This document shows, one piece after another, positions 1-64,000 of a stretch of DNA of 64,000 bases. The stretch is from Aureimonas sp. ME7 (lineage in GTDB: Bacteria > Pseudomonadota > Alphaproteobacteria > Rhizobiales > Rhizobiaceae), in assembly GCF_903970965.1 (NCBI RefSeq), contig NZ_CAJCKW010000008.1, positions 62,001-126,000 of the forward strand. Reading direction: 5' to 3'. The notes under the pieces were generated by a model. That model saw nothing but the letters and a program-made list of their open reading frames with translations, did not search any database and had not been told where the DNA came from. Position 1 is the stretch's first letter. Each line of letters begins with the position of its first letter. Both the position numbers and the translations under genes were made by a program.

Positions 1-2607
1 CTTCACCTCCGTCAGGCGTTCGGCGACGTCCGGCCAGCGTTCGACCTCCCAGGCGATCATGTTGGTGGCCAGCGTTTCCATGCGCGGCCACCACACCGCT
101 TCGATCTCGGGCGGCAGGGACGCCTCGTCGAACGCCTCGCGTGCGATGGCAAGAAGCGCGTCGCGGGCGTCCGGCGCGTTCGGGTCGATCCCGGCGTCCA
201 CGAAGCGATGGAGGATCGCGTGGTAGAGATCGCCGCGCTCGGGCGCGCCGGGGGCGCGGATGATCTCGGGCAGCGGATCGAGCCGCAGGATGCGCCGGGC
301 GTGGACGGCATAGGGGTCGCGCACCAGGGTTTCGACCTCGGTGAAGGAATGGCGCACCGGGCGCACCTCCACCGGGGGCCTCGGCTCCGGACGGCGCGCG
401 GCCGGCACCATCGGCGCCTCGTCGAGGCGGCGGGCGTGGTGGAGATAGGTTTCGCCGCGCTCGCGCAGCGCCCGCGTGCCGTCCGGGCCGGCGAGCGTCA
501 GGATGCGCTGCAGCCAGCGCGAGGCGATGGCGGGCGCCCCGCCCGCGCGGTGCGAGCGCGCGAGAACCACGCGTCGGCACCCCATCGCCATCCAGATGTC
601 GTGGGCGGCGAGGCCGATGCGCCGCTCCGGCGGGTCGAGGTCGAGGTCGGCGCGCATCAGGCGCGACAGGAACGCGTCGGAGCGCGCCGTGCTCGGCCAG
701 GTTCCCTCGTTCATGCCGCCCAAGATCATCACGTCGACGCTCTGGAGCCGCGCTTCCAGGGCGCCCCAGACGAAGACGCGCTGCGACAGGCCGCCGCGCG
801 GGCGAACGTCCGTGCCGCTCATCAAGGCGCGCGCGACGTCCGGAAGCTCTTCCGGCACGAAGGCGAAGCCGGTTTCGGGAGCGGCCACCCAAGACCGCAG
901 GAGATCGCGCAGCGCCGCGCCCGCTTCCTCGGCATAGAGCGCGGTCGGCGCGCCGTCCTCGTCCGCCGCCAAGGCTTCCAGGACACGGGTCAGGGCCTCG
1001 GCATAGGGCGCGAGCTCGCCTTCGCCCGCCCCGCGCAATTGGCCGAGCGGGCGGAGCGCCGCTTCCAGCCGCTCGGCGAGGACGCCCGCCCGGTCGCGGT
1101 CCTCCGCCTCGATCAGCTGGATCGGGCGGGGCACGCGCGCGCCCTCCGCCTCCGAGGCCGCGCGCCGCACCCGGAAAAGCTCGTGCAGCGTCGCCCCGTC
1201 GGCGACGCCGGTGCCGCCGCGAAGAGCGATCAGTTCGATCGTGCGCGCGCCCTCGCGCGCTTCGCCCGGCCGGAACCCCAGCCGCAGGAGCGGGTGCTTG
1301 AGGAGCGACAGGAGCGCGATCGGGTCGCTCGGCAGGAGCGCGACCTCCAGCGCCAAAGCCATGAACGTGCCGGGCGCCGTCGCATGCAGCGGACGGCCGG
1401 CGGAATCGTTGGCCGAAACGCCGAAGCGTTCCAGCTCGGCGACGACGCGCCGGGCGAGGTTGCGGTCGGGCGTCGTCAACGCCACCGTGGCCCCCGGCTC
1501 GCTCAGGGCATCGCGGATCGCCACCGTGATCGCCAGCGCCTCCTCGCGCTCGTCCGCCGCCTCGATCAGCTCCAGCCCGTCCAGCGCCTCGCCGCCGTGG
1601 CGCCGGCTGGCCTCCGGCCAGACGTCGGTCGTCTCGGACGGGCGCAGCGCATCCGACAGGAAGCGCTCGCGCGCGAGCAACGGGTCGCCTTCGCCCGGGC
1701 CAAGCTGTTCGATGCCGCCACGATCCACCAGCAGCCCTTGCAGAATGCGTTTCAGCCCATGCTGCGGGTGGCCGGGCGCGGCGATCGAGCGCGAGCGGTC
1801 GATCGCGTCGAAGCTTAGGCTGTCGAGATGGCAATCCACCCCCGGCAGCACCACCGCGCCGTTGGAGAGACCCGCCACCGCGCGCAGGAAGCGCAGCGTC
1901 GAGGGCGCCGTCGCCGTCGAGCCCGCGACCAGGATCGGCTCGACCGATCCCATTGCCCGCAGCCGGTCGGCCTCCGCGTCGAACCACGCGCGGCGCAGCA
2001 CCGCGCGATCTTCCAGCCCACGTTCCCGCAGGATAGCCGGCCACTGATCGGACAGGATGTTCAGGAAGGTCAGCGTCAGCTGCCACCATTCGGCCAGACG
2101 ATCCGGCGCGAGCTTGGCGAGATCATGAAGCTTGGCTTCCTCCGTCGCCGCCTCGTCCAGAAACGCGCACAGATCCTCCGCCGAATACAGGGCATCCGCC
2201 GCCGAAGCCGGCAGCACGATCTCCTCCGAGGCCATCACCCGCAGCGCCTGCCGGTTCAACCCCTCCTTCCAGAAGCGCACGAGCCGCGCCAAGAGCAGCT
2301 GCCGCTCCAGCGCATCCATCTCCGGCTTCAGCTCGCCTTCGAGCCTGAGAAACGCCGAGGCTTCGTCCGCATCGCCCAGCGTGCGAATCGAGGGCAGGAT
2401 CGCTGACCCGCCCCCCAGCGCCCGCCCGAACTCCCCCGCCAGCGCCCGCACCGCACGACGCGTCGGCACAAGGATCGTCAGCCCCGCCAGCGCCAGCGGA
2501 TCCCCCCCGAAATCCCGCTCGGGAAAGAACCGCCCCCCAAGCACCCCGCGCGTCAGCGTCGGCAAGAAGGGAAGACCGGGAGAAATCGAGAACACACGAG
2601 ACCGCAT
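1..2607 (-). CDS. addB: Double-strand break repair helicase-nuclease subunit AddB (3' part missing)
   Basis: AddB pairs with AddA to process DNA double-strand breaks for RecA-dependent recombination. I translated the minus strand from the ATG at 2607; the frame stays open for 869 codons to the window edge, so the C-terminal end is missing. The N-terminal region begins MRSRVFSISPGLPFLPTLT and continues with LTILVPTRRAVRAL, as in alphaproteobacterial AddB. Near the visible end, ERGDLYHAILHRFVDAG resembles the start of the PD-(D/E)XK nuclease module. It is the last gene seen of a minus-strand series divL, tsaE-amgK, murU, addB, a neighbourhood common in Rhizobiales, where addA usually follows. 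Unusually, a palindromic repeat of about 175 bp lies between murU and this start. Assignment rests on family resemblance and synteny. Confidence 0.9.
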   Translation of the reverse strand, partial: MRSRVFSISPGLPFLPTLTRGVLGGRFFPERDFGGDPLALAGLTILVPTRRAVRALAGEFGRALGGGSAILPSIRTLGDADEASAFLRLEGELKPEMDALERQLLLARLVRFWKEGLNRQALRVMASEEIVLPASAADALYSAEDLCAFLDEAATEEAKLHDLAKLAPDRLAEWWQLTLTFLNILSDQWPAILRERGLEDRAVLRRAWFDAEADRLRAMGSVEPILVAGSTATAPSTLRFLRAVAGLSNGAVVLPGVDCHLDSLSFDAIDRSRSIAAPGHPQHGLKRILQGLLVDRGGIEQLGPGEGDPLLARERFLSDALRPSETTDVWPEASRRHGGEALDGLELIEAADEREEALAITVAIRDALSEPGATVALTTPDRNLARRVVAELERFGVSANDSAGRPLHATAPGTFMALALEVALLPSDPIALLSLLKHPLLRLGFRPGEAREGARTIELIALRGGTGVADGATLHELFRVRRAASEAEGARVPRPIQLIEAEDRDRAGVLAERLEAALRPLGQLRGAGEGELAPYAEALTRVLEALAADEDGAPTALYAEEAGAALRDLLRSWVAAPETGFAFVPEELPDVARALMSGTDVRPRGGLSQRVFVWGALEARLQSVDVMILGGMNEGTWPSTARSDAFLSRLMRADLDLDPPERRIGLAAHDIWMAMGCRRVVLARSHRAGGAPAIASRWLQRILTLAGPDGTRALRERGETYLHHARRLDEAPMVPAARRPEPRPPVEVRPVRHSFTEVETLVRDPYAVHARRILRLDPLPEIIRAPGAPERGDLYHAILHRFVDAGIDPNAPDARDALLAIAREAFDEASLPPEIEAVWWPRMETLATNMIAWEVERWPDVAERLTEVK

Positions 2608-2655
2608 CGCGCCAGTCTAGCCGAGGGCGCGGCGGGTGCGAAGGGCGGAGGTGGC

Positions 2656-2828
2656 GGGGCTATCGCCCCGGGCTCCATCCGGGAAGGAATTCCCGGACCC
2701 TTCTTTTCTTTTGAGGACTTTTCCCAATCGGAAGGGGGCCAGGGGCCCCCTTCCGATTGGGACACTCTTCAACAGATGAGGGGTCCAGGGGAAATCATTT
2801 CCCCTGGCGGGGTTTGGGGCGGAGCCCC
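2656..2828. repeat. Complex palindromic repeat between murU and addB
   Basis: This gene-free stretch is a nest of inverted repeats. The centre is a perfect 18-bp stem (2723-2740 with 2744-2761) and a 3-base loop. On the left are a GGGGC/GCCCC hairpin (2656-2669) and an 8-bp stem (2678-2685 with 2690-2697). On the right are an 11-bp stem with a one-base loop (2785-2795 with 2797-2807) and a second GGGGC/GCCCC hairpin (2816-2828). The outer hairpins make the whole element roughly symmetrical. It resembles interspersed palindromic repeats of high-GC alphaproteobacteria with a GGGGTTTGGGGC-type end. It may terminate or attenuate murU-addB transcription; that is inference. Confidence 0.75.
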
Positions 2829-2839
2829 ATCAGCAACAC

Positions 2840-3613
2840 CTACGCGCGCTGCGCCCGTGTGGCGCTGGCGGTGAAGGCGGCTTCGGCTTCACCGATGGCT
2901 CCGGGAGTGCCGACGGTGATCCAGAGGCCGTCGAGGCGGGCGCCGAAGAGGCGTTCGGCTTCCAGGGCGGTGTCGAAGACGCGGTTGAGGGAGAAGGTTT
3001 CTTCCGGCAAGCCGCGGAAGAGGTCGGGCTTGAGGATGCCGGCGCCGGCATAGATGAAGGGGCTCATGTCGCGCTCGGCGACGCGTTGGAGGCGGCCTTC
3101 CCGGTCCATGACGAAGTCGCCACGCCCGTCGTAGCCGGTGGCCTGTCGCATTTCGGCGATCAGGAGGAGCATGTCGGCGGAGGCCGGGTTCCAGAGGTCG
3201 GCGAGGAGATCGAGGTTGTCGCGGTATCCGTCGATCCAGAACGTGTCGGAATTGATGAGGTAGAAGGGCTCGTGCCCTAGATGGGGCAGGGCGCGCACGA
3301 TGCCGCCGCCCGATTCGAGAAGCCGGTCGGTCTCGTCGGAGACGATGACTTCCATGTCGCGACGCTTGCGCAGGTGGGCGCGCATGAGGTCGGCCATGTA
3401 GTGGACGTTGACGACGACGCGCTCGACGCCGTTGCGCTTGAGCGCATCGAGCCCGTAGTCGATCAGCGCCTTGCCGCGGATTTCGACGAGGGGCTTGGGA
3501 ATGGTGGAGGTGATCGGGCGCATCCGCTTGCCGAGGCCCGCCGCTAGGATCATGGCGGTCTTCGGCTTGGGGGTGCGGGGCGTGCGAGGGGCGATGGGGG
3601 AAGCGGCGTTCAC
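2840..3613 (-). CDS. murU: Nucleotidyltransferase, probable N-acetylmuramate-1-phosphate uridylyltransferase MurU
   Basis: A 257-residue sugar-phosphate nucleotidyltransferase. The N-terminal signature AMILAAGLGKRMRPIT (about residues 20-35) with IPKPLVEI is the nucleotide-binding loop of this superfamily, and the body (LESGGGIVRALPHLG, FYLINSDTFW) closely follows MurU of Pseudomonas. MurU makes UDP-MurNAc from MurNAc-1-phosphate in peptidoglycan recycling, bypassing MurA and so affecting fosfomycin sensitivity. Its partner kinase AmgK appears to be the C-terminal half of the gene 8 bases upstream, which supports this choice over mannose-1-phosphate guanylyltransferase. The start used is a GTG at 3613; an ATG at 3553 begins directly at the conserved MILAAG and is less likely because residues before it belong to the first strand. 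The gene ends against the palindromic repeat. Confidence 0.82.
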   Translation of the reverse strand: MNAASPIAPRTPRTPKPKTAMILAAGLGKRMRPITSTIPKPLVEIRGKALIDYGLDALKRNGVERVVVNVHYMADLMRAHLRKRRDMEVIVSDETDRLLESGGGIVRALPHLGHEPFYLINSDTFWIDGYRDNLDLLADLWNPASADMLLLIAEMRQATGYDGRGDFVMDREGRLQRVAERDMSPFIYAGAGILKPDLFRGLPEETFSLNRVFDTALEAERLFGARLDGLWITVGTPGAIGEAEAAFTASATRAQRA

Positions 3614-3621
3614 GGGAGTCT

Positions 3622-5175
3622 CTAGGGTCTCGGGGGTGCCGGCTCGGCGAGAACGCCCCAGCTGTCGTAAAGACGGGCGAGGTCGCGAAGGGCCGGATGG
3701 GTCAGCGTTCGGGTCAGGTAGTCTTTGATCCTGGGAATGTGACGCAGGTATTGCGGCTTTCCGTCCCTTTCGAGAAGGCGCACGAAGATGCCGAGAATCT
3801 TGGTCAGGCGCTGCGTCGCCATGATCGCGTAGGCCGTTTCGAAGGCGGCCGTGTCGAAGGCGGGATCGGCGGCTTGCCTTGCCTTTACATAGGCGGCGAA
3901 GAGGTGGCGTTCCAGCGCGGGCTCGACCGTGACGCGCGGGTCGTGGGCGAGCGCGGCGATGTCGTAGGCGGCGGGGCCGACCATCGCGTCCTGGAAGTCG
4001 AGGAAGGCGATGCGCTCGAGGCCCGTCCGCTCTGCGCGCCAGACGAGGTTCGGGGACTGGACGTCGCGCTGGACGAGGTGGGTCTCGGCGGCGTCGAGCG
4101 TGGTGAAGAGGGCTTCCCAGATGCGCTCGAAGTCCGCCCGCTCCGCCTGGCTGACGGGTGCGCCGCGCCCGTGCGGCATGTACCAGTCGGGCAGGAGGCT
4201 CGCTTCGATCGCCATCGCGCCGTGGTCGAAGGGCGGGACCTCGTAGGCCGTACCGTCCGGCAGGGACAAGCGGCGATCGAAGGGCGTGGCGTGGAGATGG
4301 GCTAGGGCCTCGGCAGCCGCTTCGTAGCGCTCGGGGATCGGGCGGCCGGTTGCATCGAGGACGCCGTCGCGGCCGAGATCCTCCATGAGGACGAAGCCGC
4401 GGTCGAGATCGAAGGCGTCGATGCGGGGCGCGGCGAGGCCGCGCGCCCGGAGCGCATGCGCCACGGCGACGAAGGGTGTGACGTTCTCAGCCGTGTGGGC
4501 GATGCGGGCGTAGGGCAGGCCGTTCTTCACCGGGGGGCCGAGCACGAGCGGGGGCGAATCCATCAGGATCAGGTTTTCGCCGCCGGCCGTCGTCAGCGTG
4601 TCGTAGGTGCGCGCCGAAGCGTCGCCGGGAAAGGGCGCGCGGATGGCGTCGGCGTGCCCCGCGCGGGCGAGAAAGGCGAGCATGGCGAGCTGGCGCTCGA
4701 TGCGACGTGCGGCTTCCGGCAGAGCGCGGATCGCGGCGCGGCGGCCCCCGCCGGGGGCATCCTCCAGTGTCAGGTGGAGGTTGGCGAGGCGTAGAATGTC
4801 CGGCGCCTGTTCGGGCCATTCGGCGAGGACGATGCCGGTTTCCGCCGCTTCTTCGAAGCCGAGTTCCTCCAGTTCGCCGGGATCGCCGATCCGGTAGAGG
4901 TCGAAATGGGTGACGCGCGGGCGCGTCGGGTAGATCTGGACCAGCGTGTAGGTGGGGGAGGGGACTTCGAGTTCCGGGTCGCCCGCGACGGCCCTCAGGA
5001 GCGCGCGGGCAAAGGTGGTCTTGCCGGCGCCGAGCGGACCCGACAAGGCTAGAATGTCGCCCGGTCCGAGATGCGGGGCGAGGGCGGCGGCCAGGCGCTG
5101 CGTCGCCCCTTCGTCGGGCAGGTCCAGCGTGAACAGGCCGGTCGGAGGCGCCGGCTCCGGGGGTGCACCGCTCAT
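3622..5175 (-). CDS. TsaE - aminoglycoside-phosphotransferase-like (AmgK) fusion
   Basis: A two-domain protein of 517 residues. Residues 1-150 are TsaE, the ATPase of the complex that makes tRNA t6A37: Walker A GPLGAGKTT at 46-54, then PSPTYTLVQIYP and THFDLYRI. Residues about 185-490 are an APH-type sugar kinase with the catalytic loop QRDVQSPNLVW (Asp371, Asn376) and the metal-binding DFQD (Asp393). Such domains match AmgK, the anomeric MurNAc/GlcNAc kinase, and MurU lies directly downstream. The fusion itself is known in alphaproteobacteria. I chose ATG 5175 because it overlaps the upstream divL stop as ATGA, implying translational coupling; an in-frame start 45 bases upstream lies inside divL. 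TsaE activity is expected to be essential; the kinase substrate is inferred from context. Confidence 0.88.
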   Translation of the reverse strand: MSGAPPEPAPPTGLFTLDLPDEGATQRLAAALAPHLGPGDILALSGPLGAGKTTFARALLRAVAGDPELEVPSPTYTLVQIYPTRPRVTHFDLYRIGDPGELEELGFEEAAETGIVLAEWPEQAPDILRLANLHLTLEDAPGGGRRAAIRALPEAARRIERQLAMLAFLARAGHADAIRAPFPGDASARTYDTLTTAGGENLILMDSPPLVLGPPVKNGLPYARIAHTAENVTPFVAVAHALRARGLAAPRIDAFDLDRGFVLMEDLGRDGVLDATGRPIPERYEAAAEALAHLHATPFDRRLSLPDGTAYEVPPFDHGAMAIEASLLPDWYMPHGRGAPVSQAERADFERIWEALFTTLDAAETHLVQRDVQSPNLVWRAERTGLERIAFLDFQDAMVGPAAYDIAALAHDPRVTVEPALERHLFAAYVKARQAADPAFDTAAFETAYAIMATQRLTKILGIFVRLLERDGKPQYLRHIPRIKDYLTRTLTHPALRDLARLYDSWGVLAEPAPPRP

Positions 5176-7712
5176 TCGGCGGCGAGATCCCGGCGGTCGC
5201 GCTCCAGCGGGAAACGGCACTGCACCGTGGTGCCGCCCTTCGGCCCGGACAGGATCTCGACCTTGCCGCCGTGCAGCTCGACGAAGGAGCGCACGATCGA
5301 CAGGCCGAGGCCGGCGCCCGACTGGCGCCCGCCCGACGGGTTGGTCTCGAAGCGCTCGAACAGGCGGGCGACCTCGGTGGGCGCGATCCCCGGGCCCTGG
5401 TCGGCGACGGAGAAGATCATCTCGCCGTCGCGCCGCACCGCCTTGAGGCGCACGGTGGAGCCGCCGGGCGCGAAGTTCGCGGCGTTGGACAGGAGATTGA
5501 AGAGGATTTGCGTGACGCGGTGCCCATCGGCGCGGAAGGTCGAGCCGGCCTGGCTAAGATCGATGTTGAGGGCGATGTCGTTTTCACGGAACCGGTCGCG
5601 CACCGCGTCCGCGGCATGGCCGACCGTGCCGGCGACGTCGACGTCGGTCAGGTCGAGATCCATGATGCCGGCGTCGATCGTCGCCAGATCCAGGATGTCG
5701 TTGACGATGGTGAGGAGCGAGGAGGTCGAGGTGCCGATATAGTCGAGATATTCCGACTGCCGGTCGTTGAGTGGGCCCGTCTCGGGTGAACGGAGGAGGG
5801 CGGAGAAGCCGATGATGTTGGTCAGCGGCGAGCGGAGCTCGTAGTTCACGTGCTGGACGAAGTCGCTTTTCAGGCGCGCGGCGTTTTCCAGCGCCTCGTT
5901 GCGCTCGCGCAGCATGCGCTCGGCCTCGCGCGCGTCGGAAATGTCGGTGAAGGTCAGCATGGTCTGGCCGGCCGGCAGCGGCACGATGCCATAGGCCTGG
6001 ACGCGGCCATCGGACAGTTCGAACTCGCCCGATTCCGCCTCGCGCGGTCCCTCGTCGAAGGCGGTCACGGCGTGGGAGAAAGTCGACCATGTCGGCGAAG
6101 CCGCGCCGCCCGCCTCGCCCGCGCGGATGGAAACGGAGGCGGTCGCGGGGAAGGCGCGGATATGGGGCTTGGCGGCGAGGAACTCCTCCGACAGGCCCCA
6201 AAGCTCGGCGAAGATCGGGTTCGACAGGCGCAGGCGCCCGTCCTGGCCGAACACGGCGACGCCCTCGCGCAAGAAGTCGAGCGTTTCGCCTTGGAGGCGG
6301 ACCAGCGCATTGAGGCGCGATTCGAGCTGTAGCTTTTCCGTCAGGTCCTCGAACACCCAGGTCGCGCCGCCGCGCGGCTCGGGGCTGGCGAAGACGCGCA
6401 GCGTGCGCCCGTCCGTCAGGTGCCACAGCGCCTCGGTCGGCTGCGTGGCGCGGTGGGCGGCGAGGATGTCGGCCTTCACGTCGCGTAGAGGGCGATCGTC
6501 CGGCAGGATTCCGCGCGAGCGCAGCTGGTCGAGGATGCCGCCATGGTCGGGCGCGGTCTCGAGATAGGCACTCGCAAGGTCGAACAGCCGTGCGAAGGCG
6601 GCGTTGTGGTAGAGAAGGCGGGTCTTCTCGTCGAAGCGCGCGATCGCGGTGGTGAGCTGGTCCAGCGTTTCGGAATGCGAGCGCACGGTCTCGTCGAACT
6701 CGCGCCGGATGGTCTCGGTGTCCGAAATGTCGATCGCAAGGCCCGCCGTGCCGAAGGGTCCGGCGGCGTCGACGACGCGGAAGTTGCGCCGATCGGCCTC
6801 GACCACGGCGTTGAGCTTGTCGGAAAAGCGGCCGGACTGGCGCGTCGTCGCCGCGATGCGCGCCCGGTCCTGCTCGTTCAGGAACTCGGTCTGGTCTTCC
6901 ACCGCCGAGGTGACGCCGCGCGCGTCGACGGCCTTCGCATAGGCCTCATTGACCCAGATCAGGCGCCCTTCCTCGCTGCGCACCCACATCGGGATAGGCG
7001 CGGCATCGAATAGGGCCTGCATGGTTTCGATCATGCCGTTGGCCCGGTCGTGCTCGACCTTGAGGGCGCCAAGCTCCTCGCGCAGGCCCGACAGGGCAGA
7101 AAAGCGCACTGCGGCGAGTGCGCCGACCGTGCGTCCGACCACCTCGACGAGGCGCCCGTCCGGCTGCTCGATCTCCAGCCGGAACGGCTCGGCGCGCGAG
7201 CGCAGGCGCGAGATGGCGTCCAAGAGCTTCGCGCTCGCTTCCGCGCTCATCCATGAGGGAAAGTCGAGGAAGGCGATCGGGTCCGCCGGCAGGCCGAGCC
7301 CCTTGGGCAGAGCGCCGATGAGGTCCGGCGCGCCGCTTCCCGAGTAGACCAGAAGGCGCTGCCCGTCCTCGGCGAGCAGGCTGCCGCGCCGGTCGGCCTC
7401 GTTGAGCGCGTCGGCGAGTTCGGCCCGCAGCCGGGCGTTTTCGTCGGCGGTCGCTGCCTGCTGGCGGATCAGCCAGACGGCGGCGATCATCGCCGCGCCG
7501 ATCGTCAGGCCGATCATCGCGAGATAAAGGAGGGACTCCGGGCCCATCGGGTTGGCGACGGCCTCCTGCGCGAGCGCCGCGCCCGGCCAGGCGACGAGCG
7601 CCACGCCAAGGCAGGCCGCCCCGCGCGGCGCGCGGCCGGAGCAGGGCGTCCAACGGGTTGAGCTTCGGCCGATCCCCCGATCCGCCGCCTGATGTGATTC
7701 GCGCGTCCGCAT
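5172..7712 (-). CDS. divL: DivL-type cell-cycle sensor kinase with tyrosine in the H-box
   Basis: An 846-residue membrane-anchored PAS kinase. An N-terminal hydrophobic stretch (about 28-49) and a transmembrane helix (about 58-82) are followed by several PAS-like modules (about 110-590), a dimerisation helix and an HATPase domain (LFNLLSNAANFAPGG, DQGPGIAP, GAGLGLSIV). The H-box reads FVQHVNYELRSPLTN: the phospho-accepting His is replaced by Tyr624, the hallmark of Caulobacter DivL (Tyr550). DivL binds DivK and controls the CckA-ChpT-CtrA phosphorelay at the cell pole, usually as an allosteric partner rather than an ordinary kinase. The gene lies between ahcY and tsaE-amgK and overlaps the latter by four bases. 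Homology to DivL is strong; localisation and partners are inferred from the family. Confidence 0.9.
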   Translation of the reverse strand: MRTRESHQAADRGIGRSSTRWTPCSGRAPRGAACLGVALVAWPGAALAQEAVANPMGPESLLYLAMIGLTIGAAMIAAVWLIRQQAATADENARLRAELADALNEADRRGSLLAEDGQRLLVYSGSGAPDLIGALPKGLGLPADPIAFLDFPSWMSAEASAKLLDAISRLRSRAEPFRLEIEQPDGRLVEVVGRTVGALAAVRFSALSGLREELGALKVEHDRANGMIETMQALFDAAPIPMWVRSEEGRLIWVNEAYAKAVDARGVTSAVEDQTEFLNEQDRARIAATTRQSGRFSDKLNAVVEADRRNFRVVDAAGPFGTAGLAIDISDTETIRREFDETVRSHSETLDQLTTAIARFDEKTRLLYHNAAFARLFDLASAYLETAPDHGGILDQLRSRGILPDDRPLRDVKADILAAHRATQPTEALWHLTDGRTLRVFASPEPRGGATWVFEDLTEKLQLESRLNALVRLQGETLDFLREGVAVFGQDGRLRLSNPIFAELWGLSEEFLAAKPHIRAFPATASVSIRAGEAGGAASPTWSTFSHAVTAFDEGPREAESGEFELSDGRVQAYGIVPLPAGQTMLTFTDISDAREAERMLRERNEALENAARLKSDFVQHVNYELRSPLTNIIGFSALLRSPETGPLNDRQSEYLDYIGTSTSSLLTIVNDILDLATIDAGIMDLDLTDVDVAGTVGHAADAVRDRFRENDIALNIDLSQAGSTFRADGHRVTQILFNLLSNAANFAPGGSTVRLKAVRRDGEMIFSVADQGPGIAPTEVARLFERFETNPSGGRQSGAGLGLSIVRSFVELHGGKVEILSGPKGGTTVQCRFPLERDRRDLAAE

Positions 7713-7841
7713 CCCGTCCTTCTCAGCGGCCGCTTCCTAGCGAACGACCGTCCCCGTCTCGCCATCCGTTCCCCAACGGGAAGGCGAGCCGCGAATCTAA
7801 ACGGTGGATAACCTCCCGCAAAGCGCTTGGGGTAACCAAGA

Positions 7842-7885
7842 CGCAAAAAAGAAAAGGCGCCGAGGGGGTTGCCATCGGCGCCTTT
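7842..7885 (-). terminator. Rho-independent terminator after ahcY
   Basis: A perfect 11-bp stem (7853-7863 with 7875-7885) with an 11-base loop begins 43 bases after the ahcY stop. Read on the minus strand it is followed by a T-rich run (complement of 7842-7855), the standard intrinsic terminator layout. It separates ahcY from the divL promoter region. Confidence 0.88.
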
Positions 7886-7927
7886 GTCCTATCCCGGCCA
7901 CGCTTCGCGCGCGGATCGAAACGCGTT

Positions 7928-9331
7928 CTAGTAGCGGTAATGCTCGGCCTTGAAGGGTCCCTGCGGCGTCACGCCGATATAGGCCGCCTGTTCGTTCGAC
8001 AGGGTCGAGAGCCTTGCGCCAAGCTTGTCGAGATGAAGACGCGCGACCTTCTCGTCGAGATGCTTGGGCAGGACATAGACCTGGTTGGCGTACTGGCCGC
8101 CCTTGGTGAAGAGCTCGATCTGGGCCAGCGTCTGGTTGGTGAACGAGGCCGACATCACGAAGCTCGGGTGGCCGGTCGCGTTGCCGAGGTTGAGGAGGCG
8201 CCCTTCGGACAGGAGCAGCATGCGCTTGCCGTCCGGGAAGGTCACCATGTCGACCTGCGGCTTGATGTTGGTCCAGGTCAGGTTCTTGAGCGCGGCGACC
8301 TGAATCTCGTTGTCGAAATGGCCGATATTGCCGACGATGCACATGTCCTTGACCGTGCGCATCGTGTCCAGCGTCACGACGTCCTTGTTGCCGGTCGTGG
8401 TGATGATGATGTCGGCGGTGGGGGCGGCATCCTCGAGGGTGACGACCTCGAACCCGTCCATCGCCGCCTGGAGCGCGCAGATAGGGTCGACCTCGGTCAC
8501 CTTGACGCGCGCGCCCGCGCCCTGGAGCGAGGCGGCCGAGCCCTTGCCGACGTCGCCGTAGCCGCAGACGACCGCGACCTTGCCGGCCATCATCACGTCC
8601 GTGGCGCGGCGGATACCGTCGACGAGCGATTCCTTGCAGCCGTACTTGTTGTCGAACTTCGACTTCGTCACGCTGTCGTTGACGTTGATCGCGGGGAAGG
8701 GAAGAAGCCCCTTCTTCTGCAGCTGATAGAGCCGGTTGACGCCCGTCGTCGTTTCCTCGGTCACGCCCTTGATGGCGTCGCGCTGGCGCGCGAAGAAGCC
8801 GGGGGTCTGGCCCATGCGCTTTCGGATCTGCGCGAAGAGAACCTCTTCCTCCTCCGAACTCGGATTGGACAGAACGTCCTCGCCGGCTTCGGCGCGCGCG
8901 CCGAGGAGGATGTACATCGTGGCGTCGCCGCCGTCGTCGAGGATCATATTGGAGGGCTGGTTGTCCGGCCACTGGAAGATGCGGTCGGTGTAGTCCCAGT
9001 ACTCCGTCAGGCTTTCGCCCTTGACCGCGAAGACAGGCGTGCCGGTCGCCGCGATCGCGGCCGCCGCGTGGTCCTGCGTGGAGAAGATGTTGCAGGAGGC
9101 CCAGCGGACCTCCGCGCCAAGCGCCTGCAGCGTCTCGATCAGGACGGCGGTCTGGATCGTCATGTGGAGCGAGCCGGTGATGCGCGCGCCCTTCAAGGGC
9201 TGTTCGGCCCCGAACTCCTCGCGGCAGGCCATGAGGCCCGGCATCTCGGTTTCGGCGATGTCGAGTTCCTTGCGGCCCCAGTCGGCCAGCGACAGATCCT
9301 TGACGACGAAATCACCGTTGGCGGCAGTCAT
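7928..9331 (-). CDS. ahcY: S-adenosyl-L-homocysteine hydrolase
   Basis: AhcY reversibly cleaves S-adenosylhomocysteine to adenosine and homocysteine, clearing the product that inhibits methyltransferases. The 467-residue protein has the usual alphaproteobacterial length with the lid insertion, the NAD-binding Rossmann loop [18 protein letters not shown] near the middle, the substrate segment [16 protein letters not shown] and the canonical C-terminus EHYRY, which reaches into the neighbouring subunit's NAD site. An AGGAG ribosome-binding site sits eight bases before the ATG at 9331. It is apparently monocistronic: a perfect operator-like palindrome lies upstream and a strong terminator downstream. 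The reaction is certain from the family; control by an ArsR-type repressor is a hypothesis. Confidence 0.98.
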
Positions 9332-9454
9332 GATGTCTACTCCTTGGCGCTCCGGTTCCCCGACGCGATGGGGAGAGCAGGGCCGCTTGAACCCCCGGAG
9401 CTTGCGGGGCGCGGCCGATCGGCCGCTTCCTTAGCAGGCAGCGGGGAGGAATGA

Positions 9455-9472
9455 TATAAGGAAATCCTTATA
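9455..9472. promoter_or_regulatory. Perfect palindrome upstream of ahcY, candidate operator
   Basis: TATAAGGA at 9455-9462 is mirrored exactly at 9465-9472 with a 2-base centre. It is an AT-rich island in GC-rich DNA, 124 bases before the ahcY start. Its size and symmetry suit a dimeric ArsR-family repressor; SAH-responsive ArsR regulators of methionine-cycle genes are known in Proteobacteria. Which regulator binds here is not shown by the sequence. Confidence 0.6.
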
Positions 9473-9483
9473 CGTTTATCTCG

Positions 9484-9813
9484 TCAGCAATCCTCGCCGA
9501 AGCGATTGGCGACGAGATCGGCGATGGCCCGCATCGCGTCGTCGGCGTCCGGCCCTTCGGCACGCACGTCGATCGTGGTTCCCTGGCCGGCGGCCAGCAT
9601 CATCAGGCCCATGATCGACTGGCCGCCCACCGACAGCCCGTCGCGCGAGATGGTGATCGCGGCGGAGAACCCTTCCGCGAGCTGCACGAACTTGGCCGAA
9701 GCGCGGGCGTGGAGACCCTTGCGGTTGACGATCGTCAGCGTCCGCTCGACGGCCGGGTCCCCGCTGGCGCTGACCCCCGGCATCGACTGGGAAACGGGCT
9801 CTGTCTTGCTCAT
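9484..9813 (-). CDS. ptsH: Phosphocarrier protein HPr (regulatory PTS)
   Basis: A 109-residue HPr-like phosphocarrier. The active histidine is His35 in NRKGLHARASAKF, and the HprK target serine is Ser66 in GGQSIMGLMMLAAGQG, so both regulatory phosphorylation sites are kept. About 20 residues precede the usual HPr fold. I chose ATG 9813 (MSKTEPVS); an in-frame start 33 bases upstream adds a poorly conserved tail. It follows the EIIA gene by 33 bases and belongs to the set EIIA, HPr, HprK. No sugar-specific membrane EIIBC is present here, so this is a regulatory PTS that signals carbon or nitrogen state rather than importing sugar, as known for alphaproteobacteria. Confidence 0.93.
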   Translation of the reverse strand: MSKTEPVSQSMPGVSASGDPAVERTLTIVNRKGLHARASAKFVQLAEGFSAAITISRDGLSVGGQSIMGLMMLAAGQGTTIDVRAEGPDADDAMRAIADLVANRFGEDC

Positions 9814-9846
9814 GTCGGGGCCAGCGGGGGTTCGAGCTCGGGACAA

Positions 9847-10248
9847 CTACTTGCCGCTGAGGATGCGGCTGGCGACGGCGATATACTTGCGGCCCGCATC
9901 CTGGGCGGCGACCAGGGCCTCGTCCATCGGCTTCTCGCCCCGGACGCTCGCGAGCTTGATCAGCATGGGCAGATTGACGCCGGCCAGAACGTCGATGGCG
10001 CCCTCGTCCATGACGGAAATGGCCAGATTGGACGGCGTCCCGCCGAACATGTCGGTCAGGATGATCACGCCCTTGCCGCGCTCGGCATCGCGAACCGCCT
10101 GGAGGATGTCGAGCCGGCGCTGCTCCATGTCGTCGTCCGGACCGATGCAGATCGTCTCGAACGCTTCCTGGCGACCCACCACATGCTCGACGGCAAGCTT
10201 GAATTCACGCGCGAGCTGGCCATGCGTCACCAGCACCAGTCCAATCAT
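9847..10248 (-). CDS. PTS EIIA component, mannose family (regulatory)
   Basis: A 133-residue EIIA of the mannose/fructose family. The phospho-accepting His9 lies in IGLVLVTHGQLA, and ILTDMFGGTPSNLA near the middle is the other family signature. It should take phosphate from HPr encoded 33 bases downstream. The start chosen is ATG 10248, exactly at the beginning of the fold; an earlier in-frame start adds 20 residues with no family counterpart. Isolated EIIA-Man proteins of this kind sit with hprK and chvG/chvI in Rhizobiales and are thought to be output proteins of the regulatory PTS. The target protein is unknown. Confidence 0.92.
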   Translation of the reverse strand: MIGLVLVTHGQLAREFKLAVEHVVGRQEAFETICIGPDDDMEQRRLDILQAVRDAERGKGVIILTDMFGGTPSNLAISVMDEGAIDVLAGVNLPMLIKLASVRGEKPMDEALVAAQDAGRKYIAVASRILSGK

Positions 10249-10426
10249 ACGTCGTTCACTCCGGGCACTGCCCCCTGGTTGAGCATCCGATTGTGCGCCT
10301 GCGATCAAATTGCTGCAAGGCGCGTCAAGTCACACCACCCGGAATCTTTCCAGAAAGCGCCAACCCCTGAATGCGTGGGGCGGCAGGCGCCGATCCCGGA
10401 CGACGTGACCTTGCTGCATTGCAAAA

Positions 10427-10891
10427 TCACGAGGTCGGTCGAACGTTCCAGAAGGCGGCGTTTCGAGCGAGGGTGAGGAGAATATCGGCGCCGAAGCCCG
10501 GGTCGCGTTCGGGCAGCCGGATGCGGCGCAGGCGGGCGCTCCCGAGCGTCTCGAACTCAGGCTCGGGCATGCGCGCGACGGTCTCGCGCGGCACGAGGTC
10601 CACCACGAGATCGAGGCGGACGGGAGACGCGAAGGTCTCCGGGAGAAGGCCGATACCACGCACCTCGATCAGCCCCCGGATCGCGTCGGGCGCTTCGGCG
10701 AGGACGTCGTCGCCCTCTTGCGTCACGAAGATCTGATCGTCGGATACGAGGCAGGCGTCGAGGCCCGCCGCTTCGCCACGCCGGAGCGCGGACAGCGCCA
10801 GCGAGGACTTGCCGCTGCCCGAAGGCCCGCGAAGAAGGATGCCGCGCCCGCCGAGCCGGATCGCCGTGCCATGAAGTTGGATCCGCCTCAC
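10427..10891 (-). CDS. hprK: HPr kinase/phosphorylase, short form
   Basis: A 154-residue HprK containing only the catalytic C-terminal half. The P-loop GPSGSGKSS is at residues 22-30, and the family strand IEVRGIGLL and DLVVDLVPRE follow. The N-terminal domain of firmicute HprK (about 130 residues) is absent, as is usual for alphaproteobacterial HprK. It phosphorylates and dephosphorylates the regulatory serine of HPr. The start ATG at 10891 overlaps the chvG stop by four bases (ATGA), so it is translationally coupled to the sensor kinase. A 178-base spacer separates it from the EIIA gene. Confidence 0.93.
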   Translation of the reverse strand: MRRIQLHGTAIRLGGRGILLRGPSGSGKSSLALSALRRGEAAGLDACLVSDDQIFVTQEGDDVLAEAPDAIRGLIEVRGIGLLPETFASPVRLDLVVDLVPRETVARMPEPEFETLGSARLRRIRLPERDPGFGADILLTLARNAAFWNVRPTS

Positions 10892-12684
10892 GCGTCGCAG
10901 GGAAGCTGGACGGTGAAGCGCGCGCCCGCGATGCCGCCGGGCGCCTTCGGGTCGAGGATGTTCTCGGCCCGGATCTCGCCGCCGTGCGCTTCCACGATCT
11001 GGCGCGAGATCGACAGGCCGAGGCCGGAATTCTGGCCGAAGGATTCCGCGCCCGGCCGGTCGGTGTAGAAGCGCTCGAAGATGCGCTCGATCTTCTCGGC
11101 TTGAATGCCGGGTCCGTTGTCCTCGATCGTCACCGTGCAGGAGCGTGTGCGCCGTTGGAGGCGAACGCCGATGCGCCCCGCATCGTCGGGCACGAAGGAA
11201 CGCGCGTTGTCGATGAGATTGGTGAAGACCTGGCTGAGGCGAAGGTCGTGGCCGGAGATCCGATAGGTCTTGGGCGTCGGGGGCGCTGCGACGGAAAGCT
11301 CGATCGCCACCGTCTGCCCCGGCTTCACATGGGCCCGAGCCCCATCCACCACGGATTCGACGAGGGCCGCCAGGTCGACCTCGCCCGCGACCTCGCGCGC
11401 CAGTTCCGCGTCGAGGCGCGAGGCGTCGGAAATGTCGGTGATCAGCCGGTCGAGCCGCTTCACGTCGTGCTGGATCACCGCCAGCAGCCGCTCGCGCGAA
11501 TGCTCGTTGCGCGCCAAGGGCAGGGTTTCCACCGCCGAGCGGAGCGAGGTCAGCGGGTTCTTCAACTCGTGGCTGACATCGGCCGCGAAACTCTCGATCG
11601 CATCCATTCGCGCATAAAGCGCCACCGTCATGTCGCGGATGGAGGAGGCGAGGTGGCCGACCTCGTCGGCGCGGTCGCCGAAGTCGGGGATCTCCTCGCG
11701 CGCGTTGATGCCGCGCCGGACGCGCACGGCGGCGGCCGACAGGCGGCGAAGCGGCGTCGCGATCGTGGAGGCGAGAAGGATCGACAGGATCACGGTGACG
11801 AGGGCGGCGACCGCGAAGGTGCGCACGATCGCCATGCGCTCGGCCTGGACGATCCGGTCGATGTCGCCCCCTTGCGTCGAGAGAAGCAGAACGCCGAGGA
11901 CGGCGCGAAAGCGCTGGATCGGCACGGCGACGGAGACGATCATCTCGCCGTTCTCGGTGGAGCGGACGAGGGCGCGCGGCCCCCCGGTGAGCGCGCTCAT
12001 GACTTCCGGATAGGTCGAACCCGAGCCGCCCGGCGTTTCCTTATAGATCGGCAGGTCGCCGTGGCCGAGGAAGCGGCCGGTCTCGCGGCTGATCCAGGCG
12101 AAGACGCCGGTTTCCTCTTCCTGCTCCACCGGGGGCAGGTCGTAGCGCAGGATTTGGCCGCGCGAATAAAGATGACGCGAATCGAGGATCAGGTTGGCGT
12201 CGCGGTCGTAGAGACGCGCGCGCGTGCGTGTCGGCGAGATCAGACGGCGCAGGAGCGGGGCGACACGTTCGGGATTGATCGGGAAGTCGAGGGATTCCGA
12301 CAGGTCCGGATTGGGCTGGAGCGTCGCCCCCGCCTGGAGTTCGAGAAGGCGCTCGGGATCGAGGGTGATCGAGTTGGTCTCGACCGTCGCCGACGCCGCG
12401 ATGGCGCTCGCGATGATCTCGCCCTGCGTCAGCAGGCTTTCGACGCGCGCGTCGATCAGCCCTTCGCGGAACTGGTTGAGGTAGAGGATGCCCGAAACCA
12501 GAACTACGAGCGCAACCAGGTTCAGGAAGACGATGCGCCGGGTCAGCGAGGAGAAGATCGAGTGGCCGAGGAGGCGCCGGACGCGGATCACCAGCCGGCG
12601 CACGAAGGGGGCGCGCCGCCAGCGCATGCGCGCGGCGCGCCGGCGAGCAGGCGTTTCCGTCGTCGTGTGGCTGGCGATCCCCAA
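10888..12684 (-). CDS. chvG: Sensor histidine kinase ChvG (ExoS/BvrS family)
   Basis: A 598-residue inner-membrane kinase. A first transmembrane helix (about 48-68, IVFLNLVALVVLVSGILYL), a periplasmic sensor of about 220 residues, a second helix (about 285-305), a HAMP segment, an H-box with His372 in DVSHELKNPLTSLRSAVETL, and an HATPase domain (FTNLIDNARSF, DNGPGI, GLGLSISRQIVEAHGG) are visible. ChvG senses acidic or envelope conditions through periplasmic ExoR in Rhizobiales and phosphorylates ChvI. The gene is 13 bases downstream of chvI and overlaps hprK. Family, length and context agree fully. The arginine-rich N-terminus before the first helix may be shorter than annotated. Confidence 0.95.
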   Translation of the reverse strand: MGIASHTTTETPARRRAARMRWRRAPFVRRLVIRVRRLLGHSIFSSLTRRIVFLNLVALVVLVSGILYLNQFREGLIDARVESLLTQGEIIASAIAASATVETNSITLDPERLLELQAGATLQPNPDLSESLDFPINPERVAPLLRRLISPTRTRARLYDRDANLILDSRHLYSRGQILRYDLPPVEQEEETGVFAWISRETGRFLGHGDLPIYKETPGGSGSTYPEVMSALTGGPRALVRSTENGEMIVSVAVPIQRFRAVLGVLLLSTQGGDIDRIVQAERMAIVRTFAVAALVTVILSILLASTIATPLRRLSAAAVRVRRGINAREEIPDFGDRADEVGHLASSIRDMTVALYARMDAIESFAADVSHELKNPLTSLRSAVETLPLARNEHSRERLLAVIQHDVKRLDRLITDISDASRLDAELAREVAGEVDLAALVESVVDGARAHVKPGQTVAIELSVAAPPTPKTYRISGHDLRLSQVFTNLIDNARSFVPDDAGRIGVRLQRRTRSCTVTIEDNGPGIQAEKIERIFERFYTDRPGAESFGQNSGLGLSISRQIVEAHGGEIRAENILDPKAPGGIAGARFTVQLPCDA

Positions 12685-12697
12685 GCGAGACTCCCCC

Positions 12698-13402
12698 TCA
12701 GATCTCGCGGAAGCGGTAGCCCACTCCGTAAAGCGTCTCGATCATGTCGAAGTCGTCGTCGATCGCCTTGAACTTCTTGCGCAGCCGCTTGATGTGGCTG
12801 TCGATCGTCCGGTCGTCGACATAGACCTGCTCGTCGTAGGCGGCGTCCATCAGCGCGTCGCGGCTCTTCACGACGCCAGGCCGCTGGGCAAGCGAATGCA
12901 GGATCAGGAACTCGGTGACGGTGAGCGTCACCGGCTGGCCCATCCAGGTGCAGGTGTGGCGCTCCTGGTCCATCACCAGCTGGCCGCGCTCCAGCGAAGA
13001 TTCCGGGCTCGGGCCCGTCTTGCCCGCGCCCCCTTCGCGCGGGGCGCCGCGCCGGAGGATGGCACGCACGCGCTCCACCAGGAGACGTTGGCTGAACGGT
13101 TTGCGGATATAATCGTCGGCGCCCATCTTGAGGCCGAAAAGCTCATCGATCTCCTCGTCCTTGGAGGTCAGGAAGATCACCGGCAGGTCGCTCTTCTGAC
13201 GAAGGCGGCGCAAAAGCTCCATGCCGTCCATGCGCGGCATCTTGATGTCGAAGATGGCGAGCTGCGGCGGGCGGGCCGACAGGCCTTCCAGCGCGGATGC
13301 GCCGTCCGTGTAGGTTTCGACGCGGTAGCCTTCGTTCTCCAGGGCGATCGACACCGATGTCAGGATGTTGCGATCATCATCCACCAGCGCGATCGTGGGC
13401 AT
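12698..13402 (-). CDS. chvI: Response regulator ChvI (ExoR-ChvG-ChvI system)
   Basis: A 234-residue OmpR/PhoB-type regulator. The receiver domain has the acidic pocket VDDD at 7-10, phospho-acceptor Asp52 in [13 protein letters not shown], and the conserved Thr/Lys switch (FLTSKDE). The C-terminal winged helix ([27 protein letters not shown]) binds DNA. The start ATG at 13402 gives [10 protein letters not shown], exactly as in ChvI homologues; the reading frame runs 53 codons further upstream without homology. It is the first gene of the run chvI, chvG, hprK. ChvI controls envelope, exopolysaccharide and acid-response genes; pckA is nearby on the other strand, as in Agrobacterium. Confidence 0.96.
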
Positions 13403-13615
13403 CGTGTTCGAACTCCTGTCCTGGCCCGCCGATACGAGGCAGGCCTTCCAAAATCTGCGGCGCCCACCGCGGTCGCTTGCGTGCGATCGGGCGTGTCCGC
13501 TTGATTCGTTGTGACAGGCAAATGTGGCAGGGGTGGCGCTTTTGCAACGGTTTTGCCGCAAAAGCGAAGGGAAACCGCGCGTCCGACCGCAAAAAGCGTG
13601 AGCGTTTCGGGTTTG

Positions 13616-13648
13616 GGCGCTGCCAGGCGTCCGGCTCGGCAGCGCCCG
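13616..13648 (-). terminator. Hairpin after the PNP-oxidase-like gene
   Basis: A perfect 10-bp GC-rich stem (13616-13625 with 13639-13648), 13-base loop, starts nine bases beyond the 13657 stop. There is no clear T run on the minus strand, so it may be a weak or factor-dependent terminator. The rest of the gap up to the chvI start (13402) shows nothing else I recognise. Confidence 0.45.
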
Positions 13649-13656
13649 GCACGTTC

Positions 13657-14136
13657 TTAAAGATCGACCTTGACGTTCTCCGTCGTGTCGGGGCGCGGCT
13701 TGTCGCCGACATAGGCCTTGGCGAATTCCCAGGCCTGCGTGATCTTGTTGGACGTCACGTCCCAGATCTCGGCCTGGCTGGGGCGGATCACCAGAACCGC
13801 CGTGTTCGGGCCGTCCTTGCCGCCCGGCATCCAGGCTTCCGCCTGCGGGTCCCAGGCTTCGTCGATCCGGGCGCGGTCGGTGGACAGGCTAGCCGTGCCC
13901 GAGACCGCCACGTATTCTTCCTTCTGGACAAAGGAGCAGGCGACCTGCGCGTCGGCTTCGATCTCGTCCACCTTGTGCGAGTTCTTGTCGGTGATGAAGA
14001 GGATCTCGCCGCGCTCGCGCGAGATGCGGGGCGCCATCGGGCGCGAGCGCAGCTTGCCCCCGTCGCGCGTCGTCACCATGCAGGTCTGGAAATCCTCGAC
14101 CATGTCCCAGAACTTCTCGGCCGGCTGCTCGCTCAT
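13657..14136 (-). CDS. Pyridoxamine 5'-phosphate oxidase-family (general stress) protein
   Basis: A 159-residue split-barrel flavin-binding protein of the general-stress-protein-26 type. The core shows [38 protein letters not shown] and [18 protein letters not shown], typical of the family. These proteins bind FMN or related cofactors and are induced by stress; they are not the PdxH of vitamin B6 synthesis, which is longer. The start ATG at 14136 has an AAAGGA ribosome-binding site ten bases upstream. It stands alone, separated from chvI by about 250 bases and divergent from pckA, so a stress link to ChvI is possible but unproven. Confidence 0.85.
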
Positions 14137-14448
14137 CGTGCGTCCTTTCGCGTATCGCGTTGGCATTCGAGCGACAACGCGCGTCGGCCCCAAAAGTGCC
14201 GGACGAGAACGAAGCCAAGCGGGTTGGTCCGCTATCCGCGGCGCCCGCGCCAAAAATATTTCGTGGTGATTTAACCCGATTAGAGTTCTCGATCTAACCG
14301 ATTTAGAGTGCTATTCCCCAATTTAAATCGTTTTATTCGCCTGGTTCTAAGTATTGTCGGAGTTTTCGAACAGTTGCCGACTTCGAGAGTCCACGATATT
14401 TGCTTGCGCTACCCGGGTGTTCCGGTGACGGTGTAGGGAACGAGCGAC
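14137..14448. promoter_or_regulatory. Divergent intergenic region upstream of pckA with AT-rich repeats
   Basis: A 312-base gap, markedly AT-rich between about 14250 and 14350. It holds two near-identical direct repeats, CCGATTAGAG at 14276-14285 and CCGATTTAGAG at 14298-14308 (22 bases apart, two helical turns), and the palindrome ATTTAAAT at 14321-14328. This is the likely promoter and regulator-binding region of pckA; evenly spaced direct repeats suit an OmpR-type activator such as ChvI. No gene is apparent in it. Confidence 0.5.
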
Positions 14449-16059
<1,611 letters not shown>

Positions 16060-16087
16060 GGCGTCCGCCGCATCGTCTCCTGGGGAG

Positions 16088-16131
16088 GAGGCCAAGGGGC
16101 TCGCGATCCTTAAGGGGTCGCGGGCCTCTTT
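16088..16131 (+). terminator. Rho-independent terminator after pckA
   Basis: GAGGCC at 16088-16093 pairs with GGCCTC at 16123-16128, with an inner stem (CGCGATCC against GGGGTCGCG, one mismatch) and a TTT tail at 16129-16131. It begins 28 bases after the pckA stop. The rest of the gap to arfB (16132-16377) shows no other feature. Confidence 0.75.
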
Positions 16132-16377
16132 CCGTTTGGATGCGCCCGCTCCAGCCTCGGTTGCGGCCTGCGTCGGCCGGCCGGGGAGCGGCTCGCCGAT
16201 GCCGTTTCGGCCGGAAGCGGTCTTCGTCCATTCGTCTTCTCGGCCCGGCCGCACTTCGGCGGGTAGGCGATCCTCGCGATCCAACGCGTTATGCGCGTGG
16301 ACGTCGTTCGAAGGGTGATTGCGGGCTCTCCAACTGGCCCTGTATGTCTGGCACCTGGAACGAGAGGCGGTGAAGAC

Positions 16378-16821
16378 ATGAGCGAGATTGCCTCGGAGCG
16401 AGGTCTTAAGGTGAGTGCTCGCGTTCTGATCCCGGACGACGAGCTTTCGGAAACCTTCATCCGCTCCGCCGGGCCCGGCGGCCAGAACGTCAACAAGGTC
16501 GCGACGAGCGTTCAGCTTCGCTTCACGGCGGGTGCGTCCTCGGTTCTATCGGACGAGGTGAAGGCGCGCCTCCTGAAGCTCGCCGGTCAGCGCGCGACGA
16601 AGGAGGGCGAGGTCCTGATCGAGGCCTCGCGCTTTCGCACGCAGGAGCGCAACCGGGCCGATGCGCGCGAGCGCCTCGTCGAACTGGTGCGGGCGGCTCT
16701 CGTGCCGCCGCCCCCGCCGCGGCGCAAGACGAAGCCGTCCAAGGGATCGATCGAGCGCCGTCTTCAGGCCAAGAAGGGGCGCGGCGGCATCAAGCGCATG
16801 CGGGGCAGGGTCGAAGACTGA
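16378..16821 (+). CDS. arfB: Alternative ribosome-rescue factor ArfB (YaeJ family peptidyl-tRNA hydrolase)
   Basis: A 147-residue class I release-factor-like protein. It has the catalytic GGQ at residues 34-36 (AGPGGQNVNKVATSVQL) and a very basic C-terminal tail (PPPPPRRKTKPSKGS, RRLQAKKGRGGIKRMRGR) that enters the mRNA channel of stalled ribosomes. It frees peptides from ribosomes stalled without a stop codon, backing up trans-translation. The start ATG at 16378 follows GGCGGTGAAGAC and gives the family's N-terminus; an upstream in-frame start would add 29 unrelated residues. It is monocistronic and convergent with the CDF transporter gene. Confidence 0.94.
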   Translation: MSEIASERGLKVSARVLIPDDELSETFIRSAGPGGQNVNKVATSVQLRFTAGASSVLSDEVKARLLKLAGQRATKEGEVLIEASRFRTQERNRADARERLVELVRAALVPPPPPRRKTKPSKGSIERRLQAKKGRGGIKRMRGRVED

Positions 16822-16846
16822 GGCGAGCGGGTGCCGCCGGCAGCTC

Positions 16847-17824
16847 TCAGCCGTGCGCCAGGGGGGCGTCTCCTTGCGAGATCGCGCGGGCGCGGCTGGC
16901 CCAGGTTCCGGCGGTCTGCGGCTTGATGAAGAGGGTCGTCACATCCGGCACTTCCGTCTTCAGGCGGTTCTCGATGCGCCCGACGCAGGCCTCGATCTCG
17001 GGCGCGCTCATATGGTCCTCGAACTCGGCGCTGAGCGCGGCGACGATCTGCCGGGGGCCGAGATGGGTCGTCACCACGCCGTTGGCGCTGCGCACCGCCG
17101 GGTCGGCCTCGGCGATGCGCAGGATCGCCTCCTGAACGGCCGGCAGTGCCGGCTCGCCGATCAGGAGCCCCTTGCTTTCGCGCGCCAGGAAGATCGCGAC
17201 GCCCGTCAGAACCAGTCCGATGCCGATCGAGGCGACGCCATCGAGCGCCGGCTCGCCCAGCCATTCGGCTAGGAAGATGCCAAGAAAGGCGATCGCCAGT
17301 CCGATCAACGCCGCCGTGTCTTCCAGAAGAACGGTGAAGGTCGTCGGATCCTTGCTGCGCCGGATCGCTTCGAGATAGCCGAGCGTGCCCTTTTCGCGGT
17401 TGAGCTCGCGCAGCGCGACGATCCAGGAAAAGCCCTCGAACAGGAACGAGGCGCCGAGCACGGCATAGTTCCAGCCTGCGTTCTCGATCGGCTCCGGGTT
17501 CGCGATGTGGTGGATGCCCTGGTAGATCGAAACGCCGGCCCCCAGCGCGAAGACCAGAAGCGCGACGATGAAGCTCCAGAAGTAGAGTTCGCGCCCGTGC
17601 CCCAGCGGATGCGTCCGGTCCGCCGGCCTTTCGGCCCGGCGCATGCCGTAGAGGAGGAGGACCTCGTTGCCCGTGTCGACGAGGGAGTGGACGCCTTCGC
17701 TGAGCATGGCCGAGGAGCCGGTGAAGAACGCCGCGCCGAACTTGGTCAGCGCGATCAGGAAGTTTCCGCCAAGCGCGGCGTAGACCACCGTCTTCGATCC
17801 ATCCGCCACGCGCCGTCTCCCCAT
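16847..17824 (-). CDS. Cation diffusion facilitator (CDF) family metal exporter
   Basis: A 325-residue inner-membrane exporter, probably of zinc or another divalent metal in exchange for protons. It has about six hydrophobic helices. The first contains NFLIALTKFGAAFFTGSSAMLSE, and HSLVDTGNEV (metal-site histidine and aspartate) follows. A second HxxxD-like site is replaced by LLEDTAALIG, as in the subgroup resembling mammalian ZnT9. The C-terminal cytoplasmic domain (ANGVVTTHLGPRQIVAALSAEF) is complete. I chose ATG 17824 (MGRRRVADGSK); ATG 17857 is an alternative. It lies 58 bases downstream of the yhaN-like gene on the same strand and may be cotranscribed. Confidence 0.9.
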   Translation of the reverse strand: MGRRRVADGSKTVVYAALGGNFLIALTKFGAAFFTGSSAMLSEGVHSLVDTGNEVLLLYGMRRAERPADRTHPLGHGRELYFWSFIVALLVFALGAGVSIYQGIHHIANPEPIENAGWNYAVLGASFLFEGFSWIVALRELNREKGTLGYLEAIRRSKDPTTFTVLLEDTAALIGLAIAFLGIFLAEWLGEPALDGVASIGIGLVLTGVAIFLARESKGLLIGEPALPAVQEAILRIAEADPAVRSANGVVTTHLGPRQIVAALSAEFEDHMSAPEIEACVGRIENRLKTEVPDVTTLFIKPQTAGTWASRARAISQGDAPLAHG

Positions 17825-17882
17825 CCGAATGACAGGGGATATGGCGTGGAAGCGCATAAGGTCGATGGAGCTCGGCCGCCGT

Positions 17883-20504
17883 TCACGGCTGCCAGTCGCG
17901 CATCTCCAAGGCATGCCCGCCGAGCTTCTGAAACGCGCGCTGCCGGCAGGAGAAGACGATGATCTGCTGGTCGCGCGACTGGCGGTGGAGGGCGTCGAAC
18001 ATCCGCTCGATCCGGTCGTCGTCGGAATACACGAGCGCGTCGTCGAGGATGACAGGTGCCGGCTGTCCGTCGCGCGCCAGGAGCCGGGCGAAGGCAAGAC
18101 GCGTCAGGACCGACAATTGCTCGCGCATGCCCCCGCTCAAGCGCTCCACCTCCTCGTCCAGCCCGTTGCGGCGGATCGTCTGGGGCAGGAGCGTCCGGTC
18201 GTCGAAGACGATGGAGGCGTCGTCGAAGAGAAGGCCGAGAAGCGGCTTCAGTTCGGCCATCACGGGTTTCAGATAGAGTTCGCGCGCCTCTGCGCGCGCT
18301 CTCTCCAGCGCTCCCCCGAGCGTTTGGAGAACGGCGACCTCGCGCTCGAAGGCGGCCACCTGCGCGTCGGCCGCCGACAGCGCCTCGGCGGTTTCGCGCC
18401 AGGCTTCCTCCACCGCGTCCTCCGAACGGGCGCGAATTTCCGCGCCGAGTTCGGACAGTTGCAGTTCGAGCTTCTGGATCTCCTTCTCCGCGCTTTCCGC
18501 CACCGAGCGCGCCCGCCGGACGGTGGCCTCTAGGGAGGCGAGGTCGGCAGCGGCGGCGCGCAGGTCGCCGGCGCGCCGGCTCGCATCCTCGAAGGCCTCG
18601 TCGAGGGTGCGCCGCTCGGCTTCGAGCGCCGCGCGGCGATCCTCGCGCTCGTCCTCGCGTCCGAGGATCGCCTCCATGTGGACCTTGTCGGCGTTCAAGG
18701 CGGCCAGCGCCGTATGCGCTTCCAGAATGGCCTCCTCGGCGCGCTGGCGCATCGGCTCCGCTTCACGGGCGGCCTCGCGCGCGTGCTGGCGGCGTGTGTC
18801 GGCTTCTACCAGAAGCGCGCGCAGCGCGGCCGGATCGCCGTCCGGCTCCGGCGCGGCGTCGCCCGTCGGCGTATGCGCGGCGACCTCGGCGCGCAGCTTG
18901 GCCAAGCCTTCGGGCGCGAGAAGCGCGAGGCGGGCGCGCAGCCCTTCCGCCTCGCGTCCCGCCCGCTCGGCCTCCGCCTGACGCGCACGCGCGGAGGCGA
19001 GGTCCGGCACCGCGAGCGCCGCCAGCGCCGCGCGCCGCCGCTCCCGGCACTTCGTCAGCTGCTCGTCGCCGGCGGCCGCCCGGTTGGAGCGCAGCGTGAT
19101 CGTGCCGACGCCCGCCACATGAAGGCTCGCCTGCGAGCCGTAGCTGCGCGTTTCTCCCTCAGTGAGCGGGGCGCCGTCGAGGGTCGCGCGAATATCGCCG
19201 TTCGCCTCGTAGGCGATCGAGACGCTCGGGCGCGCGGCTTCCGCGACCGCTTCCAGCCGGGCGATCTCGATTTCCAGCGCCTGGAGGTCGTCGATCGCGC
19301 GTGGGCTGATCCGCAAGGGCTCGAGGCCGGCCTCGCAGGCTTCCAGCGCTTGACGCGTCGTCTCCGCTTGGCGCATGCGGTCCCGGAGTCCGGCGAAGCG
19401 CGCGGCGGCGTCGCGCGCGCGCGTCGCCGCATCCAGGCGGGCGAGCCCGTTGCGAGCCTCCGCCTGCGCCGCTTCCGCCGCCTCGCCGTTCCGGCGCGCC
19501 GCTTCCAAAACGGCGGCCGCTTCGTCGCGCCTCCGGGTGGCCTCAAGGCGCCGGCTCTCGGTTTCGCCCAGCTTGGCTCGGAGATCGCCGGCCTTGATCC
19601 GAGCTCCCTGAAACGCCTCAAGGGTCCGGCGGGCGCTCTCGCTGCGCTCGCGCGCCAGGCGAAGCTCGGCCTCGGCGGCCTTCAGTCTTTCGGCATGCGC
19701 CCGGGCGAGGTCGAAGGCGGCCTCCGCCCGCTCGATCGCCGCCCGGCGCGAAAGACGGTCGTCCTCCCGGTCGAGCTCGGCGAGACGCCGGGCGGCCAGA
19801 GCCCGCTTGTCCAGCGCCTCGCGCAGCTGCGCGACCTCGGCGGAAAGCTTCGCCTCGCGCGCGGCCAGCGCCTTTTGCTCCTCGATCGCGGCGGCGTATC
19901 GCCCGCCGGCCTTCGGGCCTCGCTTGGTCACGAGCCGGTCGAGCTCGTCCGCCACCCTCGCCATGATCTCGGCCATGCGCCGGCCGCCGGTCACGGCTTC
20001 CACCTCGCCCTGCACCGATTCCAGAAGCGTCGCGCGGGTTTGCCGCTCGCCGTCCTCCTCGGACTTGGAACGGCGCTCGAGACCGGTGACGCCCTGGCGC
20101 ACCCAGAGAAGACCGGCCGGGCCGCCCGTTCCGCCCTTCACGAGGCCGGAGATGAAGTTCTCCGCCTCGTCGGCCTGATGGAGAATGCGCCCGGTTCCTA
20201 AGTCGCTGACGCGGGCGTTCTTGCCGGCGTAATACTGCTTGGCGATGCGAAAGCGCCCCGCCGCCGTCTCGATGTCCACCTCGACGAGCGGGCTGCCGCC
20301 GCTGTAGGGGCGCAGGCGCTGAACCTCGCCGGGCGTTCCCGAATAGGGCTGGAAGAACAGGGCGTGCAGCGCCTCGAAGCTCGTGGACTTGCCGAACTCG
20401 TTGGCCGCGCAAAGGACGTTGACGCCGTCGCCGAAACCCTCGATCGCGACCCCTCGTCCGGCGAAGCGCCGGACGTTGTGAAGGCGAAGCGCGTGGATCC
20501 TCAT
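17883..20504 (-). CDS. SbcC/YhaN-like coiled-coil AAA ATPase
   Basis: An 873-residue SMC-like ATPase. The N-terminal ATP lobe has MRIHALRLHNVRRFAG followed by the P-loop CAANEFGKST at 32-41. A long charged alanine/arginine/glutamate-rich coiled coil (about 170-700) follows, and the C-terminal lobe has the signature RLSGGMREQLSVLTRLAFARLL and Walker B VILDDALVYSDDDR. It is a relative of SbcC, closest in layout to YhaN/YhaN-like proteins that work with a YhaO nuclease. The true start ATG at 20504 overlaps the upstream nuclease gene's stop by four bases; the open frame extends upstream to 21236 only as antisense-like sequence across the nuclease gene. Likely role: DNA-end processing or repair. 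Confidence 0.87.
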   Translation of the reverse strand: MRIHALRLHNVRRFAGRGVAIEGFGDGVNVLCAANEFGKSTSFEALHALFFQPYSGTPGEVQRLRPYSGGSPLVEVDIETAAGRFRIAKQYYAGKNARVSDLGTGRILHQADEAENFISGLVKGGTGGPAGLLWVRQGVTGLERRSKSEEDGERQTRATLLESVQGEVEAVTGGRRMAEIMARVADELDRLVTKRGPKAGGRYAAAIEEQKALAAREAKLSAEVAQLREALDKRALAARRLAELDREDDRLSRRAAIERAEAAFDLARAHAERLKAAEAELRLARERSESARRTLEAFQGARIKAGDLRAKLGETESRRLEATRRRDEAAAVLEAARRNGEAAEAAQAEARNGLARLDAATRARDAAARFAGLRDRMRQAETTRQALEACEAGLEPLRISPRAIDDLQALEIEIARLEAVAEAARPSVSIAYEANGDIRATLDGAPLTEGETRSYGSQASLHVAGVGTITLRSNRAAAGDEQLTKCRERRRAALAALAVPDLASARARQAEAERAGREAEGLRARLALLAPEGLAKLRAEVAAHTPTGDAAPEPDGDPAALRALLVEADTRRQHAREAAREAEPMRQRAEEAILEAHTALAALNADKVHMEAILGREDEREDRRAALEAERRTLDEAFEDASRRAGDLRAAAADLASLEATVRRARSVAESAEKEIQKLELQLSELGAEIRARSEDAVEEAWRETAEALSAADAQVAAFEREVAVLQTLGGALERARAEARELYLKPVMAELKPLLGLLFDDASIVFDDRTLLPQTIRRNGLDEEVERLSGGMREQLSVLTRLAFARLLARDGQPAPVILDDALVYSDDDRIERMFDALHRQSRDQQIIVFSCRQRAFQKLGGHALEMRDWQP

Positions 20505-21625
20505 GCCGCCACCGTCTGCGACAGGGCATAAAGGCGAGCCAGCGCGGCGCGCGCGATCTCGCGCTCCGAACCGGCGAGTCCGGCGTCCTCCGATCGGCGC
20601 AGGAGTGCGTCCGCCGCCTCGCGCAGCGCCCCCGCGCGGTCGATCCGGTCGAGGTCCTCGACCTCGCACTCGCTGATCAGCCCTTCCGCGTCGAGTGCGA
20701 GATGGGCGAACTCGGGCACCGCATGCGCCACCGCTTCGAGAAGCGCCGTTCGATCGGCCAAGCGCACCGTTCCGGTGACGCTGAGCTGAACCAGCGTCTG
20801 TCGCCGCGCGTCGGGGGGTGGGAGACGGGAGGCAAGGGTGCCCACGGCATCCTCGCCGTTCATCAGGTGCAGCTCCAGGACGCGCCAGGAAAAGCTCGCG
20901 GTCGGCAGCGACGCGGCCTCGGGCAGGGCACCCGGGGCGTCGAGCCGGATCAGGAGCGCTTCGCCCGGCCGGTCGTGCTTGAAGCGGTCGGGCTCGGGCG
21001 CGCCGCTGTAGCGCGTGCGCGGATCCACCGTCATCGCCCCGTGCCAGTCGCCGAGCGCCAGATAGTCGAGCCCGGCGCGGCGCGCCCGGTCGGGCGCCAG
21101 GATGTCGGCGCCCGAACCTTCCTCCGAGAAGCTCTGGATCGGACCGTGAGCAAGCCCGATGCGCAGCGTGCCTTCGGGCGTGGCGGCAGCGTCCATCCAT
21201 TCCGTCAGGTCCCGGCCCGGGCGACGGGTGGTGCAAGGGGCCGGCAGAAGAACGGCTCGGCCCCCGAGTTCGATCGGGCGCGCTTCGACGGCGAGGATCA
21301 CGTTGGGCGGCGCCTCGGCCTTGAGGCTGGCCCAGAGTTGCGAAGCCTGGAGCGAATCGTGGTTGCCCGGCAGGATCACCCAGCGGATCGGCGCGTGGCG
21401 CGCCATTTCGACCAGCGCCTGACGGCGGATGTCAGGGGCGGGGGTTTCGGTGTCGAACGTGTCGCCCGCCAGAAGGATCGTCTCGGCACCGGTGTCGCGC
21501 GCGTGGCCAGCAAGGCGAGACAGGACGCCGTGGCGCGCTTCGCGCAGGCGGCCGGGCAGATCTCCACCGAGATGGCCGAAGCGCTTGCCCAGATGCAGGT
21601 CGCTCGAATGGATGAAACGGATCAT
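20501..21625 (-). CDS. SbcD/YhaO-like metallophosphoesterase exonuclease
   Basis: A 374-residue Mre11/SbcD-type nuclease. The metal-binding motifs appear in order: FIHSSDLHLG (Asp9, His11), LLAGDTFDT, ILPGNHDS, GLAHGPI and LALGDWHG. SbcD nucleases cut DNA ends and hairpins under the control of an SMC-like ATPase, and the ATPase gene follows with a four-base ATGA overlap, so the two form a coupled pair. The protein is shorter than E. coli SbcD (about 400) and resembles YhaO. A perfect 12-bp palindrome (GCGTTCGAACGC, 21665-21676) lies 40 bases upstream of the start; its role is unknown. Real SbcCD may exist elsewhere in the genome. Confidence 0.88.
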   Translation of the reverse strand: MIRFIHSSDLHLGKRFGHLGGDLPGRLREARHGVLSRLAGHARDTGAETILLAGDTFDTETPAPDIRRQALVEMARHAPIRWVILPGNHDSLQASQLWASLKAEAPPNVILAVEARPIELGGRAVLLPAPCTTRRPGRDLTEWMDAAATPEGTLRIGLAHGPIQSFSEEGSGADILAPDRARRAGLDYLALGDWHGAMTVDPRTRYSGAPEPDRFKHDRPGEALLIRLDAPGALPEAASLPTASFSWRVLELHLMNGEDAVGTLASRLPPPDARRQTLVQLSVTGTVRLADRTALLEAVAHAVPEFAHLALDAEGLISECEVEDLDRIDRAGALREAADALLRRSEDAGLAGSEREIARAALARLYALSQTVAA

Positions 21626-21778
21626 GCGGGACCTTGCGGGTTCGAAACGCGGCCGGCGAGCGGTGCGTTCGAACGCCCCTTCGGTTTCGGGAGGCGGTTT
21701 CGATGCCGAATGCTGTAGCCGGGGGGCGAAGACGAGGGCAAGCCGCGATCGGACGCGAAGCGGGACGGCGGGCGGGTC

Positions 21779-23800
21779 TCAGGCCGAGCGCAGCGCGGTC
21801 CTGCCTTCCGGGCGTCGAAGCGTGGGCGGTCGGATTTTCTCGGGCGAGGTCGGGCGGCCGATGAGGTAGCCCTGGATCTGGTCGATCCGGTATTCGCGCA
21901 TCAGGGCGAGCTGCCAGGGGTGCTCCACACCCTCCACCAGGATCTGCTTGGAGCGGTTGCGAACGAGCGCGATGATGTCCTGCATCATCGCCGCCCCTTG
22001 CGGGGTGGCACAGTCGGCCAGGAACGAGCGGTCGATCTTGACCGTGTCGAAGTCGATCAGCCGCAGCCAGGACAGGCCGGCGAACCCGGTGCCGAAGTCG
22101 TCGAGCCAGATGCGGATGCCGAGCTGCTTCAACTCGGCGATGCAGCGCAGGACGCCCGAGTTGATCTCGAGTTCCAGCCCTTCGGTGATCTCGAAGGCGA
22201 GCCGGTTGCCCTCGACGTTGGTTTCCCCGAGGATCGCGGCGATCGACGCCGAGAAGCCGGGCGCCCGCAGCTGAACGGCCGATACGTTGACGCTGACCAC
22301 CGGAATGCGATCGTCGCACAGGATCTCGCGGCAGACGGTGCGCACCGCCCAGCGACCGAGTTCCAGGATGGCGCCCGTGCGCTCCGCGATCGGGATGAAG
22401 ACGCTGGGCGGAACGCTGGTCCCGTCGAGCATGCGCAGGCGCATCAGCGCCTCGGCCGCGTCCATGCGCCCCGTCGCCACGTTCTGGATCGGCTGGTAGG
22501 CGAGCGACACGAGGTCCTGCGCCACCGCGATGCGCAGGAGCGCGGCGATGTTCTCGCTGTCGTCGTTGCCCTGCGGGTCGCCGGGGTCGAACAGGCGCAC
22601 GCAGTTCCGCCCGCTCGCCTTGGCGGCGTAGAGCGCCCGGTCGGCCTCGTTGATCAGGCGCTCGAGCTTCGCCCCGTTCTGCGGGCGGGTCAGCGAAGCG
22701 CCGACGCTCGCGGTCACCACATCCTCGCCGTCGCGCCGGTGCTGGTGGGGAAGCGCGAGCGTCACCACCGCCAGCCGGATCAGCTCGGCCAAGGCGTCGA
22801 GTTCGTCCGTGTTGGCGACGCGGGCGAGAACGATGAACTCCTCGCCGCCGTAGCGGCCGAGCGAAGCGCCGTAGGGCTTGATCGTGCCGGCCAGGGTCTC
22901 GCCCACGCGCAGAAGGCAGCGATCCCCCTCCTGGTGCCCGTAGTAGTCGTTGTAGCTCTTGAAGAAGTCGATATCGATCAGGATGGCGGAGAACGGTGCT
23001 CCGTGGGTCTTCCAATCGTTCCAGAGGTGGCGCAGCTTCTCGTCGATCGAGCGGCGGTTCTCCAGCCCCGTCAGGGGATCGGTGTTGGACAGGCGGAAAA
23101 GCTCCCGGCTGCGCTGGAGCACCTCGTCTTCGCGGATCTCGGCCTTCAGCGCGTTGAGGAACACGTTGTAGCGCTCGATGTTGAGCTTCATGTTCACATA
23201 GGCGTTCAAGGCGAAGCACGAGACGTAGAAGGTCCCGAAGGCCATCACGTAGGGGATGGAAACGGTGGTGAGCGAGAAGATCGCGGCGAAGAAGGCGAGG
23301 ACCATCAGGATCGAGGCCGTGTTCGCCGTCCGCGGCTTGAAGTTGAAGAACAGGCAGGCGACCATGACGAAGATCGTGCCGAAGATCATGTAGTAGGAAA
23401 CGCTGAGCGCCTGCGCACTCGAGATCGCCACGCCCAGCCATCCGAGATAGCAGACGACCACGATCCCGGCGCACACCGCGTCGAAGCGCTCGGCGTCGAC
23501 CCGCAAGCGCCACATGCCCTCCACCGTCGCCAGCGCGAGAAGGCCGAGCCCGACGCGCACGAACAATGTCAGACCTGCGACGTCGGGAAGAAGGACAGCG
23601 TCCAGACCGAGAAACAGGACGTAGATGACGACCGCCGCCCACATGCTGAAGCGGGCGTCGCGGCGGCGATGCAAGGTGCGGCGCTTGTTGTAGAGGTGGC
23701 GCAACTGGGGGGAGGCCGCGGCCCACCACGGCCTTGCCAGTTCGCTGTCCACCAGGTTGGCCAGATCGGCGTCCGATGCCATCGTCATCGCCCCTGGCAT
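21779..23800 (-). CDS. Membrane GGDEF-EAL cyclic-di-GMP enzyme
   Basis: A 673-residue protein with about six hydrophobic helices in residues 50-205, a GGDEF domain (GGEEF at 318-322) and an EAL domain (EAL at 450-452). The EAL catalytic set looks complete: EALMRL, VSVNVSAVQL, FEITEG, LDDFGTGF, VKIDRSF and IQGYLIGRP, so phosphodiesterase activity is likely. The GGEEF core is intact, but I see no RxxD inhibitory site just upstream, so any cyclase activity would lack product inhibition. The membrane part is not a known periplasmic sensor and may sense membrane-associated signals. The start used is ATG 23800; ATGs at 23788 and 23782 are alternatives. It diverges from the methyltransferase gene across a CtrA-box region. 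Confidence 0.93.
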   Translation of the reverse strand: MPGAMTMASDADLANLVDSELARPWWAAASPQLRHLYNKRRTLHRRRDARFSMWAAVVIYVLFLGLDAVLLPDVAGLTLFVRVGLGLLALATVEGMWRLRVDAERFDAVCAGIVVVCYLGWLGVAISSAQALSVSYYMIFGTIFVMVACLFFNFKPRTANTASILMVLAFFAAIFSLTTVSIPYVMAFGTFYVSCFALNAYVNMKLNIERYNVFLNALKAEIREDEVLQRSRELFRLSNTDPLTGLENRRSIDEKLRHLWNDWKTHGAPFSAILIDIDFFKSYNDYYGHQEGDRCLLRVGETLAGTIKPYGASLGRYGGEEFIVLARVANTDELDALAELIRLAVVTLALPHQHRRDGEDVVTASVGASLTRPQNGAKLERLINEADRALYAAKASGRNCVRLFDPGDPQGNDDSENIAALLRIAVAQDLVSLAYQPIQNVATGRMDAAEALMRLRMLDGTSVPPSVFIPIAERTGAILELGRWAVRTVCREILCDDRIPVVSVNVSAVQLRAPGFSASIAAILGETNVEGNRLAFEITEGLELEINSGVLRCIAELKQLGIRIWLDDFGTGFAGLSWLRLIDFDTVKIDRSFLADCATPQGAAMMQDIIALVRNRSKQILVEGVEHPWQLALMREYRIDQIQGYLIGRPTSPEKIRPPTLRRPEGRTALRSA

Positions 23801-24136
23801 GTCCGCATCACACGCGAACGCGGCTTCGAGCGAAGCGGGCCTCTCATGTGAAGGGCGTTGGTCATCACGTTCCTACTCCGACATCCCTATCCGGGAGCAT
23901 CGTGCACCCCGTCGGCGAAAGGCCAGCTTCGAATCGTCAGTCCTAAAGGACAAATCCTAAACCCCTGTTTTCGGCACCAGCAGACGCACGCGAAATCGCG
24001 CCACACCCTCTCCGACCCCTTAATGCGGTGGAGTTGTGGGAAGCTCCATCCTCATAACCGGAAGTTCTAATCCGGTGGAGACAGAAGCCGATTCGATGGC
24101 TTATGGTTAACAAGTCATTAACCTTGAAGTATCGAT
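23801..24136. promoter_or_regulatory. Divergent intergenic region with CtrA-type box
   Basis: A 336-base AT-richer spacer between the GGDEF-EAL and methyltransferase genes. TTAA at 24107-24110 and TTAA at 24118-24121 are separated by exactly seven bases and followed by CC, a perfect match to the alphaproteobacterial CtrA recognition sequence TTAA-N7-TTAA. It lies 15 bases before the methyltransferase ATG, so bound CtrA could block or position RNA polymerase. A small inverted repeat ACCGGA/TCCGGT (24057-24076) lies upstream. No gene is visible in the spacer. Confidence 0.65.
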
Positions 24137-25168
24137 ATGAGCCAAGTTCAATTCGACATCGACGGCGAAACCCTCATCACGCGCGAGCAGATCGCCGGTG
24201 CGACGTCCGCGACCCTGCCGAGCGATATGCTGGCTCAGGCCGAGGCGCAGCTGGCTCTTCTCCTCGGCATTACGCAAGGTCGCCTCGCGAGCGGGACGCA
24301 GGCCGGGGCGGCGGTCGGCTACCTCTTCGCCGAGCTGCACAAGCTGCGCGCGGCGGTTGCACCCGAGAACTGGCAGGCTCTGGTGCCGCAGGCGCAGCGG
24401 CATCCGGTCGCCGAGCTCCTCCACCAGGATCCGTTCACCGCCTGGTCCTTCGACAAGCCGCGCGGCTATTCCGGCGACGCACGCCTTCTCGACTTCATCT
24501 ATCGCCATCCGAGCGTCGAGACGCTCGTGGCGGACGCGACGCCGCTCGGCCGTGCGATCTACGACTACACGAGCAGCGCGCCTGCGGCGGCGGCCGTTCG
24601 CGAGCGGCGCGAGATCCTGGCGCAGACTGTCGACAGGACGGCGGAGCGGGCCCCGGGCGCCGAAATCCTGACGATCGCGGGCGGCCATCTGCGCGAGGCC
24701 GGGCTGACGGCGGCGCTCGAGGCGGGGCGCATCGGCCGTTGGATCGTCCTCGACCAGGACCCGATGAGCGTCGGCTCCATGGTTCGCGACTTTTCGGGAA
24801 GCGTGGTCGAGGCCCGCGACGGCTCGGTGAAGGGGCTTCTGGGCAAGACCTATTCGCTCGGCACGTTCGACTGCGTGTATGCCGCGGGCCTCTACGACTA
24901 TCTGCCGGAGAACGCCGCCATCCGGCTGACGCGCGTCTGCCTCGACCTCCTGAAGCCGGGCGGCGAGTTCCTGTTCGCTAACTTCAACCGGGAGATCGAC
25001 GACGACGGCTACATGGAAACCTTCATGAACTGGCCGTTGCTCCTGCGTTCGGAGGCGGAAATGCGCGAGATCGCCGATGCCAGCATGCAGGGCGTCGAGG
25101 GAACGAGCGAGATCTTCTACGGCGCCAATCGCAACATCATCTACGGCATCTGCCGCAAGGCGAACTGA
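24137..25168 (+). CDS. SAM-dependent methyltransferase-like protein
   Basis: A 343-residue protein with a class I methyltransferase fold in its C-terminal half: EILTIAGGHLREAG as a degenerate SAM loop, WIVLDQDPMSV, FDCVYAAGLYDYLPE and LLKPGGEFLFANF. The N-terminal half carries DPFTAWSFDKPRGYSGDARLLDFIY, a signature of proteins annotated near 3-hydroxy fatty acid methyl ester (extracellular factor) synthesis, and an N-terminal helical segment. The substrate is unknown; a small lipid-like signal is only a guess from that resemblance. The gene is monocistronic, divergent from a c-di-GMP enzyme, and has a perfect CtrA box just before the start, suggesting cell-cycle control. Confidence 0.75.
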   Translation: MSQVQFDIDGETLITREQIAGATSATLPSDMLAQAEAQLALLLGITQGRLASGTQAGAAVGYLFAELHKLRAAVAPENWQALVPQAQRHPVAELLHQDPFTAWSFDKPRGYSGDARLLDFIYRHPSVETLVADATPLGRAIYDYTSSAPAAAAVRERREILAQTVDRTAERAPGAEILTIAGGHLREAGLTAALEAGRIGRWIVLDQDPMSVGSMVRDFSGSVVEARDGSVKGLLGKTYSLGTFDCVYAAGLYDYLPENAAIRLTRVCLDLLKPGGEFLFANFNREIDDDGYMETFMNWPLLLRSEAEMREIADASMQGVEGTSEIFYGANRNIIYGICRKAN

Positions 25169-25357
25169 GGCGGCCACACCGCCCGTTCCCCCCGGCCGCG
25201 CAGACGCGCCGCCGGGGGGGCGAGATGAGACAGTGAGGCGAGGGCGTCACACCAAGCCCGAGACACGGCCGGTCCTGCAGAAAATATGGAACCACTTCGG
25301 CCCGCCAGTCTTGAATCGAGCCGGTGCCCCTATCCCGGCCATGCATCCGAGGCTGTC

Positions 25358-25570
25358 ATGACCCCACTCGCCCGATCCGTCACGAGCTCGCACCTCCAGG
25401 GTGCGGTGCGTCGGGCTATGGCGCACACCTCGTCGTTTCGCATCGACTCCGAACTGCCCGATGCCTTTCGGCGCCGTCTGGAAGAACTCGACCGCGTGAC
25501 GTCCGACCAGGACCGAGGCGAAGCGAGACCGTTCGGCAAAGCCGTGTCCGTGTCGTCGTCTGCGCGCTAG
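25358..25570 (+). CDS. Possible small hypothetical protein
   Basis: A 70-codon open frame (MTPLARSVTSSHLQGA start) that ends inside the last codons of the convergent acetyltransferase gene. The middle (FRIDSELPDAFRRRLEELDRV) could form an amphipathic helix. I count about three quarters of third codon positions as G or C, lower than the neighbours. There is no clear ribosome-binding site, and I recognise no family. It is the only coding candidate in the gap 25169-25566; it may not be expressed. Confidence 0.3.
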   Translation: MTPLARSVTSSHLQGAVRRAMAHTSSFRIDSELPDAFRRRLEELDRVTSDQDRGEARPFGKAVSVSSSAR

Positions 25571-26097
25571 GAGCGACTGTCTCCGGTTCGAGGGGCACTC
25601 TCGTCGGCCTCGCGCGTCATTTCCACCATCGACGGGCGAAAACCGGCCTTTTCGAAAAAGGCGCGCGCCCGCTCGTTGCGATACGCGGTGGATAGAACGA
25701 TCCGCGGCGCCCTCCGGGTTCGAAACTTGGCCAGCACCGCGTCGAGGAGGCGCCATCCGGCGCCCTGTCCCCGATGCGCCGGGTCCACCATCAGATCGTG
25801 GATCACGCCGGCGGGGCCGCGCAGCGACATGTAGTCGGTCCCTTCCATCGCGGCATAGACGTATCCGATCACCGCGTCGCCCGAGTGGGCCGCCAGGATG
25901 ACGACATCCGGGCGCTCGAGTTCGCCGAGCAGATAGTCGGCATAGCCCTGCGGCGTGGCGGAATCGGGGGAAATGAAGCGTTCGGGGTCGAAGTCGTGAT
26001 GCAGGCGCACGAGCATCGCGCCGAGCCGTCCGATAGCCGCCATGTCGGCCGGGCGCGCGGGCTCCACGCGCAAGGGGAGGGGCGAGGTCGCCTTCAT
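25567..26097 (-). CDS. GNAT-family N-acetyltransferase
   Basis: A 176-residue acetyltransferase. The acetyl-CoA pyrophosphate loop is visible in IHDLMVDPAHRGQGAGWRLLDAV (R-x-x-G-x-G/A form), preceded by the strand VIGYVYAAMEG and followed by the C-terminal strand RARAFFEKAGFRPS. This is enough for GNAT assignment; the acceptor (amine, protein N-terminus or small molecule) cannot be told. Its ATG directly follows the stop of the sensor-kinase gene (TGAATG), so the two are one transcriptional and probably one translational unit, hinting at a joint stress or sensing role. Confidence 0.88.
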   Translation of the reverse strand: MKATSPLPLRVEPARPADMAAIGRLGAMLVRLHHDFDPERFISPDSATPQGYADYLLGELERPDVVILAAHSGDAVIGYVYAAMEGTDYMSLRGPAGVIHDLMVDPAHRGQGAGWRLLDAVLAKFRTRRAPRIVLSTAYRNERARAFFEKAGFRPSMVEMTREADESAPRTGDSRS

Positions 26098-27966
26098 TCA
26101 ACGCTCGTCCGCTGGCCGGTGCGGGATCCCGGAACCCTTGTTCGCCGCGCGCCAGCGCGCGGCGAAAGGCTCATCGGGCAGGCCGATGCCGGTCAGGAAG
26201 CGCATCGGCAGGCTGGCGCGAAGACCCGACGCGTCCAGCCGCTCGATACGTCCGAACAGCTGCCGCTCGAGGCACAGGTGGACGAGCCGCAGTCCGAAGT
26301 CCGAAGGGGGCGCCGAGGCGCCGGCGCCCGGCGGCGAGATCCATTCGAGACGAAGGCTTTCCCCCTCGATCGCGGTGCGTAGAACCACCGGCTGCGGGCC
26401 CCCCAAGCCGCCGTGAAGGCGTTGGTTCACGGCGAGTTCGTGCAGCGCCTGCGCCATCGGCGCGACCGCTTCCGCCCGCATCGCGATCTCCGGTCCCTCG
26501 CAGCGGATCGGCACCCGCTCTTCCTCGGCCGTGCGCGCCGCAAGCTTCGACAGGGCGGTGGCGGACCATTCGGAATGCGACAAGAGGTCGTGGGCGCGCG
26601 ACAGGGCCATGATCCGGCCCGACGCTCTATCCGCAAGCGCCTCGTCGCTTCCGGGACTGCGAAGGGTATGGTTGACGACCGACAGGAGAACCGAGAGCGT
26701 GTTGCGGACGCGGTGGTTCAGTTCGGCGAGAAGAAGGTCCTTCTGGCGGTCGCGCTCGCGAAGGGAGCGGTCGGACGCTTCCAGTGCGCCGGCAATGGCT
26801 TCCAACTCGCCCACCCGGCCCTGCCGACGGGCCCCGCCGGTTCCGGTGCCGGTGGCCGCTGCCATGGCCTGAAGCGAGACGACCTCGCGCACCAGTCGGC
26901 GGGAGTAAAGACGCGCCAGAGCGACGGATGTCGCCAGCGTCAGGAGAATAACGGCACCCACACCGAGAGCCAGCCACCGGACCGGAGCATCGAGCGCGGA
27001 ACGCGGCACTGCCACCACCACGCGCCAGTCGCTGGTGTCGAGCTTGTCGAAGGCTGCGAAGACCGGGGCTCCACTGAGCGAAGTGGTTTCGGGGATGGTG
27101 CCCGACCGGACGCCGTCGATCGCCTCCAGAAACTGGGCCGGGGCCGCTTGCCCGATGAACCGATCCTGCGCCAGCGAGCGCGCGATCACGCGGCCTCTGC
27201 CGTCCAGTACCGTCGCGATCCAGTCCGCAGGGAGCCCGGCATTCGAGGGGATTTCGCCGATCATGTCCGGCGAGATCGCCATGTTCATCGCGTATCGCAC
27301 CGCGCCGCCCACTTCGAGCGGGACATCGACGAGAATGTAGCTTTGATGGGTAAGAGCGCCGGTATAAAGGTCCGAAACGGTGGGCTGGCCTTGCGAGAAG
27401 ACGCGCGCATCCGCTTCCAGGAGCGCCGGGTCGTAGCTCGTGGGCAGCGGCGACCCGGCCGGCAGGAGCGTGTTCATCACTTGCCTGTGCGCCCGGTCGC
27501 GTACGGAGATCAACGTTCCGCGCGTTTCCAGGAGCTTGAGCGCCTGCGTGCGCAGGGCGGTGAAATCCTCACGCTCCACGTTCGGCGAGGTGGCGAGCGC
27601 CTGGAGGGCGGCCTTCATGGCTTCGAGCTCGCGGTCGAGCTGGCTTCGGATCGCCGCCGCCGCGTCCGCGGCGGATTCCTCGACCCGCTGGTGTTCGGAA
27701 GCCGCGTACCACCAGCCGAGACCGGCACACAGCACCAGCTGAGGCAGGAGAATCAGCGCGGCGAAGATCAGAAGATGCCATCGGATCGGCAGCGTGCGGC
27801 GCGCAGCGCGGGTGTCTGCGTCGCCCTCGCACTCCCCTTCCGAGCCGCGGCAGGGTGGCGAGGGCGACCCGCGCTCGCCCGCAAGGAAGCGGCGTCGAGC
27901 CGAAGGCCGACCAAGCAGCCGGACAGGGGTCTCCTTGCAGGATCGAGCCGGATCGGGAACGCGCAT
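26098..27966 (-). CDS. Membrane HWE/HisKA_2-type sensor histidine kinase
   Basis: A 622-residue sensor kinase. A transmembrane helix (about 63-85, LLIFAALILLPQLVLC), an extracytoplasmic dCACHE-like region of about 240 residues, a second helix (about 340-362, WLALGVGAVILLTLATSVAL) and the phospho-acceptor box LLLAELNHRVRNTLSVLLSVV with His418 are visible. This box is of the HWE/HisKA_2 type, as in general-stress kinases that act on PhyR-like regulators in alphaproteobacteria. The ATP domain is short: HELAVNQRLHGGLG as N-box and FGLRLVHLCLERQLFG at the end. I chose ATG 27966 (MRVPDPARS), since the longer frame adds a basic, unconserved tail. No response regulator lies nearby; the acetyltransferase gene follows directly. 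Confidence 0.85.
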   Translation of the reverse strand: MRVPDPARSCKETPVRLLGRPSARRRFLAGERGSPSPPCRGSEGECEGDADTRAARRTLPIRWHLLIFAALILLPQLVLCAGLGWWYAASEHQRVEESAADAAAAIRSQLDRELEAMKAALQALATSPNVEREDFTALRTQALKLLETRGTLISVRDRAHRQVMNTLLPAGSPLPTSYDPALLEADARVFSQGQPTVSDLYTGALTHQSYILVDVPLEVGGAVRYAMNMAISPDMIGEIPSNAGLPADWIATVLDGRGRVIARSLAQDRFIGQAAPAQFLEAIDGVRSGTIPETTSLSGAPVFAAFDKLDTSDWRVVVAVPRSALDAPVRWLALGVGAVILLTLATSVALARLYSRRLVREVVSLQAMAAATGTGTGGARRQGRVGELEAIAGALEASDRSLRERDRQKDLLLAELNHRVRNTLSVLLSVVNHTLRSPGSDEALADRASGRIMALSRAHDLLSHSEWSATALSKLAARTAEEERVPIRCEGPEIAMRAEAVAPMAQALHELAVNQRLHGGLGGPQPVVLRTAIEGESLRLEWISPPGAGASAPPSDFGLRLVHLCLERQLFGRIERLDASGLRASLPMRFLTGIGLPDEPFAARWRAANKGSGIPHRPADER

Positions 27967-28111
27967 GGGAACTTCGGACGACGACCTTCGACGACGGGAC
28001 GGGGCCCGCTTCTGTCGCCGCACAGATAGGAGTGCGATCCACCATGGAAAGCCGCCGGAAACCACGAGGGCGACGAGGCACCCTCAAGGCCCACGGCCGG
28101 GCCTGCATTCC

Positions 28112-28924
28112 CTAGCCCTTCAGGAGCCACTCGTGCTCGGGCGCATTGTGGAAACGCCAGGTGCGGCGAGGACCTGCCATCACGTTGAGATAATAAAGAT
28201 CGTACCCGTGCACGGTCGCGCAGGGGTGGTAGCCCTTGGGAACCAGCGTCACGTCGCCGTCCTCCACGGCCATGGCCTCGTCGATCTCGCGCACACCCCG
28301 CTCGTCCCGGTCGGTGTAGACGCGCTGGAACGCGAACCCTTGAGGCGGGTTCAAGCGGTGGTAGTAGGTTTCCTCCAGCGCCGATTCGCGCGGCAGGTCG
28401 TCCTGGTCGTGGCGGTGCGGCGGGTAGCTTGACGTGTTGCCGGCGGGGGTGACGACCTCCACCACGAGAAGACTGTCGGCTTCGGCGGTTTCTGGCAGGA
28501 TGTTGGCGACATGGCGGACATTGGCGCCGCGTCCGCGAACCTCCTGACCGACTTCGTCCTCGCCGATCAAGCGGGCGGGGCGCGCGCCGGGCGTTCCCGG
28601 TGCGGTGCACACGGCAAGTTCCACCGCCGTCTCGGCCACCACCTGCCAAGGGGCGCCGGCCGGCGCATAAACCGAGGCAGGCTTGCCCTCGAAGGGCGAC
28701 ATACGTCGTCCGACGGCGCCGAAGTCTTCGCCTCCCGCCGCGATCCGTGCCCGGCCCGAAACGAGAACGAGGCAGACTTCGCGGCTGTCCTCGCCGCCTG
28801 AAAGCGTCTCTCCCGGTTTCAGCTTGTGAAGCGCGAAGCCGACATAGGTCCAGCCGGCGTTTCGGGGCGTGATCTCCATAACCTTGCCGGCTTCGGCACC
28901 GGGTTTCACGAGTAGCTTCGGCAT
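28112..28924 (-). CDS. iolB: 5-deoxy-glucuronate isomerase (myo-inositol catabolism)
   Basis: A 270-residue bicupin protein matching IolB, which isomerises 5-deoxy-D-glucuronate to 2-deoxy-5-keto-gluconate in myo-inositol breakdown. The metal site is seen in YPPHRHDQDDLPRESALEE (two His and a Glu) with a later His in YHPCATVHGYD. The end (GPRRTWRFHNAPEHEWLLKG) is typical. I chose ATG 28924 because AGGAAGAGG lies just before it and the sequence MPKLLVKP is the family start; the frame is open 64 codons further upstream without homology. It stands apart from other iol genes in this window. The IolR gene and a perfect IolR-type operator lie upstream. Confidence 0.93.
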   Translation of the reverse strand: MPKLLVKPGAEAGKVMEITPRNAGWTYVGFALHKLKPGETLSGGEDSREVCLVLVSGRARIAAGGEDFGAVGRRMSPFEGKPASVYAPAGAPWQVVAETAVELAVCTAPGTPGARPARLIGEDEVGQEVRGRGANVRHVANILPETAEADSLLVVEVVTPAGNTSSYPPHRHDQDDLPRESALEETYYHRLNPPQGFAFQRVYTDRDERGVREIDEAMAVEDGDVTLVPKGYHPCATVHGYDLYYLNVMAGPRRTWRFHNAPEHEWLLKG

Positions 28925-29115
28925 CGTCGCCTCTTCCTCAGTGCCGCCACCCGACCGATAGCAAATGCCGGCGAGGTTGCGATTTGTCATTGCCATATAA
29001 GCCGCGAGACGCCCTCTGACGGCGGGCCGGCGCTTTCGGTGCGCGAGGCTCCACCGGATCAAGGGCCCAGCTTCCGCGACCGTCACCTTTGAAGCATACG
29101 GTCGGACCACCCACA

Positions 29116-29137
29116 ATATGGAACCTATTTTCCATAT
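29116..29137. promoter_or_regulatory. IolR-type operator upstream of iolB
   Basis: ATATGGAA at 29116-29123 is mirrored exactly at 29130-29137 with six bases between, giving GGAA-N6-TTCC at 29120-29133. This is the motif reported for the RpiR-type repressor IolR of Sinorhizobium meliloti. It sits 35 bases after the iolR stop and about 190 bases before the iolB start, so it should control iolB. The remaining spacer (28925-29115) shows no gene. Confidence 0.8.
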
Positions 29138-29171
29138 CGATCCCGTATGGTCCCTCCCACCCGCTGTGCCG

Positions 29172-30032
29172 TCACGAGGGGCCGTTCTGCCGCCGGTCGG
29201 CCACCGCTACGACCAAGGTCATCGCGAGGGCAAGGCTTGCGGACAGGGAGCGGAAGCCTTGAAAGTCGGCTTCCACGATCTCGAACCAAGCGCTGGCGTG
29301 GGCGCAAAGCGGGCTGAACGGGCTATCGGTGAACGCGACCAGGGGAATGCCGGCCTCCCCGGCCGTCTGCGCATGCGCGATCGTGGATGCGGCATAGGGC
29401 GTGAAGGATACCGCGAGAACCGCGTCCTCTGTCGTGGCGAAAGACATGGTTTCCGTGTCGGTGCCCAGCGGCGAGCCGATCAGGGTGTTGCGGATGCCGA
29501 GCGTGCCGAAGGCGTAGCTCAGATAGGACGACACCGGAAAGGAGCGTCGCTGACCCAGGAGATAGATGGTCTCGGCCCCGGCGAGGATCGTGGCTGCCCG
29601 GTCGAGGACGGAGAGATCGGTGCGCTCGTGAACCGCGGAAATCGAGCGCGAGGCGGCTTCGCACAGGCCGTCGAGGAAGCCGGCCGTCTTGGCCGCGTCG
29701 TGCCCGCGCGCGCGAAGAGACAGCATCCGCTCGTCATAGTTCGACACATGGTTACGCAGCCGCTCGCGAAACACGGCCTGGAGATCGGTGAAGCCGGCAA
29801 AGCCGAGGGCCTGGCCGAAGCGCACCAGCGTCGAAGGTTGGACGCCGGCGTCTTCTGCGATCTTGGCGACGGTACCGAGCGCGATTTCGTCGGGCTGCGC
29901 CAGCGCGAAGGCGGCCACCTGTTTCAGCCGCTTGGGCAGGCGGATGTCGCCGTTCGCCAGACGCTCCCGAAGCTCGGCGAAGGTTTCGGGCGGTGCGTTC
30001 GGCGGGAGATCGGGAATCGGGTCGTCCGTCAT
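29172..30032 (-). CDS. iolR: RpiR-family transcriptional regulator, probable IolR
   Basis: A 286-residue regulator. The N-terminal HTH_6 domain (about 15-90: LPKRLKQVAAFALAQPDEIA, TVAKIAEDAGVQPSTLVRF) binds DNA, and the C-terminal SIS domain (about 125-265: GAETIYLLGQRRSFPVSSYL, SFTPYAASTIAHAQ) binds a sugar phosphate-like ligand. In Rhizobiales the inositol repressor IolR is of this family and responds to a pathway intermediate. The gene lies just upstream of iolB and a perfect GGAA-N6-TTCC site, which makes the IolR assignment strong. A one-mismatch site AGAA-N6-TTCC at 30110-30123, 78 bases before the start, would allow autoregulation. Its other likely targets are not in this window. Confidence 0.82.
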   Translation of the reverse strand: MTDDPIPDLPPNAPPETFAELRERLANGDIRLPKRLKQVAAFALAQPDEIALGTVAKIAEDAGVQPSTLVRFGQALGFAGFTDLQAVFRERLRNHVSNYDERMLSLRARGHDAAKTAGFLDGLCEAASRSISAVHERTDLSVLDRAATILAGAETIYLLGQRRSFPVSSYLSYAFGTLGIRNTLIGSPLGTDTETMSFATTEDAVLAVSFTPYAASTIAHAQTAGEAGIPLVAFTDSPFSPLCAHASAWFEIVEADFQGFRSLSASLALAMTLVVAVADRRQNGPS

Positions 30033-30412
30033 TCGTCACAAGGGTCCTCGGTGGGGCAACTCCTTGTCTAGCGCGGATCGGGGTGGGCATGACACCCGGG
30101 CAGGCCACGAGAATACAAGTTCCCTCATGGTGGGATGTCGAGCGCAGCGTTCCATTCATCCCGTCGGCGCAGCCGCGATCCGCCCGAACGCGTCTGGCGC
30201 TTCATCGCCGAGGATGAGCCCATGCCTGTGGTCGCCTCGCGAGCTTTGGCTCGCAACGATCCGGGACGCATCGCCGGACGCGGCGTGTCTGCCGCGCGAA
30301 TGCCGGATGATGCCGGCTTGCCGGAATCTCCACCCGAGACGGGTCGGGGCAGGTTGCCCGCGCGCCCAGGAAGGCAGCGCGCGGGTGTCGGCCGATGGCC
30401 AACCGCCGAGGG
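30033..30412. other. Gene-free spacer between iolR and the superoxide dismutase gene
   Basis: A 380-base gap holding the iolR promoter region (including the AGAA-N6-TTCC half-matching operator at 30110-30123), a hairpin GCGAGC/GCTCGC at 30239-30254, and a perfect 9-bp stem at 30357-30365 with 30377-30385. The last lies 28 bases past the dismutase stop on the minus strand and may be its terminator, though without a T run. Open frames in both strands lack family resemblance. Confidence 0.5.
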
Positions 30413-31159
30413 CTACTTCGCCAGTGCGATGGCGTAGTTTTCCGACACCTTCGTCCAGTTCACCGTGTCCCACCAGCCCTTGAGGTAGTCGGCGCGGCGG
30501 TTGTTGTGCTTGAGATAGTAGGCGTGTTCCCACACGTCGTTGCCGATCACCGGTGTGCCGCGCGTGTCCGCCACGTCCATCAGCGGATTGTCCTGGTTCG
30601 GCGTCGAGGTGATGGCGAGCTGTTTGTTCTCGTCGACGATCAGCCAGGCCCAGCCGGAGCCGAAGCGATCCGTGCCGGCCTTGTTGAAAGCCTCCTTGAA
30701 GGCGTCCATCGAGCCGAACACGCTGGTGATCGCGGCCGAAAGCTCGGGCGAGGGTTCGCCGCGCCCGGCCTCCGGCGCCATGATCTGCCAGAAGAACGTG
30801 TGGTTCCAGTGGCCGCCGGCATTGTTGCGGACGGTCGCGGAGCGCTGGCCGGCGGTGGCGACGAGTTCCTCCAGGGACAGGCCGGCGAGCTGCGCATCGC
30901 CCTCCACCGCCGTGTTCAGCGCGGTGACATAGGCTTGATGGTGCTTGGAATGGTGGAGTTCCATCGTCTGCGCGTCGATCACCGGATCCAGCGCATCATA
31001 GGCGTAGCCAAGCTCGGGCAGGGTGAAGGGGGCGCTCGTTCGTGCTTCCGTGCTGGCGGCGGGCGCGGCCGTCTGGGCGAAGGCGGGCGCCATGAACGTG
31101 CCGGCAGAGGCACTGATGGCGAGCGCGAGAAGGGCGGTCTTGAGGCGGGATCGTTGCAT
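30413..31159 (-). CDS. Exported iron/manganese superoxide dismutase
   Basis: A 248-residue Fe/Mn-type superoxide dismutase that converts superoxide to oxygen and hydrogen peroxide. Unlike the usual cytoplasmic enzyme of about 200 residues, it begins with an apparent signal peptide ([20 protein letters not shown] then APAFAQ as a cleavage site near 29), so it probably acts in the periplasm. The fold is complete: [35 protein letters not shown] and [11 protein letters not shown] carry the four metal ligands (three His, one Asp). Fe or Mn use cannot be told. I chose ATG 31159, since the extension upstream lies inside the GMC gene region and has no homology. It sits alone between the iol and GMC units. 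Confidence 0.92.
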
Positions 31160-31257
31160 CGGGGGAAAAGCTCCGGCGTTCGAGACGAGATCGTGTCGCT
31201 CGGCCAACGGTCGCCTTTCCCCACGCGTTGCAAAAACAAGTCGTGATCGGTCCGCCC

Positions 31258-32805
31258 CTACCGCCCGGCGAGGAACCGGTCGGCGGTGCGCAGCGACAGC
31301 GCCATGATGGTCAGCGCCGGATTGGCGATCACCGCGCTCGGAAACACCGAATTGTCCGAGATCCAAAGGTTGTGGATCTCGAATGAGCGCCCGTCCGGAT
31401 CGACCACGGCCCGGTCCTTGTCGGTTCCCATGCGGCAGGTGCCGATCGTGTGCGCGGTGCGGGCGAGAACGCGGATGTCGCGCCCGCCCGATGCTTCCAT
31501 CAGGGCCCTCATCACGCGAACGGCATGGCGGTCGATCGCCTGCTCGTTGTCGCCGAGCCCGAACGTGATCTTCGCCTTGGGAACGCCGAACTCGTCCACC
31601 TCGTCGGCAAGCTCCAGTCGGTTCTCGTCCGAGGGAAGGCATTCGGTGTTGATACCGACGCCCGCCATGAAGCGATAATCGTCCATCGCGCGCACCAGCT
31701 CGGCGCCCCAAAGGCCCCCGCCGCGAACCATCGTCGTGGCGAGCGTCAGCGGCATGACGCCGAGGCTCTGGATGAGATAACCCCCGGCGAAATCGGCATC
31801 CTTCGGGCGGACGAAATCCTCGGTGAGGATCGAGGAGGGATAGCCGCGATGGCCGCGCATTTCCTCGTCAAACCGACCCCAGACCTGCGTCGCCCCGTGC
31901 GCCATGAAGTTGCGCCCGACCTGCCCGTTGCTGTTAAGAAGGCCGCAGTGCAGGAGAAGGCGCGGCGTTTCCACGCCGCCCGCCGCCAGAAGAAGGTTGG
32001 CGCAGCGCTGGCGATAGTCCCGGCCCTCGTGCCGATACACTACGGCGGTGACGCGGCCCTCGCGGTCGCGCTCGATGCCGTGGACGCGGCAATCGGGCCG
32101 GATCTCGGCGCCGTGGCGCACGGCCAAAGGCAGATAGGTCGTGTCCATGCTTGCCTTGGAGGCATTGCGGCAGCCCTGGTGGCAGGAGCCGCAATTGACG
32201 CAGGCCTGGCGAAGGTCGCCCCCTTCCTGGTTCCAGTCCTGGGACACGAGGGCCGCCGGCGCGTCGGTCGCGCGGATGCCGAGAGCCTGCGCGCCGCGCA
32301 TCATCGCGTCGGCCGGCGCGTTGCGTTTGGCCGCCGGCAGGGGGTAGCGACGCGCGGGATCCCAGGGATAATCGGTCGGGCCGGAAACGCCGATGAACCG
32401 CTCCACCCGCTCGATATAGCCGGTCAGCTCGGCGTGCTCGATCGGCCAGTCTTCGCCCATGCCGGTTTCGGAGCGAAGGTGGAAGTCGTGGATGCTTGGG
32501 CGTGGCGTGAAGGCGCCCCAGTGGAGCGTCGAGCCCCCGACGCCCATGCCGCTGTTGTTGGGGCCGAAGGCGGTCGGCGTCGCGCCGCCCGACAGGCGTT
32601 CCTCCATCCAGTTGATGTCGGCACCCTCGATCTCGTCGGGCGTATGCTCGCCCGGCTCGAAATTGCGGCCCGCCTCCAGCGCGACGACGCGAAGGCCCTT
32701 GGCGGCAAGCTTTGCCAGCAGCGGAGCGCCGCCGGCGCCGGTGCCGACGACCACGAGATCCACCACCTCGTCGAGGCCGTGGCGGCGCATGACATCGAGC
32801 TTCAT
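31258..32805 (-). CDS. GMC-family FAD-dependent oxidoreductase (dehydrogenase large subunit)
   Basis: A 515-residue flavoprotein of the glucose-methanol-choline family. The FAD loop [12 protein letters not shown] is at residues 18-29, LEAG follows, then [17 protein letters not shown] and [16 protein letters not shown]. The catalytic region ends with [13 protein letters not shown] and [19 protein letters not shown] cysteine group [11 protein letters not shown] (about 210-220) is seen in gluconate 2-dehydrogenase-like large subunits. Such enzymes oxidise sugars or alcohols and pass electrons to quinone or cytochrome. No signal peptide is visible. The ATG at 32805 overlaps the stop of the upstream gene by four bases, which encodes its likely small subunit fused to a hydrolase. 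No cytochrome subunit is present here; the substrate is unknown. Confidence 0.9.
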
Positions 32806-34178
32806 CGCGCGGCCTCCATCGCGGGTTCCCACGCTTCGCGCTCGCCCGCACCCAAGAGGTCGAAGCCCTGCTTGCGCGCGCCGTCGCCGCCATTGGCGAA
32901 GCCGTCGAAGCCGATCCGCGCCATGGTGGCGGGGTGCGCCAACCATTGTCGCACGAGGTCGGTGCGCGCGTCCTCGAACCAGCCCGTCATCTGCTCTGCC
33001 TTCAAGGTGCCCCAGGGCGGGGCGAAGCTGCCGTCCGCCACCGCTCGGAGCCGGGCGTCCTGCTCGGTTTCGCTGGAGGTCTCCAAGCCCGCCAGGGCGT
33101 CGAGCCCGGCGCGGTAGGCTTCGAGGTCGGGGGGCAGGGTGGCGAGACGCCAACCGTCGCCGGCGCCCTTCGCCAACTGCGCCGCCACTCGTTCGGCCAG
33201 ATCGATCTGGGGCTCGTCCTGCGGCACGACCCGGGCTGCGAGCGCGCGCAGCGTCTTCATCTGCGCGCCGGAAAGGACGGAGGCGCCTTCGCCGGAAGGG
33301 CAAGCCAGATAGCGATAGGCGAGGATCGAGCGCGTCCGGGCGCTGACGCGCTCCGAGGCGATCACGGCGGCAAAGTCGGCCGGAACCGCGGGTCCGACCC
33401 CGGCACGTTCGTTCCAGAAGCGCCGGATGGCGTCCGCGACCTCGTCCGGGCGCTCCAGCGGCAGGAGATGACCGGCGCCGTCCAGCACCTCGAGTTCGGC
33501 GCCGGGATAGACGGTTCCGTTGGTTCGGCGCTGCCCGTCCGGTCCGAGGTCGCCGTCCGCGCCGCCGGCGAGGATCAGCGCGGGAAGCGGCAGGGTGCCG
33601 ACCGTTGCCGACCAGTCCTCGCGGCTGCCCCGCTCCAGCCAGGCGGCCCAGGCGCGCGGGTCGGCGCGCCGGAGATCGGCCCGCATCAAGGCGTCGTCCC
33701 GTTCGGAAAGGGGAGAGCCCACGTTGGCGTCGATGAAGCGGCGCGCGGCGGCCTCGTCGAGGTGCTGCCCACCCTGCACCCAGGACAGCATGTCCTCGCG
33801 CCGCTCCTCGTCCATCGGCTCGGGGCTCGGCGGCGAGCCGGCGAGAAGAACGACGCCGGCAAGACCGAACAGGCCGGGTTCGCCTGCCAAGGCTCGCGCG
33901 GCCAGGATCGTCGCGATCTTGCCGCCCATGCTGTGGCCGAGAAGCATCCAGCGCGGTGCGGCGCGGCCGGCGACGATGCCAGCCACGTGGCGGACCATCT
34001 CTTCGACCGAGGTGCCGAGGCTTGCCGGCGCGTCGCCGAAACCCGGCAGGTCGATCGCGATCGTTTCGAACATGTCGCCGAGGCGCGCGTCGAGAGTCGA
34101 AAACTCGGCCCGGCTGGCGCCGAGCGCATGGAGGCAGAACAGCACCGGCCGGTCCGATGCGGGCAGATCAAATGACAT
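32802..34178 (-). CDS. Alpha/beta hydrolase fused to gluconate 2-dehydrogenase subunit 3-like domain
   Basis: A 458-residue fusion. Residues about 1-265 are an alpha/beta hydrolase: LFCLHALGASRAEF as oxyanion region, nucleophile elbow LLGHSMGGKIA (serine near 98) and catalytic-His region DGAGHLLPLERP. Residues about 285-445 resemble gluconate 2-dehydrogenase subunit 3 (LRALAARVVPQDEPQ, GWFEDARTDLVRQWLAHPATMARIGFDG), the small chaperone-like partner of GMC dehydrogenases. The large subunit gene follows with a four-base overlap. The usual Tat signal of the small subunit is missing, replaced by the hydrolase. A joint dehydrogenase/lactonase or esterase function is an attractive inference, not shown. 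A LacI-type operator lies 45 bases upstream of the start. Confidence 0.8.
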   Translation of the reverse strand: MSFDLPASDRPVLFCLHALGASRAEFSTLDARLGDMFETIAIDLPGFGDAPASLGTSVEEMVRHVAGIVAGRAAPRWMLLGHSMGGKIATILAARALAGEPGLFGLAGVVLLAGSPPSPEPMDEERREDMLSWVQGGQHLDEAAARRFIDANVGSPLSERDDALMRADLRRADPRAWAAWLERGSREDWSATVGTLPLPALILAGGADGDLGPDGQRRTNGTVYPGAELEVLDGAGHLLPLERPDEVADAIRRFWNERAGVGPAVPADFAAVIASERVSARTRSILAYRYLACPSGEGASVLSGAQMKTLRALAARVVPQDEPQIDLAERVAAQLAKGAGDGWRLATLPPDLEAYRAGLDALAGLETSSETEQDARLRAVADGSFAPPWGTLKAEQMTGWFEDARTDLVRQWLAHPATMARIGFDGFANGGDGARKQGFDLLGAGEREAWEPAMEAAR

Positions 34179-34222
34179 TCACATCCACGCGAGGCAGTTT
34201 GTAGCGTGTCTAAGTTTAGGCG

Positions 34223-34236
34223 GGAAAGCGCTTCCA
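34223..34236. promoter_or_regulatory. LacI-family-type operator candidate
   Basis: GGAAAGCGCTTCCA matches the general LacI-family operator form TGNAANCGNTTNCA at every fixed position except the first. It is 45 bases upstream of the hydrolase-fusion start and within the divergent spacer shared with the DapA-like gene. No LacI-type regulator gene is in the window. Confidence 0.5.
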
Positions 34237-34357
34237 CACAGGTCTTGCAACAAACTGTCGCGATTCGGCTGGCGCCGGCAGGCAGCGAGGCCGCTTGCGC
34301 ATCCCCCTTCATCACCTGAACCGGTCGACCGACCGCACCGTCTCCATCTCTGATCAT

Positions 34358-34393
34358 TCAGAAAATACCCGTTGACCATTTTCTGACATGTCA
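34358..34393. promoter_or_regulatory. Two overlapping palindromes before the DapA-like/ABC operon
   Basis: TCAGAAAAT at 34358-34366 is mirrored exactly at 34378-34386 across 11 bases, and the perfect 10-bp palindrome TGACATGTCA follows at 34384-34393. The sites end 28 bases before the ATG at 34422. The operon's own GntR-family regulator is the obvious candidate to bind TGACATGTCA. Confidence 0.5.
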
Positions 34394-34421
34394 GCTATTG
34401 ATGCTCCGGGAGGATCGTTCC

Positions 34422-35309
34422 ATGACCAAGCAACCCTTCGGCCTGTCTGCCGCCCTCGTGACCGCGTTCGACGACGTGAACCGTGTCGATGCCGAGGCCA
34501 TGGTGCGCCATGCCGCCTGGTGCCTTGGGCAAGGCTGCGGCAGTGTCACCCTGTTCGGCACCACGGGCGAAGGGGCCTCGATCTCGGCGCCCGAGCGCAG
34601 CGCCGTCCTGTCCGCCTTCGCGGCGGGCGGCATCGCTCCGTCGAGCGTCATCGGCTGCGTCATGGCGAACGCGGCAGGCGATGCGATTGCGCAAGCGAGC
34701 GAGTTGCTTCGCTGGGGCGCGCGCGGCGTTCTCCTGGCGCCGCCGTCCTATTTCAAGGGCGTTTCGGACGACGGAATCTTCGGCTGGTTCGCGGAAGTGC
34801 TTTCGGGCCTTGGTGCATCGGCGCGCGGCATCATCCTCTACAACATCCCCTCGGTCACCGCGGTGGAGCTGTCGGTCTCGCTGATCGGGCGCCTGAGGGC
34901 GGCCTTTCCGGATGCCATCGTCGGGGTCAAGGACTCGTCGGGCAACTGGTCCTATACCGAGCGCCTCCTGGCCGAACACAAGGACATCGCGATCCTGATC
35001 GGCGACGAGCGGAGCCTAGCGGCCGGCGTCCGGCAGGGCGCCGAGGGCGCGATCTCGGGGATGGCCAACGTTTTCCCTGATCGGCTCCTGTCGCTGGTCC
35101 GACAGGGTCAGGGCGATGCCGGCGTGGACGAACTGGTGAATGCCGTTCTTGCCCATCCGGTGACGCCCGCCGTCAAGGCGCTGGTGGCCCATCGCACCGG
35201 CGATCCCGCCTGGGCGCGCGTGCGCAGCCCCCTGGTGCCGACGCCGGAGGCGGCGCGATCCGGGCTCGGCGCCCTTCTCGACCGCCTCGGCGCGGCGAAG
35301 GCCGCCTGA
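34422..35309 (+). CDS. DapA/N-acetylneuraminate lyase-family protein
   Basis: A 295-residue TIM-barrel lyase or dehydratase. The Schiff-base lysine is Lys170 in VGVKDSSGNW, the catalytic tyrosine is Tyr140 in IILYNIPSVT, and the GTTGEGAS loop is at 46-53. Members use pyruvate or a 2-keto acid: dihydrodipicolinate synthase, N-acetylneuraminate lyase, 2-keto-3-deoxygluconate aldolase and others. Because it heads an operon with a GntR regulator and a sugar-type ABC importer, a sugar-acid aldolase or dehydratase is more likely than lysine synthesis. The start ATG at 34422 has GGGAGGA seven bases upstream (34408-34414); earlier in-frame starts lie within that site. The spacer before it carries palindromic operators. 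Confidence 0.85.
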   Translation: MTKQPFGLSAALVTAFDDVNRVDAEAMVRHAAWCLGQGCGSVTLFGTTGEGASISAPERSAVLSAFAAGGIAPSSVIGCVMANAAGDAIAQASELLRWGARGVLLAPPSYFKGVSDDGIFGWFAEVLSGLGASARGIILYNIPSVTAVELSVSLIGRLRAAFPDAIVGVKDSSGNWSYTERLLAEHKDIAILIGDERSLAAGVRQGAEGAISGMANVFPDRLLSLVRQGQGDAGVDELVNAVLAHPVTPAVKALVAHRTGDPAWARVRSPLVPTPEAARSGLGALLDRLGAAKAA

Positions 35310-35322
35310 GGGAGCGGCTCTG

Positions 35323-36006
35323 ATGGACGCGGAAGCCGACGGCGCCAAGGCCAGGAGCGGCGATGCGCTGAAGCTGCGCGAGCGCGCCTATGAGAGCATC
35401 ATCGAGAAGCTCATGGCGCGCGATTTCGTGCCCGGCGAGTTCGTCTCGCAGCGCCAGCTCGTCCAGCGCACCGGCCTGCCGCTCGGTGCTATCCGCGAGA
35501 TCATTCCGCGCCTGGAATCGGAAGGGCTCCTCGTCACCGTTCCCCAGCGCGGCATCCAGATCGCGCATGTCGATCTGAACCTCATTCGCGAGGCCTTCCA
35601 GTTCCGCCTGTTCCTGGAAAAGGAAGCGGTCGCGACCTTCACGCGCTCCGCCCCGGACCGGGCGATCGCGGCCTTGCGCCGCGAGCACGAGGAGATGCTC
35701 GCGCTCGCCCAGTCGCGCGACCTCGCGCCGGACGAGGAGGAGCGCGCGCAGGCGATCGACTGGCGCCTGCACGACACGTTCATCGACGCGCTCGGCAATT
35801 CCATCATCTCGATGGCCTACCGCGTCAATTCGGTGAAGCTGCGCCTGATCCACCAAGAGCGCTACCGGATCGACGGGCGCGTGGTGCCGGTGATGCGCGA
35901 GCATCTCGGCGTCATCGCCGCGATCGAAAGCCGCGACCCCGAGCGGGCCGCCCAGGCGATCGGCGCCCATATCGACAATGCCAGGAGGCTGGCGCTCGAC
36001 CTGTGA
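35323..36006 (+). CDS. GntR-family (FadR/FCD) transcriptional regulator
   Basis: A 227-residue regulator. The N-terminal winged helix (about 18-85: LRERAYESIIEKLMARDFVPG, SQRQLVQRTGLPLGAIREII, LESEGLLVTVPQRG) binds DNA; the C-terminal all-helical FCD domain (about 95-220) binds an organic-acid-like ligand, with metal-site candidates in WRLHDTFIDAL and MREHLGVIAAIE. It is 13 bases after the lyase gene and 61 before the binding-protein gene, so it likely controls its own operon, probably through the palindromes at 34358-34393. The inducer is unknown. Confidence 0.9.
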   Translation: MDAEADGAKARSGDALKLRERAYESIIEKLMARDFVPGEFVSQRQLVQRTGLPLGAIREIIPRLESEGLLVTVPQRGIQIAHVDLNLIREAFQFRLFLEKEAVATFTRSAPDRAIAALRREHEEMLALAQSRDLAPDEEERAQAIDWRLHDTFIDALGNSIISMAYRVNSVKLRLIHQERYRIDGRVVPVMREHLGVIAAIESRDPERAAQAIGAHIDNARRLALDL

Positions 36007-36067
36007 CCGAACGGCCGAAATCGAGCGTTGGAGGACGCTCCGGCCACCCCAAGGGAGGAGAATCCGC

Positions 36068-37402
36068 ATGTCCGATCATACGCTCACGCTGTCGCGCCGC
36101 CGCTTTCTGGCCGGCACCGCCGCGCTCGGTGCCCTGGCGCTCGCCGGGGTCCGGCCGAGCTTCGCCGCCGGTGTCGACTGGAAGAAACACGCCGGCACGA
36201 CGATCGAGGTGAACCTCACCAAGAACCCGCGCGGCGAGCTCTTGCGCAAGTACCAGTCCGAGTTCGAGGCGCTGACCGGCATCAAGGTCAATTCCGAGGC
36301 GACGCCCGAGCAGCAGCAGCGCCAGAAGGCGGTGATCGAGCTGACCTCCGGCCGCCCGAGCTTCGACGTCATCCACATCTCGTTCCACGCCCAGAAGCGG
36401 CAATACGAGAAGGCCGGCTGGCTGGCCGACCTTTCGCCCTTCATGGCCGATGCGAACCTCACCGAGGCAACGCTGAACGAGGGTGACTTCGCGCCCGCCG
36501 GCCTGTCCTACGCCAAGGACGCGGAAGGTCGCATCCGTGCTCTGCCCTTCTCGGTCGACTACTGGATCGTCTACTGGAACAAGGAGCTCTTCGCGGCCAA
36601 GAACATCGCCTACCCCGAAACGTTCGAAGCCATGCTGGCAGCGGCCGAGGCGCTCACCGACAAGGACGCCGGCACGTCGGGCTTCGTCGCGCGCGGCATG
36701 AAGAACGCCAACACTCCGGTCTGGACCTCGCTGATGCTCGGCTACGGCCAGCAGGCGATCGGGCCGGACGGCGCGATCCTGGCTGACAACGACAAGGGCG
36801 TCGAGGCGGCCAAGCTCTATCAGGCGCTGATGACGAAGACCGCGCCGCGCGGCGTCACCGGCTTCAACTGGGCCGAATGCCAGTCCGCGTTCCTGCAGGG
36901 CAAGGTCGGCATGTGGTTCGACGGCGTCGGCTTCGCCGCGCCGCTCGAGAACCCCGAGCTTTCGCGCGTCGTCGGCAAGGTCGGCTACGGCGTCGTGCCG
37001 GCGGGGCCGGCCGGCCGCGCTGCCCCGACGCTCGGCGACGGGATCGCGGTGGCGGAGGCCTCGGCCAACAAGGAAGCGGCCTATCTCTACTGCCAGTGGG
37101 CCGTGTCGAAGGAGATGGGCGCGCGCCTCTTCCAGGCCGGTGCCGGCGTTCCCTTCCGCACCTCGGTGATCGAGGATGTGGAGGTCCGCAAGGGCGTCAC
37201 CATGCCGGCCGAATGGGCCGATGCGGTGGCGGCGTCCGCCAAGGTCAGCCAGATCGCGCTGCCCGTCGTGATCCCGGTCACCGAGTTCCGCGACATCTAC
37301 GGCGTCGCCCTCACCAACCTTCTGGGCGGCGCCGACCCGGCGGCCGAGCTGAAGGCGGCGAGCGAGCAGTTCAAGCCCATCCTGGCGCGAAGCGAGGCCT
37401 GA
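36068..37402 (+). CDS. ABC sugar transporter, periplasmic binding protein
   Basis: A 444-residue family 1 extracellular solute-binding protein (maltose/glycerol-phosphate binding type). The N-terminus has a twin-arginine-like signal, SRRRFLAGTAALGALALAG, with cleavage near AGVRPSFAAG. The mature part shows YQSEFEALTGIKVNSEATP, IRALPFSVDYWIVYWNKELF and the C-terminal NLLGGADPAAELKAASEQF of this family. It captures a sugar or sugar acid for the two permeases and ATPase encoded next. The start ATG at 36068 follows GGGAGGAGAATCCGC. The stop overlaps the permease start by one base (TGATG). Confidence 0.93.
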   Translation: MSDHTLTLSRRRFLAGTAALGALALAGVRPSFAAGVDWKKHAGTTIEVNLTKNPRGELLRKYQSEFEALTGIKVNSEATPEQQQRQKAVIELTSGRPSFDVIHISFHAQKRQYEKAGWLADLSPFMADANLTEATLNEGDFAPAGLSYAKDAEGRIRALPFSVDYWIVYWNKELFAAKNIAYPETFEAMLAAAEALTDKDAGTSGFVARGMKNANTPVWTSLMLGYGQQAIGPDGAILADNDKGVEAAKLYQALMTKTAPRGVTGFNWAECQSAFLQGKVGMWFDGVGFAAPLENPELSRVVGKVGYGVVPAGPAGRAAPTLGDGIAVAEASANKEAAYLYCQWAVSKEMGARLFQAGAGVPFRTSVIEDVEVRKGVTMPAEWADAVAASAKVSQIALPVVIPVTEFRDIYGVALTNLLGGADPAAELKAASEQFKPILARSEA

Positions 37403-38331
37403 TGAGCGTTCTGACGACCGAGGCGGGCAAATCCGGGGCGGCGACGCGCGCCCCGGGGCGGCGGCGGGGCCGGCTTCGCGCGAGCTACTGGCCCTTCGTC
37501 ATTCCGGCGCTCGCCGTGGTGGTGGCGGTGATCGTGTTCCCCTGGGCGTTCACGCTCTGGATGAGCGTCAACGCCTGGCGGCTGGGCGGCGAGGTCTCGT
37601 TCGTCGGCCTCGAGAACTATGCCCGGCTCGCCACCGACGTCCGCTTCTGGGAATCCATGGGGCACGCCCTGGTCTACACCGCGCTTTCGGTCGTCGCGCC
37701 CTTGATCCTCGGAACGCTGGCCGCCGTCCTGTTCGATTCGAAGATGCCGATGAAGGGCGTCCTCCGGGCGATCTTCGTCATGCCGATGATGGCGACGCCG
37801 GTGGCCGTCGCCCTCGTCTGGACGATGATGTTCAACCCCTCGCTCGGCGTCCTGAACTACCTCCTGTCGCGCGTCGGCCTGCCCGAGCAGTCCTGGATCT
37901 ACGACCAGTCCACCGTGATCCCGTCGCTGGTGCTCGTGGAAACCTGGCAGTGGACGCCGCTCGTCATGCTGATCGTGCTCGGCGGTCTCGCCTCGCTTCC
38001 GCGCGAGCCCTACGAGGGCGCCGAGATCGACGGGGCGAACGGCTGGCAGCGGTTCCGCTACATCACCTTGCCGCTGATCGCGCCCTTCATGATGGTGGCC
38101 GTCATCATCCGCTCGATCGACGCCCTGAAAAGCTTCGACATCATCTTCGCGATGACGCAAGGGGGACCGGGCACGGCGTCGGAGACGATCAACCTCTACC
38201 TCTACAACGTCGCCTTCTCCTACTACGACATCGGCTACGGCTCGGCGATCGCCGTGGTCTTCTTCATCGTCATCATCGCCCTGTCGCTTGTCATGCTGCA
38301 CCTGAAGCAGCGGGCGAAGTGGAACGGGTGA
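37402..38331 (+). CDS. ABC sugar transporter permease 1 (MalF/UgpA type)
   Basis: A 309-residue inner-membrane permease with six predicted helices, first at about 30-52 (WPFVIPALAVVVAVIVFPWAF). The cytoplasmic coupling loop YEGAEIDGANGWQRFRYITLPL (EAA motif; the G after three residues of hydrophilic sequence is conserved) docks on the ATPase. The family tail DALKSFDIIFAMTQGGPGTAS is typical of sugar importers. The ATG overlaps the binding-protein stop by one base. It pairs with the next permease, 14 bases downstream. Confidence 0.93.
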   Translation: MSVLTTEAGKSGAATRAPGRRRGRLRASYWPFVIPALAVVVAVIVFPWAFTLWMSVNAWRLGGEVSFVGLENYARLATDVRFWESMGHALVYTALSVVAPLILGTLAAVLFDSKMPMKGVLRAIFVMPMMATPVAVALVWTMMFNPSLGVLNYLLSRVGLPEQSWIYDQSTVIPSLVLVETWQWTPLVMLIVLGGLASLPREPYEGAEIDGANGWQRFRYITLPLIAPFMMVAVIIRSIDALKSFDIIFAMTQGGPGTASETINLYLYNVAFSYYDIGYGSAIAVVFFIVIIALSLVMLHLKQRAKWNG

Positions 38332-38345
38332 GGGGGGAAGGATCC

Positions 38346-39164
38346 ATGAAGCTCCGCCGTGTCCTCGACCGCGCAGGCCTCCTGTTTCTCGGGGTGGTCT
38401 TCGTTTCGCCCGCCCTGTTCTTCTTCGTGTGGATGCTGTCCCTGTCGCTGAAGTTCGAGATCGACAACGGCGCCTATCCGCCGATCCTGATCCCGGAACG
38501 GGTGGCCTGGACGAACTATACGCGCATCTTCGCCGAGAACGACTTCCTCCTGTATTTCTGGAACTCGATCCTCGTCACCGGCACGGCGACGCTGCTGGCG
38601 CTTCTCGTCGGCGTGCCGGCCGGCTACGGCATCGCCCGGCTGAAGGCCGACAAGGCGGCGATCGTCATCATGATCGCGCGCATGACGCCCGGCCTGTCGT
38701 TCCTGATCCCCTTGTTCCTGCTGTTCCAGACGATCGGCCTTCTCGGCACGCTCATGCCGCAGATCGTGATCCATCTCGTGGTCACCGTGCCGATCGTGAT
38801 CTGGGTGATGATCGGCTATTTCGAAACGACGCCGCTGGAGCTGGAAGAGGCCGCCGTGATCGACGGGGCCAGCGGCTGGCAGGTATTCTGGCGCGTCGCC
38901 GTTCCGATCGCGCGGCCCGGCATCGTCGTGTCGCTGATTCTGGCCGTCATCTTCTCCTGGAACAACTTCGTCTTCGGGATCGTGCTAGCCAGCCGCGAAA
39001 CACGCACGCTCCCCGTCGCGGTCTACAACATGTTGTCCTTCGAGCAGGTGTCCTGGGGGCCGCTGGCGGCCGCCGCCCTCGTGGTCACGCTTCCCGTTCT
39101 CATCCTCACCGTCGTCGCCCAGCGCCAGATCGTGGCGGGCCTGACCGCCGGCGCCGTCAAGTAA
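38346..39164 (+). CDS. ABC sugar transporter permease 2 (MalG/UgpE type)
   Basis: A 272-residue inner-membrane permease with six predicted helices. The first is [20 protein letters not shown], and the EAA coupling loop is [20 protein letters not shown]. The loop [27 protein letters not shown] is a MalG-family hallmark. It forms a heterodimer with the upstream permease. The start ATG at 38346 follows GAGGGGGGAAGGATC. The ATPase gene starts 10 bases after its stop. Confidence 0.93.
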
Positions 39165-39174
39165 GGAACCATCC

Positions 39175-40239
<1,065 letters not shown>

Positions 40240-40331
40240 AAGCCGGCTTGACGATCCTTCGGGAGGAAGACCCTTTGCGCGCGACCGATCGGCTCTAGTT
40301 GGTCGCCCGAATCCCCAAAGGAGATATGCCC

Positions 40332-41387
40332 ATGTTCGTCTGCGAAGGCTTCGCCACGAATTCCGCCCAGGAGCCCTTGAGCCGCACCTCGTTCGAGCGC
40401 CGCGACGTCGGCGAGCGGGACGTGAAGATCGACATCCTGTTCTGCGGCGTCTGCCATTCCGACCTGCATCAGGCCCGCGACGAATGGCACAACACCACCT
40501 ATCCCTGCCTTCCCGGCCACGAGATCGTCGGCCGCGTGTCGGCGGTCGGCTCGGCCGTTTCGAAATTCAAGGTCGGGGATCTGGCCGGCGTCGGCTGCAT
40601 GGTCGGCTCGTGCCAGGATTGCGCGAGCTGTTCCGACGGCCTGGAGCAGTATTGCCTGAACGGCTTCGTCGGCACCTATAACGGAATCGAGAAGGAAACC
40701 GGCAAGGTCACCATGGGCGGCTATTCCGACGCCGTCGTGGTGGACGAGGGCTTCGTGCTGCGCATCCCCGAAAACCTGGAGCTTGCCGCCGTCGCCCCGC
40801 TTCTTTGCGCGGGCATCACCACCTATTCGCCGCTGCGGCGCTGGAAGGTCGGCCCCGGCCAGAAGGTCGGCATCGTCGGCCTTGGTGGTCTCGGCCACAT
40901 GGGCGTCAAGCTGGCGCACGCGATGGGCGCCCATGTCGTCCTCTTCACCACCTCGCCCGGCAAGGCCGAGGACGCCAAGCGGCTCGGGGCCGACGAGGTG
41001 ATCGTCTCGACCGATCCGAAGCAGATGGAAGCGCACGGGGACAGCTTCGACTTCATCCTCGATTGCGTGGCCGCCGACCACGACGTCAACGCCTACCTGA
41101 ACCTTCTGAAGCGCGACGGCACGATGTGTCAGGTCGGCGCGCCGGAAAAGCCGCTCTCGGTTGCGGCCTTCGCCGTGATCTGGCGCCGCCGGTCCTTTGC
41201 CGGCTCCTTGATCGGCGGCATCGCGGAAACGCAGGAAATGCTCGACTTCTGCGCCGAGCACGGCATCGTCTCCGACATCGAGACGATCCGCATCCAGGAC
41301 ATCGAGGCGGCCTACGGGCGCATGCTGAAGAGCGACGTCAAGTATCGCTTCGTGATCGACATGGCCTCCTTGAAGGAAGCCGCCTGA
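40332..41387 (+). CDS. Zinc-dependent alcohol dehydrogenase (CAD/YahK family)
   Basis: A 351-residue NAD(P)-dependent alcohol/aldehyde dehydrogenase of the cinnamyl-alcohol-dehydrogenase type. Catalytic zinc ligands are in ILFCGVCHSD (Cys38) and PGHEIVG (His63), the structural zinc cysteines in GSCQDCASC with a later Cys, and the Rossmann loop in VGIVGLGGLGHMGVKLAHAMG. I chose ATG 40332 because AAAGGAG (40317-40323) is eight bases upstream of it; an ATG at 40326 would leave only two bases. It may be cotranscribed with the ABC operon and reduce or oxidise a product of its substrate, but family members act broadly on aldehydes. Confidence 0.92.
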   Translation: MFVCEGFATNSAQEPLSRTSFERRDVGERDVKIDILFCGVCHSDLHQARDEWHNTTYPCLPGHEIVGRVSAVGSAVSKFKVGDLAGVGCMVGSCQDCASCSDGLEQYCLNGFVGTYNGIEKETGKVTMGGYSDAVVVDEGFVLRIPENLELAAVAPLLCAGITTYSPLRRWKVGPGQKVGIVGLGGLGHMGVKLAHAMGAHVVLFTTSPGKAEDAKRLGADEVIVSTDPKQMEAHGDSFDFILDCVAADHDVNAYLNLLKRDGTMCQVGAPEKPLSVAAFAVIWRRRSFAGSLIGGIAETQEMLDFCAEHGIVSDIETIRIQDIEAAYGRMLKSDVKYRFVIDMASLKEAA

Positions 41388-41400
41388 TCGCACGACCTTT

Positions 41401-41431
41401 GCCTGCCGCCCGGATTTAGCGGGCGGCAGGC
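41401..41431. terminator. Hairpin between convergent alcohol dehydrogenase and PAS-like genes
   Basis: A perfect 12-bp GC-rich stem (41401-41412 with 41420-41431) and 7-base loop lies between two convergent stops. There is no downstream T run in either direction, so it may act with Rho or as a 3' stabiliser. Confidence 0.5.
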
Positions 41432-41456
41432 GATCGGCGAATGTCCCTGTTGGCCC

Positions 41457-41924
41457 TCAGTCGTTGCGCCGATCGCGCCAGACCCGTTGCAGCATGGAAT
41501 CGAGTTCGCCGCGATAGGACGGGTCGCCGTGCTTCTCGGCAAGGAAGCGCAGGTCGATCAGCCGCTCCACGAACTCGTCGTCGAGTTCGTTGCGCGAATG
41601 GCCGGTCAGTTCCTCGATCGTGGAGACGAGGCGAGCGGGCGTTCCTCCGTTGTCGGTTTCCCAGAGGCTCTGGCTTCTCACCTGCGCGGTGCCGCCGCTC
41701 GCCAGCTTCAATGTATAAAGGTTGACCGTTGGCTCCGTGCTCTGGAAGCTGCGGGCCAGCCGCTCGTAGACCGTGTCTCGGTTGGGAGAGACGATCTGGT
41801 TGCGATAGTCCAGGATGTCCACCGCCGCCGGATCCGGGGATGCGAGGGGCAGGCGACGGGCGAACTCGGGCGTCAGGGCCATGGTCCGACTGCCGAATTC
41901 CCAGATCAGCGTTCCCTTCAGCAT
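41457..41924 (-). CDS. Small stand-alone PAS-like protein
   Basis: A 155-residue protein. The first 105 residues read like a PAS_3 fold: an N-terminal IWEFGSRTMALTPEFARRL strand/helix, a short linker with a DILDYRNQIVSPNRDTVYERL helix, then the strands NLYTLKLASGGTAQVRSQSL and PARLVSTIEEL. The remaining 50 residues are charged and helical. There is no kinase, cyclase or receiver domain attached, so it could be a single-domain sensor or protein-interaction module. I do not recognise a named family. It is a monocistronic gene between convergent and same-strand genes; its context says little. Confidence 0.6.
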   Translation of the reverse strand: MLKGTLIWEFGSRTMALTPEFARRLPLASPDPAAVDILDYRNQIVSPNRDTVYERLARSFQSTEPTVNLYTLKLASGGTAQVRSQSLWETDNGGTPARLVSTIEELTGHSRNELDDEFVERLIDLRFLAEKHGDPSYRGELDSMLQRVWRDRRND

Positions 41925-42047
41925 GCGATTCCCACTTCAACCTGCCCCTGCGTGATATGCAAGCTGGGGTGGTGGCCGTCCAGCGTTGCGCACGCGGAAA
42001 CGAGGAAGTTTTGAGGCTTCGGCCGAGAGGCCGTCGGCTCTGGGCTT

Positions 42048-43661
42048 CTAAAACAGGTCGCCCTGGGAAACTTCGTCCGAGGACGACTTGCTCCGTCGCG
42101 CCGGTTTCGGCGCGCGGCTGGCGAGCGCGCCCTCGCCGCTGGTGGCGAGCGCCGAGCGGCGATGGCCTTGCGCGAATTCCAGCTCGAACGCGGTTCCCGG
42201 CGGCAGATCCTCGGCGCGGGTGATCGGCACGTTGCCCGGACCGCGCACGATCGCATAGCCCCGTTCCAGGACCTGGCGCGGATCGAGGCTTTCGGCGAGC
42301 CGCCAGGCGCCAGCGAGCGCTGCGCGCTGGCGCTGGAGGCGATCGCGGAACGCGCGGTCGAGCCGCTCGCCCGCCGTCAGGACGCGGTGCCGCGCCTGGT
42401 CGGAGCGCGCCGCCACGATGTGGGGCCGGAGCGCCGCATCCAGCCGTTCCAGCCGGTTCCGTTTGGCCGAAAGTGCATTGGAGAGGGCGTGGCGCGCCTG
42501 CGCTTCGGCATGGCGAAGATTGCCCCGCCGGTCGCGAAGCGCCGCTTCGAGGCGCGTCGGCGTCAGAAGTGCGCCGGCCTCGCCCAGCATCCGCCGCCGC
42601 TCGCCGACATGGAAGCGCAACGCTCGCCCGAGCCCGCTGTCGGCCTCGTCGAGGCGACGGCGGGGAAGGGACAGGAGAAGGTCCGGCGAGGGGAGAGCGC
42701 GGGCGAGCCCCGCGACGGCCCGCCGCTCGCCCTGGAGCGTGCGCGACACGGCCGCGGCCGAGCGCGCCGAAAGGGCGGCGAGCGCGGCCACGAGATCGGC
42801 GCGTACGGGAACCGCCATCTCGGCGGCGCCCGTCGGCGTCGGCGCCCGCCGGTCCGCCGCGTGGTCGATCAGCGTCCAGTCGGTTTCGTGCCCGACGGCC
42901 GAGATCAGCGGAATGGCGGAGCCGGCGGCTGCGCGCACCACGGCCTCGTCGTTGAAGCCCCAAAGGTCCTCGAGGCTTCCCCCGCCGCGCGCCACGATGA
43001 TGAGGTCGGGCCGGGGAACCGCCCCGCCCGGCTCCAGCGCGTTGAAGCCCTCGATCGCGGCCGCGACCTCGGCCCCGCACGTGTCGCCCTGGACGCGCAC
43101 GGGCCAGACCAGGAGATGGAGCGGAAAGCGATCGGCGATGCGGTGGCGAATGTCGCGGATCACCGCGCCGGTCGGCGAGGTGACGACGCCGACGACGCGC
43201 GGCATGAAGGGCAGGGAGCGTTTGCGCTCCGCGGCGAACAGCCCTTCGGCTTCGAGCTTCAGCCGGCGCTCGTTGAGAAGCGCCATGAGGGCGCCCGCGC
43301 CCGCCGGCTGCATCGCCTCCACCACGATCTGATACTTGGATGAGCCGGGAAAGGTCGTCAGCTTGCCGGTGACGACGACTTCGAGCCCTTCCTCCGGCTT
43401 GAAGGCGAGCTGCGCAAAGGTGCCGCGCCAGACCACGGCTTCCAGGCGCGAGCGCTCGTCCTTCAGCGCGAAATAGGCGTGGCCGGACGAATGGGGCCCG
43501 CGATAGCCCGAGATTTCGCCGCGCACGCGCACATGGCCGAAGCGATCCTCGACGGTGCGCTTCAGCTCGCCCGAAATCTCGGAGACCGTGTATTCCGCGA
43601 CGTTGCTGACGGCGTCCCCGGCATTGTCGAGCGGCAGTGCGTTGGCGGCGCGCCTCACCAT
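42048..43661 (-). CDS. xseA: Exodeoxyribonuclease VII large subunit
   Basis: A 537-residue XseA, which with XseB cuts single-stranded DNA in both directions. It has the N-terminal OB domain ([44 protein letters not shown]), then the catalytic domain ([51 protein letters not shown]) and a long coiled coil. The C-terminal end DEVSQGDLF is typical of alphaproteobacteria. The start ATG at 43661 lies seven bases inside the end of the LysR gene, so the two are translationally coupled. The frame upstream of 43661 is spurious. XseB is not in the window. Confidence 0.95.
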
Positions 43662-44608
43662 CCGGCGAGCCCGACGCTCGGGCGCAGGCGCTGCGAGCGG
43701 ATCACGCGCGTTTCGGGAATGCGCGAGGTGATCGTGTTCGGCGGCGTTTGCGGCAGGTTCTGAAGGCTTTCGCGGATATGGTCGACGAGGGCGGCGACGG
43801 CCGGAGACTGGCTGTTGCGCCCGCGCATGACCGCGATCTGCGCGTCGGGCAGCCGCGGAAAGCCGTCCGCTTCGCCCAGCACCCGCATGCCCGGGCGCAG
43901 AGCGCATTCGGGCAGGACGCTGACCGCCAGACCTGCCAGAACGGCGGAGGTGACGATCTGCGCCGACCAGCTCGTGAACAGGACGCGGTGCTCGCGCCCG
44001 ACGCGGCGAAGCGCGTCGATGCCCTGCTGGCGCCACTGGCAGTCCGAGCGGCCGATCGCCAGCGGCAGCACCTTCTCCTCGTGGATCGAATGCGCCGCCG
44101 AGGTCACGAAATGCAACGGTTCGGTCCGCACGATCTCCGACCAGCCATGTGTCTTGCTGGGACAGACCAAGGCGACGTCGAGATGGTTCTTCTCGATGTC
44201 GTCGATCAGGCAGGACGTCGTCTCGCAGGCGATCTGCAACTCGACCCGCGGGTTGGATCGCACGAAGCGCGCCATGATCTCGGGCAGGAAGCGCTCGGCA
44301 TAGTCGTCCGGCAAGCCGATGCGCACATGGCCCTCGATCGTTTCCTCGTCGAAGGCGAGAAGCGTTTCCTGGCTGAGCGAGAGCATGCGCCGGGCGTAGT
44401 TCAGGAGGCGCGCGCCCGCGTCCGTCAGCTTCACCGCCCGTCCGTTGCGCTCGAAGAGGTCGGTTCCCAGCCGCTCCTCCAGGCGCCGAACCTGCATGGA
44501 GACGGCCGACTGCGTCTTGAACACCTCCTCCGCCGCGCGGGTGAAGCTGCCGGTGTCGACGATGGCGACGAAGGTGCGAAGCTGATCGAGATCGAGGGGT
44601 GTGGCCAT
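43655..44608 (-). CDS. LysR-family transcriptional regulator (LrhA-like)
   Basis: A 317-residue LysR regulator. The N-terminal winged helix is clear: [48 protein letters not shown] spans about 5-55. The effector domain ([40 protein letters not shown]) resembles the LrhA/HexA subgroup, which controls motility and surface genes in other Proteobacteria. I chose ATG 44608 ([10 protein letters not shown]); ATG 44620 is an equally possible start. It overlaps xseA and diverges from the DUF1127 gene across a 186-base spacer, its possible target. Ligand unknown. Confidence 0.88.
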
Positions 44609-44794
44609 GGTGGCATCCATCACGTTCGATGATGACGACCATAAGAAACATTCGTTGGCTTGATCCGTCAAGCCGGCCTATCTCCCAATCTGTCAACAAC
44701 GCGGACGCCGCTTCGAACCTCCGGACACCCCGTCCGGCGGAACGGCCCCTGCTTGCCCGACACCACCGTATGGCCCTCGAAAGGAGACACCGCC

Positions 44795-45073
44795 ATGACG
44801 CTCGCTGCGAAGACGCCCCGGTTCCGCCTCGCGGACATTCTCGCCCCCGTCCAGGGTCCGGCGATCCCCGCCCTTCGCGCGATCGTCCGCACTCTCCTCA
44901 ATCGCCGTGCGGCCTACCGCGTGTCCGAGCTGCCCGACCATCTCCTCAAGGATATCGGGCTGAAGCGCGACGACGTGCACGAGGCGCTGCATGCGGACTG
45001 GCGCGAGGACCCGACCTTCAAGATGGCGCTGGCCGCCGCCCGTCGGCGGCGCATCGGCCCCGACCGCGACTGA
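44795..45073 (+). CDS. Small DUF1127 (YjiS-like) protein
   Basis: A 92-residue arginine-rich protein with a DUF1127 motif at about 45-72: [25 protein letters not shown]. Small DUF1127 proteins are common in alphaproteobacteria; some affect phosphate or carbon metabolism and RNA turnover in Agrobacterium and Rhodobacter. This one is longer than the 40-50-residue type, with about 40 residues before the motif and a basic tail. The start ATG at 44795 has AAGGAG 11 bases upstream. It diverges from the LysR gene and ends before a strong shared terminator. Confidence 0.88.
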
Positions 45074-45100
45074 CGGGTCGGATCGACCGACGCCCAACCA

Positions 45101-45132
45101 AAAGGCCGCCGCGAAGGATCGCGGCGGCCTTT
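45101..45132. terminator. Bidirectional rho-independent terminator
   Basis: A perfect 12-bp stem (45101-45112 with 45121-45132) beginning AAAGGCCGCCGC and ending in CCTTTTT on the plus strand and in T's (complement of AAAA) on the minus strand. It lies between the convergent DUF1127 and CNNM-type genes and suits termination of both. Confidence 0.9.
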
Positions 45133-45157
45133 TTCATTCGGAGAGACTTCGACAGCT

Positions 45158-46477
45158 TCAGGAAGCTGCGTCCTCGCGCACGGCGCCCAACAGTTCGCCG
45201 GTCTGGATCGCCAGGACCTTGTCCACCCGGCGCCCGTCGAGATCCACGACCTCGAAGCGCCAGGCGCCGTGCTGGATCGATTCGCCGACTTCCGGAATGT
45301 GGCCGAACTGGTCGAGGATGAAGCCGGCCAGCGTCTCGTAGTCGCGCTCCTTGGGCATCTGCGCGGTGCCGAGCGTGCGCTCCACGTCGTCGATCGGCAT
45401 GCCGGCGTCGATCAGGACCGAGCCGTCCTCGCGCCGGACCGCGGCGTAGTCCTCCTCCGCGCCTTCCGGGAGGGAGCCGGCGATCGCGGCCAGAATGTCG
45501 GTCGGCGTCACGACGCCTTCGAACGAGCCGTATTCGTCGAGTACGATCGCCATGTGGATGTTGACGGTGCGGAAGCGGTCGAGAAGCTTCAAAACCGGCA
45601 TGGTCTCGTTGACGTAGAGCGGCTCGCGCACGGCGCTCTTCACATCGATCGAGCCGGTCTTGCGATATTGCTCCAGAAGTTCCTTGGCCTGCACGACGCC
45701 GACCAGATCATCGACGTCCTCGGAGGCGACGGGAAAGCGCGAATGGCCGCTGGAATGGATCTCGTCGAGGATCGTGTCGGGCGCGTCGGCCAGCGAGATC
45801 CAGGCGACGTCGGGCCTCGGCACCATGATGGAGCGCACGGACCGATCGGCGATGCGCAGCACCCCCTCGATCATCTCGCGCTCCTTTTCCTCGAAGACCC
45901 CCGATTCGGTGCCCTCGGCGATCATCGCCTTGACTTCCTCCTCGGTGACCGCGTTCTCGCTCTTCTCGTTGGCGCCGACGATCTTGCCGACCGTCTCGGT
46001 CGAGATGCGCAGGAACCAGACGATCGGCGCGCCGATCGTGGCCAGCGCGCGCATCGGGCGCGACACGAAGCAGGCGATCCCCTCGGGATGGGCGAGCGCG
46101 AAGCGCTTCGGGACCAGTTCGCCGAGGATCAGCGAGAAATAGGTGATCAGAACCACGACGAGGCCGAAGGCGAAGCCTTCCGAATAGGGTCCGACGACCG
46201 GCAGCGGCTGGAGGAACTGGGCCAGCGGGCCGGCGAACGCGGACGCGCCGTAGGCGCCGGCGAAGATGCCGACCAGCGTGATGCCGATCTGAACGGTGGA
46301 CAGGAAGCTCGTCGGGTCGTCGATGAGCTTCAACGCCCCTTCCGCCCCTCGCTTTCCGTTCTGGGCCATCTGTTGCAGTCGGGCGCGCCGGGATGAAACC
46401 ACGGCCAATTCCGACATTGCAAAGAACCCGTTGAGTAGAATCAAGAAAACGACGATCAGAAAGTTTACGACAAGCAT
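45158..46477 (-). CDS. CNNM/CBS-domain transmembrane protein (hemolysin C/CorC-like family)
   Basis: A 439-residue protein. The N-terminal CNNM (DUF21) membrane domain has about four hydrophobic segments (LVVNFLIVVFLILLNGFFAMSELA, QIGITLVGIFAGAYGA, GFAFGLVVVLITYFSLILGELVPKR). Two CBS domains follow (about 215-340: IMVPRPDVAWISLADAPD, YVNETMPVLKLLDRF, VVTPTDILAAIAG), then a CorC_HlyC domain at the C-terminus. Members are linked to magnesium or other cation transport and, historically, called hemolysins. I chose ATG 46477 (MLVVNFLIVV); a TTG-start extension of 20 residues has no hydrophobic character. It is convergent with DUF1127 through a shared terminator. Confidence 0.9.
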   Translation of the reverse strand: MLVVNFLIVVFLILLNGFFAMSELAVVSSRRARLQQMAQNGKRGAEGALKLIDDPTSFLSTVQIGITLVGIFAGAYGASAFAGPLAQFLQPLPVVGPYSEGFAFGLVVVLITYFSLILGELVPKRFALAHPEGIACFVSRPMRALATIGAPIVWFLRISTETVGKIVGANEKSENAVTEEEVKAMIAEGTESGVFEEKEREMIEGVLRIADRSVRSIMVPRPDVAWISLADAPDTILDEIHSSGHSRFPVASEDVDDLVGVVQAKELLEQYRKTGSIDVKSAVREPLYVNETMPVLKLLDRFRTVNIHMAIVLDEYGSFEGVVTPTDILAAIAGSLPEGAEEDYAAVRREDGSVLIDAGMPIDDVERTLGTAQMPKERDYETLAGFILDQFGHIPEVGESIQHGAWRFEVVDLDGRRVDKVLAIQTGELLGAVREDAAS

Positions 46478-46604
46478 CCGGTATCCGTGAGGGCGCGATG
46501 GTCCCTCTGTTGAAGATTGGGCGATTATAGGGGGCAAGCCGCCCCTATTCCAAGAGCGGGCTCACGCATTCTTACCGTCGCCGGCGCAAGGAAACGAGCG
46601 GGGC

Positions 46605-47462
46605 CTACCGGGAAGCGCGGGAAGGGGCTCCCATAGTCGATCCGTGCCGCTCGAAGAGCGCCATCATCTCCCGGATGTAATCGGCCTGCCGGGCTTGGGC
46701 GTCGGCGAGGAAGCCGGCCAGCGGGAACGGGCCGGGGACGCCGTCCCCGCCCGGGGCCCCGGACGGCTTTCGCTCGGTCGGGGCCGCTCCTTGCACCATG
46801 CGCGCCCAGCCCTCGCTCCACAGGGTGAGATAGCCGAACGGGTCGGCCGGAACGCCGGGCGCCGGCTGCGGCAGGCCTCCCATCCACGGGAAGCCGCGCA
46901 GGGCGTCGGCGAAGAGGTTCTGCATCGGCTGTCCGGTGTGTCGGTCGCCGCCGGAGGGGCGATGGAAGGCTTCCACCGCGTTGGCCGAGCGACGCATGGT
47001 TTCGGCCAGCGCTTGGCCCGCCCAGTCGCCGGGATAGCCGGCCGTGCCGCCGGGAGCGGCGGTCGCCATCGTCTGGAGCATGGACTGGAACGTCAGGGCG
47101 CCGAGCGCGGGCATCATCTTGGCGAGGACGTCGGGGGCGAGCCCGGTGAGAAGCGAGGCCTGGCGCGCGATGGCGGCGGACAGGTCGGAGCCGAAAAGAC
47201 TGTGCGTGAAGGCCTCGCCCGGGCCCTTCGGGGGCAGGTGCGCCGCGCCAGCGCCGGTCGGCAGCCAGGGCGCCGCGTTCGCCACGAGGCGGGCGAAGGC
47301 GTCGGCGTCGCCCATGGCGCGCTGGAAGCCGAGGAGAAACGCGGGCAGCAGCGCATCGGCGGTGCGGCGCATCTCCTCCTGGCTGAGGCGGAACTCGGTG
47401 GCCAGCCGCTCCGTCAGCGCGCCGGCATCGGTGGCGGACAGCCAATCGAAGAAGTCGGTCAT
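46605..47462 (-). CDS. DUF937 domain-containing protein
   Basis: A 285-residue protein whose first ~170 residues match DUF937: FRLSQEEMRRTADALLPAFLLGFQRAM, LFGSDLSAAIARQASLLTGL and VLAKMMPALGALTFQSML. This family includes YidB-like proteins of unknown function. The C-terminal third is proline/glycine-rich with a helical end (RQADYIREMMALFERHG). No signal peptide or membrane helix is apparent. It lies downstream of gshA on the same strand with a 112-base gap, which may be a common feature or accident. Confidence 0.78.
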   Translation of the reverse strand: MTDFFDWLSATDAGALTERLATEFRLSQEEMRRTADALLPAFLLGFQRAMGDADAFARLVANAAPWLPTGAGAAHLPPKGPGEAFTHSLFGSDLSAAIARQASLLTGLAPDVLAKMMPALGALTFQSMLQTMATAAPGGTAGYPGDWAGQALAETMRRSANAVEAFHRPSGGDRHTGQPMQNLFADALRGFPWMGGLPQPAPGVPADPFGYLTLWSEGWARMVQGAAPTERKPSGAPGGDGVPGPFPLAGFLADAQARQADYIREMMALFERHGSTMGAPSRASR

Positions 47463-47574
47463 GCACGAGGCCCTCCCGGCCGGCGCGGGGCGCGTTCGCA
47501 CCGCCGCCTGGCCCGAGGATGACGCGCGCCGGGCCCGATGCCAAGCGGCGATTGGGCGTGTGGCCTGTTCGGCC

Positions 47575-48948
47575 TCAGTAGGCGAGGTGCGAGAACAAGG
47601 GTTCGATCCGCCCGTCCCAGGGGCCGGCATGGAGCTGGAGGAGCTCCTCGGCCGCCGTTCGCCCACGCGCGGCGATGTCGTCCAGCGGTGACAGGAAGAT
47701 CGTCTCGTCGAGCCCGTCCTCGTTGCGGCGCGCCCGGGCGGCGAGCCCGCGATGGGCGATGCGAAGCGTTTCGCGCGCCAGATCCAGGACGGTTCCATCC
47801 CGGAAGCGCGTCGCCAGCCCCTCGCGCGGGACGCTGGCGCGCAGCACGGATGCTTCTTCGAAGGAAATGTCGCGCGTCAGCGCGTGAACCTCACCGAGCG
47901 CTCCCGGGTCGTAGAGGAGGCCGGTCCAGTAGGCCGGCAGCGCGCAGATGCCGCGCCACGGGCCCCCGTCCGCCCCGCGCATCTCGATGAAGCGTTTCAG
48001 CCGGACGTCCGGAAACAGCGTCGACAGATGGTTCGCCCAGTCGCCCATGTTGGGCTCGGGCGCCTCGACGCGGCCCTTGAGCGCGCCGTCGAGGCACTGG
48101 CGGAAGGTGATGTCGGTGGCGTCGTGGTAGCGCCCGTCGCGCATCACGAAATACATCGGCACGTCCAGCGCCCATTCGACGTAGTCGCGGTAGCCGAACC
48201 CGTCCTCGAACACGAAGGGCAGGAGGCCGGAGCGCTGGTTGTCGACGTCGGACCACACGTCCGAGCGCCAGGACAGGAGGCCGTTCGCATGCCCTTCGGT
48301 GAAGGGCGAGTTGGCGAACAGGGCGGAGGCCACGGCCTGGAGGCGCATGCCGACCTGCATCTTGGCGCGCATGTCGGCTTCGGTGGAGAAGTCGAGATTG
48401 ACCTGGATGGTCGAGGTGCGGAACATCATGTCGAGGCCGCGCGTGCCGACTTTCGGCATGTATCGCGCCATGATCTCGTAGCGCGACTTCGGCATGACCG
48501 GCGTCTCGTCCAGCCGCCAGAGCGGGCTCGAGCCGATCCCGAGGAACCCGATGCCGAGCGGATCGGCGATCGCGCGAAGATCGGCCAGATGCGCACCGGT
48601 TTCCCGGCAGGTCTGGTGGAGGTTTTCCAGCGCCGCGCCCGACAGTTCGAACTGGCCGCCGGGCTCCAGCGAGATCGCGCCCCCGCCGTTCGTGCCGGCG
48701 AGGCCAATGATGCGCCCGTCGTCGACGATCGGCTCCCAGCCGGACGTGGCGCCGAGCTCCTCCAGAAGGCGGCGGATGCCCCGATCGCCCTCGTAGGGGA
48801 CGGGCGACAGGTCGGCCGTGTAGAAGCCGAACTTCTCGTGCTCGGTGCCGATGCGGAAATCCCGCTCCGGCTTTTCGCCTCCCCGGATGTGGTCCACCAG
48901 CTCGTCCACGGAGCGGATCGGGGTGAGGTCGGTGGTGTCGCGCGCCAT
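47575..48948 (-). CDS. gshA: Glutamate-cysteine ligase (alphaproteobacterial/plant type)
   Basis: A 457-residue enzyme that joins glutamate and cysteine, the first step of glutathione synthesis. It belongs to the plant/alphaproteobacterial class: RIGTEHEKFGFY near 32-43 (metal-binding glutamates), ISLEPGGQFELSGA, TSTIQVNLDFSTEADM and FIEMRGADGGPWRGICALPAYW are conserved. Length is as usual. It lies 123 bases downstream of rsmE on the same strand, the standard Rhizobiales arrangement. Redox regulation in plant enzymes relies on disulfides; that is not tested here. Confidence 0.96.
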   Translation of the reverse strand: MARDTTDLTPIRSVDELVDHIRGGEKPERDFRIGTEHEKFGFYTADLSPVPYEGDRGIRRLLEELGATSGWEPIVDDGRIIGLAGTNGGGAISLEPGGQFELSGAALENLHQTCRETGAHLADLRAIADPLGIGFLGIGSSPLWRLDETPVMPKSRYEIMARYMPKVGTRGLDMMFRTSTIQVNLDFSTEADMRAKMQVGMRLQAVASALFANSPFTEGHANGLLSWRSDVWSDVDNQRSGLLPFVFEDGFGYRDYVEWALDVPMYFVMRDGRYHDATDITFRQCLDGALKGRVEAPEPNMGDWANHLSTLFPDVRLKRFIEMRGADGGPWRGICALPAYWTGLLYDPGALGEVHALTRDISFEEASVLRASVPREGLATRFRDGTVLDLARETLRIAHRGLAARARRNEDGLDETIFLSPLDDIAARGRTAAEELLQLHAGPWDGRIEPLFSHLAY

Positions 48949-49071
48949 TCTAGAGGCTCCGGCCAGGATACGGGAGCACCCGCCGACCGGCCGGCGGGCG
49001 AGAGTCTGCGCTGTCTGTCCGCTTTCGCGCCCGCAGGCAAGGGGGGTGCCCGAAAGGGGCTGGGCGCGCCG

Positions 49072-49815
49072 TCACACCGACCAGTCTCCCGCGCACGCCT
49101 GAATCACCGCAAGGGCCGCCACTGCCGCCGTGTCGGCCCGCAGGATGCGGGGGCCGAGCGACAGGCGCCTGACGAAGGGAAGGGCGCGCAGCGTTTCGCG
49201 CTCGGGCGCGGAGAAGCCGCCCTCCGGGCCGATCAAAAGTGCGAGCGGGACGCCCTTCAAGGACCGGAGCTCGTCTAGCGGGCTCGCGGCCTCGGCGCGC
49301 TCGTCGCAGAACAGGAGAAGTCGATTCGGATCCCAATCCGCCACCATCCGGTCGAAGCGGACGGGCTCGCGGCATTCGGGCACGGTCAAGATGCCGCATT
49401 GCTCGGCCGCCTCCACCGCGTTGGCGCGCATCCGCTCGATGTTGAGGCGCGGCGCCTGCACGTGCTGCGTCAGGACCGGACGAAGGACACCGGCGCCCAT
49501 CTCCACCGCCTTCTGCACGGTGTAGTCGAGGCGCGCGCTCTTCAGGGGCGCGAAGAGGTAGTGGAGGTCGGACGGGGCGGTTTGGGCGCGGGAGCGTTCG
49601 GAAGGCGTCAGGACGAGCCGCTTCTTGCCCTCGCGCCGGAGCCTTGCCGCCCATTCCCCGTCTCGGCCGTTGAACAGGAGGACGCGGTCCGCGTCGCCGA
49701 GGCGCAGGACGTTCAGGAGATAGTTCGCCTGCGCGGGCTCGGCTTCGAAGCCTTCGCCTGCCGCCAGGGCCACGTCGACGAAGAGGCGCGGGCCGGTGAA
49801 GTCGTAGTCGGGCAT
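49072..49815 (-). CDS. rsmE: 16S rRNA (uracil1498-N3)-methyltransferase
   Basis: A 247-residue SPOUT methyltransferase. The PUA-like N-terminus (ANYLLNVLRLGDADRVLLFNG) and the knotted SAM site (LLIGPEGGFSAPERE, LSLGPRILRADTAAVAAL) are both present. It methylates U1498 of 16S rRNA at N3. The start ATG at 49815 gives MPDYDFTGPRLFVD, the family N-terminus; an upstream in-frame start overlaps divergent DNA and is not conserved. It is followed by gshA, a common Rhizobiales pairing, and diverges from the SDR gene. Confidence 0.94.
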   Translation of the reverse strand: MPDYDFTGPRLFVDVALAAGEGFEAEPAQANYLLNVLRLGDADRVLLFNGRDGEWAARLRREGKKRLVLTPSERSRAQTAPSDLHYLFAPLKSARLDYTVQKAVEMGAGVLRPVLTQHVQAPRLNIERMRANAVEAAEQCGILTVPECREPVRFDRMVADWDPNRLLLFCDERAEAASPLDELRSLKGVPLALLIGPEGGFSAPERETLRALPFVRRLSLGPRILRADTAAVAALAVIQACAGDWSV

Positions 49816-49987
49816 CTTATGTCCTCGAAGCGCGAGGCGGGAGCCAAAACGGGTCCTGCCTCGTTGGATGCGACCGGCCGGCTCCGATCTCACCGCGTGT
49901 TCTAGCGAACCCGGCGCCGGTTTCCACCTCATCCGCGCGCCGATGACACGAGCGCCGAACCTTTCACAAAACGGGAGACGTCACGAC

Positions 49988-50785
49988 ATGGATCTTCAGA
50001 TCAGGGACCGCGTCGCCATCATCACGGGCGCGAGCGGCGGCATGGGCTGGGCCACCGCGCAGATCCTGGCGGGCGAGGGCGTCAAGCTCGTCCTGTCCGA
50101 CATCAAGACCGGCGAGCTGAAGCGGGAGGCCGAGAAGCTCGGGATCGACGCGATCGCGGTGAAAGCCGACATGACGAAGCAGTCCGACGTCGATGCGCTC
50201 GTCGCCGAGGCTGTGGGGCGCTTCGGCAAGGTCGACATCGTGGTCCACACGTCTGGCATCACGGGTGCCAAGGGCGACCCTTTGGAAATGACGGACGAGG
50301 ACTACGAGGAAGCCTTCCGCGTCGATTTCCTGTCGGCGGTCCACATCGCGCGCGCGGCCATTCCCCTGATGAAGAAAGGCGGCTGGGGGCGCTTCGTGGC
50401 GGTGGCCAGCGAGAACACCGTCCAGCCCTATTGGGAGGAGGCGACCTACAACACCGCCAAGGCCGCGCTCGCCGCCTTCATGAAGGGCGTGTCCTACAAG
50501 GCGGCGGCCGACGGCGTTCTCGTCAACACCGTGGCCCCCGCCTTCATCGCCACGCCGATGACCGACGAAATGATGGAAAAGCGCGCGAAGGAGCGGGGCG
50601 AAAGCTTCGACGAGGCGATCCAAAGCTTCCTGCGCGAGGAGCGCCCCGGCATCGTCCAGCAGCGCCGCGGCAAGGCCGAGGAGGTCGCCGCCGTGATCGC
50701 GCTTCTGGTGTCGGAGCGCGCCTCCTTCGTCAACGGCGCCAACTACCGGGTGGACGGCGGCTCGGTCCAGGCGGTGGGGAACTGA
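49988..50785 (+). CDS. Short-chain dehydrogenase/reductase (SDR)
   Basis: A 265-residue classical SDR. The NAD(P)-binding loop TGASGGMG is at 13-20; the catalytic triad is Ser141 (VAVASEN), Tyr154 and Lys158 (YNTAK). Asp38 (LSDIK) at the end of the second strand favours NAD(H) over NADP(H). The substrate is unknown. The start ATG at 49988 follows GGGAGACGTCACGAC. It is monocistronic and convergent with the macrodomain gene (stops 8 bases apart). Confidence 0.9.
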   Translation: MDLQIRDRVAIITGASGGMGWATAQILAGEGVKLVLSDIKTGELKREAEKLGIDAIAVKADMTKQSDVDALVAEAVGRFGKVDIVVHTSGITGAKGDPLEMTDEDYEEAFRVDFLSAVHIARAAIPLMKKGGWGRFVAVASENTVQPYWEEATYNTAKAALAAFMKGVSYKAAADGVLVNTVAPAFIATPMTDEMMEKRAKERGESFDEAIQSFLREERPGIVQQRRGKAEEVAAVIALLVSERASFVNGANYRVDGGSVQAVGN

Positions 50786-50792
50786 GGCTGCC

Positions 50793-51326
50793 TCAAGCGG
50801 CGGCCTCCGCCAGCGCCGCGGCGTAGATCGCGGCATCCTCGCGCGAGAAGCAGCACAGGACGATGCGTCGGAAGCCGCCCTCTCCGGCCGCCGTCAGCGT
50901 TTCGCGCGCGGCGATGGCGGCGGCGCGCGCCTTCGGGAAGCCGTAGACGCCCGTCGAGATGGCGGGAAAGGCGATCGAATGAAGGCCGTTGTCGCGCGCC
51001 AGCGCGAAGGACGAGCGGTAGGCGCTCGCCAGAAGCTCGTCCTCGCCCTTTGTGCCGCCGTGCCAGACCGGGCCGACCGTGTGGACCACGCGGTGCGCGG
51101 GCAGGTCGTAGCCGAAGGTGATGCGCGCTTCGCCCGTCGGACAGCCGCCGATCGTGCGGCATTCCTCCAAGAGTTCGGGGCCTGCCGCGCGGTGGATCGC
51201 CCCGTCCACGCCGCCCCCGCCGAGCAGGCTCGAATTGGCGGCGTTGACGATCGCATCCACCTCGAGGCGGGTGATGTCGCCCGTCTCCACCTCGATCGAA
51301 GCACCGTTTCGCTCCCAGCGCGTCAT
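50793..51326 (-). CDS. Macrodomain O-acetyl-ADP-ribose deacetylase (YmdB/MacroD type)
   Basis: A 177-residue single macrodomain. The ADP-ribose-binding loops are intact: [20 protein letters not shown] (Asn/Gly-rich loop), [10 protein letters not shown] and [15 protein letters not shown]. Such proteins remove acetyl or ADP-ribose groups from O-acetyl-ADP-ribose or ADP-ribosylated proteins; E. coli YmdB also modulates RNase III. Monocistronic, convergent with the SDR and divergent from glcD. No DarT-like toxin gene is next to it, so antitoxin function is not suggested. Confidence 0.92.
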
Positions 51327-51459
51327 GTGCGTCTCCTTGGCGCTTCACTCCCTCGAATCCGTCCGGCTCCCTCTTATTCGGGCAGCGCGGGTTTCACGGC
51401 GGATCGGAATTGCTCTAACCTGGATCCCGCAAGCACAAGAATAAGACGGGAGGCACTCG

Positions 51460-52953
51460 ATGACCATCGCCATGCCGCGCCCAAGCGCGGCCATTCTCGC
51501 GCGCCGTGCCGCGATCGTCGCCGCGCTCCGGCGCATCGTGCCGGGCGAAGGCGTGGTCGACGCTTCGGTCGAGATGCGCGTCTTCGAGACCGACGCCTTG
51601 ACCGCCTATCGCCAGTTGCCGCTCGTCGTGGTGCTGCCCGAAACGGTGGCTCAGGTCGCCGAGATCCTGGCGTACTGCCACCGGAACGAGGTGCCCGTCG
51701 TGCCGCGCGGAGCCGGCACGTCCCTGTCGGGCGGCTCGCTTCCGCTGGAGGACGGTGTGCTCCTCGTCCTATCGCGCTTCAACCGCATCCTGGAAGTCGA
51801 TTTCGACAATCGCTGCGCCGTGGTTCAGCCGGGCGTCACCAATCTCGGCATCACCAAGGCGGTCGAGCATGCCGGCTTCTACTACGCGCCCGACCCGTCC
51901 TCGCAGATCGCCTGCTCGATCGGGGGCAACGTCGCGGAGAATTCGGGCGGCGTCCACTGCCTGAAATACGGGTTGACGGCCAACAACGTCTTAGGCGTCG
52001 AGTTCGTGACGATCGAGGGCGAGGTGATCCGCCTCGGCGGCAAGCACCTGGACGCCGAGGGCTACGACCTTCTCGGCCTTCTCACCGGCTCGGAAGGGCT
52101 GCTCGGCGTCGTCACCGAGGTGACGGTGCGCATTCTCCAGAAGCCGGAAACGGCGCGCGCCGTCCTCCTCGGCTTCCCGACCTCGGAACAAGCGGGCGCC
52201 TGCGTCGCCGAGATCATCGCGCGCGGCATCATTCCCGGCGGCATGGAGATGATGGACGCGCCCGCCATCCGCGCGGCGGAGGACTTCGTCCATGCCGGCT
52301 ACCCGCTGGACGTTGAGGCGCTTCTGATCGTCGAACTCGACGGGCCGGGCGCGGAGGTCGATCATCTCCTCGGCGAAGTCGAGGCGATCGCGGGCACGAA
52401 CGGCGCCACCACCGCGCGCGTGTCGCAGTCCGACGCCGAGCGCATGAGCTTCTGGGCGGGGCGCAAGGCCGCTTTTCCGGCGGTCGGCCGCATTTCGCCC
52501 GACTATCTCTGCATGGACGGCACGATCCCACGAAAGGAACTGCCGCGGGTCCTGGCCGGAATGCGCGCTCTGTCGGAAAAGCATCGCTTGGGCGTCGCCA
52601 ACGTGTTCCACGCCGGCGACGGCAATCTCCATCCGCTGATCCTCTACGATGCGGCCAAAGACGACGAGTTGCAGCGCGCCGAGGACTTCGGCGCCGATAT
52701 CCTGCGCCTTTGCGTCGCGGTCGGCGGCGTCCTGACGGGCGAGCACGGCGTCGGCATCGAGAAGCGCGACCTGATGCCCGAAATGTTCGGCGAGGACGAC
52801 TTGCGTCACCAGCAGCGCGTCAAATGCGCCTTCGACGATAAGCATCTCCTGAACCCCGGCAAGATGTTTCCGGTGCTGCATCGCTGCGCCGAACTCGGCC
52901 GGCTCCATGTCCACAAGGGGCAACTGCCCTTTCCCGACCTGCCGCGCTTCTAG
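51460..52953 (+). CDS. glcD: Glycolate oxidase subunit GlcD
   Basis: A 497-residue FAD-linked oxidase. The FAD-binding PCMH domain (about 55-230) includes VVPRGAGTSLSGGSLPL and DPSSQIACSIGGNVAENSGG; the C-terminal cap shows NVFHAGDGNLHPLILYD and GVLTGEHGVGIEKRDLMPEMF. GlcD with GlcE and GlcF oxidises glycolate (or lactate) to glyoxylate and passes electrons to the respiratory chain. The ATG at 51460 follows GGGAGG. The stop is one base before the glcE start. The operon promoter lies in the 133-base spacer from the macrodomain gene. Confidence 0.95.
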   Translation: MTIAMPRPSAAILARRAAIVAALRRIVPGEGVVDASVEMRVFETDALTAYRQLPLVVVLPETVAQVAEILAYCHRNEVPVVPRGAGTSLSGGSLPLEDGVLLVLSRFNRILEVDFDNRCAVVQPGVTNLGITKAVEHAGFYYAPDPSSQIACSIGGNVAENSGGVHCLKYGLTANNVLGVEFVTIEGEVIRLGGKHLDAEGYDLLGLLTGSEGLLGVVTEVTVRILQKPETARAVLLGFPTSEQAGACVAEIIARGIIPGGMEMMDAPAIRAAEDFVHAGYPLDVEALLIVELDGPGAEVDHLLGEVEAIAGTNGATTARVSQSDAERMSFWAGRKAAFPAVGRISPDYLCMDGTIPRKELPRVLAGMRALSEKHRLGVANVFHAGDGNLHPLILYDAAKDDELQRAEDFGADILRLCVAVGGVLTGEHGVGIEKRDLMPEMFGEDDLRHQQRVKCAFDDKHLLNPGKMFPVLHRCAELGRLHVHKGQLPFPDLPRF

Positions 52954-52954
52954 G

Positions 52955-54187
52955 ATGTCCGCGATCCAACATTCCCCCGTCGCCGACGAAACGCTTCGTC
53001 CTGGCACACCGGCCGAACTGCGCGAGATCGTGGCGGGCGCGCTTAGCACCGCCACGCCCTTGAGCGTGGAAGGGGCGGCCTCGAAGCGCGGCCTCGGCCG
53101 CCCCGTCCAGACCGGGCGCACCGTCTCCACGGCCGCGATGACGGGCATCCTGTTCTACGAACCCGAGGAACTCGTCCTGTCGGCGCGCGCAGGCACCCCG
53201 ATCGCCGAGATCGAGGCGCTTGTCGAGGCCCATGGGCAGCGCCTCGACTTCGAGCCGATGGACTACGGCCCCCTGCACGGGCGCGAACGGGGCCTCGGGA
53301 CGATCGGCGGGGTGATCGCCTGCAACCTGTCCGGGCCTCGCCGCCTGAAGCAGGGCGCGGCGCGCGACCATATCCTCGGGTTGTCGGCCGTTTCAGGCCG
53401 GGCCGAGATCTTCAAGGCGGGCGGGCGCGTCGTGAAGAACGTCACCGGCTACGACCTGTCCAAGGGGCTGACGGGCTCCTACGGGACGCTCGCGATCTCG
53501 ACCGAGCTGACGATCAAGGTGATGCCGAAATCCGCGGCCGAGACGACGCTGGTCCTGCGCGGCCTGGAGGACGAGGCGGCGGCCGGCGCGATGGCGGCGG
53601 CCATGGGCTCCTCGGCGGAAGCGTCGGGCGCCGCGCATCTGCCCTACGGCGTCGCCGGGCGGATCGCGGCGGGCGCGCTCGGCCGCGAGGCGGCGACGCT
53701 GGTCCGGCTCGACGGGTTCGGCCCCTCGGTGGCCGCGCGCGCCGCGCATCTCGGCGCAGCGCTCGCGCGCGTCGCGCCGCTGGAGCGTTTCGAGGGCGAG
53801 GCGTCCGCCACGCTCTGGCGCGACGTGCGCGACGCAGCTCCCTTCGTGGACGGCACCGAGCGGCCCGTCTGGCGCGTCTCGATGACGCCGACGCGCGCGC
53901 CCGGTTTCGTCCTCGCCCTGCGCATGCAACTCGGGACGGATGCGTTCTACGACTGGCAAGGCGGGCTCGTCTGGCTGCGCCTCGAAGCGGGGGCGGAAGC
54001 CGAGACCCTACGCGCCGAGCTCGCCCGCCACGGCGGGGGCCACGCGACCCTGGTGCGCGCCGCGCATTCCGAGCGCGCCGCCGTCCCGGTCTTCCAACCT
54101 CAGGCCTCGGCCCTGGCCGCCCTGTCGAAGCGCCTCAAGGATCAGTTCGACCCGCAAGGCATCCTCAATCCCGGCCGGATGGTCTGA
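52955..54187 (+). CDS. glcE: Glycolate oxidase subunit GlcE
   Basis: A 410-residue FAD-binding subunit, shorter than GlcD. The FAD domain includes PLSVEGAASKRGLGRP, GTIGGVIACNLSGPRRL and the family's GRVVKNVTGYDLSKGLTGSYG. The C-terminus LKDQFDPQGILNPGRMV is typical. It starts one base after the glcD stop (ATG 52955). Unusually, the next gene is not glcF: a NucS/DUF91-like nuclease gene starts 14 bases after this stop. Confidence 0.94.
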   Translation: MSAIQHSPVADETLRPGTPAELREIVAGALSTATPLSVEGAASKRGLGRPVQTGRTVSTAAMTGILFYEPEELVLSARAGTPIAEIEALVEAHGQRLDFEPMDYGPLHGRERGLGTIGGVIACNLSGPRRLKQGAARDHILGLSAVSGRAEIFKAGGRVVKNVTGYDLSKGLTGSYGTLAISTELTIKVMPKSAAETTLVLRGLEDEAAAGAMAAAMGSSAEASGAAHLPYGVAGRIAAGALGREAATLVRLDGFGPSVAARAAHLGAALARVAPLERFEGEASATLWRDVRDAAPFVDGTERPVWRVSMTPTRAPGFVLALRMQLGTDAFYDWQGGLVWLRLEAGAEAETLRAELARHGGGHATLVRAAHSERAAVPVFQPQASALAALSKRLKDQFDPQGILNPGRMV

Positions 54188-54201
54188 AAGCGAAGCGTTC
54201 G

Positions 54202-54936
54202 ATGCGTCACGATTACGTGCAATGGCTGGAAGACAAACAGTACGCATTGCCCACGAGAGGCAATCAGCTCCACCGTGTGCGGAAGGTGGAAGAGGCGTAT
54301 GGCGATATCGAGCGGCACTTGAGCGAAGGTACGTTCGAAACCGTCCTGTCAACGCTGCAGTATTCTACGGCCGACGAACGGAGAGCCCGACCAAATCCGT
54401 CCAAGATGAAGTTCGAAGGGAACATCCGAAACAACCTGCAGTCCTACAAGAATGCGATCGTTCTCTACCGCTCATTCCTGCTTGAGACGCGGGACGGTAA
54501 GTTGCCTGTGGGGGATGGCGAGAGCCTTCAAGACTCCCACTCAACGACAACGGACGAGTTGGACAAGAGGCGCCTGTCGTTGGAGCGGGACATGCAGGTG
54601 GCTCTACGTCGCAACATCGCGGCGCTGGAACCTTCCCTGCGGATCGTCGACGACGGCGTCGAACGCTCCGTTGCTTCCGGTTTCATCGATATCACCTGTG
54701 AGGACGGTTCGAACCGTCTTGTCGTCGTTGAACTCAAGGCGGGTAAGGCCGATGGCCGCGCCATCGGTCAGATACTTGGCTACATGGGTGATCTGGCGGA
54801 GGAGGAGGGGAGTGAGATCCGGGGCATTCTGGTCGCCCATGATTTCGACAAGCGAACCATCGCAGCTGCCCGCGTGGTGCCGACCCTTGCCCTGGTCCGC
54901 TACAGCATAGAGTTTCGGTTCGAGATGGAGTCCTGA
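54202..54936 (+). CDS. NucS/DUF91-like PD-(D/E)XK nuclease inserted between glcE and glcF
   Basis: A 244-residue protein. The C-terminal half (about 125-240) resembles the nuclease domain of NucS/DUF91: LERDMQVALRRNIAALEPSLRI, SGFIDITCED (Asp163), RLVVVELKAGKADGRA (Glu177, Lys179) and IGQILGYMGDL (Gln190) form a PD-(D/E)XK active site. The N-terminal 120 residues are charged and helical, with no family I know. Codon use is unlike its neighbours: AGA, CGA, CTA, ATA, TTG and TCA are frequent, whereas glcE and glcF nearly lack them. It fits tightly, 14 bases after glcE and six before glcF, so it must be transcribed with glycolate oxidase. This suggests horizontal acquisition; its role may be DNA repair, mismatch cutting or defence. 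Confidence 0.8.
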   Translation: MRHDYVQWLEDKQYALPTRGNQLHRVRKVEEAYGDIERHLSEGTFETVLSTLQYSTADERRARPNPSKMKFEGNIRNNLQSYKNAIVLYRSFLLETRDGKLPVGDGESLQDSHSTTTDELDKRRLSLERDMQVALRRNIAALEPSLRIVDDGVERSVASGFIDITCEDGSNRLVVVELKAGKADGRAIGQILGYMGDLAEEEGSEIRGILVAHDFDKRTIAAARVVPTLALVRYSIEFRFEMES

Positions 54937-54942
54937 CATCTC

Positions 54943-56271
54943 ATGCAAACCGCCTTTTCCCCGGAAGCCCTTCGCGATCCCGATACCGCCCATACGGAAG
55001 GGATCGTGCGCAAGTGCGTGCATTGCGGCTTCTGCACGGCGACCTGTCCGACCTATGTGACGCTCGGCAACGAGCTCGATAGCCCGCGCGGGCGGATCTA
55101 TCTCGTCAAGGAAATGCTGGAAGCGAACCGGCCGGCGGACGAGCGCACGGTGAAGCACATCGACCGCTGCCTGTCCTGCCTCGCCTGCATGACGACCTGC
55201 CCATCGGGCGTGAACTACATGCATCTCGTGGACCATGCGCGCGCCCATATCGAGCGCACCTACACGCGCCCGCTGCCGGACCGCCTGATCCGGTTCCTGC
55301 TCGCCAAGGTTCTGCCCTATCCCTCGCGGTTCCGCCCGGCGCTTCGCCTGGCGCAGCTGGCGCGACCGCTCGCCCGGGTGCTGGACGGGATCAAGCCGTT
55401 GAAGCCGCTCGCGGCGATGTTGAGGCTCGCCCCCGTGCGCCTGCCTTCCCGAAGGCCCGCAGCGGCGCCACCCATGGCGAAGGGCGCTCCCAGGCGCGTC
55501 GCGCTTCTGGCCGGCTGCGCCCAGTCGGTGCTCGATCCCGGCATCAACGCGGCGACCGTGCGCCTTCTCGCCCGGCTCGGCGTCGAAACCGTGTCGCCGA
55601 AGGGGGAGGGGTGCTGCGGCGCGCTCGTCCACCATATGGGGCGCGAGGACGAGGCGCTCGCCTTCGCGCGCCGCACGGTCGACGCTTGGACGCGCGAGAT
55701 CGAGACGGGCGGGCTCGACGCGATCGTGGTAACGGCGTCCGGCTGCGGCACGACGATCAAGGACTACGGCCACATGCTGCGCCTCGACCCGGATTATGCC
55801 GAGAAGGCGGCGCGCGTGTCGGCGCTGGCGAAGGACGTCACCGAATATCTCGCGACCCTCGATCTGCCGCTCCCCGAACGGCCGGGGGAGGCTGTGGTCG
55901 CCTATCATTCGGCCTGCTCGATGCAGCATGGGCAGCGGATCACGGCGGCGCCGAAGGTGCTCCTGGCGCAGGCCGGGTTCACCGTGCGCGACGTGCCCGA
56001 AGGGCACCTATGCTGCGGCTCGGCGGGCACCTACAACATCCTCCAGCCGGAGATTTCCGCCCGGCTGCGCGATCGCAAGGTCGCCAACATCGAAAGCGTG
56101 AAGCCCGACATCATCGCCACCGGCAATATCGGCTGCATGACGCAGATCGCCTCGGCCACGGGCATTCCGATCGTCCACACGGTGGAGCTTCTCGACTGGG
56201 CCTTTGGCGGCGAGCGGCCGGCGGCGCTTGCCGACTTCAACCCGGCGCCGAGGCTGGAAGCGGCGGAGTGA
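54943..56271 (+). CDS. glcF: Glycolate oxidase iron-sulfur subunit GlcF
   Basis: A 442-residue iron-sulfur protein with two 4Fe-4S sites, CVHCGFCTATCPTY and CLSCLACMTTCPSG, in the first 90 residues. Two CCG domains follow (GCCGALVHHMGRED; LCCGSAGTYN). It passes electrons from GlcD/GlcE to the membrane. The start ATG at 54943 is six bases after the inserted nuclease gene; the N-terminus MQTAFSPEALRDPDTAHTEG is as in homologues, so the insertion did not disturb it. The stop codon's last base is the first base of the terminator stem. Confidence 0.95.
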   Translation: MQTAFSPEALRDPDTAHTEGIVRKCVHCGFCTATCPTYVTLGNELDSPRGRIYLVKEMLEANRPADERTVKHIDRCLSCLACMTTCPSGVNYMHLVDHARAHIERTYTRPLPDRLIRFLLAKVLPYPSRFRPALRLAQLARPLARVLDGIKPLKPLAAMLRLAPVRLPSRRPAAAPPMAKGAPRRVALLAGCAQSVLDPGINAATVRLLARLGVETVSPKGEGCCGALVHHMGREDEALAFARRTVDAWTREIETGGLDAIVVTASGCGTTIKDYGHMLRLDPDYAEKAARVSALAKDVTEYLATLDLPLPERPGEAVVAYHSACSMQHGQRITAAPKVLLAQAGFTVRDVPEGHLCCGSAGTYNILQPEISARLRDRKVANIESVKPDIIATGNIGCMTQIASATGIPIVHTVELLDWAFGGERPAALADFNPAPRLEAAE

Positions 56272-56309
56272 TCGAAAGAGGCCCGCCGTATCGGCGGGCC
56301 TCTTTCGAT
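56271..56309. terminator. Bidirectional terminator overlapping the glcF stop
   Basis: A perfect 18-bp stem (56271-56288 with 56292-56309) with the 3-base loop TAT. CTCTTT on the 3' arm gives T-richness for plus-strand transcripts, and the complementary arm does so for the convergent L,D-transpeptidase gene, whose stop is 20 bases away. The stem starts at the final A of the glcF TGA. Confidence 0.85.
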
Positions 56310-56328
56310 CCAAGCGTTTCCGGACCGA

Positions 56329-57087
56329 TCAGCCGCCGAACAGGCCGGACAGGAGGCCCGGCTTGCCCGTCTTGTTCGACACGGTGCGGATCAGGCCGGT
56401 TTCCTGGACGTAGCGGTTCTCTTGCCCCGGTCCGACCACCACGACCTTGGTGCCCTTGCCCGCGCGCTCGTAGAGATGGGTCACGTCCTCGTTCATCATG
56501 CGGATGCAGCCGGACGACATGTTCTGGCCGATGGTCCAGGGCTGGTTGGTGCCGTGGATGCGGAACATCGAATCGCCACCGCCTCGATAGAGATACATGG
56601 CGCGCGCGCCGAGCGGGTTGTCCGGGCCGCCCGCCATGTAGGCCGGCAGGATGCGCCCCTTGGCCTTCTCGCGCGCGCGCATGGCGGCCGGCGGCGTCCA
56701 TCCCGGCCATTCGGCCTTGCGCCCGACGCTCATCGTGCCGCCCCAGGAAAAGCCGTCCTTGCCGACGCCCACGCCGTAGCGCGTCGCGGTGCCGCCGGCT
56801 TCCACGAAGTAGAGGAACTTCCGATCCGTATCGATCACGATCGTGCCGGGCTTTTCCTTGGTCGCGATGCGCACGCTCTGGCGCATGAAGCGCGCGTCCG
56901 GCTGGCGCATGGCTTGCGTCTTGCGGGCGACCTGGTCCTGGCGGATCTGGGCGCGCTGACCCGTCAGCCATTGGCCGCTGGCATGCTCGTAGTAGCGCAC
57001 CTGCGGCTCGGCGCTGGCGATCGAGGGCGCGCTCAGCGGCGCGAGGCCGGCAAGGAGGGCCAGAACGAGGGGCGTCGTCATCTTCAT
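56329..57087 (-). CDS. L,D-transpeptidase (YkuD family), downstream paralogue
   Basis: A 252-residue exported enzyme with a signal peptide (MKMTTPLVLALLAGLAPLSA, cleavage near SIASA-EPQ). The YkuD domain (about 80-230) has the HGTNQPWTIG strand and the catalytic SSGCIRM with Cys194. L,D-transpeptidases make 3-3 crosslinks in peptidoglycan or link it to outer-membrane proteins; those of Rhizobiales are numerous and support polar growth. The C-terminal tail SNKTGKPGLLSGLFGG is short and hydrophobic. The upstream start chosen is ATG 57087; the frame is open further but only over the neighbouring paralogue's antisense-like sequence. Confidence 0.93.
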   Translation of the reverse strand: MKMTTPLVLALLAGLAPLSAPSIASAEPQVRYYEHASGQWLTGQRAQIRQDQVARKTQAMRQPDARFMRQSVRIATKEKPGTIVIDTDRKFLYFVEAGGTATRYGVGVGKDGFSWGGTMSVGRKAEWPGWTPPAAMRAREKAKGRILPAYMAGGPDNPLGARAMYLYRGGGDSMFRIHGTNQPWTIGQNMSSGCIRMMNEDVTHLYERAGKGTKVVVVGPGQENRYVQETGLIRTVSNKTGKPGLLSGLFGG

Positions 57088-57209
57088 GGGCGGGTGTCCT
57101 TGTCGGTTGAGGCGGGAGAAAAGACGTTCGGAACGATCCGAATCGTATGAAGGGCAAGCGGCGGAAAAGCCGAGGGCGGTTGCAGGCGTTCTGCAACCAC
57201 CTGTTGCAG

Positions 57210-58088
57210 TCACAGCACGATGACGCGCGTGCCGACGCCGACCCGCTCGTAAAGGTCGATCACGTCCTCGTTGCGCATGCGGATGCAGCCGGACGACACG
57301 GAATGCCCGATGGTGGAGGGCTGGTTGGTGCCGTGGATGCGATAGAGCGTCGAGCCGAGATAAAGCGCCCGGGCACCCAGCGGGTTCTCGACGCCGCCCG
57401 GCATATGCGCGGGGAGGTAGCGGCCTTTGGCCGCTTCGCGCCGGATCATTTCGGCCGGCGGCGTCCATCCCGGCCATTCCGCCTTGCGCGACACGGTCTC
57501 CGAGCCCGACCAGCCGAACCCTTCCTTGCCGACGCCGACCCCGTAGCGCTTGGCCCGGCCGCCGGCCTCGACGTGGTAGAGGAAGTGCTGGCTGGGATCG
57601 ATCACGATCGTGCCGGGCGCATGGCCGCCGCGGTAGTCCACCATCTGCGGCAGGAAGCGCGGGTCGAGACCGCGCTGAGGGGAGGTGTCCCGCGCGGCGG
57701 GGGCGACGGGGGCCGTGGCCAGCGACGCGAAGACGGGGGCGCCGGTGCGCCTGGCGCGGCGCACGTCCTCGCGGCGCGGCGTGCCGAACATGCCCAACAG
57801 CGGCCGGCGCTTTTCGTGATAGGAGCCGAGCGGCTGCATCGGGCCGCCCCCTTGCGGGATGACGCCGACCGGAATGTTGCCTTCGAAGACCACGGTGCCG
57901 GGCGCGTAAGGGTCGACCGTCCGCTGGCGCGCATAGCCGGGAACGATCCCGCTGCCCGGCGACAACTGACGCACCCAGGGCTCGGCGACGGCGGGCGGCA
58001 CGGAGAGCGGGCGACGGTCGCGCGCTTCCGCCACGGGGCTAAAGGCGCCGATCAGGACGACGGCGCAAAGTGTCGGCAACATCCGCAT
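57210..58088 (-). CDS. L,D-transpeptidase (YkuD family), upstream paralogue
   Basis: A 292-residue exported paralogue of the next gene, with a signal peptide (MRMLPTLCAVVLIGAFSPVAEA) and a YkuD domain at about 155-292 holding RIHGTNQPSTIGHSVSSGCIRM (Cys268). It shares long identical stretches with the downstream enzyme: RYGVGVGK, RKAEWPGWTPP, GARA and HGTNQP. It differs by a proline/arginine-rich linker of about 120 residues after the signal. The pair is 122 bases apart and probably arose by tandem duplication. Confidence 0.93.
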   Translation of the reverse strand: MRMLPTLCAVVLIGAFSPVAEARDRRPLSVPPAVAEPWVRQLSPGSGIVPGYARQRTVDPYAPGTVVFEGNIPVGVIPQGGGPMQPLGSYHEKRRPLLGMFGTPRREDVRRARRTGAPVFASLATAPVAPAARDTSPQRGLDPRFLPQMVDYRGGHAPGTIVIDPSQHFLYHVEAGGRAKRYGVGVGKEGFGWSGSETVSRKAEWPGWTPPAEMIRREAAKGRYLPAHMPGGVENPLGARALYLGSTLYRIHGTNQPSTIGHSVSSGCIRMRNEDVIDLYERVGVGTRVIVL

Positions 58089-58246
58089 GGGCGGCGATCC
58101 TCGTTCCGAAGGCGGCCGGACGGGCCGCAGGCTTGGGATCGAGGATGGGGAGCCATTCGCCAGCGAATGGTGAATCCGGGCGTTGTTATGCCCGGCTTAC
58201 GGCACCTTCCCGCCATCAGGGTGAACGTCGGGTAAAGCGGCGTCTG

Positions 58247-58999
58247 TCAGCCTCGGCGGCGCGCATCGCGCAGGATCGCGCGCAGGAGCGGCTCCGCCTC
58301 CGCCGGGCTCATGCCGGGTGCGAGGCGCCGGTCGTAGAGCATGTTCATCAGCACCCGGTCGTAGGGCGTGAAGGTCGTGAGATTCGACGTGTCGTTGAAG
58401 ACGCTTTGCGGGGCGTCGGCATTGTCGTTCAAGGGGCCGAGGCCCTGCAGCACCTCCTCGATCAGGCAGCGCCGGAACAGGGCGTCGCCCTCGTCCGAGA
58501 CGATGATCGCGTCCGAGCGCGTGATCCCGGCGCGCCCGTATGTGGCGCGCACCACGCAGTTGCCGGGCACGCGCATGAACGGGCTGCGATACACCTCGCG
58601 CCCGGTCCGCTGGTAGTCCTTGCGATCGACGACGTGGACCACGAAGTTGGCGCTCGTCCGGCTCGGCGCGAGGCCGGATTCGAGGCCCGCGATCTGCCGG
58701 TCGATCTGGCGCAGAAAGGCGCGCACCGCCGCGCGTCGGTCGATCGCGGCGCGGTTCTCGATGTGGAAGCGGACGGGGCCGGCGAACTTCTTGAGGTAGG
58801 ACGAATCGCTGAACGCGCCGGTGATCTCCGCCCCGAACACGACCTTGCCGAAGCCTTCGATCATCGCCGCGTCGGAGGGGAGGCGCTGCGCATGGGCCGG
58901 GCCGGACAGGAGGGCGAGTGCGGCGACGACGATCGCCGCGCGCGCGAAACGTCTTGCCTTCCCGTCCGCCCCGCGCTTCACCTTCACCATGGCCCGCAT
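58247..58999 (-). CDS. Exported DUF2927 domain protein
   Basis: A 250-residue protein with a signal peptide (RFARAAIVVAALALLSG, cleavage near AHAQ) and a DUF2927 domain: RCLIEEVLQGLGPLNDNADAP and SVFNDTSNLTTFTPYDRVLMNMLYD match the family core. DUF2927 proteins are common and uncharacterised in Alphaproteobacteria; the EE-x-x-x-x-L pattern resembles a zincin-like fold, with no clear HExxH. I chose ATG 58999; ATG 58990 is an alternative. It diverges from tag. Confidence 0.82.
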   Translation of the reverse strand: MRAMVKVKRGADGKARRFARAAIVVAALALLSGPAHAQRLPSDAAMIEGFGKVVFGAEITGAFSDSSYLKKFAGPVRFHIENRAAIDRRAAVRAFLRQIDRQIAGLESGLAPSRTSANFVVHVVDRKDYQRTGREVYRSPFMRVPGNCVVRATYGRAGITRSDAIIVSDEGDALFRRCLIEEVLQGLGPLNDNADAPQSVFNDTSNLTTFTPYDRVLMNMLYDRRLAPGMSPAEAEPLLRAILRDARRRG

Positions 59000-59114
59000 G
59001 CCCGTCTTTGTCGTTCGAGATGTCAGTTGGCGGGGCGGGCACCCATCGCGCAAGCGCGGGTGCGCGACAGTCCACGGGTTTGATCGCGCGGATCACCGGT
59101 TATGAGGACAGCGG

Positions 59115-59762
59115 ATGGAAACGAAGGCCCCCGGCGAAGGCTTGATCCACGGCGAAGACGGATGCGCGCGCTGCGCCTGGGCGGGTTCGGACGCGGACTA
59201 CGTGCGCTACCACGACGAGGAATGGGGCCGCCCGACCGCCGACGACGATCGCCTGTTCGAGAAGCTCTGCCTCGAAGGGTTCCAGGCGGGCCTGTCGTGG
59301 ATCACCATCCTGCGCAAGCGCGAGGCCTTCCGCCGCGCCTTCGACGGGTTTTCGGTGGAAGCGGTCGCCCGGCTGGGGGAGGCCGATGTCGAGCGCATCC
59401 TCCTCGACCCCAGCGTGGTGCGCCACCGCGCCAAGATCGTCTCGGCGATCGGCAACGCGCGCGCGGTTCTGCGTCTGCGCGAGGCGACCGGACGCTCGCT
59501 CGCCCACTTCCTGTGGAGCTTCGAGCCGCCGCCGGGTGAGCGGCCGGAGGTTGTGACCGCCGAATGGGTGCGCGCGAACCCGGCGACACCGGCCTCCCAT
59601 CGCCTGTCGAAGGCGCTGAAGGGCCGGGGCTTTTCCTTCGTTGGCCCGACCACGGCCTACGCGTTCATGCAGTCCATGGGCTTCGTCAACGACCATCTGG
59701 ACGGCTGCGCCATGCGCGGCCCTTGCGAGGCGGAGCGGCGCGCGTTCGTGCGGCCCGGCTAG
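59115..59762 (+). CDS. tag: DNA-3-methyladenine glycosylase I
   Basis: A 215-residue Tag-family glycosylase that removes 3-methyladenine from alkylated DNA. The zinc-binding residues of the family appear at both ends: CARCAWAG (Cys20), RYHDEEWG (His33) and VNDHLDGCAMRGPCE (His, Cys). The motif EGFQAGLSWITILRKREAFR binds the flipped base. Length matches. The ATG at 59115 follows GAGGACAGCGG. It is monocistronic, between the divergent DUF2927 gene and hisS. Confidence 0.95.
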   Translation: METKAPGEGLIHGEDGCARCAWAGSDADYVRYHDEEWGRPTADDDRLFEKLCLEGFQAGLSWITILRKREAFRRAFDGFSVEAVARLGEADVERILLDPSVVRHRAKIVSAIGNARAVLRLREATGRSLAHFLWSFEPPPGERPEVVTAEWVRANPATPASHRLSKALKGRGFSFVGPTTAYAFMQSMGFVNDHLDGCAMRGPCEAERRAFVRPG

Positions 59763-59853
59763 GGACGCGACGCCCGAAACTTGCCGCTGCGCCGGGGGAT
59801 GGGCTAGGAGCCGGTAAGTCCCGATCGATTTCCGTTTCCAGACAGGCAATCCC

Positions 59854-61371
59854 ATGGCCAGCCCGAAGAAGCCCTCCCGCGTCAAGGCGCGCCAGCCGCG
59901 CGGCTTCGTGGATCGCAGCGCCGCCGATCTTTATGCGCAGGAGCGGATGCTCGGCGTCATCCGGCGGGTCTACGAGACCTACGGGTTCGAGCCGGTGGAA
60001 ACGCCCTTCTTCGAATATACCGACGCGCTCGGCAAGTTCCTGCCCGATAGCGACCGGCCGAACGAGGGCGTCTTCTCGCTTCAGGACGACGACGAGGAAT
60101 GGCTGTCGCTGCGCTACGACCTGACCGCGCCGCTGGCGCGCCATGTCGCGGAGAATTTCGAGGAGATCCCGAAGCCCTACCGCTCCTACCGGGCGGGATA
60201 CGTGTTCCGCAACGAGAAGCCGGGTCCGGGGCGCTTTCGCCAGTTCATGCAGTTCGACGCCGACATCGTCGGCGCGCCCAACGTCTCGGCCGATGCCGAG
60301 ATGGCGATGATGATGGCCGACACGATGGAGGCGCTCGGCATTCCTCGCGGGCAGTACGTGATCCGGGTCAACAACCGCAAGGTGCTGGACGGAATCCTCG
60401 ACGCGATCGGCTTGGAAGGCGACGCGCCGGGCCGGCTCACCGTGCTGCGGGCGCTCGACAAGTTCGACAAGTTCGGCGCGGCCGGCGTGCGGCTGCTCCT
60501 GGGCCCTGGTCGTCGCGACGAAGGCGGCGGCGAAGGCGACTTCACCAAGGGCGCCGAGCTTTCCGAAGAGGTGATCGAGCGCGTCCTGCGCATCTTCGGC
60601 GACGATGGGCTTGGTGGCGTCACCCAAGCCTTCGGCGGTCATGCGGGTGTCGATGAGGGACTTGGCGAACTCGCCGACATCGAGGCCTTCGTGCGCACGG
60701 CCGGCTACGAGGCCGACCGCATCCGCATCGACCCGTCCGTCGTGCGCGGCCTCGAATACTACACCGGCCCCGTGTTCGAGGCCGAACTCCTGTTCGACGT
60801 CGTCAACGAGCGGGGCCAGAAGGTGCAGTTCGGCTCGGTCGGCGGCGGCGGGCGCTACGACGGGCTCGTGTCGCGCTTCCTCGCGACCCCCGTTCCCGCC
60901 ACCGGCTTTTCCATCGGCGTGTCGCGCCTCCAGACGGCGTTGAAGAACCTCGGCCGCCTCGAGGGCGACAAGCGCTCCGGCCCCGTCGTCGTCACCGTGA
61001 TGGACCGCGACCGCATGGCCGACTATCAGGCGCTGGCGACGAAGCTGCGGGCCGCGCTCAACGCGCCGGGCCAGCCGGTCGTGCCGGTCGAGGTGTTCCA
61101 GGGCAATCCGAAGCAGTTCGGCAAGCAGCTGCAATATGCCGACCGGCGCGGCGCGCCCGTCGTGGTGATCCAGGGCGCCGACGAGAAGGCGGCGGGAAAG
61201 GTCCAGGTCAAGGATCTGGCGCTCGGCAAGACGCTGTCCGCGGGCGTCGAGGACAACGCCGAATGGCGCGAGATGCGCGCCGGTCAGGAACTCGTCGCCG
61301 AGGCCGATCTGGTGGACGCCGTGCGCCGCATCCTGTCGCGCGTCGCCGATGAAGGATCGCCCGCGCGATGA
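59854..61371 (+). CDS. hisS: Histidyl-tRNA synthetase
   Basis: A 505-residue class II synthetase that charges tRNA-His. Motif 2 ([25 protein letters not shown]) binds ATP and histidine; ARMLGVI and [12 protein letters not shown] (motif 3 region) are clear. The C-terminal anticodon domain is present ([22 protein letters not shown]). It is the alphaproteobacterial type. It heads hisS-hisZ-hisG, coupled by a four-base ATGA overlap with hisZ. Confidence 0.97.
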
Positions 61372-62528
61372 ACCCCGGCTTCCTGTCCGGCGCGGCGCGG
61401 CCGGGATCCGGCGGCTCGCCCTTCGACGTGGGCCTCTCCGGCCTCTTTGCCGAACTCGGCGCCCTTGTGGTGGAAACGCCGCTTCTCCAACGCGCCGAGC
61501 CCTATCTCGACACGGCGGGCGAGGACCTGCGCCGGCGCATCTTCCTGACGCGCGGCGAGGGGGGCGAGACCCTGTGCCTGCGCCCCGACTTCACCATTCC
61601 CGTGTGCCTTGCCCATATCGCGGGCGCCGGCGGCCTGCCGCGCCGCTACGCCTATAACGGGCCGGTGTTCCGGCAGCGCTCAGGCGAGGCGGCCGAGTTC
61701 GCGCAAGCCGGCATCGAGAGTCTGGGCGAGAGCGATCGACCCGTGGCCGACGCCGAAGCTCTGGCCGGCGCGTTGGCGGGCCTCAAGGCCTGCGGCCTCC
61801 AGGCGGCGGGCTCCGTCGTCGTCGGCGACCAGGCCCTGTTCGAAGCGTTCCTCACCGCGCTCGATCTGCCCGCCGGCTGGCAGCGACGCCTCGTCCGCTG
61901 TTTCGGGCGAGACGATCTCCTGGAAGAAGCGCTGGCCGCCCTGACGCGCGAAGCCGATATCGACCCGCTCGATCTCGATCCGGCCGTGCGCGCGGCGCTG
62001 CGCGCCGGCTCGGTCGATCAGCTGGCCGACCATGTCGCGAGCCTGATGGAGGACGGCGGATTGCCGCCCAACCGGGGCCGAAGCCCCGCCGAGATCGCCG
62101 AACGGTTGATCGAGAAGATGGCGCTCGCCAACACGCGCCTGCGCACCGCCTATCTCGAACGCCTCGAAAGCTTCTTGGCGCTGGATTGCCCCCTGGCCGA
62201 AGCGCCCGGCCGTCTGGCCGAGCTGGAAGCCTCGTCCGGCATCGAATTCGGCGAAGCTCTGAATTTCTTCCGGGCCCGCCATGCGGCGCTCGGGCAGGCG
62301 GGCGTCGATCTCTCGGCCGTCCGCTACCGCGCCGCCTTCGGGCGCGCGATCGATTACTACACCGGCTTCGTGTTCGAGGTCACCGCGGCGGGCGTGGCCG
62401 AGCCGGTGGCGGGCGGCGGGCGCTATGACCGGCTCGTGTCCTATCTCGGCGCGCCCGCACCCGTTCCCGCCGTCGGCTTCTCGCTCTGGCTCGACCGGAT
62501 CGCGCGCGCCAAGGAGACCGGTCGATGA
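61368..62528 (+). CDS. hisZ: ATP phosphoribosyltransferase regulatory subunit HisZ
   Basis: A 386-residue protein related to histidyl-tRNA synthetase but without charging activity. It binds the short HisG and brings histidine feedback control to the first step of histidine synthesis. It retains the synthetase-like core ([61 protein letters not shown]) and lacks the anticodon domain. Its start overlaps hisS by four bases, and hisG's start overlaps its stop by four. Confidence 0.95.
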
Positions 62529-63217
62529 GCCTGACGCTCGCCATTCCCTCCAAGGGCCGCCTCAAGGACCAGTGCGTTGAAGCGCTGGCACGCGCCGGGA
62601 TCGTCGTCCATCCCAGCGAAGACGCGCGCTCCTATCGCACCCGCGTCGAAGGGGCGGAGGGGCTGGAGGTCCTGCTTCTGTCGGCCTCCGAGATCGCGCG
62701 CGAGCTTCGCGACGGGGCGATCGACTTCGGCGTCACCGGCGAGGACCTCCTGCGCGAGACCATGCCCGATTTCGACCGGCGCGGGCGCATCGTCTCGCGC
62801 CTCGGCTTCGGCCATGCCGACGTGGTGGTGGCGGTGCCAGCGAGCTGGATCGACGTCGAAACCATGGAGGATCTCGGCGACGTCGCCTCCGGCTTTCGGG
62901 CGCGCCACGGGCGGCGGCTTCGCATCGCCACCAAGTACTGGCGCCTGACGCAAGGGTTCTTCACCCGCAACCACGGCATCCAGAGCTATCGCATCGTGGA
63001 AAGCCTCGGCGCCACCGAAGGCGCGCCGGCGGCGGGCTCGGCCGACATCATCGTCGACATCACCTCCACCGGCTCGACCCTGACGGCGAACCATCTGCGC
63101 GTCCTCAAGGACGGGACGATCCTGCGATCGGAAGCGTGTCTGGCGCTCGCCGAGCGCGAGGACGCCGATGCCGGGCACGCCGCGCGGCTGGAAGCGCTGA
63201 TCCGGCGCTTCGGCTGA
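62525..63217 (+). CDS. hisG: ATP phosphoribosyltransferase, short form (HisG)
   Basis: A 230-residue short HisG that condenses ATP and PRPP as the first step of histidine synthesis. It lacks the C-terminal regulatory domain of long HisG and therefore needs HisZ, encoded just upstream with an ATGA overlap. The PRPP loop region [19 protein letters not shown] and [14 protein letters not shown] at the start are conserved. Monomer contacts are as in the hetero-octameric family. Confidence 0.96.
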
Positions 63218-63246
63218 GCTGCCGAACGCGGTTGCGGAAACGCAAA

Positions 63247-63266
63247 CGGCCGCCCGGAGGCGGCCG
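63247..63266. terminator. Hairpin between convergent hisG and DoxX genes
   Basis: CGGCCGCC at 63247-63254 pairs exactly with GGCGGCCG at 63259-63266 across a 4-base loop, 29 bases after the hisG stop. No T run follows, so termination is only suspected. Confidence 0.5.
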
Positions 63267-63294
63267 CAGATGAAGCGCCGGACAGGCGGGGGGA

Positions 63295-63681
63295 TCAGAC
63301 GCGGGCGAGGCTCGGGCTGGTCTTGCGCGCGTCCACCGAATAGGCGCCCGGACCGGTCGCGGCCAGAACCAGGAAGCCGCCGACGATCGACAGGTTCTTC
63401 ATGGCCGCCGTCGCATCACCCATGTGGGCGGCGAAGACCGTGCCGACCGTGAAGGCGGCGAGCACATAGGCGACGATGCGCGTCTGGAAGCCGACGAGGA
63501 TCGCAAGGCCGCCGAAGAACTCGATCGCGCCCACGAGATAGGCCATGGCGATGCCGCCGGGAACGCCGAGACTGCCGAGATAGCCGGCGAAGCCCGCAGC
63601 TCCCGTCAGCTTGCCGAAACCGGCGACGATGAACAGGATCGCGAGCAGGATGCGCCCGAGAAGGAGGACGGCGGGGTTCAT
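63295..63681 (-). CDS. DoxX-family membrane protein
   Basis: A 128-residue inner-membrane protein with four hydrophobic helices (LLLGRILLAILFIVAGFGKLTG, IAMAYLVGAIEFFGGLAILVGF, VAYVLAAFTVGTVFAAH, LSIVGGFLVLAATGPG). The pattern F-x-x-x-G-x-x-K-L of the first helix and the closing AATGPGAYSVD are typical of DoxX. Members take part in thiosulfate or redox stress responses in some bacteria; most are uncharacterised. The start ATG at 63681 has GGAG seven bases upstream; an earlier in-frame start adds 26 non-hydrophobic residues. It is convergent with hisG. Confidence 0.9.
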   Translation of the reverse strand: MNPAVLLLGRILLAILFIVAGFGKLTGAAGFAGYLGSLGVPGGIAMAYLVGAIEFFGGLAILVGFQTRIVAYVLAAFTVGTVFAAHMGDATAAMKNLSIVGGFLVLAATGPGAYSVDARKTSPSLARV

Positions 63682-64000
63682 GAAGGGCTCCGTTGGCCAA
63701 GGGGAATACGCGGCGAACTCTTGACCAAACCGGGGCGCATGCATAGGCACGCGTTCCATGACTGTTCGTCAACGCAGACCGTGCCAATCGCACCCATTGG
63801 GTCGTCTTTCCAACCCAATCCACAGCCGGTCACGATCGTTGCCCGGCTGAATAATCCGGCCGCGTGTCACCTTTCGCCGTTGCCACATGGCTTCGGCGCC
63901 CTCCTTTTAGGAAGTCGGTCGGCGACGGCATGCCATGTCCGTCCTCGCATCGTCCCGCCTTGAACCCTTCGTATCCGAGCGTCCGATTTGCCAGTTTCCA
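63682..64000. other. Gene-free end of the window
   Basis: This 319-base stretch upstream of the DoxX gene shows no supported coding sequence. It contains the DoxX promoter region and a small inverted repeat ATTGGGT at 63796-63802 with ACCCAAT at 63813-63819. It may lead into a gene beyond the edge. Confidence 0.4.

Follow-up and report, generated by a model that had tools for sequence, protein, structure and literature searches.

A NucS_C-type nuclease gene between glcE and glcF of an Aureimonas glycolate operon, at a junction that houses several unrelated genes

Introduction

NucS/EndoMS (PF01939) is a mismatch endonuclease of archaea and actinobacteria which, according to the accessible text of PMC5290159, occurs where MutS-MutL is absent; the same text records that some bacteria are already known to have the C-terminal region of NucS in proteins of different domain architecture. 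Other described systems that bear on the gene reported here are McrBC type IV restriction and the PADLOC phage-defence candidate PDC-S02. At a different scale, the accessible part of PMC5635113 describes chromosomal hotspots, in which inserts turn over rapidly at one place between core genes.

Here we describe a nuclease gene that lies between glcE and glcF of Aureimonas sp. ME7, in a stretch of 64,000 nucleotides, the whole of which we call the window. Its catalytic domain is close to that of NucS/EndoMS, but the N-terminal half of NucS is absent (the full-length NucS model scores 65.4 bits against a cut-off of 216, with a match from residue 115 only) and the domain found in its place is unrelated to that half in model and in sequence. 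A preliminary description had called the protein NucS/DUF91-like, which is right for the catalytic half and not for the N-terminal half. The nuclease is also patchy and mobile, unlike NucS/EndoMS, and it resides in a genome that encodes MutS (MutS_V match, 3.4e-84), in a comparison that covers MutS alone. With McrBC it has in common an N-terminal module, found also on McrB-like proteins with a McrC neighbour on plasmids, but it is one chain with its own nuclease, has no AAA/GTPase domain, and has glcE and glcF as neighbours rather than a McrC partner. PDC-S02 appears to follow the same plan of a recognition module joined to a NucS_C-like nuclease, although its N-terminal module differs and only part of its profile is matched. 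A full-length relative in Nitrosospira (WP_213539882.1), labelled 'endonuclease NucS domain-containing protein' in RefSeq, is plasmid-borne and not in a metabolic operon, and its label assigns no function.

The setting also has parallels. The same glcE-glcF slot holds DUF433-DUF5615 pairs in relatives, which we take to be VapBC-like and whose proteins are unrelated to the nuclease. As in free-standing homing endonucleases, the insertion is intergenic and without mobile-element ends. In contrast to the hotspots of PMC5635113, as far as its accessible part describes them, the slot lies within an operon, where the adjacent genes code for subunits of the same enzyme, and takes one or two short genes. 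The main text of a McrBC census (PMC11090510) contains none of the words integrase, SAM-like, NucS or DUF91, and a literature search on a glcE-glcF insert, on DUF433 with DUF5615, or on the nuclease domain pair found nothing, subscription papers being mostly outside its coverage. What may be new, as far as that search goes, is the McrB-type module on a NucS_C cutter and the glc setting, other architectures with NucS C-terminal regions being known from the accessible text of PMC5290159.

Results

The nuclease gene (54202-54936, + strand) is an intact open reading frame of 244 codons without an internal stop. In the structural model residues 1-97 (54202-54492) form a domain of six helices, possibly core-binding-like, that is kin to the N-termini of McrB-like proteins. 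This is followed by a low-confidence linker (residues 99-116, 54496-54549, pLDDT <50), in a region where mean pairwise identity falls to 13.6% (residues 98-122), and by a NucS_C-type PD-(D/E)XK nuclease domain, matched by Pfam NucS_C on residues 128-216 (54583-54849; E 3.7e-12, 46.7 bits against a cut-off of 24). The active-site residues proposed in the preliminary description, Asp163, Glu177 and Lys179, are unchanged across 12 aligned members of the family, with no loss of the active site in the alignment; D163 (codon 54688-54690) is the predicted metal ligand, and the invariant codons 177-179 (E177, L178 and K179, 54730-54738) are predicted to be catalytic. Pfam gave no match to residues 1-97 and no AAA match anywhere in the 244 residues. 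A search of BFVD gave a single match at E <= 0.001, an RNA polymerase subunit 5, which we read as a likeness to the fold of the catalytic region only. The gene product is therefore described, with much more certainty than attaches to its function, as a single-chain, two-module endonuclease comprising an N-terminal helical module, a flexible linker and a NucS_C-type cutter, and it would be expected to cleave DNA.

The N-terminal module has relatives, although its first 120 residues had been thought to match no family. The window protein matches McrB-like N-termini in tblastn searches (E 9e-10, 7e-7 and 3e-6), and the equivalent domain of the relative at locus L003 matches four McrB-like proteins with E values of 7e-13 to 8e-9. 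In all four plasmid loci of this kind examined (L127, L128, L130 and L132), a relative of the module starts the protein coded directly upstream of McrC (PF10117); an AAA domain was confirmed by Pfam in L127 and L128, whereas annotation gives AAA for L132 and hypothetical protein for L130. Relatives of the module also head a 240-residue protein encoded amid Abi, RecB-like and DUF4011 genes, and a 354-residue protein with what by eye is an HNH-like tail. Structural comparison with the N-terminal model returned nothing at E <= 0.001 in Foldseek (best E 1.4, a TrwB entry), and a profile of the domain had no match to PDB sequences at E <= 5. A second look with VIA-align over 88 Foldseek chains brought up integrase core-binding domains, and it is through VIA-align only that the modelled fold appears nearest to recombinase core-binding domains. 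From these likenesses the McrB-like module is the putative DNA-recognition part of the nuclease. The PADLOC model PDLC04824 (PDC-S02) matches the C-terminal part of the window nuclease (profile 220-306 of 308, E 8.7e-14) and also the N-terminal part of the McrB-like protein of L127 (profile 17-122, E 1.5e-7), which suggests that the candidate system PDC-S02 is another form of the pairing between a McrB-type module and a NucS_C-type nuclease.

Around the gene, on the + strand, are glcD (51460-52953), glcE (52907-54187) and glcF (54943-56271). The glcD product scores below the cut-offs of the GlcD models (708 against 897 and 526.2 against 567.9), while glcE and glcF each pass an equivalog model (287 against 284 bits for GlcE and 484.7 against 333 bits for GlcF). 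Fourteen bases (54188-54201) separate the glcE stop from the nuclease start and six (54937-54942) the nuclease stop from the glcF start, and both glc genes are open, in agreement with the preliminary description. No repeat pair was found at the ends of the nuclease gene, which bears out its lack of mobile-element ends, and neither a DUF433 gene nor any relic of one was seen at this junction. No promoter-like or terminator-like site was seen on the + strand of 51300-56500; this and the close spacing make it probable that the nuclease is transcribed together with the glycolate genes, and are likewise the grounds for the control by glycolate that was first suggested. Downstream of glcF, at 56329-58088, lie two neighbouring minus-strand open reading frames of the L,D-transpeptidase type, of which 57210-58088 is YkuD by Pfam.

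The composition of the gene is foreign. Measured against 50 crudely called window genes, its GC content of 58.1% lies far below their mean of 68.5% (sd 2.5, minimum 64.0%; z -4.1), and its codon score (z -2.6) is undercut by two of the 50, which upholds the earlier statement that its codon use is unlike that of its neighbours. GC3 is less extreme (z -2.1, again with two of the 50 lower). One of the two genes with lower codon scores (56422-57150) is probably spurious, as it overlaps the two minus-strand YkuD-type frames. Two further open reading frames of odd codon use, 30395-31246 and 33520-34353, have no Pfam match at E <= 0.01. Across 13 copies of the nuclease, 11 have a GC content below that of their flanks, and the two exceptions are copies in apparent mobile elements. 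Between the window and L003 nucleases pN is 0.273 and pS 0.855, with synonymous sites saturated; the closest pairs give pN 0.129-0.179 and pS 0.85-0.88, also saturated. As pN is far below pS, these sequence comparisons indicate that purifying selection has kept the nuclease protein.

Within the genus, glcF was found at E <= 1e-100 in 20 of 21 genomes and the nuclease in two of the 21, so the gene is not one that all relatives carry with matching codon use. The view that glcE and glcF are normally adjacent holds for 11 of the 20 genomes with glcF, where the gap is 8-20 bp, but an occupied junction is not peculiar to the window genome. The nuclease stands alone in the window and behind DUF433 in G015; seven of the 20 have other inserts, namely DUF433 with a DUF5615 PIN gene (four), a second putative nuclease (two) and DUF433 alone (one, G012).

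Of 346 genomes searched in the family, 303 have GlcF and 307 have GlcE. The junction survey rests on the best 150 of the GlcF and the best 150 of the GlcE matches and leans to close relatives; 101 genomes are common to these two lists, and in two of them the genes are on different contigs. In the other 99, among the matches listed, the gap was at most 55 bp in 27, 56-200 bp in six, 201-560 bp in 31 and 561-2000 bp in 35. The junctions that we classified, likewise 101, comprise 80 from the family listing (every gap over 55 bp outside the genus set among the 99 with matches listed, plus 10 short ones), the 20 of the genus, and that of Rhizobium straminoryzae. Among the matches listed for these 101, the commonest class is a DUF4870 gene alone (33), followed by DUF433 with PIN (24), a gap of at most 55 bp (21), and DUF4870 with DUF433 and PIN (5). 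The nuclease occurs alone in two, with DUF433 in two, and with DUF4870 and DUF433 in one; the second nuclease occurs alone in two and with DUF433 in one; a receiver protein accompanies DUF433 in one and DUF4870 in one; one has DUF433 alone, and seven were given no class. All 114 seed matches listed in the junctions classified follow the direction of the operon; family names of the inserts were checked by Pfam on single examples. One genus of five genomes (g181) has DUF433 with PIN, DUF433 with the receiver protein, DUF433 with the second nuclease and, twice, a gap of 63 bp. The glcE-glcF junction is thus a variable slot across genus and family that houses several unrelated genes, a result much surer than any statement on the nuclease's function.

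Several of these occupants merit description. The DUF4870 membrane-protein gene, present in 40 of the 101 junctions classified (matches listed; for example L058), may be a long-standing regular member of the glc operon rather than cargo. The second putative nuclease (L014:2803-3486, L016 and L046:305-1024; 227-239 residues) has an E-V-K motif like that of PD-(D/E)XK enzymes; Pfam gave it only a sub-threshold match (HSDR_N_2, E 0.028) and gave its L046 relative none, and the L014 protein had no match in PADLOC. The receiver protein (L041:303-950 and L095) has 215 residues and combines a membrane-like stretch at its N-terminus with a receiver domain of the response-regulator type. A 1179-bp gap in genome G456 (L048) holds two minus-strand lipoprotein-like frames of 138 and 109 residues, unlike the other inserts.

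The nuoD-nuoE junction was chosen as a quiet control in 97 genomes of the same family. More than 400 bp lay between the two domains in 16 of the 97, the median gap being 173, and none of these 16 long stretches matched the glc seeds. Uma2 genes, encoding putative restriction endonucleases, were found among them by Pfam in all three scanned for this (L133, L139 and L143) and by eye in L137 and L140-L142; other inserts within L133-L148 include FkbM-like (L136, by Pfam) and DUF4267 (L147) genes. Operon-junction inserts, nucleases included, are commoner at glc yet occur also at nuoD-nuoE, and so are not special to glc.

A pattern scan of GTDB contigs found seven relatives of the nuclease. One lies at glcE-glcF of R. 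straminoryzae (L006). Two, in alphaproteobacterial MAGs, occupy different junctions of the nuo operon (L005, with nuoD confirmed, and L007), and two, in Roseobacteraceae, lie between rsmE and gshA (L008 assigned by Pfam, L009 by eye) with, by eye, an extra frame before gshA. The remaining two, L003 and L004, are by eye beside integrase-like, recombinase-like or relaxase-like frames, and L003 adjoins a confirmed C5 methylase gene. To these are added the full-length Nitrosospira plasmid relative (60.7% identity) and a copy on a viral contig (L120:6001-6788) amid what by eye are tail-type genes, with a GC content of 0.41 against 0.61 around it and a strong terminator-like hairpin after it, which looks like a phage moron. 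The family thus occurs at glc five times, at nuo and at rsmE-gshA twice each, in a phage tail cluster, in mobile elements and on a plasmid. Relatives in mobile contexts (plasmid, viral contig, beside integrase-like or C5-methylase genes) are 49-61% identical to the window protein. The distribution is patchy: an order-wide search gave any match in 11 of 397 genomes, full-length in the window genome only; a class-wide search gave two of 385 at E <= 1e-25; and none of 50,697 phage records held a relative. In our best explanation the gene travels with mobile elements, plasmids and phages among them, and copies of it also lie between core operon genes.

The window protein is 60-61% identical to mobile copies and 54-57% to glc copies, and its congener has 56% identity in the nuclease against 87% in GlcF. 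A single clade of the five glc copies was rejected with all rows included (p-AU 0.008 with the outgroup, 0.015 without), but not once the long-branched L009 was removed (p-AU 0.153); a single clade was likewise compatible with the data for the four glc copies other than L006 (p-AU 0.237) and for the window with L015 (p-AU 0.062). No inner branch of the nuclease tree is starred. By eye, no motif was shared by the insertion-point flanks of 13 copies. The history of the slot may be one of repeated arrival, of single arrival with fast change, or of exchange by recombination.

Discussion

We consider it somewhat better than an even bet that the gene encodes a mobile, one-protein, type IV-like restriction nuclease, acting against phages or plasmids and carried as operon cargo. 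The N-terminal module would recognise some feature of incoming DNA, the NucS_C domain would then cleave the DNA so recognised, and the gene would sit at a glcE-glcF junction that tolerates inserts. This reading draws on the NucS_C domain with its conserved catalytic residues and McrB-like N-terminal kin; on the one PADLOC candidate-defence model that matches both the nuclease and a McrB-like protein; on the mobile-context relatives, the GC content lower than that of the flanks and the excess of pS over pN; and on a slot shared with PIN/DUF433 pairs and a second putative nuclease, all in operon direction. DNA cleavage, the recognised feature, the defence role and expression with glc are all inferred. 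Of the two roles first suggested for the gene, a small defence gene is the better guess and a domesticated repair enzyme the less likely one.

A free-standing selfish endonuclease of the homing type, in which a recombinase-like clamp would bind near operon junctions, the NucS_C domain would cut uninserted alleles and repair would copy the gene in, is unlikely, though it accounts for a good deal. It would need no mobile ends and would explain why the gene sits seamlessly between two open genes with no repeats at its flanks; the family occupies at least five kinds of site, the modelled N-terminal fold is nearest to recombinase core-binding domains, and the same-genus copies have diverged far more than GlcF. 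Yet unrelated inserts (PIN/DUF433, the second putative nuclease and the receiver-domain protein) use the same slot, which argues that the site is independent of the enzyme, the insertion points have no motif in common that can be seen by eye, and the lineage tests do not decide between one arrival and many. A broader proposal makes the glcE-glcF junction in bacteria of the Rhizobiaceae type a cargo slot that would exchange small conflict genes with no mobile element involved. The nuclease would then be a self-placing recombinase-type clamp and NucS cutter able to insert copies of itself at operon junctions, and a respiration operon would thereby keep and express immunity genes; this we hold to be quite unlikely.

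A domesticated mismatch or lesion repair nuclease of the NucS/EndoMS type is likewise improbable. The closeness of the catalytic domain to EndoMS/NucS and the strong conservation of the active site would suit it, but a different domain replaces the NucS N-terminal half, MutS is encoded in the same genome, and carriage by so few congeneric genomes is unlike a housekeeping repair gene. Very improbable is a toxin that took the place of the PIN toxin in a DUF433-DUF5615 pair, with DUF433 as antitoxin. DUF433 is directly upstream in three of the five glc copies, at a junction where 29 of the 101 classified (matches listed) have DUF433 then PIN, and in three g181 genomes the gene after DUF433 is in turn PIN, receiver-type or the second putative nuclease; however, DUF433 is absent from the window junction and from L006 and was matched in none of the six non-glc loci tested (L003-L005 and L007-L009), so that the nuclease family stands alone in most copies. 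Although the inserts at nuoD-nuoE indicate that glc is not alone in having tolerant operon junctions, we hold it very unlikely that the gene is a neutral or near-neutral passenger, left behind when the glc genes of relatives underwent homologous recombination and with a biochemical role irrelevant to its place, given that the invariant catalytic residues and a pN much lower than pS indicate selection on the protein at some time in its history.

Read as a restriction nuclease, the protein, in which a NucS cutter carries a recognition module of the McrB type, is a small candidate one-protein restriction enzyme. Searches for defence genes, centred as they are on defence islands and mobile elements, would overlook the single nuclease genes and toxin-antitoxin-like genes seen here, which lie within core metabolic operons, follow the direction of the operon and have no ends of their own. 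Should the nuclease restrict the DNA of phages or plasmids, immunity would be tied to glycolate metabolism, and glcE-glcF would offer a simple, comparable place in which to watch the gain, loss and exchange of such genes.
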